NCBI GenBank assembly: GCA_002189035.1 | Contig: NEEC01000050.1 | Coordinates: 1-59,519, forward strand | Direction: 5' to 3' | DNA from: Utricularia gibba | Lineage: Eukaryota; Streptophyta; Magnoliopsida; Lamiales; Lentibulariaceae | DNA length: 59,519 bases | Made by a program: the position numbers and the translations under genes | The notes under the pieces: generated by a model | What the model saw: the letters and a program-made list of their open reading frames with translations, nothing else | What the model was told of the DNA's origin: nothing | Databases searched by the model: none | Part shown: positions 1-59,519 of the stretch, piece after piece | Layout of the letters: each line of letters begins with the position of its first letter | Numbering within the stretch: position 1 is the first letter of the stretch

Positions 1-415
1 GATGCCTCCGCCGTCAATTGCGGCGAATCTGAAATCCTATTTGGATCCGGATCCACCTTATCCAATTTTAATCTGAAGAAAACCGTAGAATCAGCGAAGA
101 CAATTTCGATTTGGCACTCCTCTTCGCTCTCCTTTTCTCCTCCCCAGCCCTAATCTCCATCGCGGTCATTACCGCGGAACCTCCTCTCACCTGCGGAGTA
201 CTAAAAAACCTCAGGCGATACGGCACTCTCTCCAAATCGTAAGGCGAAACGGAGATCGGGAAGTACGGACACTCAGTTTCCTTCCTACCGCCGCTGTATT
301 CCTCCGCCTGCCTCTCCACCTGCGCCACCATTACCGAAAAAAGGCGCTCACGCAGACACGAAGCGCAGACGCCGATTTCACTGCTCAAATCCGCCGTGTG
401 CTTCTTGCACCTCAT
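1..415 (-). CDS. DUF740-like plant protein, 5' part, probable frameshift
   Basis: The ATG at 413-415 opens with MRCKKHTADLSSEIG, followed by VCASCLRERLF and later FFSTPQV. This Cys-rich start plus a downstream F(Y/F)STPQV block is typical of a plant-specific family of unknown function that I recall as DUF740-like. The frame stops at 68-70 after 115 residues. Another frame of the same strand stays open from there to the window edge, reading LDKVDPDPNRISDSPQL, an acidic/polar stretch like the family's middle region. Moving between the frames needs one extra base near the A-run at 79-82 (a T-run in the gene). I therefore read this as a longer gene broken by a single-base loss and cut by the window edge, not a 115-aa protein. 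The family name is from memory; the function is unknown. Confidence 0.6.
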
Positions 416-2132
416 CGAAATCAGAAAAAAAAAAAAAAAACGGCGATGCTTTCTCTCCCAAGCTGATCGAAGTCTCCTTCTCCGGAATCCCGATTACGCG
501 TGCGTGTGACTACAACCGGAGAATCGCAACGAGATTTTCATTTTTGTCGTTTTCCTTCCTCTTCTTCCCCCTTTTCCGAGCCTCAGCTTTCAGAATTCGC
601 AAGCAGACAGAGCAGAAGATATCGCTTCGGCAGCCGAATGGAGAACTTGTATTTATTAAACTGATTATATTAGTTTCCTCATCGCTTATTATAATTTATT
701 TAATAAAAAAACACATGCATTTATTTTGCACAATATTACATTACCTGGTTATAATTTACCTGGTATTTATTTATTTATTTATTGCATTATCTGTTGTACT
801 GAAAGTAGCAACAGATTGAAAAAGCGATGACCGAGAAAAGGAACTGAAAAAGAGACTTCAATTTCTACCATGAATTTTCACAAATGAAATTAATAAATTG
901 CTTCAATTTAAAGTAAGATTTATGCAATATATAAAAAAGAATTAATCAATTGGATAATTAACACAATAAGACAAATCAACCGCCTTAATTTTAGATAAAG
1001 TAAGGTGTTTACTAGTGACAAAAGTCAACATTTTCGCTTGTTTTTTTAATTACGGAATTGTAATATTAAAATAATGAAAATAATTAATATACAGGTCGTA
1101 ACATACGGTCTGGCCAGGTCCTTCCTACGTCCATGTCATGGACTCATATTGTTGACTTGTGTATTAGATATCAACAAATGTAGACTCTATTTGAAAAAAA
1201 AAATGTGTATTTTATTATAAAAATAACTTATTTTTCATAACTAATTTTTGAAAATTGATTAAACTGGAGACTTTTTGATATTCGAGTTTTTTTAAAAAAA
1301 AATAAAAAAATTCAGGGGATAACTATTAATTACATAGTGTTGAATGGAAGAAAATGAGATGAAAAGTCACGTTGTGAGGTTGAATGCAGATGGGGACGTT
1401 GCTTGGATTTCCACAACTTGGTCTTTCATCTCCCAACTGCCCCGCCCTCATGGGAAAATTCCATGGCTTTCTGCTGTCGGATCTAGCCGGCCGTCTCCTC
1501 CCATGAAGCCGCCTTGCTGGAGGAGCTCCGGCCGCCGGAGGGGAGGCTGCGTCGCGGAGACTGAGGTCTGCCTTTGGCTGACAAGTTTTCCTGAGGCGAA
1601 CGACACGAGAAAAGGCACTGGGTGTAAATGGACGTGAGTCGTGGTCCCTCGCCTGAAGCAGGAAACCGCGACACCATTGGTGTACGTACACTACATTTGT
1701 GACAAGTAGCATCGGTAACAGAACACACTGACAACGTCGTGCCGGCCTGGGGCTGCCCCGCCGGGGGGCGACCACCGAATTAATTTACCGATCGGGAAGA
1801 GGAAGAGGTCTGCGTCGGCTGCGGAGCCGAGTCAAGCATGGCTGCGCGGTGTCGCGTGCAAGAAAAAAATTAGATCGACAAACCGCCTTTTGCAGGAAAT
1901 TCACTCGCTCAGCGACGCGCGTGTGGCGCGTCTAGGTTGGAAGTGGGCCGTTAGGTATCAGCCCATACAATGGGCCTGCTGTCACATGGGCCCATTTGGT
2001 CTGAAAATTATCTTGTTTAGAGATGGAAACGACCAAATATTCCAACACGAACGAGGAAATTGGAAGAAGCTGCTAAAGAGTACAATTTGTACAGGTAAAG
2101 ATGATTTCTTGGCAGCGAAAGGTTCAAGATTT
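416..2132. other. Intergenic region, no gene recognised
   Basis: A run of 16 A lies at 425-440, just upstream of the DUF740-like start (poly-T in its 5' leader). The stretch 640-1320 is strongly AT-rich. A GC-richer block at about 1440-1780 has overlapping open frames on both strands, but none resembles a protein I know and none shows splice or domain structure. I do not call a gene here. Confidence 0.5.
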
Positions 2133-3481
2133 TCAAGTTGCAGCAAACTGCCCTGGTTTCTCTGCCAGGAAATTCTTCTTTCTTGTAACGATGGGAGAGT
2201 CTTTTGAATGCCTGATCTGCCTCCTGAATTTGGCTATGAATTCCCTGCTTTTCTATCGACCTCTGGGTCGCTGTGAATTTCCATTCTTTCCTTGGATTTC
2301 ACTCTCTGCCCATTGCTTTCTTCTGAAAACTCACGAATCGAAACCGGGGATTGCATCAAATCTGCAAGTTGCAGATTGTTTGATCCTCCTCGCTTTCCCA
2401 CAATTCTCCTCGGCAATGTCCTGTCCTCCCAACTTGTTTGACATGCGACTTCCTTGATTTGAGACTTGATGTGCTTTTTCACTATCTGTGAATTCATTAG
2501 TCTCGATGTTTCGGAGCTCACTGAGGACCATACGGATTCAGAGTCGGATTCGGATTCCGGTTTCGACTCCAAGTCTGAACAATTGCTTCTGGGCAGTGAT
2601 TTATAACCGGAAAACACAACCTTTCTCTGAAAGTTCCCGCCTTTAAAGGTTCTCAGTTCAGGGGAACTGCAAAATGAAGCAGAATCCAAGTGGTCAAACT
2701 CGTATTCCCCAATAGATCGATGCCGAAGCCGAGGGCGTGATGAGGAAGGGCTTTCGACTGCCGCCGTCTCAAACTTCAAACCCAAGTTCATTGCAACAAT
2801 GCCTTCATCATCATCCTCGTCTAGTTTAAGAGCCTCAGGCTTCGAACTCCAATTCCCTCTGGAATGGAGTTCGCTTTCATAAGCAATATTTGATTTCAAG
2901 CTCCGAATAGGCAAATTTAACGGCTCAAAATCAGATGCTTCACTAAGAAAATACTTAGCATCAGAAACAACCACTAGAGATTCATCTCTCACTGACTGCA
3001 CACGCCATTCTTTACTCCGTTTATTCCCATCAGAATCATTTGATGGTTCACAAGATCTATTAGTTCTCTTCTGAGCATCAAATTCATCTCCCCATAAAAA
3101 GTTATATTTTTCATTCCTCAAAGAAGCCACAGATCCAAATTCAAAAAAGGAAGATAAATACGAAATCCCAGAAAAATAGGAATCAGACTCATTTTTAGCA
3201 CTGACCATCTGGGTAGATTTCGTGCTGCAGACGCCGTAAGAAACCGCTACTCCGACGAACGCGAGATGAATGATCTCCCATAAATCACTCAACACACTTC
3301 CAGAATCGCTTGATTGAAATCGGAAAAGCGGAATCACAATCACAAGAACGAGAACGATGACGGCTTTGTACAGAAACTCGTTTGAAGAAGAATTACAAGG
3401 GATATTACGGGTTTTCGAGCCCGACTCTTGGGATTCAAAATGGGGGTAACTGGAGACTTCAGATGGTATGCATGGTTCCAT
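2133..3481 (-). CDS. DUF761-type plant membrane protein, C-terminal frameshift
   Basis: The first ATG is at 3481 (MEPCIPSEVSSYPHF); the open frame upstream has only a TTG. Residues about 35-80 hold two hydrophobic segments (LYKAVIVLVLVIVIPLF and LWEIIHLAFVGVAVSYGV). The WE-(I/L)-HL-FVG-AVSYG block is typical of a plant family annotated as hydroxyproline-rich or DUF761 proteins. The rest is long, acidic, serine-rich and probably disordered. The frame stops at 2234 right after DPEVDRKAGNS. In the neighbouring frame the strand continues EFIAKFRRQIRHSK, the C-terminal DUF761 helix, and stops at 2133-2135. Restoring one base in the GGG run (CCC at 2243-2245, + strand) would rejoin them. Function unknown; a membrane-anchored protein is inferred from the hydrophobic segments. 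Confidence 0.75.
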
Positions 3482-3823
3482 TGCTGATCGCAGAAGGGGA
3501 AAAAAAACTGGGTGAAGGTGAAGCAAAGAAGACTTGTGATGAGGGGAAGAGGCTGTTTTTCAAAAAGAGCTTTTTGACCGTTTATTTTCTCCATTTACGA
3601 AATTACCCCTGAAACCATATTCCCATTCTAATTTGGATGGTATTTTTCCTGTCTGGTTGAGTTCACTGCCAAGTAGCTCAGCTGGATGTGGGTTTCAAGT
3701 TGCAGTGTCTCTTGTACATGATTACAGTAACTAATCCTCTCAAGAAGGGGATTCTGCACCTGGTACTGAATACAGCAGTTTGCTCAAACAAGAGATGAAT
3801 GGTAAGTTCAATGGCATCCGGCC
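3482..3823. other. Spacer between two minus-strand genes
   Basis: This 342-bp stretch should hold the 5' leader of the DUF761 gene and the 3' end of the HIBCH-like gene. No coding region or repeat is visible. Confidence 0.4.
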
Positions 3824-6800
3824 TCAAGTAAAAGCCTCTCGTTGCTGCGTTGGAAGTTGCAGTTCAGGTTCGAAGGGGTGGAGGCGGGAGAAGTATTCAT
3901 CCACCATGTCCTGAGACACATGCTTCAAGCTCGGGGATCCCACTTCACAACCCCAAAAGCAAACCCCACAGTTAGTGGCAAGGGGAGATTAAGCAGAAGG
4001 GAGCTCTTCAAACATTGCTTTGATTTGAAGAGAGTAGTACCTTGGGGGCGAAATCTTTATGCACCAGCTTTGCTCGAACACCCTACACCAAGGCAAGAAG
4101 AACAAGGTGTAAGTTATAGAGAGAAAAGAGGCTGGAAGTTGTAGAAGAGGCTCCAAAACATTGAGATTGTGTTGTACCTCATAAAAGTCGCCAGTAATTT
4201 TACTGTAGATGCCTTGTAGTGACATACGATACTCGCGGATGAGGCACTCATCGAGTGTTTGAAACCGGCCTTCTCTTATCTGGGGCAGGAGGAAGAAATG
4301 CAAACTCAGGAAGAAGATGCATTCATGAATCCCAGATTAGCAGCAAGTGGTGCTTACAGATCTTAAGGCCACCTTCAAGCTTAATGGGGCAGCTTCATTA
4401 AGCTTCTTCAGTGTTGAGGCACACCAGATATCGTTGGTTTTAGCAGCTTCGTTTTCCTAAGTCAAAACCTCCAAAATCATCATGCTGTAAAACGAAAGAA
4501 AAATACTTTCTATCAAGTATCTACCTACCAGCGCATCGATGATCTCTTCAACTGTATTGTGGCTGAAACACTTGTCGATTATTTCAACCCTGAGAACAAA
4601 GTGCTCTATGCATACCATCAGTTCCGAAAAAAAGACTTGTGACTACTTGGATGAGGATCACAGTTCTGGACGTGGAATATACCTGTGGATTACACTACTC
4701 GGATCATGAAACACACTTTCCCCAACATTTGAACAGTTAGATTCAACAACACAGGGGTCATCAGTCATCAAGTGGTTAAGTTGTTCCTCAAGCAGAGGGA
4801 GCTTCTGCATGAGTGAAAATCACTATAAGGTATGAATCCAAAAAAATAAAAAATAAAACATGGTGTTGACGTATGCACCGTAAGGGGAGTGAAGTGCGTC
4901 GCAAGCCCACAAGACAGCATTTCCTGTCCATTGAGTTTCTCACCTGTGAGAGCAAGGTACTCCCCTACAAGAAGATAACACATGAGATTAAAATATGTAG
5001 CATTCGTATAACCCACATAATTTGAATCAGTTACAGAAAAGGGTAGCCAAGTGGAAACATCACTCAAAATGAGGCTGCCTGATAGATGCAAAGAAAAATA
5101 GTGCACTTCAAAATGTTCTTGTTGCGGCTTTCAACTACCATATTAAATAAAAGAAAAAAAGTATGGGAAACACAAGACACGAGAGATTACCAAGATACCC
5201 TGGAAGATGGGAGAGGTAGAAGGATGCTGCAGCATCTGGATGAAAGCCGATTAAGGTCTCTGGTGTTGCAAAAATCTGAAAAACATTACGGTTAAGTTTA
5301 CTGGAAAAAAGCAAGTTACGAGTGTTCCTTAGAATGCAGAGTCACCCTTGTAACACAATGAACTAAGATAAAAACAGTATCAACGATAATCAAGGCCTTG
5401 TTTTTATTTTCCTTTTTTTCATCAGCACTGCACTTTTCGTCTTTTTGATTTGATTTCAATTACCCACACTAATATTCACATTTGAGTTTTCAAGCTTACA
5501 TCCAAGCACATCCATATATCTACCTTAATCATGAATAGATGGCCGCAACCATCAATCCAGAATCATTTTACCAATAAGTAGGGGAACAAAAACGTATTTC
5601 TTGAATTCTAAACTTTAAACTCAGTTTTTAAATCAATCCCAAGCATGACTCGTGGCAGTGATGAGGAGTAGAGCTACTAATCATATGGTGTTATCATACC
5701 GTTTTGTCTGTTGCAACACGAAACATACCAGGAATTGAAATTCCAGCTCCACCACCCATTGTGATTCCATTCAAGAGGGCCACCTACACATGGCATAAAT
5801 TGACATTCAAGCCACAGAATCAGAGGAAACAAAATTTTGTGAGGTGGGTGGAGAATGGACAAGAGAAGCGAACAATCACACAAGATGATCGATCACCCAC
5901 TTGCCTTCTGATAAAATACATGCTTACGTGTGGTTTCAAGTAAGTCCCAAGAAAATATATAAAACCATATATTGTCCAAAAGAACTTTTTGCACTCATCC
6001 AGATTGCCTGCACAGATTGACCAAAATGCCATGTAACATTATCTTCATCAAGAAAACGAAGAGAGAAATATTGTATGACATGATGATGCTACATCTAAGA
6101 TATAAGACAGAAAACAAGAGAAATCTATTACCTTGCTTCATCAGATTATACAGAGACACTATATCACCTCCAGCTGAAAATGCCCTACCAGATCCCTTAA
6201 AGGAATTCGTACCATATTTCAGCTATCATATCTTGCAAGTACATGCATAAGAATAAACAAATTTAAAAGGAAAATTTCGAAAACTCACCTTTACCACCAC
6301 AAACCCAACATCCGTGCAATCCTCCCAACTTTGGTACAACTTCTGAAGCTGTGCAACCTACAGACACATGGATTGTGAGAAAAGAACTGCTCCACATATC
6401 ACAAAAGCAGCTTAAAACTCCCCAGTACGAAACAAAACATTCGCACATGAGCTTGAACTGGTATTAGACTGTATCTTTGTCGTCATTACGAGCCACCTAA
6501 ACACAACCCGCCTTCAAAACGGAAGCTTCATCTAATAAAGACATTCAAAGCTTTCTACAAGGAAAAATAACCGACGACAGCCAAGTTACATGTCCATATC
6601 ACGAACCAATGAGGTGTTGATCGCATTCAGCGAAGAGGGCCTATTGAGTATTGCAGTTCTTGAACATGCGCGGCCCTCCACAAGCACCTGATTATCAAAC
6701 CCAAGTCAAAATGATTCATCACCATTGCTCCAAGAAGTAAAATAACACACCAATTTAAAAACTTGCCAATCTATCAGAATCTTCCATCAACGGATTGCAG

Positions 6801-6904
6801 GAAATGGTGGTGAACCCATTAAACCCATCACCTAGCTGCTTCCCTGAAGAAGAAGCCCGACGGCAAAGTAGAATCCCAGGCTTCAAGCTACGCATGCCTC
6901 GCAT
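3824..6904 (-). CDS. 3-hydroxyisobutyryl-CoA hydrolase-like protein, mitochondrial (HIBCH-like)
   Basis: Crotonase-fold enzyme of the family that hydrolyses 3-hydroxyisobutyryl-CoA in valine breakdown. Fourteen exons fit in phase: 6904-6767, 6687-6607, 6357-6289, 6195-6132, 6007-5928, 5783-5700, 5275-5191, 4964-4879, 4804-4683, 4589-4529, 4456-4358, 4279-4178, 4082-4041, 3942-3824. Exon 1 encodes a basic, Ser-rich start that suits a mitochondrial targeting peptide. Family blocks follow in order: VLVEGRACSRTAILNRPSS, GSGRAFSAGGDIVSLY, GGGAGISIPGMFRVATDK, FATPETLIGFHPDAAAS, GEYLALTGEKLNG, IREGRFQTLDECL and GVRAKLVHKDFAPK. Length would be about 410 aa, the family size. Intron 1 appears to be GC-AG. 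In the last exon the C-run (gggg at 3933-3936, + strand) is one short, so the read frame ends just after WDP instead of continuing through PS...DMVDEYF to the stop at 3824. Confidence 0.88.
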
Positions 6905-8548
6905 TTTCCGCAACTCAAAAATCCTTCCTTTAGTGACTACTCCAAGTGGCAGTACAATACCCACTCTTCTTCTGGTTTCGCAGCAAAATTGGTTGTTTCC
7001 TCTGAAGTGATTTGCTCCTTTTCTGGTAATCCAAGAAGCCCATTCTCAAAAGGCTCAAGAGGTAGCTGAGTTCACAGACATTTTCTAGGAAGCCCAGTTG
7101 TTACCAGCCCATGGGCCTCCGTCACATGTTACATTGAGGCCCATTTTCTTGATCGTGCACTCAATCTTTAGGACACGTGAGTCCGAGGATACTGATACTC
7201 GATACGACAATTTTGTATGTTTTATCACAAATTATGCGGTGCCATGTGAGTTATGACCTTCTTCTTGTTCTATATATAGCCTTTAGTTAAAAACTATAGT
7301 CTACTGTTGCGGTATAATGCCCCATCATGTGGTAGTGCCGTACAATCAAATTAATTTTATCATAAGGTAACTTACAACATACCATGTAATTCAACTCGAA
7401 TGTCCATCATTCATACTTGTATTGAAAAAATATGTTTTCCCACCTCACATATAATGACTGTTCATGTGAATTTTAACATAATATAAAAAAATATACTATA
7501 ACTAATATAAATTATCACAATTTGAAAGATATCGTATTATAAATGAATTTATTTATGTTTTAACAACAATTCAAAAGTTGTTTCAAACAAATTCAGATTC
7601 TATTGTTCATGATGTCTATTAAGAATCAATCAATCAATCAATCAATTTCAGATCAAGCAATATACTTGAGAACTCTTCGAATTCTTGAAGCTAAAGTTCA
7701 ACATCTAATCGAAAGTCACAAAACACAGGCGAAATCGAAATGTTCTTCTCCAACTCTTACCTCTTCTAGGAAAAGCATTAACAAATTCAGTAGTAGTGAG
7801 TGTGATAGGTGGCGCATTATCCACCAAGGAACATTTCAATGGTCCAAAAGCCAAGCTACCCGCTTAGGAAACCATTGAGGTGGTGTCATACTCTCCTAAT
7901 TGGCTTATACTAACAAATTAATGATCATTTTGACCTTGAGCCAAGCTACTTGCCTACCATCATTATTAATCATTATCTCTTATTCCAAAGTTGCTAATCA
8001 CCACTTAATGCACCCTAATCACACCCATCTTCTGACTTTCTCCATCCCCAGACCAGCAACTACCGCCCCTTGGATTTGGCTAAGTGTGTCACCAACAAAC
8101 AATTGCATTATCAGTCGACATGAATGAATGATTTGGACATGAAACATCAACGGGATCGAATTCTGGAATCAAAAAGGGATCGAGGGCAGACATGTTTAGT
8201 CCATCAGATGACAAGTCCGCAGCTTTCTTTCTGTACGAAAAACCCTTGTCCTAAGACTCACGCTTTAGTTTTATGGATGATAAAGTTGAGGATATCTTTC
8301 TTTTGGTCACAAACGGAAACAACCCAACTCAAAATTCGACAAAGTTTGTACAATGAGTTGATGTCCTAACGGGGAATGGACCAAACCCTAAGTCATCTTA
8401 GAGACAGGAAAGGATTGCACAAGAAGAACTCACACGTAGGTACGTACATATGACCATACAGATAAACCTTATGTTACCTAATTGTAGATATATATTCTGA
8501 ATAAAAAGTTTTTATTTGGAAAGTCCTGGTCGAACCCCACAGCCTGGA
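6905..8548. other. Intergenic region with (AATC)n microsatellite
   Basis: AT-rich spacer. A short AATC tandem repeat lies at about 7624-7646, and a TATA-like ctatatatag at about 7270-7279. Open frames around 7600-8370 are short and unlike any family I know. No gene is called. Confidence 0.45.
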
Positions 8549-9043
8549 TCAGCACATTACATCCTTGAGAAGCTTGTACCTTGGGCGGGGAGAGGGTGTT
8601 TTTCCGGCGGCCTTGTCGATCCCAGAGCTCCCGCCGCTGACGTCGCGGTGGTGCTGCTTGATTTTGTCGCCGGAGTACTCCGATCTGACTTCGTGGGTTG
8701 CATGGGCGGAGGGCTTCTTGGAGGAGGGAGAGAAACCCTTGTTTGATGAACTCTTTTCCTCGCATTGGCACCAATCGCAGACTTGGATCGGCTCTGAGGA
8801 TTCACTGTAGTAGTTACTGCAGTACCTGCCAAACGTTTACCAACACCTTTTTTACAAATTCACCCTCCTAAATACGTACAGGAAAGGGTTAAAAGCCGGA
8901 AGTCTCAAGAATGGGTATGAGAAAATGTAAACGGGAACCATAACGTACGAGTGTTGGTAGCGGCGGCGGCACTTGGAGCAACGGAAGAGCTTTTCCGGGA
9001 ACCCGACGTCGCCGCACATGGCGCAGACGGTGGGGAAATCCAT
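8549..9043 (-). CDS. Small plant zinc-finger protein (PHD/RING-like, KLLKDVMC family)
   Basis: Two exons, 9043-8949 and 8825-8549, joined in phase 2 (donor GTACGT, acceptor GGCAG) to give about 123 aa. The start, MDFPTVCAMCGDVGF, is followed by LFRCSKCRRRYQHSYCSNYY and then CDWC, so paired CxxC motifs with a central His can bind zinc in a PHD-like arrangement. After a Ser/Lys-rich linker the protein ends RYKLLKDVMC. This N-terminal finger plus C-terminal signature is typical of an uncharacterised plant zinc-finger family. Another ATG lies one codon upstream (9044-9046). The frame is intact. A nuclear role is only a guess from the family label. Confidence 0.8.
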
Positions 9044-9046
9044 CAT

Positions 9047-12000
9047 TTTCCGATGGCCAGGAGAAGGCGAGGGAGGCAGGCGGTGTAACCCCCAACCAAG
9101 AGAGACAGACAGCAACAACAAGATAAGAAAAGCAGACGAGATAGCAGTGTGGCTTCAAGGTCGGTGTAGTGAAGGCATAGTTATAATTAAATTTTATTTT
9201 ATTTTACACATTTTCCGATAATTCCTAATTTTTTAAAGAAAAAAATAAAGAATTATTTAGGGAGGCGGATAGAGATGGAGAGTACACGCAGACCACAGGC
9301 TGCTCCCAGTCGTTTTCAGTTGCGGAGAAATTTGTGATGGCGTAGGCATCATATTCTGAAGAGACGAATTTGCCCCTACCCCATCGCTTTCCTTTCTTTT
9401 ATTTTGATGCAAACAACCCCACCTCCCCTTTCATCGGCGCGTACCCTTCACCTCCCCCAATGGATTAGTGTGTGATTTAAAAATAATTACTTAATCATGT
9501 TTTAGATTTTGAATCAAGATTAGACTAAATTTAAACTATTTTAAAATCAAAAAACAAATCACAATTCAATCATTTTTCGATCAGGATTCATTAACTTCCT
9601 TATGACAGTATCCCACATTATGAATGAAGTCGTTGATGCATTTAAATAAATAAATTATCTTAATTTTGTATAAGATATTTTCTTTTAAAGAAGAGAATAT
9701 AAAATTATGAGAATTGGATATTCGAAACAGAAAACATTATATAAGAAGAAGATGGTTAATTACATTTGATATTAGAATCAAATCCAAACTTATATCAATA
9801 ATAGTATGAATATTTAAAAGGAATAGAATATAATGTTATGAGACTTATAACGATATCTTATATTAGTTATGAATGGAAGAAGAGATGGAGGTTTAAGTCC
9901 ATTACAAATATGGCCAATCAACACAGAGGTCTAATTTGATGATCAAAATGAAATAAAAAAGTAATAGGACCAAAGTGAAACATCTAAGAAATGTGCGGTG
10001 GGTGCACGCGCTGGAAACGAGGGTGGGTCCGAGCGGGGTCTGTACAAGTGAAAAGGGTTAAAAGGAGTCGCGGTCAAAGGGAAGTGCGGTGCTCATGCGT
10101 TGTTGTTGGGTCGCATCATTTTTTTTTATGGGAATAAAAAAAAATGTCGTCGTACGATTTCTGGAAAATAATATGGGCATTTAATTATTGGGAGTGGGGA
10201 CCACACGCGAACTCCATGTGTGCTAGTGTTCCTAATGACACGTTGTACTTAACAGTTAATTACCTCGTGATCCGCGTGGGGTTTAGCGATTAATGACAGG
10301 GGGGGATTAACCCCCCAGATGATGATTCTAGACAATCTGGGGGTGGCGTTCGGACACATCAACGTCACCTTGCCATTTGATTTTCTTTATTTTCCGTACC
10401 ATTTTCCGTGTTATTTCCAAGAAAATTTCCAATTAAATATAAAACACTAGTGTTGATTTTAAAAATATTGCAATTTATTTATAAAATATTACTGTAAAAG
10501 TCGGCAGGCGATGCGCCCGCGTCACCATGCTCCATGGCCCCATTATAAATAACCCTATTTTCACAATTTTTAAAATCCCCCTAAAAAATGTCATTATTTA
10601 TTGTTATTTAACAACCAATTGATGGATTTTATCATCACCGAGTGGACAGTATTCAATGTATGAATTAGAAATCTCACCATATGATTGTGCGAGAAAAATA
10701 GTTATTTTCACTAATTTTCTTTTAATTTAATGTGTTAGAGAGAATACACGGATGATACTTTTTAAATGAAAATTCGGACATGGCTTCAAATTTCGGAAAA
10801 TGTCAAAAATGAAAAGGTTGTGTGTGTTCAAAGGCAGAGGGAGGCGGAGGAAAGTTGGGATGGGTATGGTTGTTCCTTTGGATCCTTGTCCAATGGTATG
10901 ACACCTAGGCACCGGCACGGGCAGCATATGGATGATTATCAGGGAGAAAGAGGAGCATCACGAGCGATGGCGGACAGAAAGCTGACGACAAGGTATTGCT
11001 TGTGTGCCCTACCCAAACCTACCCCATCCAACAACTTGCTGACGAACAAAGCTAGCAGCATGCGGTGTTGTTACCAAATGGAGCACTCTGGCTCATAAGT
11101 GTAACACATAACTCACTTTTCATGTTACTATGGTTTGTGGATGAATACATATTCATGTGATAAGATACTAAGTACATACGTGTTAGTTTTCATTGCTTCG
11201 CTCTGAGTGCCATTGCAGATGGAGCAGAGCAGAGGGGTGCAGTGCAGTGCAGGCTTCTTACAAGTTTTGCAACAAGTTGGAGGAGTTTTGTACGATGATG
11301 TGTGTTTGGGGGTGTCAAGAATCATTACTTATTAAAAGGAAAACAAGGGAGGGTCCATGAGTGCATGTGACGAAGCAGGAGTCTCTGGGTGGGCGTGGGG
11401 CTCACTGGTTTAGGGGTCAAGATCCTTCTTGATGGCCATGGAATTTGCCCTGGAGTGGCATCCAACTTGTTTTTTCTTATGTGTGTGTGATGTAACAAGC
11501 TAATGCACATCTGAAGCGACGCCGTTTTCTGAAGAACGGCGTCCATCTCCTGAAAATGCAGCACATTCAACATGAAGCAACACTGATGGGGGCTCATGCA
11601 TGCTAAATGGGCTAATGGTGTTCTCTCATAATGGGCTTTCAGGAATGGTTATTTGGGCTTGCCAATTTAAACTTTTAATTTCATTATTTTCAATAAAATA
11701 AATTAATTATGCTAAGGTTACAACAAATCAATGCAATAATGCGCCGAAAGGCGGCACCGAAATCAGTGGCCCCACTTTTAAATATAGAATAATTTTTAGT
11801 AATTCCGCGTTAAAGAATAAAATTCAAATTAAATTACTACTTAAATAAATATAATTGTAATGAGTAGGAAATTTATGTCCGATCCAATTACTTGTCCTTC
11901 TGTCGATTATCTTCAGTCATGTCCACACGCTTCATGTATTTAAAATAATAATTATTATTATTAAAATGCTGAATTCTATCTATCGGCCCGTTCCTCCGCC

Positions 12001-12637
12001 CGACCCATCTGTCGGTGCCCGGGTCATCAATGCACCGACGCTAATAACACCCAAATTCAATTTAAATTAAATAGCAATAGCGCCTTAGCGGTGAAGGCAA
12101 CATCAGCATCAGCCAGCGTAAATTATTCAGATTAGGTGGTTAATTATTTGCAAATCCGTGATCATAGCTACTTTATGCGTACGAATGAGCTTGTGATTCG
12201 GACACGTGGCGTCTAGGCGGTGGCCATTCCTTACCACACCCAATCATGCTGTCATTTCCTCATACTAAATCTCCAAATCCATGAATACGTGGATGATCAT
12301 TAGCTGTCAAACAAGCGCATAATTGAAACCCAAAACGGTCCTCCAATCAAACGGTGTTGAAATCCATTTCCAAAATTAATTTTGGGGAAAATACTTATAA
12401 AAATAATAATAAATTTTCAATTTTTAAACAAAAATCGCTTTTATTTAATAAAAAATTGTTGTTAATATTGGGATTTTCACTTCAAAAATGTTAGGAAGTG
12501 GTCATAGTCACATTGTTTAGGACCAGTGGCATTTATTCAAATGTGAACGAATGATCTTGTGAATAGTGCTCCCATCTCAACCGCATTAAAAGGCTCCCTC
12601 ATCGTCCTCCTATCTCGAAGCTGGTGGTGGCATCAGC
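9047..12637. other. Large AT-rich intergenic region upstream of CYCP2;1
   Basis: No protein family recognised. Local features are competing G/C hairpins at 10299-10343, a 9-bp-stem hairpin at 11518-11543 and a G-box (CACGTG) at 12203-12208, about 430 bp before the cyclin ATG. A less AT-rich block at about 10830-11600 has open frames of up to 110 aa without recognisable motifs. An RNA gene there cannot be excluded from sequence alone. Confidence 0.45.
11518..11543. repeat. Perfect 9-bp inverted repeat (hairpin)
   Basis: Arms gacgccgtt and aacggcgtc are exact reverse complements separated by 8 bases (ttctgaag). The stem is GC-rich in an AT-rich spacer. No poly-T tail or neighbouring gene explains it as a terminator, and it is too short for a typical plant microRNA precursor. 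Confidence 0.6.
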
Positions 12638-13808
12638 ATGGATTTGGTTTCTCCGGCGGAGCTGCGGTGCGATCTGCACTCATTCTCACACGCGGAAACC
12701 GCAAACCGCAAACCCCCCTCAGTGATCTCTGTTCTCGCTTCTCTGATCGATAGAACCATCGCCCGGAACCAGCGACGCCCAGTGAAAAACCAGCTTCGGT
12801 GGGCTTTCGACGGGGACGAGGCGCCGGACATGACGGTGGCGTCGTACATGGAGAGAATATTCCGATACACCGGAGCCGGCCCGTCGGTGTTCGTGGTGGC
12901 GTATGTGTATATTGATCGCTTTTGCCAGCTCCACCCTGACTTCAGAATCGGTCCCACCAACGTACATCGATTGCTCATCACCACCGTCATGGCTGCGTCC
13001 AAATACGTCGAGGATTTGTGAGTATTTTTTTACCTTTTTGAACCTTATGTCGTAAAATAGATATTTACCGAGAGCTTTAACCTTTAACAGTCCAAAAAGT
13101 ACAGTCGAAGGGTTAAAAAAAACATTCAAAACCAGTTTTAATCAGGTAAAAAATTATTTTATAATCGATATTTAAAATATCTATTCAAGACTTGAAAATA
13201 TCTATAAATCACATTTACTAAATATTAAAATTTAATATCTTTAAATTTTAAGATGTGGAATGGTGGGATTCATATTTTTATTTCTTATTTGTTATTTTCA
13301 ACATCTATTTTTTATTTATATTGAATCATGAAAGCACAATTATTTCTTATACTATTCACCATTAAATATTAATCATCAATATATATCTTATCCTATTAAA
13401 ATATTATTACTATAATTAAATTCTGCAACAGAACACATCTTATAATATTAATGAAAATGGACCCGAAGGTGTTGCAACTTATTTTAAGGATTTTTAATAT
13501 TTTTTTAATGTTTGTTGAGCAGGAACTACAGAAACTCTTACTTCGCGCGAGTCGGGGGATTCAGTCTTCAAGAACTGAACAAGCTGGAGACCGAACTGCT
13601 CTTCCTGATGAAGTTCAAAATGCACGTCAACCTGAGCGTGTACGTGAGCTACTGCAGCCATTTGGAGAGGGAAGTGAGCACCGGCGGCGGTTACCAAATC
13701 GAGAGGACTCTCCGATGCGCTCAGGAAATAAAAGCCGGCAACGGGTCTCGACACCGGAGACGAAGATGCGCCATGCCGGTCACCCGGAACCAATTCTCCG
13801 TTGAATAA
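12638..13808 (+). CDS. CYCP2;1: Cyclin P2;1-like (U-type cyclin)
   Basis: Two exons, 12638-13017 and 13523-13808 (donor GTGAGT, acceptor GAGCAG, phase 2), encode 221 aa, the usual size for plant P/U-type cyclins. The cyclin box is clear: SVISVLASLIDRTIARN, YMERIFRYTGAGPSVFVVA, YIDRFCQLHPDFRI and VHRLLITTVMAASKYVEDL, with exon 2 supplying NYRNSYFARVGG and the second half (VSYCSHLEREVSTGGGYQIE). These blocks fit the CYCP2;1 subgroup better than CYCP1, CYCP3 or CYCP4. P-type cyclins pair with CDKA and have been linked to meristem activation and nutrient signalling. The frame is intact. Confidence 0.92.
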
Positions 13809-14832
13809 CTTGTGTGAAGGTTTTTTGTAACTGGGGACGGATCGTAGTAGTGATATTATATTGGAATTAAAGGATCATTGAGCTGAAATTTGCTCTACAT
13901 CCTGTCTGTCTTTCGAGTCTCCGATTTTTCCTGATAGGTTGGCTCGTATGGAGGAGCAACGAGAAGATCAACCGATCGGATCAGGAACGAAACTGGACAC
14001 ATTGAGGAATCAAGGATGAGATAGCATCCAGAGTTGCAGAATTCTGGTAACCAGTTTTTGTCATGAGAGTCAGAAATGATAAAGATGATATTCTTTTACC
14101 ACGACGGTGGAACGGGAGCCAGATGAGGAGCAGCGGAGCCCTGATGCGTTCAGCTGGAGTATGTTTGACGACAAGGCCCCAAGGGGTTTCCCTTCCAAGC
14201 CGTAAAAGGTAGTTGCAGTAGAATATTCAGTTCACATGAAGCCGACGGTGGCGACGAAAGATCAGCTTCAGCAAAAGTATTCTCCGTTAGTGGCGACCGG
14301 AAAAATGAAAGCAAGGACCAGAACCCGATGGTTACCAGCAGTGAGATGAAGATGGAAAAAAATGACTGATTTGAGGGTATAGGATCAAGAAGGATGAATC
14401 TCCTCAACGGTTGCAAGTATGATTAGCTGGTTCATGTGATGGATAAGTGTGTAATTAGAATGTCATTACGGTGCTAAGTAGTGCTTAGTTTAAGTGATTA
14501 ATGATCCATTATCGAGTTTGGGCCAGGCCCATTGATCCCGCTTTAGATGAGGCCCAAACCTCGTTTCTTCTTTTCCTTAAATACTTATTGTTTGAGGATG
14601 ATAATAAGGTTTTGGCTACGTATTTAGGTTAATTAATGAACTCAATTTGCGTGCACTTTTTTCCGGAGGCGATGGGGATGTTCCTCTGAGATTCGACTAC
14701 ACGGATCCCTTACCTACCGTTATTTTCTTGAATCGTCGCCGGAGCTCAGCCGGGATCGGACTCTCAAATTGAGACCCTCGTTTCTTCTTTTCCTCAAATA
14801 ATTGGCGCATCTATTGACGATCCGCTTAGGAA
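13809..14832. other. Spacer between CYCP2;1 and VAP27
   Basis: Holds the cyclin 3' end and the VAP27 promoter and leader. An 88-aa minus-strand open frame at 14150-14416 has one hydrophobic segment, but I recognise no family and do not call it. Confidence 0.4.
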
Positions 14833-16588
14833 ATGAGTACTGGGGAGCTTCTCCAAATCGAACCGCTTGAGCTTCAATTTCCTTGTAATTTCCTTGACTC
14901 ATGAATTTTTTTCCGTTTCTTTTTGGTTTTTACGCTGATTTTCGGTGTTTTTTTATGTGATTTGGTCTTTACGGATCGGTTCCATGCATTTTTGTTTTGT
15001 GATTTGATCATTCTTGGGTTTTGTTTTTCTTTTTTCTTTTGTATCTTGCCAGTTGAATTGAAGAAGCAGATCTCGTGTTCGTTGCAACTGACTAACAAGT
15101 CCGATGATTATGTTGCATTCAAGGTGCGTTTCTGTACAAGTTCTTGTACTTGAGATTTTATTGTGTAATGTCTTTGCCGACATAAGCGTACAATTCCGAT
15201 GAAAACTGTCTTCTGTATAAGTCCGTCCGAGTACTTTGTATTTGCTCGTTAGTGATTTCATTGATGCCTACCAGGTGAAAACTACCAACCCTAAAAAGTA
15301 TTGTGTGAGACCAAATACTGGAGTTGTGATTCCTCACTCCAAGTGTGAAGTTGTGGGTAATGGATTTTAATTTTTACTCCCTGCTTTGTTCAGTTTTTGT
15401 ATGGAGAACAGAGAACCAAGTACCGGATTATGTTTTCTTCTTGAAAAGTTATGCATTTCTGATCCATTAGTTCATTCATGATTCAGTAACGATGCAAGCC
15501 CAAAAGGAGTCTCCCCCAGATTTGCAATGCAAGGATAAGTTTCTACTCCAGAGTACAGTAGCAAGCCCTGGATTAACTGGAAAGGATGTTACTGCAGAAA
15601 TGGTATTTGGTTTCTCTGAGATTAGTTTATTCATAGTGTAGGTGCTAAGAAAATCAACAAATTGACTGGTGCTACTGTTTTTTTTTTTTTTGGTTAGTTC
15701 AACAAAGAGTCGGGAAATCGTGTTGATGAATGCAAATTGAGAGTTGTGTATGTTCCACCTCCAAGCCCACCTTCTCCAGTTCACGAAGGATTAGAGGAAG
15801 GTTACTCACCACGTGCCTCTGTATCGGACAATGGGACTGTCAATCAGGATTCCGATTCTAATGTGGTGAGCATAGTGCCTAAGCATTCGAATGCACTGTC
15901 TTATATCCTACAATATTAGATATTTTTCCTTTTGTAAAAACTTGTTGTGCCTTTCGTAATTGCAGATATCCAAAAATGAAAGCGTCTCTGAGGTTAATCT
16001 CCTTTTCACCTCTGTCAGTAATTATCATCATTCTTTCCATTGCAAGTATGCCTCTGAGAGATCTTTCACAACTCGGATATCAGTAAATAACTCACTATTC
16101 AAGATTGCAAAATTGACTTTATATGACCAGAATATATTCAATGTACTGTTTGAGGAAAACTGTGCAATATCCAGGGATGCTCTAAAATGCAGGATATGAT
16201 GCATAATAGACTTTGACAACGAACTGCAGTAGCTACAGATTGATGAACACCAAAGCTGTTTTTCGTTATTAGTTTCCCCTCAAATTGCAGGTCCAAGCCC
16301 TGGTCTCCAGGCTAACTGAGGAGAAGCAGTCTGCCATTCGGTTGAATAACAAGCTTGAACGAGAATTGGTAAGTCCCCCACATCTTCTCAGAGCTAAACC
16401 CCCCTTCCCTGGTGTAAGGACAGTTGGAACCGTATTGCTTACTCAATCGGGTTCTAAATCATTTCCTTACATCTTTGCAGGCGATTTTACAACGCCAAGC
16501 TCGTAGAAGCAAGGGCCCACCCTTTGTGCTTCTTGTCTTTGTTGCGTTGGTAGGTATCCTCACGGGCTATCTCCTCAAGAGGGGGTGA
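14833..16588 (+). CDS. VAP27: Vesicle-associated membrane protein-associated protein (VAP27)
   Basis: Eight exons fit in phase: 14833-14884, 15053-15123, 15275-15356, 15487-15602, 15698-15865, 15966-15992, 16291-16368, 16481-16588, giving 233 aa. The start MSTGELLQIEPLELQFPF leads into the major sperm protein domain with DYVAFKVKTTNPKKYCVRPN, the surface that binds FFAT motifs. It continues through MQAQKESPPDLQCKDKFLL and CKLRVVYVPP. A Ser-rich linker and a coiled coil (VSRLTEEKQSAIRLNNKLE) precede a C-terminal membrane anchor (VLLVFVALVGILTGYLL) ending KRG. This is the architecture of tail-anchored ER proteins at ER-plasma membrane contact sites. All eight exons are intact. Confidence 0.95.
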
Positions 16589-17778
16589 GTTGGAACCTCG
16601 TGAGAATTGGTCTTTCCACTGTCAGTAAAAACGCCGTTTGTTGCTTCATTGTTTTTTTTCTACTGACTACGGTAATTTTTCTTACTTTCAAGTCATGCTC
16701 TTTTTTGTTTCTGAATCCATGTTAATTCATAACTAGCATCTTGTAAAAAGTGGCACAGAAAGGATTCAACATCGTGATTCACTATCAATTGTCTCCTTTG
16801 ACTTGGTTTATCTACCCGTCTGACGGCTTTTTACAGTGGGTTTAAACAGTGGAAAACAGTTTACCATCATGTGTTGTTCCCTTCGTTGTTGGTCTCGAGT
16901 TGTGTTGTGAAGGGATCAATCTTCCTTGGTTTGTCCATCTGTTTAATCCATGGAGACAGGGACGGGACGTTGAAGGAAACAGGATGCAGAGTCACGGAAT
17001 GTGCGAGACTCCTTTCTCTGCCACATGTCTCGCTTCGTGGCGTCGTGTCCTTGTCCCACGTCAATGCACTCTACCCCAAGGATAAGTCTGTCATTTAGAG
17101 CAAAACTTCATCCAAGAATCCAATTCCAAATCTAACCTTATTCGCCACCAGCTTCGTCAACCCGCAGTTATTGCTCTTGTTCAAGGCCTTTCTCACCGCG
17201 TAGAGCACCGAGGGGTATTAGTGTCAACTTGTATTTATTGGTACGGAGATGATGTCCATCCATTCCATAATAAAAGAGGATTAAGGGCATTAAAGGAACT
17301 TACACCTAATCCGTACATTAATTAGCATCAAAATAAGTGGACGAGACCGGATGAATTTCATGTAATAATTATACTTTTGTAGGATTAAAAAATAATTAGA
17401 TGGGTGTGGGGCCCAGTATAATAGGAGTAGTCCCCATGCGCCATGATGAACACACCTCTTCATTAATTACCTCAAGCTAATTACCACAATTTTAATTAAT
17501 TACACCATTAAGTAACAAAATAATTCAAAACCGAACCCCTGAATTTGAATACATATACATATAAATTTAATTTTGTTGTTAATATATGTGTTATAATAAA
17601 ATATAGTATCACCTTCGATTAACATATTTTTTGGAACAAAAATGTGAACTAAAATAATGCATAAATTTCGAACACGAAAGAGAAGGACACGTGTCTTTAG
17701 CGACAAGGAGCGAAACATTGCCAAAGAAAGAGTTAGTGCAACCCCACCGATGAACAGGCACACGTTAGACGACGATGA
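16589..17778. other. Spacer between VAP27 and SCL6 (convergent)
   Basis: The 3' flanks of two convergent genes. A palindromic G-box context GACACGTGTC lies at 17686-17695. Open frames near 16850-17100 overlap on both strands without recognisable motifs. Confidence 0.4.
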
Positions 17779-19925
17779 TCACGGACTTGATCGGAATCTG
17801 CACCTCCAGGCGGAGACAGCAGTGAGCTCCTGCCCTCTCCAGCAAAGAACCAGCGACGACTGCCTCTTTTCGACCTGAAATCCCTGAACCGGAGTCCTGT
17901 TGATGACGCACTCTGCCTGCGATTCTGCCAAGTTGCTGAATGCCACGGGGGAGAAGCCGGATGACAACAACATGGACCTCCAATGCTGAGTCTTCTTCAG
18001 GGAACGGAATCGGCTCGTCACGATTCGTTCGAGTGCGGGTTGAATCAAGAAGCTTTCGATCTTCTGCAGGGTATCAAGATGGGGATTAGCAGCATAAATG
18101 GAGTCCAATACGGTGGTGAGGGAATGCAGAGCATGGATCAGATGGTCAGGGAACGAGAGATCAGTCCGATCGCATCCTTGGTCTGTGGAGACGACGATTC
18201 TGGGCCGTAGCTGCTTCACCAACCTGAGAATCAAAGGCATTGAGAACTGATAATTGGCTACGGATCCAACTGGGAGATTCACAGCAACTGCGCCAGCCTC
18301 TGACCATGAACCAGAGCTCAATGAATCGATGCTCGTAGCTTCGAACTCGAACGATATATTGACATCATTCGCGAACTGAGTCAAGTTTTCCCGGATCAAG
18401 CCGAGTTCGAGGTGATTGTTGATCAATGGCGAGACGATAGCAGTGATCTTCATGGAAGTAGATCGGCCACTTCGTAATGCAAGTTCTTGGATAAGAGAAG
18501 CCCACTGTCCGCCATAACCAATATCGAAGTCGATAATGTGGATCCGGTTGAACCCCTCCAGAGACTCGAGAATGGCTTGATTGGAAGTCAAGTTTTGGAA
18601 GTGCAGAAGTGGGGATATCTCAGAGAAGGCTTTGTATGCTCCAATCCGAGAAATGATGCTAAATGGCGGCGTCTTCCTCACCGTCGTCATCAAGGGATCA
18701 TCGACGTTGTTGCTGGTGGATTGGAGGAGCAACTGCAATGCCTCCTTGGAATAAAAAGCAGCCCTCTGGAAAGGAATTCCATTGGGAGAGAGCTGATGAT
18801 TGAGCCGCGCCAATATCCCGTGCGCGAGTACAAAGTTCCCTGTTTGGACGAGCTCCGCCGCCTGGTAAAGCAGATCACTCGTCGCCTGCTGTCCGAAATC
18901 ATCACAAACAGTTAACTTTGGCTTCTCCTTCTGCCATTGGTGTTGACAACTAGGAAGAAACTGAAGCTGAGGGGAAAATTGCTGCTGAAGAAACACTGTA
19001 TGTTGCCCAGAATCCATGAAAGGCCCTTTAGAGATCTGGCCGGCAGAGTCAAGGCCGACGTCAGCGAAGCGACCGAAGTTTTGTCTTTTCGCCGGTGGTG
19101 GACAAAGATGCTCTGTTCTTGCTGCACCGAGGATGGGACGGGGAAGAAAAAGGAGGGATTTTGGGACTGCTGATTGATCAGAATGTGAGAATTTAAAATG
19201 GAGGGCTTCGTTTCGGGACAGGGATGAAGAATGCCTTGGGAAATGGGGGAAAACTTGAAACATGTAGGTTGATCAGGATAGGGGGACAAAGAAGAAATCC
19301 TTTGAGAACTGGGTCTGTCGTTATCGAGGAAGACTGGAAGCGTGGGCGTCTGATGCACAGCCGCGAACCCACTGCTAAAGTCGAACTCCGCCGCCGGAAA
19401 CACGCCGCCGGCCCCAATCTGAGGAGCCTTGTTCATAACCAGAGCTGCGTCTTCAGCGTCAGCCATAATCCACCGAAGAATGGACTCTTCGTGATTGGGA
19501 GAAACCGCAGTCGACGCCGACAGCACGCTCTCCCAATCCTCCATCGTAAATTTCTCCGTCCCCCCACAGCCGACGCCTTCAAATTCCATAGAACGGGGAG
19601 ATGCGATAAGAGCTTTTCCAACGGCATTGGAGCTTGTAGCAGTAGAGCCCCGTTGCCATTTCGCCGCCGTGTCAGTAGAAGCACTACCGGCAACGGTGCT
19701 CCCCCCTCCCTCGCCGAGAGATGAAGACAGTGTTGACGACGATGTGGGTCTGCTCGGAGTAGAAGCAGACTCCAGCACAGACGTAGGCTCACCAAAACCA
19801 CTGCAATTACTCAGCTGCAACAACTCACCGCCACTGTCCGAGAAAAAGGTTCGATTTTTCACGATCAAATCCAAGTCCAACACCTCTTTCCCCTCAAAAT
19901 CTAAGGGCAAGGGCATCCCCTTCAT
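17779..19925 (-). CDS. SCL6: GRAS transcription factor, SCARECROW-LIKE 6 / HAIRY MERISTEM type, frameshift
   Basis: Single-exon gene starting MKGMPLPLDFEGKEVLDLD at 19925. The N-terminal half holds FTMEDWESVLSAS and ESILRWIMADAED, typical of the SCL6/HAM branch. The GRAS domain follows: LLYQAAELVQTGN (leucine repeat I), IHIIDFDIGYGGQWASL (VHIID) and a C-terminal SAW region ending VLCWRGQELTAVSAWRC. These factors keep shoot meristem cells undifferentiated and work with WUSCHEL. The first frame is colinear with the family to SSVQQEQ near 19115; from there family similarity (HLCPPPAKRQ, then the whole GRAS domain) is in the +1 frame, so one base seems missing at about 19100-19120. The nominal protein would be about 714 aa. 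A miR171 site lies in the coding sequence. Confidence 0.9.
18797..18817 (-). promoter_or_regulatory. miR171 target site in SCL6 coding sequence
   Basis: The + strand here reads tgattgagccgcgccaatat followed by c, which as I recall it is the full 21-nt sequence of miR171a. The SCL6 mRNA is therefore perfectly complementary over all 21 nt. The site encodes the ILARLNHQ part of the leucine-repeat region, as in known SCL6/22/27 targets. Slicing by miR171 is the expected regulation. Confidence 0.93.
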
Positions 19926-22349
19926 CTAAAAATCAAACTCCAACCGAAACAGCAAAGACCACACCCCAGAAAACACCATCCACAATGCAAGAACCTCAAG
20001 AACACCACATAAACATGCACCCTTCCTGCAATGGCAGATTCAGAAGAAATCGGGTGGATGAGTGCGACATCAAAAAAGTAAGAAAAACAAAGAAAGAAGC
20101 TTCCTTCCGTGAAAAACCCCAAGTTCTTGTTCTTCACCTCGCCCTTCTAAGTTTGTCTGGCTTCCCCACTTATCCTCCTGCTAGACTTCTTCATTATCTC
20201 CTCGCAGGCCCACACGCATCTCTCTACCGTGCTCCCACGCGATTCTCTCCATTTTTTTTCGAACACTCGCTCCCCCAGGCTCACCGGATCTTTTCTTGCT
20301 CCACAGTACTGGGCTTTCAAATCCAATCCGCAACGTTCTGGAATTCAAACTTCATTTTTCAAGAAAAAGGGTCGTGGGGTGCACGCGTGGAAGAGGGGCG
20401 TTGCCCCAGGGAGATGGTTGCTTTTCGACTGTAGTTTTCTACAGAGACCAACGCTGCATCGGAGCCCTGAACTGGCAGGAAGAATCGAACCCCCGGGCTC
20501 CCGAAACTACCCCTCGGTCTCTCCGCAACACACTGCGCATCGCCTCAGGGGTATTCTGATAATTACACACTGCTGTCCTGGTGCTTCTCCGATTCTGACG
20601 GCAAGAAAGCGAAAGGGAAGGCCTTGGTTTTGGTTTTCGTTATTTAAAAATATCAAGGGAATTATTTAACTATATTATTTATTTGAATTAAGTAACAAAT
20701 ATTTGTATTAATATTGGGTGGTTTTTTAATGCGTCAAATTAGAAACAATACAATTGATTTTTTATTTTAGGGAAAATTCAAATAATGATTTTTTATTTTC
20801 CAAATGATTACTTATTTCAACGTCTCTTTCGGTCGCTCGAGCACCAGAGTAAAAGCTCCAGAAAAGGCAATAAAAGGAGTGCTGGGGCCGGGAGGGTGGG
20901 GGGACTCTTTGGTCAATTCGGAGGGACGTGCACATCGCTTTAAACATTTTCAGGGGCATAAATGTAATTGTACATAAAATAATAAATTCTTTTTTATTAT
21001 TATTGTCTTTTATAAAGATGCAAAAAAATAAAATCTGTTTATTCTTTTATATTATCTCAATAAAAAGAAACAAAAACTCAAATTTTTGAAATAAAAAATT
21101 GACATGTCCATTTCAATGCCCAATGTTTTAAGATTTGAGATTAGATCTAGTTCGTTTTAAATCAAAAACTTTTTAAAATTCGTTTCAATAATTTTTAGAT
21201 TATTAATGTAATGACTTATACCCACCTTGCACGATATTACATAATTTTACATTTTTTTTCATTTTTGTTCTGCATTCCCATAAGATCATATATCCTTGGA
21301 TTATTCTAGATCAAACATATTTAATTTTAGAATTACTATAAAAATACTCCATCATATTTAAGAAAAGACTTCGTACAAGATTTAAATAGTCATTTTAATC
21401 AATCTCATCTTATTCTTCATCAATAACCGATGGGTCGGGCCATGGTAAAATTAGTCTCAGATTCGATTTTTCAATATTTTAATCAAGGTAAAATGATACA
21501 TTGTTTGTATTGACTTGATCCGCTATGAATGCTAGCAATGTTACACTTGATGCCTTTTCTAAACGCATGATGCTATCGCTTGGCTAAGTTAACTAGTTAT
21601 TTTGCTGCAAATAATATGAAACGAATATGTAACAAAAACAAAGTGTTGGAATGCAAACTAGTAAGCGGTAGGCAAGAATAAATTAGTTACTAGTTCATTG
21701 TACTTTGATGCTTAAACAACTAGTCTATGCTATATAACCTAACTTCAATTCAATGCAACATTATTATAATAAAAATGAAAGGATTCTTCCTCCTTTCCAA
21801 TTCTCATCCCAAAGTCATAGTTACCCTATGGTAATATTTGATTTATGGTAGTGATAGGGGTTTAAAGGTAAAATTCCAAATTGTACCATGTTTACTTCAT
21901 GTGTTTAAATTAAACTTGAATTATGAGGTTTTTTTTTTTAAAAAAAAATCTTTATACAATAGTTTATGTAAAACTACACTTTACTTTATTTTATTTAATA
22001 TTATTTATACTAATATTAACTAAATACAATCTAAAAAACTAATTCTTATACATCATATTTACTTAAATTCAAATAAATTAAACTTATTTTTTCCTGCTTC
22101 ATCAACCAAGCATTCAATGAAGTGAAATGTATTTAAAATCATTACATGGATTGACGTGCATGGGCTAACCCATTTCTGGGCTTGGCCCAAAAGGAACAGC
22201 CCAATCTCCTCAACTTTTTACTCCCCGCAATCCTTATGCAATTTGAGAGACAAAACAAACGTCTGATTAGGGACGATATGGGAAGTTGACAAGGTAGTTG
22301 ACTAAGAAGAAACCCTAACCACATTAGCAACAACACGAGTCGAAATTTT
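19926..22349. other. Intergenic region: SCL6 leader/promoter and AT-rich spacer
   Basis: Bases 19926-20640 are relatively GC-rich and probably contain the SCL6 leader and promoter. Bases 20640-22140 are very AT-rich, with no gene, tandem repeat or terminal repeats visible. Confidence 0.45.
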
Positions 22350-24251
22350 CTACGGTGATATTCCGATGTTGGTTTCGGGGGCGAGGATACCTCCTTTCGC
22401 CATCGCATCATCTCCATCCTGCACAGCATTTGCACGTCGGATAATTCGGATACCGATCGATCGGAAGTCGCATTGTTACGAGATGTATAGGTACCTGTTG
22501 GCAGACATCCGGCTTCTTCACTGGCGGATCGGGCGTGCCACCGAACTGAATGTGAGGGAAATGAGCCCACTGCAGCAACAATGGAGAAGAACACGAATAT
22601 TCCAAACTAATCATGGTTAGAACAGATGAGCACGGGAAAGGGCGAATCAGGGTTAGGAGAAAACGAAAAGGAAGCCCTAGGGTTTAGTAGGGCGACTGTT
22701 GTTGTTAAATGGAGTGGTGGCGTACGTTTTTGGCAGCGGCGCTGAAAGCTTCTCTGTGACTGATATCTGGGTTTCCAGCTTTGATTCGTTGAATCTCCTC
22801 TCTGCAAAAAGTCGAAAAAGGGTTCTTTTGTCAACAGACGCCTTTAGGGTTCACCTGTCTGAAACCTTTCTCTCCCAACACTCGGGCTTTCATTGCATCA
22901 AGGAGCCTGAAAAGACGCTCCTAAGGCTGCCATTCCACACCCCAGGACACTTGGTGGGATTTAGCATTCTACTGTTTTTTCTGAATCCATTCGATTTCTT
23001 TAGCATAAATGATACTAAATTATTATTGGAGAATTATTCTAAAAACTTGAAATTAGGGTTTTGGAATTTCATACCACTTAAGTGTGCTCCTATCATGAAC
23101 ATTCATTCATTTAGAATTCAGAAAATCGTTACAAAACTGGGTTAGAGTGAAGCTTACTTGATGAAGCGATTGTAAGCAGAAGGCACTCTTTGTCGTTTCT
23201 CCAGAGCTGAAACAGAAAAAAAAAAAATGGGACAAGTGAAGAAATTATGAAGAGCAATAAATTCACTGTCTTTTTTCACTTTTTTTATTGTTTCACTGTT
23301 TACTGTCATTACCATCTTCCCATCATTTCTCCATCATTATTTTATGATTCCACCTTCATAAAATAACCCTAGTGAGAAAAACAGCAAATATAGGGGTTTT
23401 TTTTTTCTGTAAGGGCTGTCATGACACGCTGAAGTGTTGATGAACAATCTGGGTATCAGAAGAATAGGATTGAAACTCCCATTTCTGAGGATGGGGCAAA
23501 ACTGCTGATGAGTAAAAAAGAGCAGTTTTTATCTTCTTGTCTGGGAACCAATTAACTGCTTTGATAAAGGGAAGTGTCTTGATGGTGAAAGAACCATCAG
23601 ATAGCACATGCCAATGAGGTAGATATCACAGCGGTAAGTGTGCGTTTAGCTTAAAGTTTAGCCATGGCTGGAGAACGGAAAAGAAGCTTACGTCTGTGAA
23701 CCAAGGGTGGCTTGGGAAGCTGGTCGTTGATTCCCCGGAACGGTGTCGGCGTGTGGGTGGGGATCTGCTGATGGATACCCTGCTGGTTCACCGGTGCAGT
23801 GAGAAAATCCCCCTGTAATGGAGTTGTTTTAATAAAAAAAGAAAGTGAAGGTTTCTCTGGGCTCTGAAAACCCTAGTTCTACCGGAATGTTGTGAGGAGT
23901 GAGGAAGGAGTTCCCAAACTGGAGCTGATTGTTAGGAGTAGCAGGAAGAAGAACTCCCCGCATGTTCAAAGAGAATAGGTTGCTGCAATGGCCGCAACGA
24001 ACCGCCGCCGTCTTCAACAAGCTCACACAAGGAACACTCACCTATGAAGTAAATCAATTAACTGACCTGGGAATATCTCGTAAGCCATCAAGAGACAGGA
24101 AAAATTTATCACTCTTCTACTCAGAATCTTAAGGTGGGAGTTTACACTTTACCGCGAGGACGGTTTGGCAGAGAGTGCACTTGACGTAGCAGAGCTTCTC
24201 TTGGAGATGGGTAGGGAGCTGTTCGGGTTGAAAACAAGAAGAAGTGGACAT
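22350..24251 (-). CDS. YAB1: YABBY transcription factor, FIL/YAB1-YAB3 type
   Basis: Seven exons in phase: 24251-24153, 24041-23883, 23812-23692, 23206-23158, 22801-22726, 22569-22495, 22418-22350; 215 aa. The N-terminal C2C2 zinc finger ([12 protein letters not shown] ... [16 protein letters not shown]) is followed by a variable linker and the HMG-like YABBY domain ([51 protein letters not shown]). LLPA after NMRG, the [10 protein letters not shown] tail and the Gly/Pro-rich end place it with FILAMENTOUS FLOWER/YAB1-YAB3 and not with YAB2, YAB5, CRC or INO. These factors set abaxial fate in leaves and floral organs. All exons are intact. Confidence 0.93.
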
Positions 24252-26391
24252 TCTGCTGTGTGACGCCTGAAGGCTTGACTGATTGATAGAGGAACAGCAT
24301 GCGAGTAAAGTGATTATATACAGAGATTGAAAAGAAAGAGTTTTTCTCTTTCTTGTCTGTCTGTGTGTGAATCATGAGGGTTTTCACTGATCTTCCTTCG
24401 AATGTTTTTTGTGTTTGGGCTTCTGTTTACCAAAAGACAGGCGGCAGAACAACAAGACAGTCAAGGAAAACAGAAGCCTCCTTTGTCCATTGAAATACAA
24501 GATCTAGTGCATGTTCCTAATTCGAGTTTAGCTTCCTTATTACCCTCTTTCGTCCGTTCCTCTGGTTTCGTTACTTAGTTAACTGTATTCACCTCCCGCC
24601 GCCGGGAAGACATTTTCTTTGAAAAGCGACGACCGGGTTTGGAGCCTTTTGCTGCAACTGGGAAATAAATAAAGATTATAAAGCGAATACTTCCAAAGTG
24701 ACATAACTCGCCTATCCATCCTTTTGTACTCAAACACGCTACCCAACAACACTCAAACAAGCCTCAGAATCTAAAATGCCATTCATTTGTATTATTTCCT
24801 AGGATTTTTCTTTCCAAACTCACATCTCAGATTCAGATTTCAACCCTGTGCTTGTCTGGATAATACTTTCTTCTGTATAATTCATTTTATTTTCGATTTT
24901 AAAACTTGGTTGTATCTATATATGATGAGAAGGTTGCTGCAAGTGGGGACCGATTTCATGGAGATTTATTTAATTATACTGGGAGGAAATGGAAATGGGA
25001 ACTGATTGAATGGATCAGCGGGAAATGGGAGATCGGAGGAGACTCAGTCAGAGGAGCAGACGCCGCAGAGCCGCCCGGAAAGAGAACCGGAAACCGACGT
25101 GTGCATGGGCCTCTCATTATGTGTCACTCCCTCTCTTATACACAAGAACCCCATTACTGATTCTTGCTGCAAGTTTAGTGTTCCTTCGGCTCGAATCTTA
25201 TACATTGCAGTCCGAAAAAGAAACTGAACACTTATGTTGTGACATGAACATCGCATCTAAAAAAATATGAAAACGGGATTGATCAAATTTGCAGAAGAGT
25301 TGGTGTAGGGTGTTAAGTTGAGAATGCGACTGCATATGTTGCCGTGTCCGACACCTTTTACAGATTGTCCTTTTGGTTTCCCCGTGTCTCCTCTTTCGAA
25401 TTCAATTTTCGTGTAGTACCTTAGTGGGTACCAACCTGCTCCCCTTTTTTTAGTGTTTTTTTTCTTAAAAAACACTCGAAATGGTGTCCAAACTCTTTCA
25501 TGCATTGGATCATGTCTTGAATTACAGAATTTGAATTTTTTTTGATTTTACTACAGAATGGTTAAACATTAAAATTTTCAAAAATTAAATAAAATAATTC
25601 AGAAAATTTAGAAAACAGAATGGGCCCTCATTTTTTAAAAAATTAATAAAATAAAGATTAAAACTCGTGCGTGGGCCGTGGCCCATCAATTGACCCAGAT
25701 GTGGTGGGCTTTTAAACAAGCCCAGACGCGAGACCTCGCATTGACTCGTGTGTTGACGATTTCGCTTCCGTACGACAAATTTTCCCTTATTGAGTGTTGA
25801 CTTTTCCGACATGAAGCTGGAGATTTTTCCTTTTTTTGAGGATATGAAAAAATCTAGAGCCGTGTCTCGTTCCGCTAAAGCATCGCGATCCGTACTCATG
25901 TGGGGCCCTCAAGGTGTGCGTACGGCTTCAACGCACGTGTTGGTTTTTTTCAACATTCAAGAACGGGGTACGAATGCCCTATTTGATTTTCGTCTTATCC
26001 AAAGGAAATTGATTTATATATTTTTTACATATATATTATCAAATAATCAATTATTAAATCATACATTGGCACACATGAGCATTTAGTTTATATTATAAGA
26101 ATGATAAAACGTATCGATCATTTGTAATTGGCGTAGGTCCACCCGGCCAATCAGAAGGTCACGCGTGGCTATGAATTTCCGCAATTTCGGAAATTTCCAC
26201 GTTATTTCTCGTTACTGAATTCTTCAAGTCCACACGCCCCTGTTTATCTGCAGCTTCAGTCTCAGCCATTCTCCCGGCGTCTCACAACCCGCCTTTGGTG
26301 CTACCCTGTGGTTGGACCAAAGGGAGCTCTGTTTTAGAGAGTTTTCCGGCGAGGGACAACAGAAACCACGTCCACAGCGGCGCCGGGAACC
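24252..26391. other. Intergenic region between divergent YABBY and SAUR
   Basis: About 2.1 kb with promoters of both genes expected. It contains AT-rich stretches and short open frames with no recognised family. No tandem repeats or mobile-element ends are visible. Confidence 0.45.
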
Positions 26392-26901
26392 ATGGGAAGG
26401 ACACGGGTCTTTTTCATTAAACGCCGCATCTCCACTCTTCTCCGGCGATTTTCCCGACGCGGATGCTCCTCGAAAGGCTATCGCCGTCTAGAGCCTGCGC
26501 AGGAGTCACACCGCAACGCCTTTTCAGAGCTCATCAATCGCCTGAGAGCCAGGTTTAAAGCAGTCCTGACCGGGAAACATCTACCCGGCCCGAAATATAG
26601 CCGGATCGGGTTACCTCCTCCAGCCCCAAAAGGGCAAATAGCAGTTTACGTTGGGGAGGAGGATGACGACTTCCAGAAAGTTTTCGTGCCGGTTGTGTAC
26701 TTCAACCACCCCTTCTTCTGGGACCTGCTCAAGGAATCCGAAAAGGAATTCGGGTATAATCATCCGGGCGGGATAACGATACCCTGCCGGATCTCCGAGT
26801 TCGAATCGGTGCGAAGCCGGATCCGGGCGGTGCAGAGCTGCCACAAGGCCTGGAGATGGAAGAGGATATGCACGAAGAAGACGACCATCGAAAACGTTTG
26901 A
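26392..26901 (+). CDS. SAUR-family auxin-responsive protein (SAUR36-like)
   Basis: Intronless 169-aa frame starting MGRTRVFFIKRRI. The SAUR core is present: PKGQIAVYVGEEDDDFQKVF, VPVVYFNHPFFWDLLKESE, KEFGYNHPGGITIPCRISEF. A long basic N-terminal extension of about 75 residues and a basic tail (AWRWKRICTKK) put it with the longer SAURs. SAURs act at the plasma membrane by inhibiting PP2C.D phosphatases, which promotes proton-pump activity and cell expansion. Single-exon structure is normal for the family. Confidence 0.93.
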   Translation: MGRTRVFFIKRRISTLLRRFSRRGCSSKGYRRLEPAQESHRNAFSELINRLRARFKAVLTGKHLPGPKYSRIGLPPPAPKGQIAVYVGEEDDDFQKVFVPVVYFNHPFFWDLLKESEKEFGYNHPGGITIPCRISEFESVRSRIRAVQSCHKAWRWKRICTKKTTIENV

Positions 26902-27814
26902 AAATAGTTCGCTTTTTGGTATACCTGTCAATTCAATCCCTCGTGTCGCAGACCATTTCTTGTTAAAAGGAGAAGAAGAATTACAAGAAAAGTGGGAGAC
27001 GGCGAGGATGAGTCATGGCGCACCGTAGGCGTGCAAATCCAAAATCACTAAACCCCTCCTTCAACCTTTCAAAAATGAATTTGAAATGGAAAATAAATTT
27101 GGAATTAATTATATGAAAAATCGAATTGCAATATCAGTTAGAAATCAAATTTATATTGCATCATGAGTGAAATGGATTTGGGGCAAACCCGACAAGCGCA
27201 ACCCGAGTCCAAACCCTGTCCATATGACGAGTTTGATTAACGATGATTATAAAATTTTTGTGATATTTATTTTATATTATTTGTTGGTATTTAGTGGATT
27301 AGATGGATCACTTCTCCTCATACTAATTTAATCTATTGAATATTTTAATTACTCATATATTGTATTTGTTGATAATTTTTATGAATTACAGTTTTTTAAT
27401 AATTTCTGATTCTATTAAAGTTAGAAATTTGATCACTATTATTAATTTGCCAACACGTTTTCCGTACAGTTGCGTGTTAAAATTGATTTACTAATTTTAT
27501 TGGAGGGGAGAGTTGTAATGCTTTTTAATATTAAAAAAGGAATAAAAAAAGAGAGTAGTGGTAAAGAGGAAACTAGGAGTGGAAGTAGCAAATACTCCGG
27601 ACGTGTAATTTTTCTGCCCCGCAGAGCTCGCAGGAGAACCCTAATTCTCAGACATCCGCTTGAATTACTACGAATCCAGGTACGGGCTATGGCGCTTTTC
27701 TAATTGGTGGTGTTCTTTTTACTGGTGATGGGCGGTGTGCGTGTCAAGCTTGGGGACATTTTGATGTTTGGTAATAATGTCTCTTATTCGTAATTTCAAT
27801 CATTTCTTGAAGAG
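26902..27814. other. Spacer between SAUR and MAP1A
   Basis: AT-rich. An open frame at 27470-27703 lies in the presumed leader of the next gene and has no recognisable domain. Nothing else is seen. Confidence 0.4.
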
Positions 27815-30800
27815 ATGGCGGGTGAATCCGGTTCAGCGCAGAGTGCAACGCTGGCGTGTGCTAAATGCGGCAAACCTGCTCATCTTCAGTATGTATTTGT
27901 TGCGTTCTTTCTTTTGTGTGTGATTCTTTGCGGTTCTTCAGCAGGTCAATGCAAGTTAGAAACTTGCGTTTCCTATGAAAGAAGTGGAAACTTCTAATAT
28001 TTAATGTTATTTTCTTTACAGATGCCCGAAGTGCGTTGAACTAAAGCTGCCCCGTGAAGATGCTGCTTTCTGGTACATTGCTATGAATTCATTCGTGTAA
28101 ATATGAGTAGACTGCATTTTATTGTTGAATTTTAAGTCAAAGGTATACCACTGAAACTTATTCTTGGTTAACAACTAAGTCGAAATCAACATTGATGTAT
28201 AATAGATGCTCCTAGCACCTCTTGATGCCAAGGTTTTATCGTGCAGTTCTCAAGATTGCTTCAAGGAGTCTTGGACTTCACATAAATCTGTTCACGTGAA
28301 GCCAAAATCTTCCACTGTATCTGAAAGTCAAGGAGATCAGAATATAAGCAATCCCAACGATGGGTGGTTATATTGCTTAAGGAAGGGACAGGCCCGCACA
28401 GCTAAACTTCCGCAGTTTGATTGGACAGGGTACTAGCCACTTCTATATTGGTTGTTCTTGCCTTCTTTCTCTTCAGTAGTGTCTACATGTAAATGAAATC
28501 ACATTTTTCAGTGGCTGTAAGTTAGAGTTTCCTTCAGTTAATTTATTCTTTTGCAAAAATTCTGATGTTTAAATTTCTTTCGTATGCATACGTGCCATTC
28601 TATCCTTTTTCATTTGATCTATATTTTTTTTGCACTGTTGTTACTGCAGATCATTAAGACCGTATCCAATATCAAAAGGGCGGCTGGTACCAGATCACAT
28701 TGAGCGCCCTGACTGGGCAATTGATGTGAGTATTCATCTCTAAAAGGCATTGAAGGAATAATTGAGAATGTGGGAATACAAGATTGTTCGATTATTCTGT
28801 CTGCTTGGATATGGTGTTCAATACCTAGCTATTTCTTTGTGTCAATCAGGGAATTCCGAAAATTGAACCAAACAGTGACTTGCAGCATGTTGTTGAGGTA
28901 CCGTTGTTTTTATGAACATGATATACTTTATTTTTTTCGTTGTGAAAGACTGTTACCTAAAACCTGTTTTCCTCCCTTCTGGAAGATTAAAACTCCGGAG
29001 CAAATTCAAAGAATGCGTGAAACTTGCAGAGTGAGCTACCTACTGCTCCTTACACAAAGTAGTTTGAATGTCCCGTAGATTTGCAATAGAAATATGAGAT
29101 TTGTTTTCGTTTCTTTTTCAACCGGCATATGATTTTTACTTTAAATATGATTGTATTGATTCTTCCAGATTGCAAGGGAAGTTTTGGACGCTGCAGCTCG
29201 TATTATTCGTCCTGGAATTACTACAGATGAAATTGATGCTGTGGTACATGATGCAACAATAGCTGCTGGTATCTCATTCCTTACTATTTCAGATATAGTC
29301 TAGGCTGTTTTTATTTAGCATCATGAAGTAGTTTACGAAATGGGTTTGGGTGAAACATTGCTAAGAGAATCTGGTTTGTGATGCATTGAGATGATCATGA
29401 AGAAATTATGATATTGGAGTCGTGATGAACTAACTGCTAATAATAGTGATGGACATGAAGGACATAGGATAGGTAATTTTGTTGTGCAATATGTTGATTT
29501 TTATTTTCAATTTGAAATCTGGCAGGAGGATATCCATCTCCACTGAATTATCACTTTTTCCCAAAATCTTGCTGCACGTAGGTACTCGTTAATTTTTTTC
29601 TTATCTTTTTATTGTTTCTTCTATCATCGCGTAATTTGAGAAAATGTTCTTGTTTCTTTTCAGGTCAGTAAATGAAGTCATTTGCCATGGGATTCCGGAT
29701 GCAAGGTATCTTATAAACACAAGCCCGTGACTTGTAATGATGTATGAAGCTGTTGGTTTTCCCTCAAGTTAATGTTGAATGAACATTTTTATTTTCTTGC
29801 ATGATTTCAAGTAAAAAGTTTGGTATAGGAATCCATTTATGTGCATTAACACCCTTGATGATAGCTGTAACCCCTTGCGTCTCATTAATTAATCAGGAAA
29901 TTGGAGGATGGTGACATTGTCAATGTTGATGTTACTGTGTGTTACAAAGGGGTGCATGGTAATCATAACTTGGAAGTCATTTTGGGATGTGTATGGCTTA
30001 AAGTTTGATATTTGCTTCTTTTGTCGTATGGATATCCAGGTGACTTGAATGAGACTTTCTTCGTGGGTAATGTGGATGAAGAATCTTTACGATTGGTCCA
30101 ATGTACTTATGAATGCTTAGAGAAAGCAATAGCAATTGGTGAGTGTGCAGATTCAATACCTCTTAAGTTCTACTCCTTCCACCACCCTTGAATTTTCAAT
30201 ATTTCTCTCCAAAAGCAATAATTCTGAACATTCAATCCTATCATTTGTATTCTGCACTTATCAGTCAAACCTGGAGTGCGATTTCGGGAAGTAGGGGAGG
30301 TTATTAACCGCCATGCTACTATGTCTGGGTTCTCAGTGGTAAACATTTCACCGGCTTCTTTATTTCCCATTGCTTGTTTAATTATTGCCATCGTATAATC
30401 ACATCCTTTGTTTTAAAATTCAGGTGAAATCATACTGCGGCCATGGTATTGGGGAGCTTTTCCATTGCGCGCCTAATATACCACATTATGCACGTATCCG
30501 CTGAATAATCTCACTTTCTTTGATGAAAATTGTTCTTATGAATTCCGATTTATATGATCTTTGCTTTAACTTGCAATGTCGGAACTTAACACGCAAATAG
30601 GAAATAAAGCTGCCGGAGTGATGAAGGCTGGCCAGACATTTACGATAGAACCAATGATTAATTCTGGTACTTCCTCATAGTTTCACGCTTTGTTCTCGGT
30701 TTTCATATCAGAATCGAATCCAATTCATATTGAGAAAGTGCTTCTTGATGTCTCCATTCATCTCCTTTATCACCTCTTGGTAGGAGTGTGGCGTGACCGA

Positions 30801-31031
30801 ATGTGGCCGGATGGCTGGACAGCCGTAACAGCTGATGGGAAACGAAGTGCCCAATTTGAGCACACCCTCCTGGTAATGCGTTGTATTCAACAGCAACCTC
30901 CCAATTTCTGTTGCCCGCATATTGATCTTATATTTGCTGAATACCCTACTCAGGTGACTGATACCGGAGTCGAAGTGCTCACGGCACGACTGCCATCATC
31001 TCCCAAGGTCTTCCCCTGGCTGAATTCATGA
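27815..31031 (+). CDS. MAP1A: Methionine aminopeptidase 1A
   Basis: Sixteen exons, all in phase: 27815-27888, 28022-28072, 28247-28429, 28650-28725, 28850-28897, 28986-29030, 29169-29268, 29526-29577, 29664-29705, 29897-29958, 30040-30138, 30265-30338, 30424-30493, 30601-30666, 30784-30872, 30954-31031; 402 aa, the expected length. The N-terminal zinc-finger region ([25 protein letters not shown]) is the eukaryotic type 1 ribosome-association domain. The catalytic pita-bread fold keeps all five metal ligands: two Asp ([20 protein letters not shown]), His ([10 protein letters not shown]) and two Glu ([14 protein letters not shown]). It removes the initiator Met from nascent cytosolic proteins. 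No defects seen. Confidence 0.96.
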
Positions 31032-31396
31032 TCTCGCCTATTGGATTCATGTGAAGAGACCATATGAATGTCTTCCAGTATCGTCGTTCTACCCTCAATT
31101 TTTCATTTGAGAACTTCATTACATCTGTGCACAACAACTATATTTCAAGACTTACCAACATTTTTTCTTCATGTGACATGAAAGTGATGGTTGCAGTGTA
31201 GTGTTAGGCGAAGGGAGGTTGGTGGGATCCTGAGGAGCTCCACTTCAATTCAACCCCCAAAACTAACAACCTTCTACCCACCATTTCTCACCAACAATTT
31301 GGTTGGAATTTTCAAACCCATGCGGCCTGAAAAAAGCCCGTCTACCGAACCAAACCCACCAGTCTGAATTTGCAGAATCCCGCATCCTCGCAAGGA
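31032..31396. other. Short spacer between MAP1A and EPSPS
   Basis: About 365 bp carrying the MAP1A 3' UTR and the EPSPS promoter and leader. No TATA box or repeat is obvious. Confidence 0.4.
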
Positions 31397-33896
<2,500 letters not shown>

Positions 33897-34249
33897 AGGC
33901 GGTATCCTCCACTAAAAGCTTTGGAGTTTCTTTTGTCCCCTGTAATGAGACAATAAACATGCTCAAATTTTGAGTACTGGACACAACCATGTCGCCGAAT
34001 CGCCACATTACAATTTGTTTTGAGCTACAGAAATGTTCATATCTTAACAAACGAAATAAGTTTATACACTTATAGGGAATGAAAGCTTCCCATATGAAGA
34101 TCCAGAGGTATAGCAAACAATGAATGAATGATTATGAACAATTTCGAGAGGCATCTTAGAACTCACAACAAGCCTAGAGAAGCTCTCTGAGCCAACTTGG
34201 AAAAGTGGTTGCTGACAATTTACTCATTGGAGACTAGCTATTTGGGTTG
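33897..34249. other. Spacer between convergent EPSPS and glycosyltransferase-like genes
   Basis: 353 bp of shared 3' flank. No coding or structural feature seen. Confidence 0.4.
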
Positions 34250-36390
34250 TCAGAAGTCATACTTCGTTCTGCCGCTTCCCAATATAAGGCAAAGAGTGTC
34301 TGAGAGGTTAGAGGAAGACGAAAAGAAATTCCATGATTCAAGCATGAGTCGCTTCCTCGACCCTTTGAAATGAACCACCTGCATGAAGAAACCATGTCTA
34401 GTGAAAACGCCACCAAAGGAACGGCAGATGTTTTTTCGTCATTATAAATCCGACAACACCCTATTTTACCTTGACATCCAAAGGCATCCCATGAAATTGC
34501 CCTGCCCCTTCTGGAGGTGTCCAGTTATAGCTGGAGCATGGAAGAAAAAGAACAGTGGCGGCACCAATTTGATCGATAAATGCGTTCCTTCCAGAAAACC
34601 TGCTAGCATCGAACTTGGGGTTAGATCTGATGACCCATGCAAGAGCCAACTGATCCCCAAGCATTCTAGAGGCCCTTGCAAATTTTGAACTGTACACCTT
34701 CAGCACTTCCTCCAAAAAAGAAATGGCCCTGTGGAAAAAGGAGAAGCTCAGATGAAGACAATCAGTAAGTAGCATTACATGACGAAAAATGGAAGAAACT
34801 AAAAAGAACCTGTGAATGCCATCAGCTGTTCCCCTTACTGCAATGAATCCTGAATTTAGTGGTTGTTCTTTGTTATTCCGGAATGTAACCGCAAGGTCAA
34901 AATTTTGATACTCTGTAAATATTTGCCCAAGATCAGCCAAAACCGCTATATCAGAGTCTGTGAAAATGTAGTGTGTAACTCGCTCCTCTTTCTGGATGAC
35001 ATTCTTTGATTGCATTTCTAGGAAGGCCTTACCATGACAAGAAAAATAAGAAACTAATAAGGCAATATACAGGGATGGTCCTTCTCTGAAAGCAGAATGG
35101 CAGATAGCAGGAATATTTTATCTAGGTCATTTCTTGAGACCATGAGAACCCCAATTATGCATTTATATCAAGTAATTGAGCTTCAATTGTAGTATAGAAT
35201 CTGAGACCAATTTCGTGAATCAGGTTAATGTCACAGCTACCAAAACCGAACATTATAACGAGGATAGGTAAAAAGAGACTATGGAGAACAAAAATAGGAT
35301 TCTCAACAATGCTTTTTGCTCTTACAATGTAAGACCTGATTCTTTGTAGCATCAACTTGTCACGCGAGTATTCACCTTGTATTGGCTGAAGCGTGACCAT
35401 GTCTCTCTGGAGGTCAAACTTAGAATTTGGATCACTGAGAATGATGACTCTGCTTTGAGGCATTGAAACCTACAATGCATGGTCAGATAACAACTTGTCC
35501 AAGAGATAACTAGAAGAGATGCACAGACATAATAAATACAAAAAAGCGTGTGCGTGACTACAGCTAATTACCCTTATGAAATTTACGAAAATGTTCAAGA
35601 TCGCCATGGATCTCTCCACTTTGCTGTATGAAATATTTCCTACTGTAATCATATCAGCTTGCCGATCCTCAGTGCTAGAATTGTACACAGTAAACACTGT
35701 CACAAACGCCACAGGATCAAATGAGAAAGAATTTCGGTTCAAACTCTCAGCACGGGTTATGTTGAGGGCCTTCGTTCCTGCAGACATCCACTGGAAGTTA
35801 TAGACTCGCTAAAGGCTGAAAGGTTCCAAAACACATAAATATCCGCATGACACACCACAGGGTAGCATGATCCTTTGATTCACCGGGTTCGGGACGGCTC
35901 AGAAAAGGGCAACACGGGAAACAATCATGAAAAAGTAATTCAAAGCATGCCAAAAACACAGATATGTGAGTTGACACAGCGCCAACGGCACATCAAGACT
36001 GATTGAACACCATAAGCCGCAAAGGAACAAGTACTTATTAGCTGAAAAAATAAATGAGTTTATGAAGCAAATCATATATAACCAACTACCAACAGATAAG
36101 TAACAAACCTCGGCAGTGCAAACGATCAGGTCGCCCTTCACCAGCAGCAAGCCCAAGGACAAGGTGATCAGGTTTCTTCAACTTTACCTTGCGAACATTC
36201 CTTGATTCCGTTTTGCTATAAAGCTCCTTAACTGAGAAATTCACGTATTACTCAGAACTAAAGCGAAGATGCTGTACATTCATCAGAAAGCGAAAAATCG
36301 CCAACCTGAAAGTAAGTGGATGAACAAAACAACCGCAGGCAGAGTAAAGAGCAACCGATTCCATCCGATACAAAATCTTCTGCCCATCAT
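34250..36390 (-). CDS. Type II membrane nucleotide-sugar transferase-like protein
   Basis: Seven exons in phase: 36390-36306, 36231-36109, 35777-35572, 35469-35326, 35027-34810, 34728-34470, 34378-34250; 387 aa. A short N-terminal signal anchor (LLFTLPAVVLFIHLLS) suggests a Golgi type II protein. The lumenal domain holds FVTVFTVYNSSTEDRQADM, SRVIILSDPNSKFDL, IQGEYSRDKLMLQRIRSYI and the DxD-type motif TDSDIAV. NNKEQPLNSGFIAVRGT, MLGDQLALAW and NWTPPEGAGQFHGMPLDVK follow, and it ends GSGRTKYDF. This is a conserved plant family with a nucleotide-diphospho-sugar transferase fold and, to my knowledge, no firm substrate. It is divergent with RPS13. All exons are intact. Confidence 0.85.
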
Positions 36391-36833
36391 ACCTCGATCT
36401 CCAAATTGAGATTCAAAAAACGAAATTTCTACCGTGAAATACTAGGCTTCAGCATCTCCCGCCCTTGCAAGAAGTTATCACGCACAGATATGCCAGTAAA
36501 TTTGAACACCATTCCTGGATCGAGCAGAAGAGAGAGCAAAGATGAAGGTGGCGCGGGCCTGGCACCACCTGGGCCATGGCGAAGACGAATGACCCTGGGC
36601 CGAGAGTTACCCTCAATGCAACTGGGTTTGGCCCGTTATTTGGAATGGGCCTAGTCCATAATATAACGGTCCAGGAAGACCCATTAATTATTTCGGGTCA
36701 TGGATTTAATTGGGCATAGGCCTGTTAGTGATTTGGGTCCCTGAAGTATGTTAGGGTTTCCTCTCACATCGGGAGTGTTGGAAAGCCAGAGCTTGATCAG
36801 TTGTGAGGTATCCAATTACCGTCCGTCGCCGCC
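36391..36833. promoter_or_regulatory. Shared divergent promoter region (glycosyltransferase-like / RPS13)
   Basis: 443 bp separate the two start codons. On the RPS13 side lie a telo-box (ttagggttt, 36751-36759) and TGGGCC/TGGGCA site II elements (about 36646-36651 and 36711-36716). This pairing is typical of plant ribosomal-protein promoters. Confidence 0.65.
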
Positions 36834-37880
<1,047 letters not shown>

Positions 37881-39204
37881 AGCTCATGAATTGAAGTGTT
37901 CTCCCTACTTTGCTATGTTTGTTTTAAGCTCTTTTAGAAGCTACATTGGTGTTGATATTTGGTACTCAATCTTTGAGGTTTGCTTTTGTCCTTTCGTTAC
38001 AAAATCTGCTTAGCATACAACCTAATTATTCAATGTTGATTGTCACAACCTTCTTTGCTTTTCCTCTCTGTGACTGCCCCCCACCGGAACCCTCCCTGAA
38101 AAGAGGATCCTGAAACCCACCCCATGCTGTAGGTGCTCCAAGCCGGCCACCTGCGTTCTCTGTCACCGATTGACTCACCATTGTAAATAAGAGCTTGTTT
38201 GATCGTATTACCTGACAGATTTACCTGAGTTTGTTTGAGAGCCAAAGGGGCTTGCGAAACCTGGGAAATATTTGCCGGTGCGCCCCTCCCAAGCTTGATC
38301 AAAGCCAACAAGTTCATCTGCCCACAACGAAGATGCATCTCATTATACAGTCGCTGGAAACTGATGCTTCACAAATCCATGATTCTTGGGGTTCATAGAC
38401 CAGCTGACCTTCATTTATGTTGTGAAGAGTCTGCATTGTGTCCACCTTACCACTGGAATCTAGCTTCCTGGTAACTGAATGCCCCTGTTGAAGGAGCAGT
38501 ATTACACCATTCGCTTCTTGCCTTCTTGACGTGAAACAAAAAGAAACAGAAGGAAGAAAAAGATAACATTCGTTTTGGCACCTTTTGGTGAATTCCCCTG
38601 GATATCTTATGTGTTGCTTCACCAGTTGTTCTGTTAGCCTCTCTGCTCTCCTCGAATGTCATCTGCTAAAATGTTCATGCACAGCGTTATAAATCTAATA
38701 GCACAGCTAATATGCAACAAAAAAAAAAAAAATTCAGATAAGTAGGAACATGCCCCGTCGTTCCCTGTGGTACGAGATGTTGTCGCTGTGTAATATGTTC
38801 CGTTGATACCACCATATGTCACCCTCTGGAAGCTCATGCTACGAGTCCTGGATTCCGCTACATCGACCTTGTTGTCATGCATGCTGTTTGGGGCTCTTCT
38901 GTGGTTGCTATCTTTAGCCCCAGGAACTGCCGCATCTGAAATCAGAGGAATAGTGAGGCTAATCCTGAATAGCTCAAAAACTTGTCAAGGTGCAGAGAAG
39001 GTTCAACTTACGATCTTCCTGATCATCTGGATGCTCAATAATTGGATGGCTGTCAGCAACTCCATCATTACCACCTCCATTTCCCTCGGTTCTGTCCGAA
39101 TCCTGTTCGTTATCCCCATCCATCTCTTCGATTACAGGCCCCTGCATCTTGTGCAAATGGCTATGGTTATCAGTGCGGAATATATCAGACCTGGAGGCAC
39201 GGCC

Positions 39205-39209
39205 AAAGG
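39205..39209. repeat. Target site duplication, left copy (AAAGG)
   Basis: Identical to 45388-45392 at the far side of the copia element. In gene orientation it is CCTTT, inside the SPF codons of the MLF-like exon. Confidence 0.93.
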
Positions 39210-39655
39210 TAAAAGTATTTTTGGCTGCTTGATTTTGTTGGAGACTTGGTTGAACGTTGAGAGAATGTTGAAGTTTGTGGATATTGACTATTGTTTTTGG
39301 ATCGAAAAGAACTTTCCTTTATTTTCATAAAGCAAACAGGGATTTATATAGATGAGGAGAGTTGCCCGTTGGATCATATCAGGCCTAAAATATGACCGTT
39401 GCCTTTAGTCTGTAGATTAGTCCTCTTGTTCATCTACTGTGTAGCAGCCAGAATTTACTAGGACTTCTTTCATGGACTGGGCTTCAGATGCTTCTTCTTG
39501 GGCCAGTAGTTTGGAATGTTGAGGCCCAAGTATGATAAGGCCTTTTTCCCAATCTAATTGAGGGTTGCTTCTCATGGGAGGAACAGAGGTCGCGCGCCAT
39601 TCATCTTCGCGGGTTGAGACTTCCCGGATCTTCGTTGCTCCACCACTTGCTGACA
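39210..39655 (-). repeat. 3' LTR of the copia element
   Basis: 446 bp, starting TGTCAGCAAGTGG and ending ACTTTTA in element orientation. It contains a TATA-like tatataaatc (39341-39350, minus). The pol frame runs through the boundary and stops inside it at 39417. A polypurine tract (AGGGAGGAA) adjoins it at 39656-39664. Confidence 0.93.
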
Positions 39656-41612
39656 TTCCTCCCTGAGGGAGTAATGAAGATCCGGCTGTTGTCACAAGAG
39701 GATTTCTCCGAATTCCCAGCATTTCTCTGATTCTGTTGAAATTCCTTGGGAATAAGCATTTGGTGAGAATATCTGCAGGTTGCTCATCCGATGGTAAGTA
39801 CTCAAGTTTAATCAGTCCTTCCTTCACATAATCTCTGAGTATATGGTATTTAAGCTTGATGTGCTTGGTCCGACCGAACATCACAGGATTTTTTGCGATG
39901 CTAATGGCAGATTTGTTATCTATCTTGAGTATTATCGGTCTTGTAATTTGAATTTTCAGGTCATCGCATAATTTCACCAACCATTGCGCATGGTTGGCAG
40001 CAGCAGCTCCTGCGATGTATTCGGCTTCTGCCGATGATTGTGCAGTGACGGCTTGTTTCTTGCTGTTCCATGAAAATACCGCTGATCCTAAGTTGAATAG
40101 ATAGCCTGTGGTAGATTTACAATCTTGTTCGTCGCCAGCAAAGTCTGAATCAACAAATCCCTGCAAAATAGGGTTAGTACCTTTCTTGTAATATAAACCA
40201 AAGGAAGTTGTGGCCTTCAAATATTTCAGGATACGTGTTGCTATTTCCAGGTGTGTGTTGTGTGGCTGATGCATGAATCTGGCCAGAAATGATACGGCGA
40301 AGGTTATATCCGGTCTAGTAGCAGTTAAATACATCAGAGCGCCAATGAGTTTCTGGTAGTTATGAGAGTCAACTGGATGAGAATTAAGGTCAGATAATTT
40401 CTTTCTAACTTCTGGTGAGAAAGGAGTAGTAGATACTTTTGATGATTCCATGCTGTATTTTTTGAGTAGTTCCTCTGTATATCTACGTTGGTTCAAAAAT
40501 ATGAAGTCTTTATGTTGAATGATCTCCATTCCTAGGAAATAACGTGCATGTCCCAGATTGGTGAGTTCAAATCTTTGCTGCAATAGCTTCTGTAATTCAG
40601 AAATTCGTTCTTCACTGCTGCCTGTGATTAGAATGTCGTCTACGTATAAGGAGACAATAACTTTTCCTTGGATATCCTCAGATATGTATAATGTAGTATC
40701 ATTTTGACTTCTTGTATATCCCAGCTCTAGAAAGAAAGTGTCAATGGTAGTATACCATTCTTTGGGGGCCTGCTTGAGTCCGTATAAAGCTTTATTTAAT
40801 TTCAGTACATATTCTGGATTATCTCGGATGATGAAACCTGGAGGGGGTTCACATATATGTCTTCGCTTAACTCTCCATGCAGAAAGGCCGTTTTTATGTC
40901 CAGATGATGTAAATACCACTTGTTGCAGGCCGCAAGTGCAATAATCAGCTTAATGGTGTCTAATCTTGCCATCGGAGCGAAGGTTTCCAGGTAATCAATC
41001 CCTTCTTTCTGTAAATATCCCTTTACCACCAGTCTGGATTTTCTTTTGTTCAGAGTGCCATCAGGATTTAACTTGGGACGGAATATGAATTTTAGGTCCA
41101 GAGGTTTTTTCTGCTTCGGCTTAGGCACTGCTGTCCAAACGCCGTGTTTCTGGATGGAGTTGAATTCTTCGTCTATGGATTTCTTCCAATCTGGGTCAGC
41201 GAGAGCTTCCTGAACGCTTGCTGGTTCATAGGTGCTCAATGCCCTATCATAGATATCGTTGATTGGTGCATATCCTCGCACAGGTGAGCTGTCTTCATTT
41301 TGTTTCAGATCCATACATAGATGATGTGGGGTGTAAGGAACCCCTTCTTGTCCGTAATCTTCCAGGTAACTTTGCCTTTGAGGTGAGGGAATGAGTATAG
41401 GATTTCTTGCTGCTAGGTTGGGTCCTCGGTTTTGAGTTTCTTCATCTTCTCCTGATGAGTTTTCTTCTTCTGATGTATCGGTTGATGATAGCTCAGTGAT
41501 TTCCTTTGGATTTCTGATGCTGTTGATGAGGGTTTCATGACATTCTAGAGTTTGTTCAGGTATGTGCTCTGAGTCTGCATCCTCATATCTCATGTCTTCG
41601 ATAGTAGTGGCC
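39417..41612 (-). CDS. Copia reverse transcriptase/RNase H part (frameshifted)
   Basis: Picks up just after the foreign segment with TTIEDMRYEDADSEH, a typical acidic integrase-RT linker. RT blocks follow: HGVWTAVPKP, KSRLVVKGYLQKEGIDYLET, FAPMARLDTIKLIIALAA, DIKTAFLHGELSEDIYV. There the frame shifts at a C-run (ggggg 40843-40847, + strand), continuing PPPGFIIRDN, LNKALYGLKQAPKEW and the catalytic SLYVDDILITG. RNase H follows (GFVDSDFAGDEQDCKSTTGY, AQSSAEAEYIA). The stop at 39417 lies in the 3' LTR. One base appears missing at the shift. Confidence 0.9.
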
Positions 41613-42545
41613 ATGCAACACGGTGCTTCAGTTTTAAAGCCTTGTATCTAATTCTCAATATCTATGCATATGTCTTTCAACACTGAACTTCTCGAAAGTA
41701 AAATCTCATTCAGATTTTATCTTAAGACTCGCGGGCCAGGAGTAATTCAGTTGATGAGGTCCTCCTCTTCAGGATTGTTGGGAGGAGCCTGTGGCATCGA
41801 AACCAGGAGGTATGAACACTACATCATCCCACATCGACACCGAACCATCCTTCATTCCTTGGATCATGTTCTCGAGTACATCAACCTGAATGTCTCCTTT
41901 TCTCAGTGCAGGATATGATTGTCTCTGATCACCAGCAGCTCTTAACAGAGACTTCTCTAGATCCTCCTTGCGGAAGAACACGGGCCTGTATCGCTTATCC
42001 TGAGTCCGTAATATTAACCTCTGTGACTGGAAAACCGGAACCCCACAGAAAGTGTCATCTGGAATTCCATCTTCTTGGCGTACCTTTAAGGCGTTCCTAA
42101 TCTGTGAAGCTTCGGGTAGCAACCTTAGAGCAACTCCATCAACCTTAAGCTGAAATACCTTGCATAAATCAACTGGAACAACTTGTGAGTCCAAACTCAT
42201 GGATGGATTAGAAGCCTTCATCTGATTGAGAAGTATCTCAGCATCCGCTTCACTGAAGCAAAACAATCCCAAACTTTTCCCTGTACTCTTCCCGAAACTA
42301 AAACAAATTCTCGCGCGGCATTGCTGAGAGCGAAAACCGGAATTCCGGAAAGCCTCTTCTCTATATCTTCTGCAGCCATGGTGCGTTTCTTTGTATTGAA
42401 AAAAGCATTTTCACTGGGCACAGCGTTAAGGACTTTGTTATCCTAGTACTACTCTCGCCCAAGCACGCTTAACTTCGGAGTTCTGATGGGATCCGGTGCA
42501 TTAGTGCTGGTATGATCGCACCCCTGGGAAGTCCTCGTGTTGCAT
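41613..42545 (-). other. Foreign segment in copia pol: 5S rRNA fragment plus intronless TIC22 copy
   Basis: This 933-bp segment lies exactly where pol similarity stops and resumes. It is bounded by the inverted 10-mer ATGCAACACG (41613-41622) / CGTGTTGCAT (42536-42545), which matches the 3' terminus of plant 5S rRNA. In element orientation the order is short antisense 5S 3' end, sense 5S 5' two-thirds, TIC22-III-like coding sequence with stop, then about 150 bp of 3'-UTR-like sequence. No target duplication was found at its borders. Confidence 0.8.
41769..42421 (-). pseudogene. TIC22: Intronless TIC22-III-like gene copy captured in the retrotransposon
   Basis: TIC22 is an intermembrane-space component of chloroplast protein import. 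The copy reads EKRLSGIPVFALSN, REFVLVSGRVQGK, then in the next frame SLGLFCFSEADAEILLNQM, VPVDLCKVFQLKVDGVALRL, GVPVFQSQRLILRTQ, RPVFFRKEDLEKSLLRA, GDIQVDVLENMIQGMKDG and WDDVVFIPPGFDATG with a stop at 41769. It matches the TIC22-III subtype better than TIC22-IV. No introns interrupt about 200 codons, and the transit peptide is missing. One base seems lost at the ccc at 42279-42281 (+ strand). An intronless, 5'-truncated copy fits capture of a processed transcript. Confidence 0.85.
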
Positions 42546-42546
42546 C
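42440..42546 (-). pseudogene. Rearranged 5S rRNA gene fragment
   Basis: On the minus strand 42523-42440 reads GGGTGCGATCATACCAGCAC, then the canonical plant 5S path through the CCGGATCCCATCAGAACTCC region and GTTAAGCGTGCTTGGGCGAG up to GTAGTACTAGGAT, where it breaks off. That is about the first 84 nt, including the A-box region but only part of the C-box. Next to it, on the + strand at 42522-42546, lies the 5S 3' end (ctgggaagtcctcgtgttgc). The two parts point in opposite directions, so this is an inverted rearrangement and not a working 5S gene. Confidence 0.9.
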
Positions 42547-42547
42547 A

Positions 42548-44876
42548 TGTCCTTGTTGAGGGAATAAATTCCATATATTTTCTGAATAAGAATGATTTTT
42601 GTCATGTGTTGTCGAGGAACTCCAGTTGTAAATTCTAGTCTCGTCTACTGTTACATCACGACTGAGTTCCACCTCATTTGTTCTTAGATTCAGTACCCTG
42701 TAGGCTTTACTTGTATTGCTATATCCCAGGAAAATTCCTTCATCAGATCTTTTGTCCCATTTTGATCTCTTCTCCTTTGGAATGTATATATAGCAGGGTG
42801 ATCCAAATACCTTCATGTGATCTAGGCTTGGAATTTTGTTGTACCATAGCTCATAAGGAGTTTTACAGTCTTTATTTCCTTTGGTTGGCAGGCGGTTCAA
42901 CAGATACACGGCTGTGTTGACTGCTTCGCCCCAGAATTCTAGAGGTAAGTGTTTTTGATAGAGTAGACACCGAGCCATATTGACTATTGTCCTGTTCTTT
43001 CGTTCACATATGCCGTTCTGCTCTGGCGTATATGGCGTTGTAAACTGGTGAGTAATACCATTTGTCTCACAAATGTGTCTCAGTTCAGTTGATTTGTACT
43101 CACCTCCGTTGTCTGACCGGAGTGTTAGAATCTTACTATTGCTTTGAGTTTCTGCAAGGACCTTGAAGACTTGGAAGTGGTGCAAAACCTCTGATTTATG
43201 CTTCAGGAGATAGATCCAGGTATACTTTGAATATTCGTCAATAAAGATCACGTAATATTTGTTGCCGGCTCGAGTAGGAGAGGCCATGGGCCCACAGACG
43301 TCACTGGTAACAACTTCCAATTTTTTCTGAGAATGAATGCTGGACTTAGGGAGTGGTGTTCGGCTCATCTTCCCTTGAAAGCATATTCTGCAGTGTTTTT
43401 CCTCAGGAATTATATTAGGAATCCCCTCTGCCAGGTTTCTCTTCTTCATGGATATAAGGGAGGCATAGTGATGGTGACCTAACCGTTGGTGCCAAATCTC
43501 AGATGATTCTAGGGACTTGAGGCAAATGTTGTAATCGATGGATGTAGCATTCGGAAGCAGTGGAAAGACCCTATCAGTCATAGCAACCGTAAGGAGTATA
43601 TTATCTTCTTCATCTAATATTTTGCACTCATTACTTTCCAGATGAACTTTCATCCCCTTTTCAACCAGCTGGCCAGTGCTTAGTAGATTGTGGTAGGCCT
43701 GGGGCACCAGATACACGTCTGTGATCTTGATTAATTTCTGGACAGTTTCAAGGCAAACTGTTCCTTGACCGATGACCTGTAAGTGATTTCCATCAGCAAT
43801 TTCGATTACTTTCCCAGTTAGCTCGATGAAGGTTGTGAATAGACTCTTGTCGTTGGTTATATGATGACTGCATCCGCTATCGATAAACCAGATGTCTTGT
43901 TTCCTTAGATCCACAAATGATGTGATTAGAGTTTTGCGGCGCAGAGAGTAAATATCAATCTTCTTCTTATTCATTTCAGCTGCGAGATTTACATCATTCA
44001 TAGCGCTAGTAAGTTTGTCCTTAGGATCTGCAGCCTTTCCTCCAATCTGATGGTATTTTTTCAGGGGACACACTTTGTCCACATGACCTTGGAGAGAACA
44101 GTACAGGCATTTGGCGTCAGGGCTCCAGAAACATTGTGTTGGTGAATGGCCTTTTCGCTTGCAGAATGGGCATGAATCTCCAGTACTTGGTTTCTCAATT
44201 TTTGCTTGAAAGATCACCGGTTCATTTGATGATTGAGAACCATAGCCTTTCTGATTTTCTGTTGCCTTGAAGGCAAGTTCCTGGCCTTCACCAAGTCCGA
44301 CTTCAACTTCGGATTCACTGAGTCTTTCTAGTAGTTTTCTGGAGGATATGGAGTGAATGCCTGTGACCCGCAAAGTAGTGACTACAGGGGCAAAGGACCG
44401 CGGTAGGGAACTGAGTATTTTTGATTTAATTCTTCTGTCTTCCAAGGGCTCTCCAAGGTCTGTAACTCAGTGACAATTTTGATTAGCGTTTCTGAAAAAT
44501 GAGAGATACTCATACCTGGTAAGAATTTCAGGTTGTCAAAGAGCTCCCATTGACGTTGAATGCGGCTCTCACGGGCTTCCGTATCCTCTCCGTAGAATTC
44601 CTCCAATTTTTTCCAGATGTCTTTGGGACTTTTCAGTAGCATAACACGGTTGAACACTTCTTCAGATAAGGCTTGATCCAGAGCATACTTAGCTTTCTTT
44701 ACTTGAGCATCTGTGAGTTTGAGACTTTCTGCTGTGGCTATTTCAGAGGAGTCTGGACGTACAGGATCCACCACAGACCATAAGTCGTTCATTTGCAGGT
44801 AACTTTCCATTCGTACTGCCCAAGAAGCGTAGCGCTGACCAGTGAAGATTGGAGGAGCTTGTTGGAGGGCTGCCAT
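42548..44876 (-). CDS. Copia gag-protease-integrase part (frameshifted)
   Basis: The gag frame starts MAALQQAPPIFTGQRYASW at 44876. About 145 codons on, near 44453, similarity moves to another frame (PLEDRRIKSKILSSLPRSF), consistent with one G missing from a GGG run. The second frame then holds two CCHC zinc knuckles (CPFCKRKGHSPTQCF and CLYCSLQGHVDKVC), the aspartic protease site WFIDSGCSHHI, the integrase HHCC region (HQRLGHHHYASL, CRICFQGK) and the DDE core (DVCGPMASPTRAG, LRSDNGGEYKS, TPEQNGICERKNRTI). It runs to FPQQGHDAT, where the foreign segment begins. Confidence 0.9.
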
Positions 44877-44924
44877 TCTGAGAGACTGCAATGATAAGAG
44901 GAGATGGGAGTCGGTGAAGTATCT

Positions 44925-44941
44925 TCACGTCGGGTTCACCA
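44925..44941 (-). other. Primer-binding site of the copia element
   Basis: In element orientation TGGTGAACCCGACGTGA lies directly after the 5' LTR. It ends like the complement of a tRNA CCA tail. It differs from the initiator-Met site (TGGTATCAGAGC) used by most plant copia elements; I could not assign the tRNA. Confidence 0.75.
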
Positions 44942-45387
44942 TAAAAGTATTTTTGGCTGCTTGATTTTGTTGGAGACTTGGTTGAACGTTGAGAGAATGT
45001 TGAAGTTTGTGGATATTGACTATTGTTTTTGGATCGAAAAGAACTTTCCTTTATTTTCATAAAGCAAACAGGGATTTATATAGATGAGGAGAGTTGCCCG
45101 TTGGATCATATCAGGCCTAAAATATGACCGTTGCCTTTAGTCTGTAGATTAGTCCTCTTGTTCATCTACTGTGTAGCAGCCAGAATTTACTAGGACTTCT
45201 TTCATGGACTGGGCTTCAGATGCTTCTTCTTGGGCCAGTAGTTTGGAATGTTGAGGCCCAAGTATGATAAGGCCTTTTTCCCAATCTAATTGAGGGTTGC
45301 TTCTCATGGGAGGAACAGAGGTCGCGCGCCATTCATCTTCGCGGGTTGAGACTTCCCGGATCTTCGTTGCTCCACCACTTGCTGACA
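44942..45387 (-). repeat. 5' LTR of the copia element (promoter LTR)
   Basis: 446 bp, no difference from 39210-39655 found by eye. A TATA-like element at about 45073-45083 (minus) would drive element transcription. It is immediately followed by the primer-binding site. Confidence 0.93.
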
Positions 45388-45392
45388 AAAGG
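45388..45392. repeat. Target site duplication, right copy (AAAGG)
   Basis: Matches 39205-39209. Removing one copy plus the element restores the MLF-like reading frame across the junction. Confidence 0.93.
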
Positions 45393-45546
45393 GGCTGGTG
45401 AAGAAAGGGTCATCAAACGGAACCCTTCCACCAAAAGAATGCTGAAACATGCTCGTCCTGGAACCAAAATGATCAAATATGGTCCGCCCGCTCTTCGATG
45501 CATCGCCGATTTCTCTACGCCCTTGCATTTCTACTGTGCCTCCCAT

Positions 45547-46310
45547 CAAACAACAGAACAATCCATGAATAAGCTTACCGATAACACAACAGACAAAACG
45601 GCACTTTCCATACACAAATGGGAACTGCGAGCTATTAAAACAACGAAACGCATTTATGACCAACAATTGACCGAGATCAACTCCTTCCAACGAAATTCGT
45701 GAAGCCAGAACATAGGCAAACGCCTTTCAACCCCCCAAAAAAACAAGCAATTGAGGCTTCAACCTAAACGAATGGAATAAAACTATTACATCAAGCAATT
45801 CTTGCAGTAAGAACCTGAAACCCCGGCAATCAAGCAATTGATCCAGGCCTTCCCTCACCCTTCCGCGCTCCAGAATCTGTGATTCAAAGCTTTTCTATTT
45901 ACTTCACGTAGGAGGATAAATATCAGGCTTACACGTGTCATCGCTACACCGTTTGTTATTTTAATCAATGGTGCTGGATCCTTCCAGTGTCTTCTTCCCT
46001 TCTCTCGCTTGCGGGAAGAATTAGCAATCGCCGGTTGGAAGGATGCCTTGGCCGGTTCGGCTACTGAAAATTGGCCGGTTTATTACAATTTTGAACGAAA
46101 TTTCAAATAAATACATAAGTTTTAGTTTTTTTTAAAAAAAATAGCATTGAATCCAACCCGGCGCCATGGTCCATGTCTCAATCTCAGAACCGACGGTCCG
46201 GTAGGAAGAAATTGTTTTATATATAATTTGGTGTAAGAGTTGGAAAAACCGCTGTGACGGAGTGTCTCAATTTCGAGCGAGAGATTCAGCCTCTGAACTT
46301 TTGGGAAGAA
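45547..46310. other. Spacer between divergent MLF-like and TBL2-like genes
   Basis: Expected to hold both promoters. There is an AT-rich patch at 46080-46150; no repeats or RNA genes recognised. Confidence 0.4.
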
Positions 46311-48991
46311 ATGGATGTGACTTTTCCGGTGCTGGTGGTTTCAGCGATCATTGGAGCGCTGATCGCTTTCATGGTGTTCGGAACTTACGTGCGGAAGAGG
46401 AAATTGGAAATCCAATCAATCATCAAACCTGAAGTTGCGGATTCGAACCTTAAATCGGGAAATAAGCCACCGGGTGCCAAGAAGCTGCAGCACAAATCTC
46501 ATGCACATTCCCATGCCTCTGGTGATAAAGTAAACCGCAAGATTTCTTGTTTTGGGGGTTTAATGGTGGAGCCGCTTATACAGATGAAATGAGATCCCTT
46601 TCTTTTACTATAGGATGCCAATAAGAAGCACCATCCGCTGGATGTCAATACATTGAAGGGGCATGGTGATTCTGTGTACGGGATTTGCTTCTCGCTTGAT
46701 GGGCGTAGTTTAGCGACTGGTAACTTTCTATATCTTCTCTGTTGTTAAGATTCTGATCTTTTTGGAATGCAGTTTAGTATGCAGTAGGCAGCTGTTTATC
46801 TCCAAAGGTGTTCTTTTTTCATTTCTTGAAGATATTGCATGTTTTTTTTCTCTTTACACTAACAACGCAATACGTTTGGGAACCCAGACAAGCAATCGTA
46901 TTGTCCTGATCATGTTGGAACTTTGTAATTGCAGCTTGTGGAGATGGTGTTGTCAGAGTTTTCAAGTTGGATGATGCTTCCAGTAGAAGCTTCAAGTACT
47001 ATTCCAATATTTCTGTCTCTCTTCAATTAGTGCCAATACATATCTTTACAATTTATAATTTCGTTTTAGGTTCCTCAGAATCAATTTACCACCTGGTCAT
47101 CATCCGACAGCAATTTCTTTTGCGGATGATGATTCCAGCGTGGTAGTAGCTTCACAGACACTTACAGGGTCATCCTTATACATGTACGGGGAGGAAAAGC
47201 CTAAATCAACCGCGGACCAGAAGCAGCAAACTAAACTCCCGCTCCCTGAGATCAAATGGGAGCATCATAAAGTGCATGACCAGAGAGCCATTCTTACTCT
47301 TGTTGGAGCGAGGGCAACTTATGGCAGTGCAGATGGAAGTACACTTTTTGCATCATGCTCTGAAGGTTTTTGTTATTCATATTTCTTATTCAAGCTTTCA
47401 TGGTTTAACTTGCAGTTTTTTTTTTTTTTTCTGATCTTCACTCTTTATGTGCATTATGCATGAACTGTAATGCTCAGATTAACCCATCGTAAGTGATAAC
47501 TTTAGTTTATCAAACTTTGGAACTTCTTCCAAGTGTGGTTGTAGAATGTGATACTTTCCTCGTTTAGTGGAGGCTGCAGGATCATGAAGTCCTATTAACA
47601 TTTTTTTACTGTTTCTTCTCAGGTACTGACATTAGATTGTGGCATGGAAAATCAGGAAAATCATTGGGGAATGTTGACACAAATCAGCTAAAAAATACTA
47701 TGGCCGCAATATCTCCTGATGGACGTTTCATCGCAGCAGCTGCATTTACTGCTGATGTGAAGGTTGCATTGGCTTCGTACTTCTGATTCAATTGCAAAAT
47801 TATGCCATCACGATGATAGGCTCGCTGTTTTCTGCTATTAAATTTCGAGATAAAAGCGTGGCTTATTTGCCGGCATCATTTATTTTCACAGATTTGGGAA
47901 ATTCTGTACTCTAAGGATGGTACTGTGAAAGAGATCTCAAAAGTTATGCAACTCAAAGGTCATAAGGTTGTCTCTTCATCCATGTCATGCGATTTTTCTC
48001 ACTTTTGCATGAAATGAAGGAAATACGTTACTAATTTTTTTTTGCTGTTTTATCGGTTTAGAAATTCTAGTTACTTGTTGACTTAACGTATGCTGTGGGC
48101 AATGAAATGTTCATCTTTTTCTTCATCAGCCTCACCCTCCTATTCTCCTTGTTCTTCCAATCTAAAGTTGCATTTGTGTATGTGAGCAGAGTGCTGTTAC
48201 ATGGCTTTGCTTCAGTTCAAATTCAGAGCAGATCATCACAGCCTCAAGGGATGGCTCAATAAGAATATGGAATATTAATGGTATGATTATCCACTTGGCT
48301 TTTCATTTGTAAGTTTCCCGTGGACTGATGGCTGAGGGTAGGAGCAATTTTTAACGCTATATACTTTTCGAAGGTGGGAATATGTTTCAGGAATTCTGGA
48401 CTGGACTTCTTTGTCTAATGCTTAGAATTTCAAAAATCCATGCATAATCTTGCGTTACAACATGATATGGGTTTTCTGACATTGCTTACTTCATGAAGTT
48501 CGCTATCATCTGGATGAAGACCCAAAAACAATAAAATCCTTTCCCATCCCACTCCGCGATGAAAATGGAAACGCTTTGCACTATGATCGTCTCAGTCTAT
48601 CCCCGGATCAGAAGATACTGGCAGTAACGCATGGTTCAATGCTACAGTGGCTCTCCCCTGAGACAGGACAAGTTTTGGACACTGCCCACAAGGCTCATGA
48701 TGGTATGTAATTGCTTTCCCGAATCCTTTTTTCCCTCAGTGCACAATTAAAAGAGCGCGCATATGTTGTGCAGGTGACATTACAGACATCAAATGGTCAC
48801 CTACCCCCATTCCTTTTGGTATGTACCTTCAGTACTTTTGAACTTTCAAGCTCATGTTTGATGCATTCCTCTGACCCACACTGCAAAAATCTTCTGTTAA
48901 TGTAGAAAACAAAAGGGTGCTGATGCTTGCCACAGCCAGCACAGACAAGAAGGTGAAGCTCTGGATTGCACCATCATTTCAACAATCCTGA
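46311..48991 (+). CDS. Transducin beta-like 2 (TBL2)-type WD40 protein with N-terminal membrane anchor
   Basis: Ten exons in phase: 46311-46529, 46614-46719, 46935-46995, 47070-47365, 47623-47762, 47892-47966, 48190-48280, 48499-48702, 48774-48818, 48906-48991; 440 aa. The ATG at 46311 starts MDVTFPVLVVSAIIGALIAF, a signal-anchor helix, followed by a basic stretch (YVRKRKLE) and a His/Lys linker. The WD40 repeats run from LKGHGDSVYGICFSLDGRSL through HGKSGKSLGNV, LKGHKSAVTWLCFSSNSE, SRDGSIRIWNIN and DGDITDIKWSP to ATASTDKKVKLWIAP. An N-terminal anchor plus seven-bladed propeller is the layout of TBL2, an ER protein in animals. The plant role is unclear. Intact. Confidence 0.9.
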
Positions 48992-49412
48992 ATGTAGCTA
49001 CCCTGGATCACGTTGCGACACATGCTGCGATGACCTCATCTTAACACTCCAATCCTCAGTAGAAACCTCTATTTCGCTAGGTAATCTTTATTCACCTTAA
49101 TTCTGGCAACCCTTGAATGACATGATACAAAGCTTGTCGGCTCCATATCTGCTGGCTGGCCAATTCCCTTTGGTTTGCCTCCAATCGCAATTTTGAACCT
49201 CGCTGCTGTTGTATTTCTTTTCACTTCTATTGATGGTTTTTTTATCTTGAAAAAAAATTGAGTTTGATTTCTGCTGATGATGTCCATCCTCCAAATGCAA
49301 AGTTACCAAAGAAAACATATCACACGGCCGCATTTCCAATTAGAAGTACAATTATGTCGTTCCAACAGTAACTCAGGTACCATGAACTTACATCTTATCA
49401 CTAACAGATTAG
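48992..49412. other. Spacer between convergent TBL2-like and AHL genes
   Basis: About 420 bp of 3' flanks. Short minus-strand frames here have no recognisable family. Confidence 0.4.
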
Positions 49413-50817
49413 CTACCCCTGTAAGGATATGTTGATGTCCTGCCTCATCTTCTCTGCTGATGACCAGTCACTGGGACTCTCAGAATCAGTATAGCTAAAC
49501 CCATGAACATTCCTTGAATCGGGGAGACCACCCGTTCCTGATGTGGTGAGTGCGCATTGCTTCTTTGACTTGAGCTCACTTGGACTGCTCAACAGAAAAC
49601 TCGTGACAACAACCTGGCGAGTTGGGAACTCAGTGGTGTGCTTTAGACATGGGAAAATGCAAGAACCAGCAGAGCAAAAGGGCTTACTTTTACTGTGGTG
49701 GCTGCAGTTGTTCGGCCAGCTATCAAGCCTCCAACCACACGCCCATCAGGGCCTGAGAGAGTCATGGTCATCGTGCCAGAACCGCCGGATTTGGAGCTCT
49801 GGGAATCCGATGGAGAAAATGATCCAGTAAGAGAGAGGATTTCAAACAGGCCCTAGAGATGAAGCATGGAGCAGCAGCATTCAGGTCAGCTAGAGATCCA
49901 AGCAACATCAAAACAGAAAACATCAACAGTTTGGAAGTGTTGGGTGATATACCTCGTAAGTAACAGTTCCTCCAGAAGAACTTGGAAGGCGAAGAGTTAC
50001 ACTCAGCACTGATCCACTTCCGGATACAACACAAACAGACCGAGGCCCTTGTTGTGCAAATTCCATGATCTTAGCTGAGATATCCTGGAGAACATTAGAA
50101 ACCAGTGAAGAACTCGACATGTTTGATGGGGAAAGGATCAAGCTCACTCCTACTAACAAACAGTACCTCACCAGCATTGATAGTGATCACATGCGGCAGG
50201 AAACTCGAACCCGTCGAACAATCAAGCCAGTGGTCTACAGAACAGTATGAACTAACAAATCATATGCAGGTGGAAAACTAAGTCATCAGAATGAATATGA
50301 TTCATAGTACAATGAAGGCCCTTCACTAGTTCCATGGGAGGAAGACAGTTTCCTTGCATTCAGAATGCATGAAGAGGCAAGCTCTATTGACAGACATTTT
50401 TTAACAGACCATAGATAAAGAGGGGAAAACGGAAAGAGTCATCAAGGAGCAGATAGTAAAGGTAACATATTACACCGTTCAGATCATTTGTATTACCTAG
50501 ATTTTCTGATCCGATCTTACTCTTCTGCTTTCTCTCTGAGTTCACTGTTCGACCAGTGGTTGGCATCTTCTCTACATCCATGTATGGCTTGCCTGCGACC
50601 GGTGGAGCTGATGATGACAGTTGCACCGGGGACAGCATTCGGTTTGATTGTCCATCAGGTTTATACTTCCTCGGTCTGCCCCTCTTTTTCTTCTCAGAAA
50701 ATGGCGAATTCATGTCCGGTTTTCCAATTTCCGAATCAGCTCTTGGATGGTAGCTTGATGCTGCCCCAGGAGTAACTACTGTGACCCGGAGGAAATATGA
50801 TTCCCAGCATCCATCAT
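49413..50817 (-). CDS. AHL: AT-hook motif nuclear-localised protein (AHL, PPC/DUF296 domain), frameshift near start
   Basis: Exons 50817-50497, 50234-50167, 50084-49953, 49852-49688 and 49613-49413. Exon 1 carries an RGRPRKY-type AT-hook (KKKRGRPRKYKPDG). The PPC domain follows: DWLDCSTGSSFLPHVITINA, ISAKIMEFAQQGPRSVCVVS, VTLRLPSSSGGTVTYE, GLFEILSLTGSF, LSGPDGRVVGGLIAGRTTAA. AHLs bind AT-rich DNA and form complexes through PPC. After the ATG the frame reads MMDAGNHISSGSQ then stops; the neighbouring frame continues VTVVTPGAASSYHP. One G missing from the run at 50785-50787 explains both the stop and the exon phase, since exon 1 is one base short of matching exon 2. The usual GRFEIL hexapeptide reads GLFEIL. 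Confidence 0.88.
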
Positions 50818-52269
50818 CTGGGAAAATCAAAGCTTGCTATCCTGCAAACGAAAAAACCTCTTACTGAGCTGCAGAAGTGATAAGAGCCATATTCACAAGA
50901 AAAAAGGCCACGATAATGTGTGACAGTTGAGGTTAAATCACTTGTACATGTGCCAGCCATAATCAAGCAAAGCACAGGTTATAAATCAGGAATTCAGCTC
51001 CAAGATCACTTATATAATAGTAGAACGAACTAAGCACTGCTAGGGGTAAGTAAACTTCATCCAAGCATATCACTACAAGGCAACTAAGCAAGACAAGGCA
51101 TGATACTGATTCAAACAGAATCTTGAGCAGGCAGATTCTCGTAAAATCTAAACTCCACCAAAAAAAAAGAGGGAAACAACAAAGGGGTAGCACATTTATA
51201 AGCTAAAATAAATTTTATCTCATCGACAGCATTGTTCTCGCCTTGCTGCATAATTCAAACCCTGATCTTCTCTACACTTCGTATAACTATGTGAAAAAAA
51301 AAAGAAAACAAGGAAAAAAAGAAGCAAGGTTCACCTGAAAAAGAGAAGGTTCTGTTCAAACTAAACGCTCCATCTTTCCATGCAAAATCCCGAACGACAG
51401 ATCATGTTGTTCTTTTTGAAGTTGCTTAAGGGATGAAAAACAGCAAGAAAAAAGCATACATACACAATAAATATATCTGTATACCTCTGCAGCAAACTCA
51501 GTTTGCAGCAGCTACAAGAAAAATTACTTGGTCACAGAAAACGACAGCAATTTCCCCCATTTCGCTTTTGCTTGTGGGTGAAAACTCAAATTTTCAATAC
51601 AAGCTGCATAAAGGTCTAAAACCCACACACAAAAGAGGGATATGAAGAAGATTTTTCACATGTGAACCTGTGATGAGCAGGGAATAAACTACATTAACGG
51701 AGTTTAAGTTCAATGAATTTGTGGGGTGTGCAGAGACACTTTCTTGTTGTAAAGAAACGCAATTTGAAAGAGGAAGAAAAAAAAAAGTGGGTCTTGTAGG
51801 GGACCGCCGGCCCAGCTTCAGAGGAAAAAACATTTTGTCAAAGTCCTTTCCCCCTGTCGATGACCTTCCCTCAACCTTGTCTGCCTTTAATCCAGATGTG
51901 AAAGTTACGTGTGCCTGTAAACGCCCCAACACTTCAAACCAATTACAAAATATGCCACTGGGCATAAGCTACTGCTGCTGTGTACACTGCAGTACAACTG
52001 ATACCACTTGAACCAGTAGAAGAGAGCTTCTTAAACATGCAGATGAAGCAATTAGAGTTCAGCAAAACAACCAGCATATCGATTGATTTGTACATTCATA
52101 AGATTACAGTGTTTGGATCGACGAAAACAATAAGAAGCAAGAACACAAAGACATAAGGCTCGAATGTATTCAAGAACAAAAAAGAAACTTCATTTGTCTT
52201 CACCTCGGAAATTCCACTTTTGTTCTTCAAGTAATCATCTTTGGTTAACCTCCGTATATGAGAGACATT
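50818..52269. other. AHL leader/upstream region and 3' flank of the CC-NBS-LRR
   Basis: About 1.45 kb. An acceptor-like tttcccag just before the AHL ATG suggests an intron in its 5' leader. Short open frames on both strands are unlike known families. Confidence 0.4.
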
Positions 52270-55200
52270 TCAAGGAAACGACTCCAAGGCGCAATAATTT
52301 TGTATCACAAGAAACTCGAGCTTTGAAGGAATGCCGTTCTCAGGAAAGGAGACCAGTTTACCACACATTCGAATCTCCAATCTCTTGCAATTTTCGAGAT
52401 TAACCAAATCATGGGGAAGGGAAACAAGATTCGGACAGTTTACCAGTTCGAGGTCTTCGATGTTGCATGGTAGAAGTTGATCTTTCGGTACCAAGAACCT
52501 TAGTGAAGCGCAAAAGTCGATCTTGATGCTCCTTAGATTGCTAAGATCACTGCGGGTGATCCCTTCAGTCCATAACAGTTTTAGATCCCTGCAACCATAA
52601 ACATCTATGCTTCGGAGTTTTGAGGAGGCCCGCAGAACATCCAAATTACGCACAGCTGAAATCTCGACCATCCGAAAGCTTTCCAAGGATTCAAGAGGGG
52701 CTTTGATACTTCCCATTAACACTCCACACTCACGAAGGTTCAAATCACGTAGAGAGGGCAAGGAAATCGGGAACACTTCTTCTAATTTTTCACAATGATA
52801 AATTTTCAGCATTTCAAGACGAGAGAAGAGGGCAACACCTCCTTTTTCTCTAGAAACAGTCCACTTCTTCCATTTCTCCATAGAATCAAATGTCAGAGTC
52901 TTCAGCATTGAAAATTGATTGCCAGAACTTCCAAAGAACTCATCTCCAATGCTTTGAACTTCTGGCAGGTAGCTTATCTTTAGGTGTTTAAGGCACGGAA
53001 GTTCTCCAAGACATGGTAAAGATGTGCAATTCCAGCACTCACTTATGGTTAGACTTGTTAGAATGGGGTTCCGCATACCGTCCCCAATCCAACTTGGAAA
53101 TCTCGAGCCTGAGTAGCCCATTACCTCCAATTTCTTCAAGTTCCGATGAGGTTGCAATACATCTGCAACATCTTCCTGTATCCCGGCACCATTACCATCA
53201 CCTCCCCATAGAAGGGTCAGGCTGTGAAGGTCACTTTTATTTTCAAGACAAAAGTAAGCATCTCTGACAATTCCATTGTGCAAACCATTTATGGTTAATG
53301 AATCACCCAAATGCTCCAAAATACGCAACTCTCTTAACCCAAAGCCCCCTCCTCTTTTCACTATGTGAACTTCTGATAACGTTTCAAGCCGCTTCAGCTT
53401 GGGGATGGAAGATGGCAGTTCGCATGAAGTGCCTGAGTTCTCAAGATGACGTAGGTTTGGTAAGTCACCCAATGCTGTTGGCAACCTGATCATCTTCTTA
53501 CAGTGCCTTATAGAGAGAGTTTCCAGGCAGACAAGAAGAACTATAGAATCCGGCAGTGTACTAATATCAGTTGCAGAGAGATCCAGATAACGTAAAATTT
53601 TTAACTCACCAATCGAGGTTGGAAGCTCTGTGATGGGACAACCCATCAAAGATAGCACCCTTAAGCCACTCAGCTTAGTCAACAACTCAGCTAAAGCCCT
53701 ATTTGATAACTTCGCCGGCGACCCATCAGAAGGATGCATTAATAAGAGAGTTCTCAACTTTTTTGGCACGCCGACAGTCCAGTGACTCCGGAATCCCTCA
53801 TCATAATCACTAAAACGAAGAGAAAGGTAGCGTACTTCCTCAGGCAATTGGTTGAGAGTAATTTCGTTGTATACATGGTATGCCCCCAGAGATTCAAGTG
53901 GCTCCAAGTAATCCTCACAAATCTCAAAGAGTGATTCACTGTTACTTCGACGTCGAAAATAAGACATCGACACCAACTTGTCGAAGTATTCGAAACCCAA
54001 TTCCTTCACACCTTGCCACCGTGATTTGCGATGATCAAGAAAACCTTCTGAAATCCACAAACGCAGAAGCTCATCCTTAGTGAAAGCGTATTTTCTCGGA
54101 AGTATAGCACAATAAGCAAACATGCGCTTCAAGTGTGAGGGAAGCACTTGTTCTGCATCGTTTAGATCCGACAGTACCTTCTCCCACTCTTCTCTTGTGG
54201 CTCTACTGCGTAAGCCGTGAGCAATGGATGAAACCGCCGAGGGTAAGCCTTCACATTTGTCCGCCAGCTGAAGAGCAACTTCCCTGAGGCCATACACAGC
54301 TTCAGCAGGCGGGCCGGCTATCTTAAACAGTAGGGTAACGCAATCTTCACGACTCCAACGCGGTGGGCGAAAGACATTGAAATGGACCTCGCGCTCCACC
54401 TCGGACTCGCACGCCAATGCAACACTCTCGAAACGAGTAGTGACGACAAATCCACATACAATTGCACCTTTTTTAAACTCCCTGATCAGCGATTTCAAAG
54501 TCGAAGCTTCCCAAACATCGTCCAGAACAATGAGGACCTTGGGGAACCCTTGCATGCCTAACGCTATCTGCAGAAGTCCCCACGTAGAAAGAATGTCATC
54601 TACACCATTCCTCGACACCAGCATGCGAATATTCTCCAAGGACGCAGACGTACTGAAGTTTCGAGAAACATGCACCCAAGCCCTCACAGGAAACATGCTT
54701 TGGACAGACTGGTTGTAATAAACAAGTTGAGCAAGAACAGTTTTCCCAATGCCGGCCACGCCAAGTATCGAAACCACCGTCGTCCCACGTTCAAGAAGGA
54801 ACATCAATGCAACTTCATGTTCGCCTCTTCCCACAATATCGCCATTAACAAAAGAATCTACGCTTTCAAGAGTTGAGACTTGACTACTTGACCTCCCACG
54901 GTTCTCAAGGCGCAACTCACTTCTCGGAGGTATCTGGTTGAGGAATTTGTCCATCCTACTTTCGATTTCTTTCATTTCCCGCATCGTTCTACGATTAAAA
55001 ATACAGGGCTCAGCAATAGGGAAAAGTTTCGGCATCACCTGCCTAATGGGATGCTTCGCTCGATCAACCATCTTTTCTAGAAAAAGATTGATGTCGTTGA
55101 CATCGTCCCTATGTGAGTCCAAATAATCTTTCAATGCCGCAGCGCGATCTCTGTCATGGGACTCTTCAGCGAACTCAAGGTTTGCGAGGATAAGAAATAA

Positions 55201-55299
55201 CTCTCTACGTATCTGGAGAAACTGTCCTCTCAGTCTCCCAGGGAGGGCATATGCTATTAGAGAATCCAAGCTATCCAGCAATGAATATACAGCATCCAT
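52270..55299 (-). CDS. CC-NBS-LRR disease-resistance protein (RGA/Rx-like)
   Basis: Intronless 1009-aa frame from the ATG at 55299 (MDAVYSLLDSLDSL). An Rx-type coiled-coil region (about 1-150) precedes the NB-ARC domain: P-loop GVAGIGKT (about 180-187), RNBS-A AWVHVSRNFS, kinase 2 VLIVLDDVW (about 255-263), VVTTRFESVA, GLPS (about 351) and RNBS-D MFAYCAILPRKYAFTKDELL. The MHD motif is not recognisable; the position reads SLFEICEDYLEPL. Leucine-rich repeats fill about 480-1009 (for example LRVLSLMGCPITELPTSIGE and LRYLDLSATDISTLPDSI). Such proteins detect pathogen effectors in the cytoplasm. It is head to head with the DUF247 gene. Confidence 0.94.
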   Translation of the reverse strand: MDAVYSLLDSLDSLIAYALPGRLRGQFLQIRRELFLILANLEFAEESHDRDRAAALKDYLDSHRDDVNDINLFLEKMVDRAKHPIRQVMPKLFPIAEPCIFNRRTMREMKEIESRMDKFLNQIPPRSELRLENRGRSSSQVSTLESVDSFVNGDIVGRGEHEVALMFLLERGTTVVSILGVAGIGKTVLAQLVYYNQSVQSMFPVRAWVHVSRNFSTSASLENIRMLVSRNGVDDILSTWGLLQIALGMQGFPKVLIVLDDVWEASTLKSLIREFKKGAIVCGFVVTTRFESVALACESEVEREVHFNVFRPPRWSREDCVTLLFKIAGPPAEAVYGLREVALQLADKCEGLPSAVSSIAHGLRSRATREEWEKVLSDLNDAEQVLPSHLKRMFAYCAILPRKYAFTKDELLRLWISEGFLDHRKSRWQGVKELGFEYFDKLVSMSYFRRRSNSESLFEICEDYLEPLESLGAYHVYNEITLNQLPEEVRYLSLRFSDYDEGFRSHWTVGVPKKLRTLLLMHPSDGSPAKLSNRALAELLTKLSGLRVLSLMGCPITELPTSIGELKILRYLDLSATDISTLPDSIVLLVCLETLSIRHCKKMIRLPTALGDLPNLRHLENSGTSCELPSSIPKLKRLETLSEVHIVKRGGGFGLRELRILEHLGDSLTINGLHNGIVRDAYFCLENKSDLHSLTLLWGGDGNGAGIQEDVADVLQPHRNLKKLEVMGYSGSRFPSWIGDGMRNPILTSLTISECWNCTSLPCLGELPCLKHLKISYLPEVQSIGDEFFGSSGNQFSMLKTLTFDSMEKWKKWTVSREKGGVALFSRLEMLKIYHCEKLEEVFPISLPSLRDLNLRECGVLMGSIKAPLESLESFRMVEISAVRNLDVLRASSKLRSIDVYGCRDLKLLWTEGITRSDLSNLRSIKIDFCASLRFLVPKDQLLPCNIEDLELVNCPNLVSLPHDLVNLENCKRLEIRMCGKLVSFPENGIPSKLEFLVIQNYCALESFP

Positions 55300-55748
55300 T
55301 GACAAATCCGGGGCGTGGTTGTTCGCTTCTGTTTAATAAAGCACAAGATAAATGATTAGAATGGTCAGAAAACTCAAACCCAGATCCCAAGTATCAAAAA
55401 CTCCAACCAAACAGCAATACATACACGTTTGATTGTAAGAATTTGCAGGCCAAGGACCTAAAATGTAAAGAAAAGGGGCTTTTTGAGGGGTGCCTGATCT
55501 CAAGCAGGTTGCCGCGATGGAATGGTGGTTCTCCCCAGTGGTTATGAATCCTGTTTGTTTGCCGTCATCCATGATTTACTTCTGCCAGCGTCAGTTGCCT
55601 GTGTTCCATCGCGGCCAGCACTGGTCTTCCATGGCGGCGTGACCAGTCTTCCAGCTGTGTTTTGGAATTTTCATATGAAAAATTGAACCTGGTTGAGTAG
55701 TTCTTGCCTCTGTTCAACTACAACTTCAGTGACTTGATTTTAGCAAAA
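55300..55748. promoter_or_regulatory. Divergent promoter region between CC-NBS-LRR and DUF247 genes
   Basis: 449 bp between opposite start codons. No TATA box or W-box cluster stands out. Bidirectional regulation is only inferred from the spacing. Confidence 0.35.
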
Positions 55749-58302
55749 ATGGACGACAAAGAGACGGGAAACTCGAGACTGACCGTCGATCTCCAACGTC
55801 TTGGAGATGCGATGAACGAGAAGATGAAGAAAGCCAGGCAGGGGACTTCTCGAGCGCCTTGGATATGCCAAATCCCCAAATCCCTCCTGGGATCGATAAA
55901 AAGCATGTCATCCCAGATTGTATCTCTGGGTCCGTACCACCGTGGCGCCAAGTACCTGCAACCCATGGAAACTCACAAACGCCGTGCTCTTGACAGGGCA
56001 CTCTCTAGAAAAGGTCAGGGAATCCAGGCTTATCTTCAAGCGGTAAGAGAACTTGAGATGGAGGCGCGTCACTGTTATGAGGGAAACATTAGACTCACCA
56101 GTGAGGAATTTCTTGAGATGATGGTCGTTGATGGGTGCTTCATCCTAGAGGTCCTTAATGGAGCCGTAAGAGGATTCCAGAATCTTGGATACTCGGAAAT
56201 GGATCCCGTTTTCTCACATTCTGGGACAATGTTGAACATTCAACGAGATCTTATTCTGTTGGAGAATCAGATTCCCATGTTTATCCTCGACAAACTTCAC
56301 GGAATGGGGAAGGAGGAGTGTGACTTTGATGTTACTTATCTTGCTGGAAGGCTCTTCTTGCGTTTGATTCGTGGTGACCCATCGGCGAAGAATTGTTGGA
56401 ACGGTTTATGAACTCTTCCCAGATTCAAGGAAAGACCTTTCATTTACTTGATCTTCTACACAGCAAGCTCATTGACAACGCTTACAGCAACAAATTCTCG
56501 AATATGTACTGGGAGAACGACTTCGGCCCCCTGCTCGAGATGCGCCCCATTAGTGCTGTTAAAGATGTAATCAAGTTCAAGAGGGAGTTTGAGCCTCAGG
56601 AGTTGCTATGGGATGTGAAATTCCAAGGTGGAACCTTTGGGATCTCGTACGTCTCACTTGACATGAACATGAAGTCTCTTATGCTCAACTTATGTGCCTT
56701 TGAGCAACGCTGTTCGTCTCCAGAGAGGAAGAATTATGTCACGTCCTTCATGATCTTCATGAACTTCCTGATTGATTCCGCCGCCGATGTGGAGCACCTC
56801 AGGGATTCCGGGATCCTGAGGAATGACCTTGGAAGCGACTCCAAGGTGGTGGAGTTCTTCAAAGGCGTGAATCAAGCTGTGGTTTATGGTCGCCTCAATC
56901 CCGCGCTCTTGGAAGTTGCTATTGATTTCAAAGTCTATTGCAACGATCCATCCAACCTACCTTCAGGGCTTCTTGCTTTCGACATGCACAGGAAGATGCA
57001 TCAAGCTATAGAGATCAGAGAAGCCACTTCTAATCAAATCTGCATATACAGAATCCCGGCATTCCTCACAAAGTTCAAGATCAAAGCTCCCTATCCGCAG
57101 GTGGTGTCGATAGGTCCATATCACCGCCAGTCCTCGCAGCTGAGACCCATGGAAATTCATAAATGGAAAGCTGTTCATAATTTGCTTAAGAGAAATTCCA
57201 TGCGAATCGGGGATTATATCAATGTGGTGAAAGAGCACGAGAAGAAAGCTCGTGCTTGCTATGACGGCCTTGTTGACAGCGATGATTTCACGGAGACGAT
57301 GATCCTCGATGGCTGCTTCATTCTTGAGTTTCTTATGGGTGCCAAAATAGGATTCAAGAAGTGCGGTTACTCGGTTATGGATCCTGTTTTCTCCATTTCC
57401 GGGTTTATAGACATGATCAGACAAGATTTCATCCTGCTGGAGAACCAAATCCCCATCTTCATCCTTGAAGCACTTCATGGAATCAACACTTCGTCTGATG
57501 GAAAACAAGTTCGGGGTCTTGCACTAGAATTCTTCTATCCCTTGATTCGCGGGGGCGAGCCATTCCTGAATGAAAACCTCCGGAACGTCTTTACCAATTC
57601 ACCGAGTGTACCAGAAGAAGTTCCCCATTTACTGGGACTTGTACACTGGATGCTCAGAGTCATTAGTTTTGATCCCGAAACCAAAAGAATCAGCTCAAGG
57701 GAGCCTGCCGTGAGTGCAGACTCAGGTTCGGACCTCAGCCCGTTGCTCATGATGCGCCCTGTGAGTTATCTTAAAGAACATGGAATCAGGTTCAGAAGGG
57801 GAAGCTCCAGCATATCCTCTGGCATAAAACTCAAAAGGGGGTGCCTCAAGATTCCGCATGTTTTGCTGGACATGAGAATGAAATCTTTGTAATCAACCTC
57901 ATCGCCTACGAGCAACTGCATTCACACCAACTCAACAACAACGACGTCACCTCTTATATGATCTTCATGGACCGTTTAATAGACACGGCGGAGGACGTGA
58001 GATGCCTCCGGGAACGCGGGATCATTATGAATAGCTTGGAAGCCGATTCTGATATAGCCCACTTCTTCAATCGTGCATGCGAGTCTGTGGTTTACGGCCG
58101 CTTCAATCCCTTGCTTCTGGATGTTGCAAGGGACGTTGATAATTTCTGCAAGAACAAAATCAATGCTTGGGGCAAGGCGCTGGTGGAAGAACACTTGAGA
58201 AATCCATGGACCACCATGTCCATCGTCACTGCTGTCATGCTTCTGGTTCTCACATTTCTGCAGACCTTTTACGCCATGTATAGTTATCATCATCCTCATT
58301 GA
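55749..58302 (+). CDS. Tandem-fused double DUF247 protein (UPF0481-like), two apparent frameshifts
   Basis: DUF247 proteins are plant-specific membrane proteins; members act in grass self-incompatibility. Two full-length-like units lie end to end with no stop or intron between. Unit 1 (from MDDKETGNSRLT) has RAPWICQIPKSL, SLGPYHRGAKYLQPMETHKR, VVDGCFILEVL, ILLENQIPMFILDKL and ESKV-like EFFKGVNQAVVYGRLNP. Unit 2 restarts at CIYRIPAFLTKF, with VSIGPYHRQSSQLRPMEIHK, ILDGCFILEFL, ILLENQIPIFILEAL and FFNRACESVVYGRFNP. Only unit 2 ends in the usual membrane helix (MSIVTAVMLLVLTFLQTFYA). Similarity changes frame near 56389 and near 57886; each needs one extra base (AAGAATTG and TCTTTGTA). Restored length would be about 850 aa, twice the family norm. 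Confidence 0.87.
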
Positions 58303-58723
58303 AGACTCCGGATTTTCCATGAGGCAGGGCAAGAACCAGAAAAAAAACTTGTTTGCTTTTGTTTTCAATCAATGAGCTTGTATATTGTTTTAACGTGAAA
58401 CCCTCCAAGTCCTCCTACAGAAGAACAACACTAAGAAGAAAAAGACTCGATCTTTGGAATACCGTTGGCTATGTTTGTGCACACGGGAAGACAGAACCAA
58501 GGGGCTGTCCAATGACTAACTATTTGATGAAAAGTCCCTGTCTTTCCGTGTAGGGCCTGACAGGACAAGCTGCTAGAATACGATAATCCAATCCAATTTT
58601 TTCTCTTGTTGCTTATCTTAACTCATGAGGAATTTCTCTTATCTTATTACCCCTCCCACGTGTCGTCTGTTCGCGTTTCATTCTGTTACTTCATTTCTCA
58701 CTTGTGTTCTCTCCTTTCCCACA
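58303..58723. other. Spacer between DUF247 and calmodulin-like genes
   Basis: 421 bp of 3' flank and promoter. No gene or repeat recognised. Confidence 0.4.
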
Positions 58724-59269
58724 ATGCTAGATGTCCTAAATCTCTGCTCTTCACACCTGAAGCAACTGCTCCGCAAGATAGAGTTTCCCAGGAGCCCGAG
58801 AAGAAGCCCCAAACTGGATGCTTCCTTCGCGACGATGGCGATCTCGTCTCAAATGCGACACGTCTTCGAGGCAATCGACTCCAACGGAGATGGGAAGCTA
58901 TCCCCCGTCGAGGTGAAGCAGCTTCTACTGAATATGGGATATGAAAGTACTAATGCGGCGAACGAAGCCGAGGTGATGGTGCGGGTGCTGGATTTCGACG
59001 GCGATGGATTCGTGGACTTGCAGGAATTCATGAGTGCGATGGATGAGCAGGAAGATGGGGATTACGTTGCCGCTTTTCGGGTATTCGATGTGAACGGAGA
59101 CGGGCTAATCTCGGCGGAGGAGGTGCAGAGGGTGCTGAGGAGACTTGGGTGCTGCGGGAGGAAGAGCAGCCTCAAGGAATGCAAGAAGATGATTCGAGCA
59201 GTTGATAGAGATGGCGATGGGTTCGTCAGCTTGGAAGAGTTCAGGCTTATGATGACAGCTGGAGCTTAG
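58724..59269 (+). CDS. Calmodulin-like protein (CML) with four EF-hands
   Basis: Intronless. The ATG at 58724 (MLDVLNLCSSHLKQL) gives 181 aa; an in-frame ATG at 58625 would add 33 residues and MAISSQMRHVFEAI is a later option. Four complete EF-hand loops are visible: DSNGDGKLSPVE, DFDGDGFVDLQE, DVNGDGLISAEE and DRDGDGFVSLEE, each with Asp at positions 1, 3 and 5 (or Asn) and Glu at 12, so all should bind calcium. A basic, Ser/Pro-rich N-terminal extension (RSPRRSPK) precedes the lobes. CMLs relay calcium signals to target proteins. Confidence 0.93.
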   Translation: MLDVLNLCSSHLKQLLRKIEFPRSPRRSPKLDASFATMAISSQMRHVFEAIDSNGDGKLSPVEVKQLLLNMGYESTNAANEAEVMVRVLDFDGDGFVDLQEFMSAMDEQEDGDYVAAFRVFDVNGDGLISAEEVQRVLRRLGCCGRKSSLKECKKMIRAVDRDGDGFVSLEEFRLMMTAGA

Positions 59270-59519
59270 CTTTGTGTAATTAAGTGAACTTTACATGTAC
59301 ATACATGAAATTCAAATTACATTCATTTAGAATAATTTAACTTTGTGTTGGAGAGTTGGTCTTAATTTAATATAATAAAATAGCGTTTGGTAAATTAATT
59401 CATTAACCATATATTGAATTATTTATATTTAAATAAATTATATGATTAACATTAAAAATATTTTTGATAATAATTTAATAATAAATAAAATATTTATTTA
59501 AAACGAACAAAGAGTATGG
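59270..59519. other. 3' flank, AT-rich
   Basis: Holds the likely CML 3' UTR and then AT-rich sequence to the window end. No further gene seen. Confidence 0.5.

What the first reader, a model, noticed from the sequence alone, without database searches (positions are those of the whole stretch)
41613..42545. 5S rRNA-TIC22 chimera captured inside a copia retrotransposon, bounded by a 5S-derived inverted repeat
Seen: pol similarity stops after FPQQGHDAT and resumes at TTIEDMRYED. Between them lie a 5S rRNA fragment (42440-42523), an opposed 5S 3' end (42522-42546) and an intronless 5'-truncated TIC22-III copy with stop and 3'-UTR-like tail, enclosed by ATGCAACACG / CGTGTTGCAT. Known: retroelements can capture host transcripts, reverse transcriptases make chimeric retrocopies joined to small RNAs, and Cassandra elements carry 5S sequence in their LTRs. 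Inferred: template switching among element RNA, 5S rRNA and TIC22 mRNA built the insert, with 5S end complementarity serving as the jump point. A 5S-headed gene capture in the middle of pol is something I have not seen described.
Basis: partly seen in the sequence, partly recalled or inferred. Interest (0 to 1): 0.85.

Follow-up and report, generated by a model that had tools for sequence, protein, structure and literature searches.

The report
Retrotransposon that swallowed two host RNAs
A very young plant copia retrotransposon carries, in place of a piece of its own pol gene, a DNA copy of a spliced chloroplast-import mRNA joined to two opposed pieces of 5S ribosomal RNA, a nearly fresh record of a copying enzyme jumping between RNAs.

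Summary
In contig C422 a young copia element (identical 446-bp LTRs, 5-bp target duplication) has 313 nt of pol replaced by 924 nt. The insert is a spliced, 5'-truncated Tic22 mRNA copy (all six parent introns gone, one substitution in 832 nt), then 5S nt 1-84, then an opposed 5S 3' end reaching nt 117. Eleven other copies, 99-100% alike, lack it. The four joints share 4, 5, 3-4 and 9 nt. An apparently allelic contig, C414, has the empty site. The missing 5S bases span the loop D tip. Best reading: reverse-transcriptase template switching, probably in the copia particle before integration, with the opposed 5S piece made by a second DNA end copying 5S, like LINE twin priming. Repair of a break in an integrated element is the main rival and is not excluded. 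LTR elements that capture host mRNA, and LINE chimeras with 5S, are known; an LTR-element chimera using both halves of 5S was not in my search listings. The 10-nt inverted repeat is only half 5S-derived: its other arm is Tic22 3' UTR with one changed base.

The parts
39205..39209 (.). left target site duplication AAAGG
   Evidence: empty site in C414
39210..39655 (-). 3' LTR of the copia element
   Evidence: 446 nt, identical to the other LTR
39417..41614 (-). 3' part of pol (reverse transcriptase; RVT_2 split over two overlapping reading frames)
41610..41613 (.). joint 1: GCCA shared by pol and Tic22 3' UTR
41616..41616 (.). only substitution between copy and parent Tic22 transcript; completes the 10-nt inverted repeat
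41610..42444 (-). 5'-truncated, intronless Tic22 retrocopy with stop codon and 3' UTR, no poly(A)
   Evidence: PF04278
42440..42444 (.). joint 2: ATCCT shared by Tic22 mRNA and 5S nt 80-84
42440..42523 (-). 5S rRNA nt 1-84, exact match to many genomic 5S repeats, ending at 5S nt 1
42520..42523 (.). joint 3: ACCC (four-C 5S variant) or CCC (five-C variant) shared by the 5S 5' end and opposed 5S
42520..42546 (+). opposed 5S 3' part, from about nt 90-92 to nt 117
42538..42546 (.). joint 4: TGTTGCATC, the only 9-mer shared by 5S sense and the element's internal + strand
42547..44445 (-). 5' part of pol (gag-pre-integrase, integrase core, SH3-like); its frame stops inside the 5S part, at 42469
44382..44891 (-). 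gag (Retrotran_gag_2)
44942..45387 (-). 5' LTR of the copia element
45388..45392 (.). right target site duplication AAAGG

Best explanation
A reverse-transcription accident in a copia particle. Shown: the finished structure and its four homology joints. Inferred: the order of events. First-strand cDNA, made in the window's + direction, left pol RNA at GCCA and continued on a co-packaged spliced Tic22 mRNA. It switched at ATCCT onto 5S rRNA at nt 84 and ran to 5S nt 1. The other arm, a DNA 3' end of element sense ending GATGCAACA, paired with the 5S 3' end over 9 nt and copied it to about nt 90-95. The two 3' ends then joined over CCC or ACCC. The product kept both LTRs and integrated with a 5-bp duplication, losing 313 nt of pol. 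It is probably a dead-end copy: the upstream pol frame stops inside the 5S part.
For: Six introns precisely absent and one substitution in 832 nt. 11 near-identical copies without the insert, and 313 nt replaced. Shared bases at all four joints, with joint 4 using the only 9-mer common to 5S sense and the element's internal + strand. No poly(A) and no duplication at the insert edges. 5S copied up to nt 1 with no 5S upstream spacer (exact to within the 3-4 shared bases), which points to mature RNA rather than rDNA. Identical LTRs, 5-bp duplication and empty site. An LTR variant present in both LTRs of this copy and in none of 10 other copies compared, as expected if both LTRs came from one cDNA. 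A second copy of 12 (C451) is also grossly rearranged inside intact LTRs and a 5-bp duplication, which suggests aberrant cDNA in this family. Review passages: particles may package mRNA by chance and microsimilarity lets RT switch (PMC5408686); 5S is listed among RNAs packaged by a retrovirus, MLV (PMC4997597).
Against: The opposed 5S piece cannot come from simple minus-strand switching on sense RNAs; it needs a second DNA end or an antisense 5S template. Joint 3 is short (P 0.053 or 0.026). The finished structure is equally what break repair in an integrated element would leave. No reads, particles or second chimeric copy were available.
Confidence: 0.62

Rival explanations
1. The element integrated intact, then a double-strand break in pol lost 313 nt. 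One break end was extended by a reverse transcriptase over Tic22 mRNA and 5S, the other over the 5S 3' end, and the two were joined by microhomology (filler-DNA repair).
For: Explains the opposed 5S piece and the deletion most simply; shared bases at all four joints.
Against: It must have hit one of 12 copies after an integration that is itself absent from the matching contig C414 (2 substitutions in 10,767 aligned flank positions). It needs a second, independent RT event. Two of 12 young copies being rearranged inside intact LTRs suits faulty cDNA better. None of this is decisive.
Confidence: 0.25
2. A LINE made a 5S-Tic22 chimera and inserted it into the copia element by target-primed reverse transcription.
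For: LINE chimeras with 5S are known, and the opposed-piece logic of twin priming is a LINE feature (passages of PMC13174262, and PMC2837659).
Against: No poly(A), no target duplication at the insert edges, and a 313-nt deletion instead.
Confidence: 0.05
3. Assembly or library chimera on a small contig.
For: C422 is only 59.5 kb and duplicates part of C414; reads could not be examined.
Against: Clean empty site with a 5-bp overlap, a variant shared by both LTRs and absent from 10 other copies, retrocopy bases that differ from the parent in the assembly, shared bases at four joints.
Confidence: 0.05
4. The element captured an older 5S-Tic22 retrocopy that already stood in the genome.
For: Tripartite RNA chimeras exist in LINE systems (PMC2104539).
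Against: No such locus found in G000, although G000 may be incomplete and the search scores only its best candidates.
Confidence: 0.03

Closest known systems
LTR-mediated retroposition / gene capture by LTR retrotransposons (maize Bs1; LTR-mediated retrocopies)
   Same: Host mRNA piece inside LTRs, joined through short shared sequence (PMC5408686 passages; PMC13317346 passages)
   Different: Here a non-coding RNA, 5S, is captured too, in two opposed pieces, and pol is replaced at a defined 313-nt gap
5S/LINE-1 chimeric insertions
   Same: 5S begins at nt 1 and is truncated; the passages report recurrent truncation at positions 46 and 90 (loops C and D), and give twin priming as a possible cause of antisense pieces (PMC13174262)
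   Different: LTR element, no sign of target-primed insertion; parts of both 5S halves are present and an mRNA copy adjoins 5S
Tripartite chimeric retroelement of Magnaporthe grisea
   Same: Double template jump joining three RNAs (PMC2104539)
   Different: LINE, 14-bp duplications round the chimera; the paper's text does not name 5S rRNA
Cassandra LTR elements with 5S-like LTR sequence
   Same: Plant LTR element with 5S sequence (listing; one passage in PMC12786077)
   Different: Here 5S is internal and exact; Rfam finds none in the LTRs
Abnormal template switching in plant LTR elements (Veju, BARE-2, Triticeae complexes)
   Same: RT switching between co-packaged RNAs before integration (passages)
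   Different: There the partners named are retrotransposons or an unknown sequence; here two identified host RNAs

Membership tests
Ty1/copia LTR retrotransposon | LTR pair and short target site duplication | tested here: met
   446-nt identical LTRs, AAAGG; empty site
Ty1/copia LTR retrotransposon | gag, then integrase before reverse transcriptase (RVT_2) | tested here: met
LTR-mediated retrocopy | spliced host transcript between the LTRs | tested here: met
   six GT-AG introns absent
LTR-mediated retrocopy | microsimilarity at switch points, no poly(A) | tested here: met
   joint 1 is 4 nt, P 0.018
LTR-mediated retrocopy | made in the particle before integration | not testable with these tools
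   one genome, no cDNA or population data
LINE chimeric retrogene | poly(A) and target duplication flanking the chimera | tested here: not met
   neither; 313-nt deletion
Twin priming (as mechanism) | two opposed cDNA pieces of one RNA with an internal gap | tested here: met
   5S nt 1-84 and about 90-117, opposed, with the loop D tip between; that both came from one 5S molecule is not testable here
Twin priming (as mechanism) | priming from both sides of a LINE-nicked target | tested here: not met
   no LINE-type duplication or tail at the insert edges
Cassandra | 5S sequence in the LTRs | tested here: not met
   the only 5S hit at Rfam's gathering score in the window is at 42415-42523
5S-derived SINE | many dispersed copies | tested here: not met
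   no second copy of the 5S-Tic22 joint found

The most novel reading that the evidence does not exclude
One 5S rRNA molecule, opened at loop D, acted as a splint in a copia particle. Its 5' part was copied by one cDNA end and its 3' part by the opposite end, so a structured Pol III RNA bridged and rescued a broken LTR-retrotransposon cDNA, an LTR-element counterpart of twin priming. The 5 to 10 nt absent from the two arms span the loop D tip, near the position-90 breakpoint recurrent in human 5S/LINE-1 chimeras.
Probability: 0.2. Interest if true: 0.65.

Novelty: new variant of a known kind. Interest (0 to 1): 0.5.

Why it matters
Here the donor RNAs' genes, uninterrupted sister copies and an empty site all lie in one genome at near-zero divergence, so each jump can be placed to a few bases. 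It shows 5S rRNA as a jump target in an LTR element, not only in LINEs, and gives a testable idea: small structured RNAs can bridge broken cDNA ends.

Tried and rejected
Rejected: simple insertion (313 nt of pol are missing); poly(A)-type LINE retrocopy; Cassandra origin; 5S copied from rDNA with its spacer (the spacer upstream of 5S nt 1 is absent); self-primed fold-back of the same cDNA as sole source of the opposed piece (the cDNA holds no antisense nt 85-119 to copy; reasoning). A brief stop on the 5S 3' end at joint 1 would explain the substitution at 41616, but then the parent's GCCATG match would be chance; left open, as is correction of an imperfect inverted repeat.

Led nowhere: 32 nt of the filler in the rearranged C451 copy match only themselves at up to 2 mismatches. 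The 76% 5S match at C3:4744630 lies in a decayed tandem array, and the 5S at C255:12.6 kb has array-like flanks. Folding 5S alone gave a minimum energy no better than shuffles (z -0.88, 39 of 200 shuffles at least as good), so the loop D placement rests on the Rfam alignment. The name loop D is from PMC13174262 passages and recall. The timing argument cannot separate particle from break repair. Literature: the listings (0 papers; 20 of 26 shown) and 52 named no LTR-element 5S-mRNA chimera; I judged by titles, abstract starts and the passages cited. The library is open-access only, and Tan et al. 2016 and Jin and Bennetzen 1994 were not held.

Full report
What is there. The window is contig C422 (59,519 bp) of an unnamed 100-Mb genome, G000; a Tic22 gene and 5S arrays of about 545 nt per unit fit a plant. 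From assembly size I guess Utricularia gibba; that is recalled and untested (PMC10663240 passages give about 82-100 Mb). A copia element lies on the minus strand at 39210-45387: LTRs of 446 nt, identical, and target duplication AAAGG. Gag, integrase and RVT_2 domains are in copia order.

The replacement. Eleven other copies match both flanks at 99-100%; further matches are 65-76%. In an uninterrupted copy 313 nt lie between the points that are adjacent to the insert here; C422 has 924 nt instead. Uninterrupted spacing was read directly in ten loci covering six distinct copies, all the same. For the other five the match coordinates leave 313 nt (four copies) or 312 nt (C321). No second copy of the insert was found.

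The Tic22 part. It matches C3:2693020-2694861 in seven blocks. The six gaps are introns with GT-AG ends, all precisely absent. Copy and parent differ by one substitution (41616) and two single-base indels in 832 nt. The parent in the assembly lacks one base that the copy has and that keeps the reading frame, so that indel is probably an assembly error in the parent; the other leaves the copy's own frame shifted and may be real or an error. The copy starts at about codon 54 of the parent frame, keeps the stop and nearly 160 nt of 3' UTR, and has no poly(A). Pfam gives Tic22, PF04278.

The 5S parts. 42440-42523 is 5S nt 1-84, exact. 42520-42546 is the 5S 3' part in the opposite direction, ending at nt 117. 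Of 13 5S genes read in one array, 8 share the commonest sequence, with five C at nt 91-95; 3 have four C; one has five C and lacks a G just before; one has six C. Some of these may be assembly errors. Joint 3 is thus 3 or 4 nt long. Between the two arms at least nt 85-89, and at most nt 85-94, are missing. In the Rfam alignment nt 85-92 form a two-pair hairpin with loop nt 87-90, loop D.

The joints. GCCA (4), ATCCT (5), CCC or ACCC (3-4), TGTTGCATC (9). Random breakpoints in the same sequences reach these lengths with P 0.018, 0.0054, 0.053 or 0.026, and 0 of 200,000. TGTTGCATC is the only 9-mer shared by 5S sense and the element's internal + strand, and the joint used it; two other 9-mers are shared in the opposite orientation and were not used.

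The inverted repeat. The right arm is 5S. The left arm is ATGAAACACG in the parent 3' UTR, changed to ATGCAACACG at the one substituted base, three bases beyond the joint-1 homology. Whether that base is an RT error at the switch, a short 5S patch or an inverted-repeat correction is unresolved.

Age. C414 carries the empty site: its flanks overlap by the 5 bp of the duplication. Over 10,767 aligned flank positions the two contigs differ by 2 substitutions and 5 gap positions, so I take C422 for an alternative haplotype of C414; the sequenced plant or pool could also be mixed. At a recalled plant rate of 7e-9 per site per year (my arithmetic) this is on the order of ten thousand years, a rough upper bound for the insertion. 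The four copies on small contigs (C422, C486, C236, C343) each have an empty site with a 5-bp overlap on a larger contig; the other eight copies were not tested. Exact 5-bp duplications were read at 11 of 12 copies; the twelfth (C413) is off by one base. Five of ten LTR pairs compared are identical and the other five differ by one base in length, not resolved further. The family is young and probably active.

Mechanism. The Tic22 piece must come from spliced RNA. 5S nt 1 at the joint, without the genomic spacer, suggests mature 5S RNA. A minus-strand jump series pol, Tic22, 5S explains all but the opposed 5S end. That end is explained if a DNA 3' end from the other side, GATGCAACA, was primed on the 5S 3' end and the two cDNA ends joined. 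In a particle this is an LTR-element analogue of twin priming; at a chromosomal break it is filler repair. I favour the particle because the element is absent from the matching haplotype, because a second of the 12 copies is rearranged inside intact LTRs and target duplication, and because an LTR variant not seen in 10 other copies sits in both LTRs. None of these is decisive; the LTR variant speaks to one round of reverse transcription, not to the insert itself.

Known ground. [quoted passage not shown] PMC2104539 as abstract and passages; Cassandra papers only as listing with abstract starts. The listings named no LTR element with a 5S-mRNA chimera. Each ingredient is known; the combination and the opposed 5S halves make it a new variant of a known kind.

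Noticed in passing
G000 C451:6682346-6688233 (L022, L038, L039): Another copy of the same copia family has its interior inverted relative to its LTRs, with a 285-nt duplication and about 38 nt of unmatched filler, inside a 5-bp duplication GATGA.
   Followed up: partly
G000 C3 about 2693894 (parent Tic22, exon 3 of the copied part): The assembled parent gene lacks one base that the retrocopy has; the parent frame breaks there, probably an assembly indel.
   Followed up: partly
C414:3438580-3439255 and 3441965-3442651 (L048, L049); window 22867-22879 and 20169-20178: Two copies of a roughly 680-nt element with terminal inverted repeats, 97.7% alike and in opposite orientation, are in C414 and absent from C422, with 10-13 nt repeats at the sites; Mutator-like by recall, not tested.
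   Followed up: partly
C3:4744000-4745400 (L041): Decayed tandem array of about 531-nt units with 5S-like sequence, apart from the main arrays; below Rfam's gathering score.
   Followed up: partly
C486, C236, C343 and C422: Four small contigs with young copies duplicate parts of larger contigs that have empty sites; the copia family looks currently active.
   Followed up: yes
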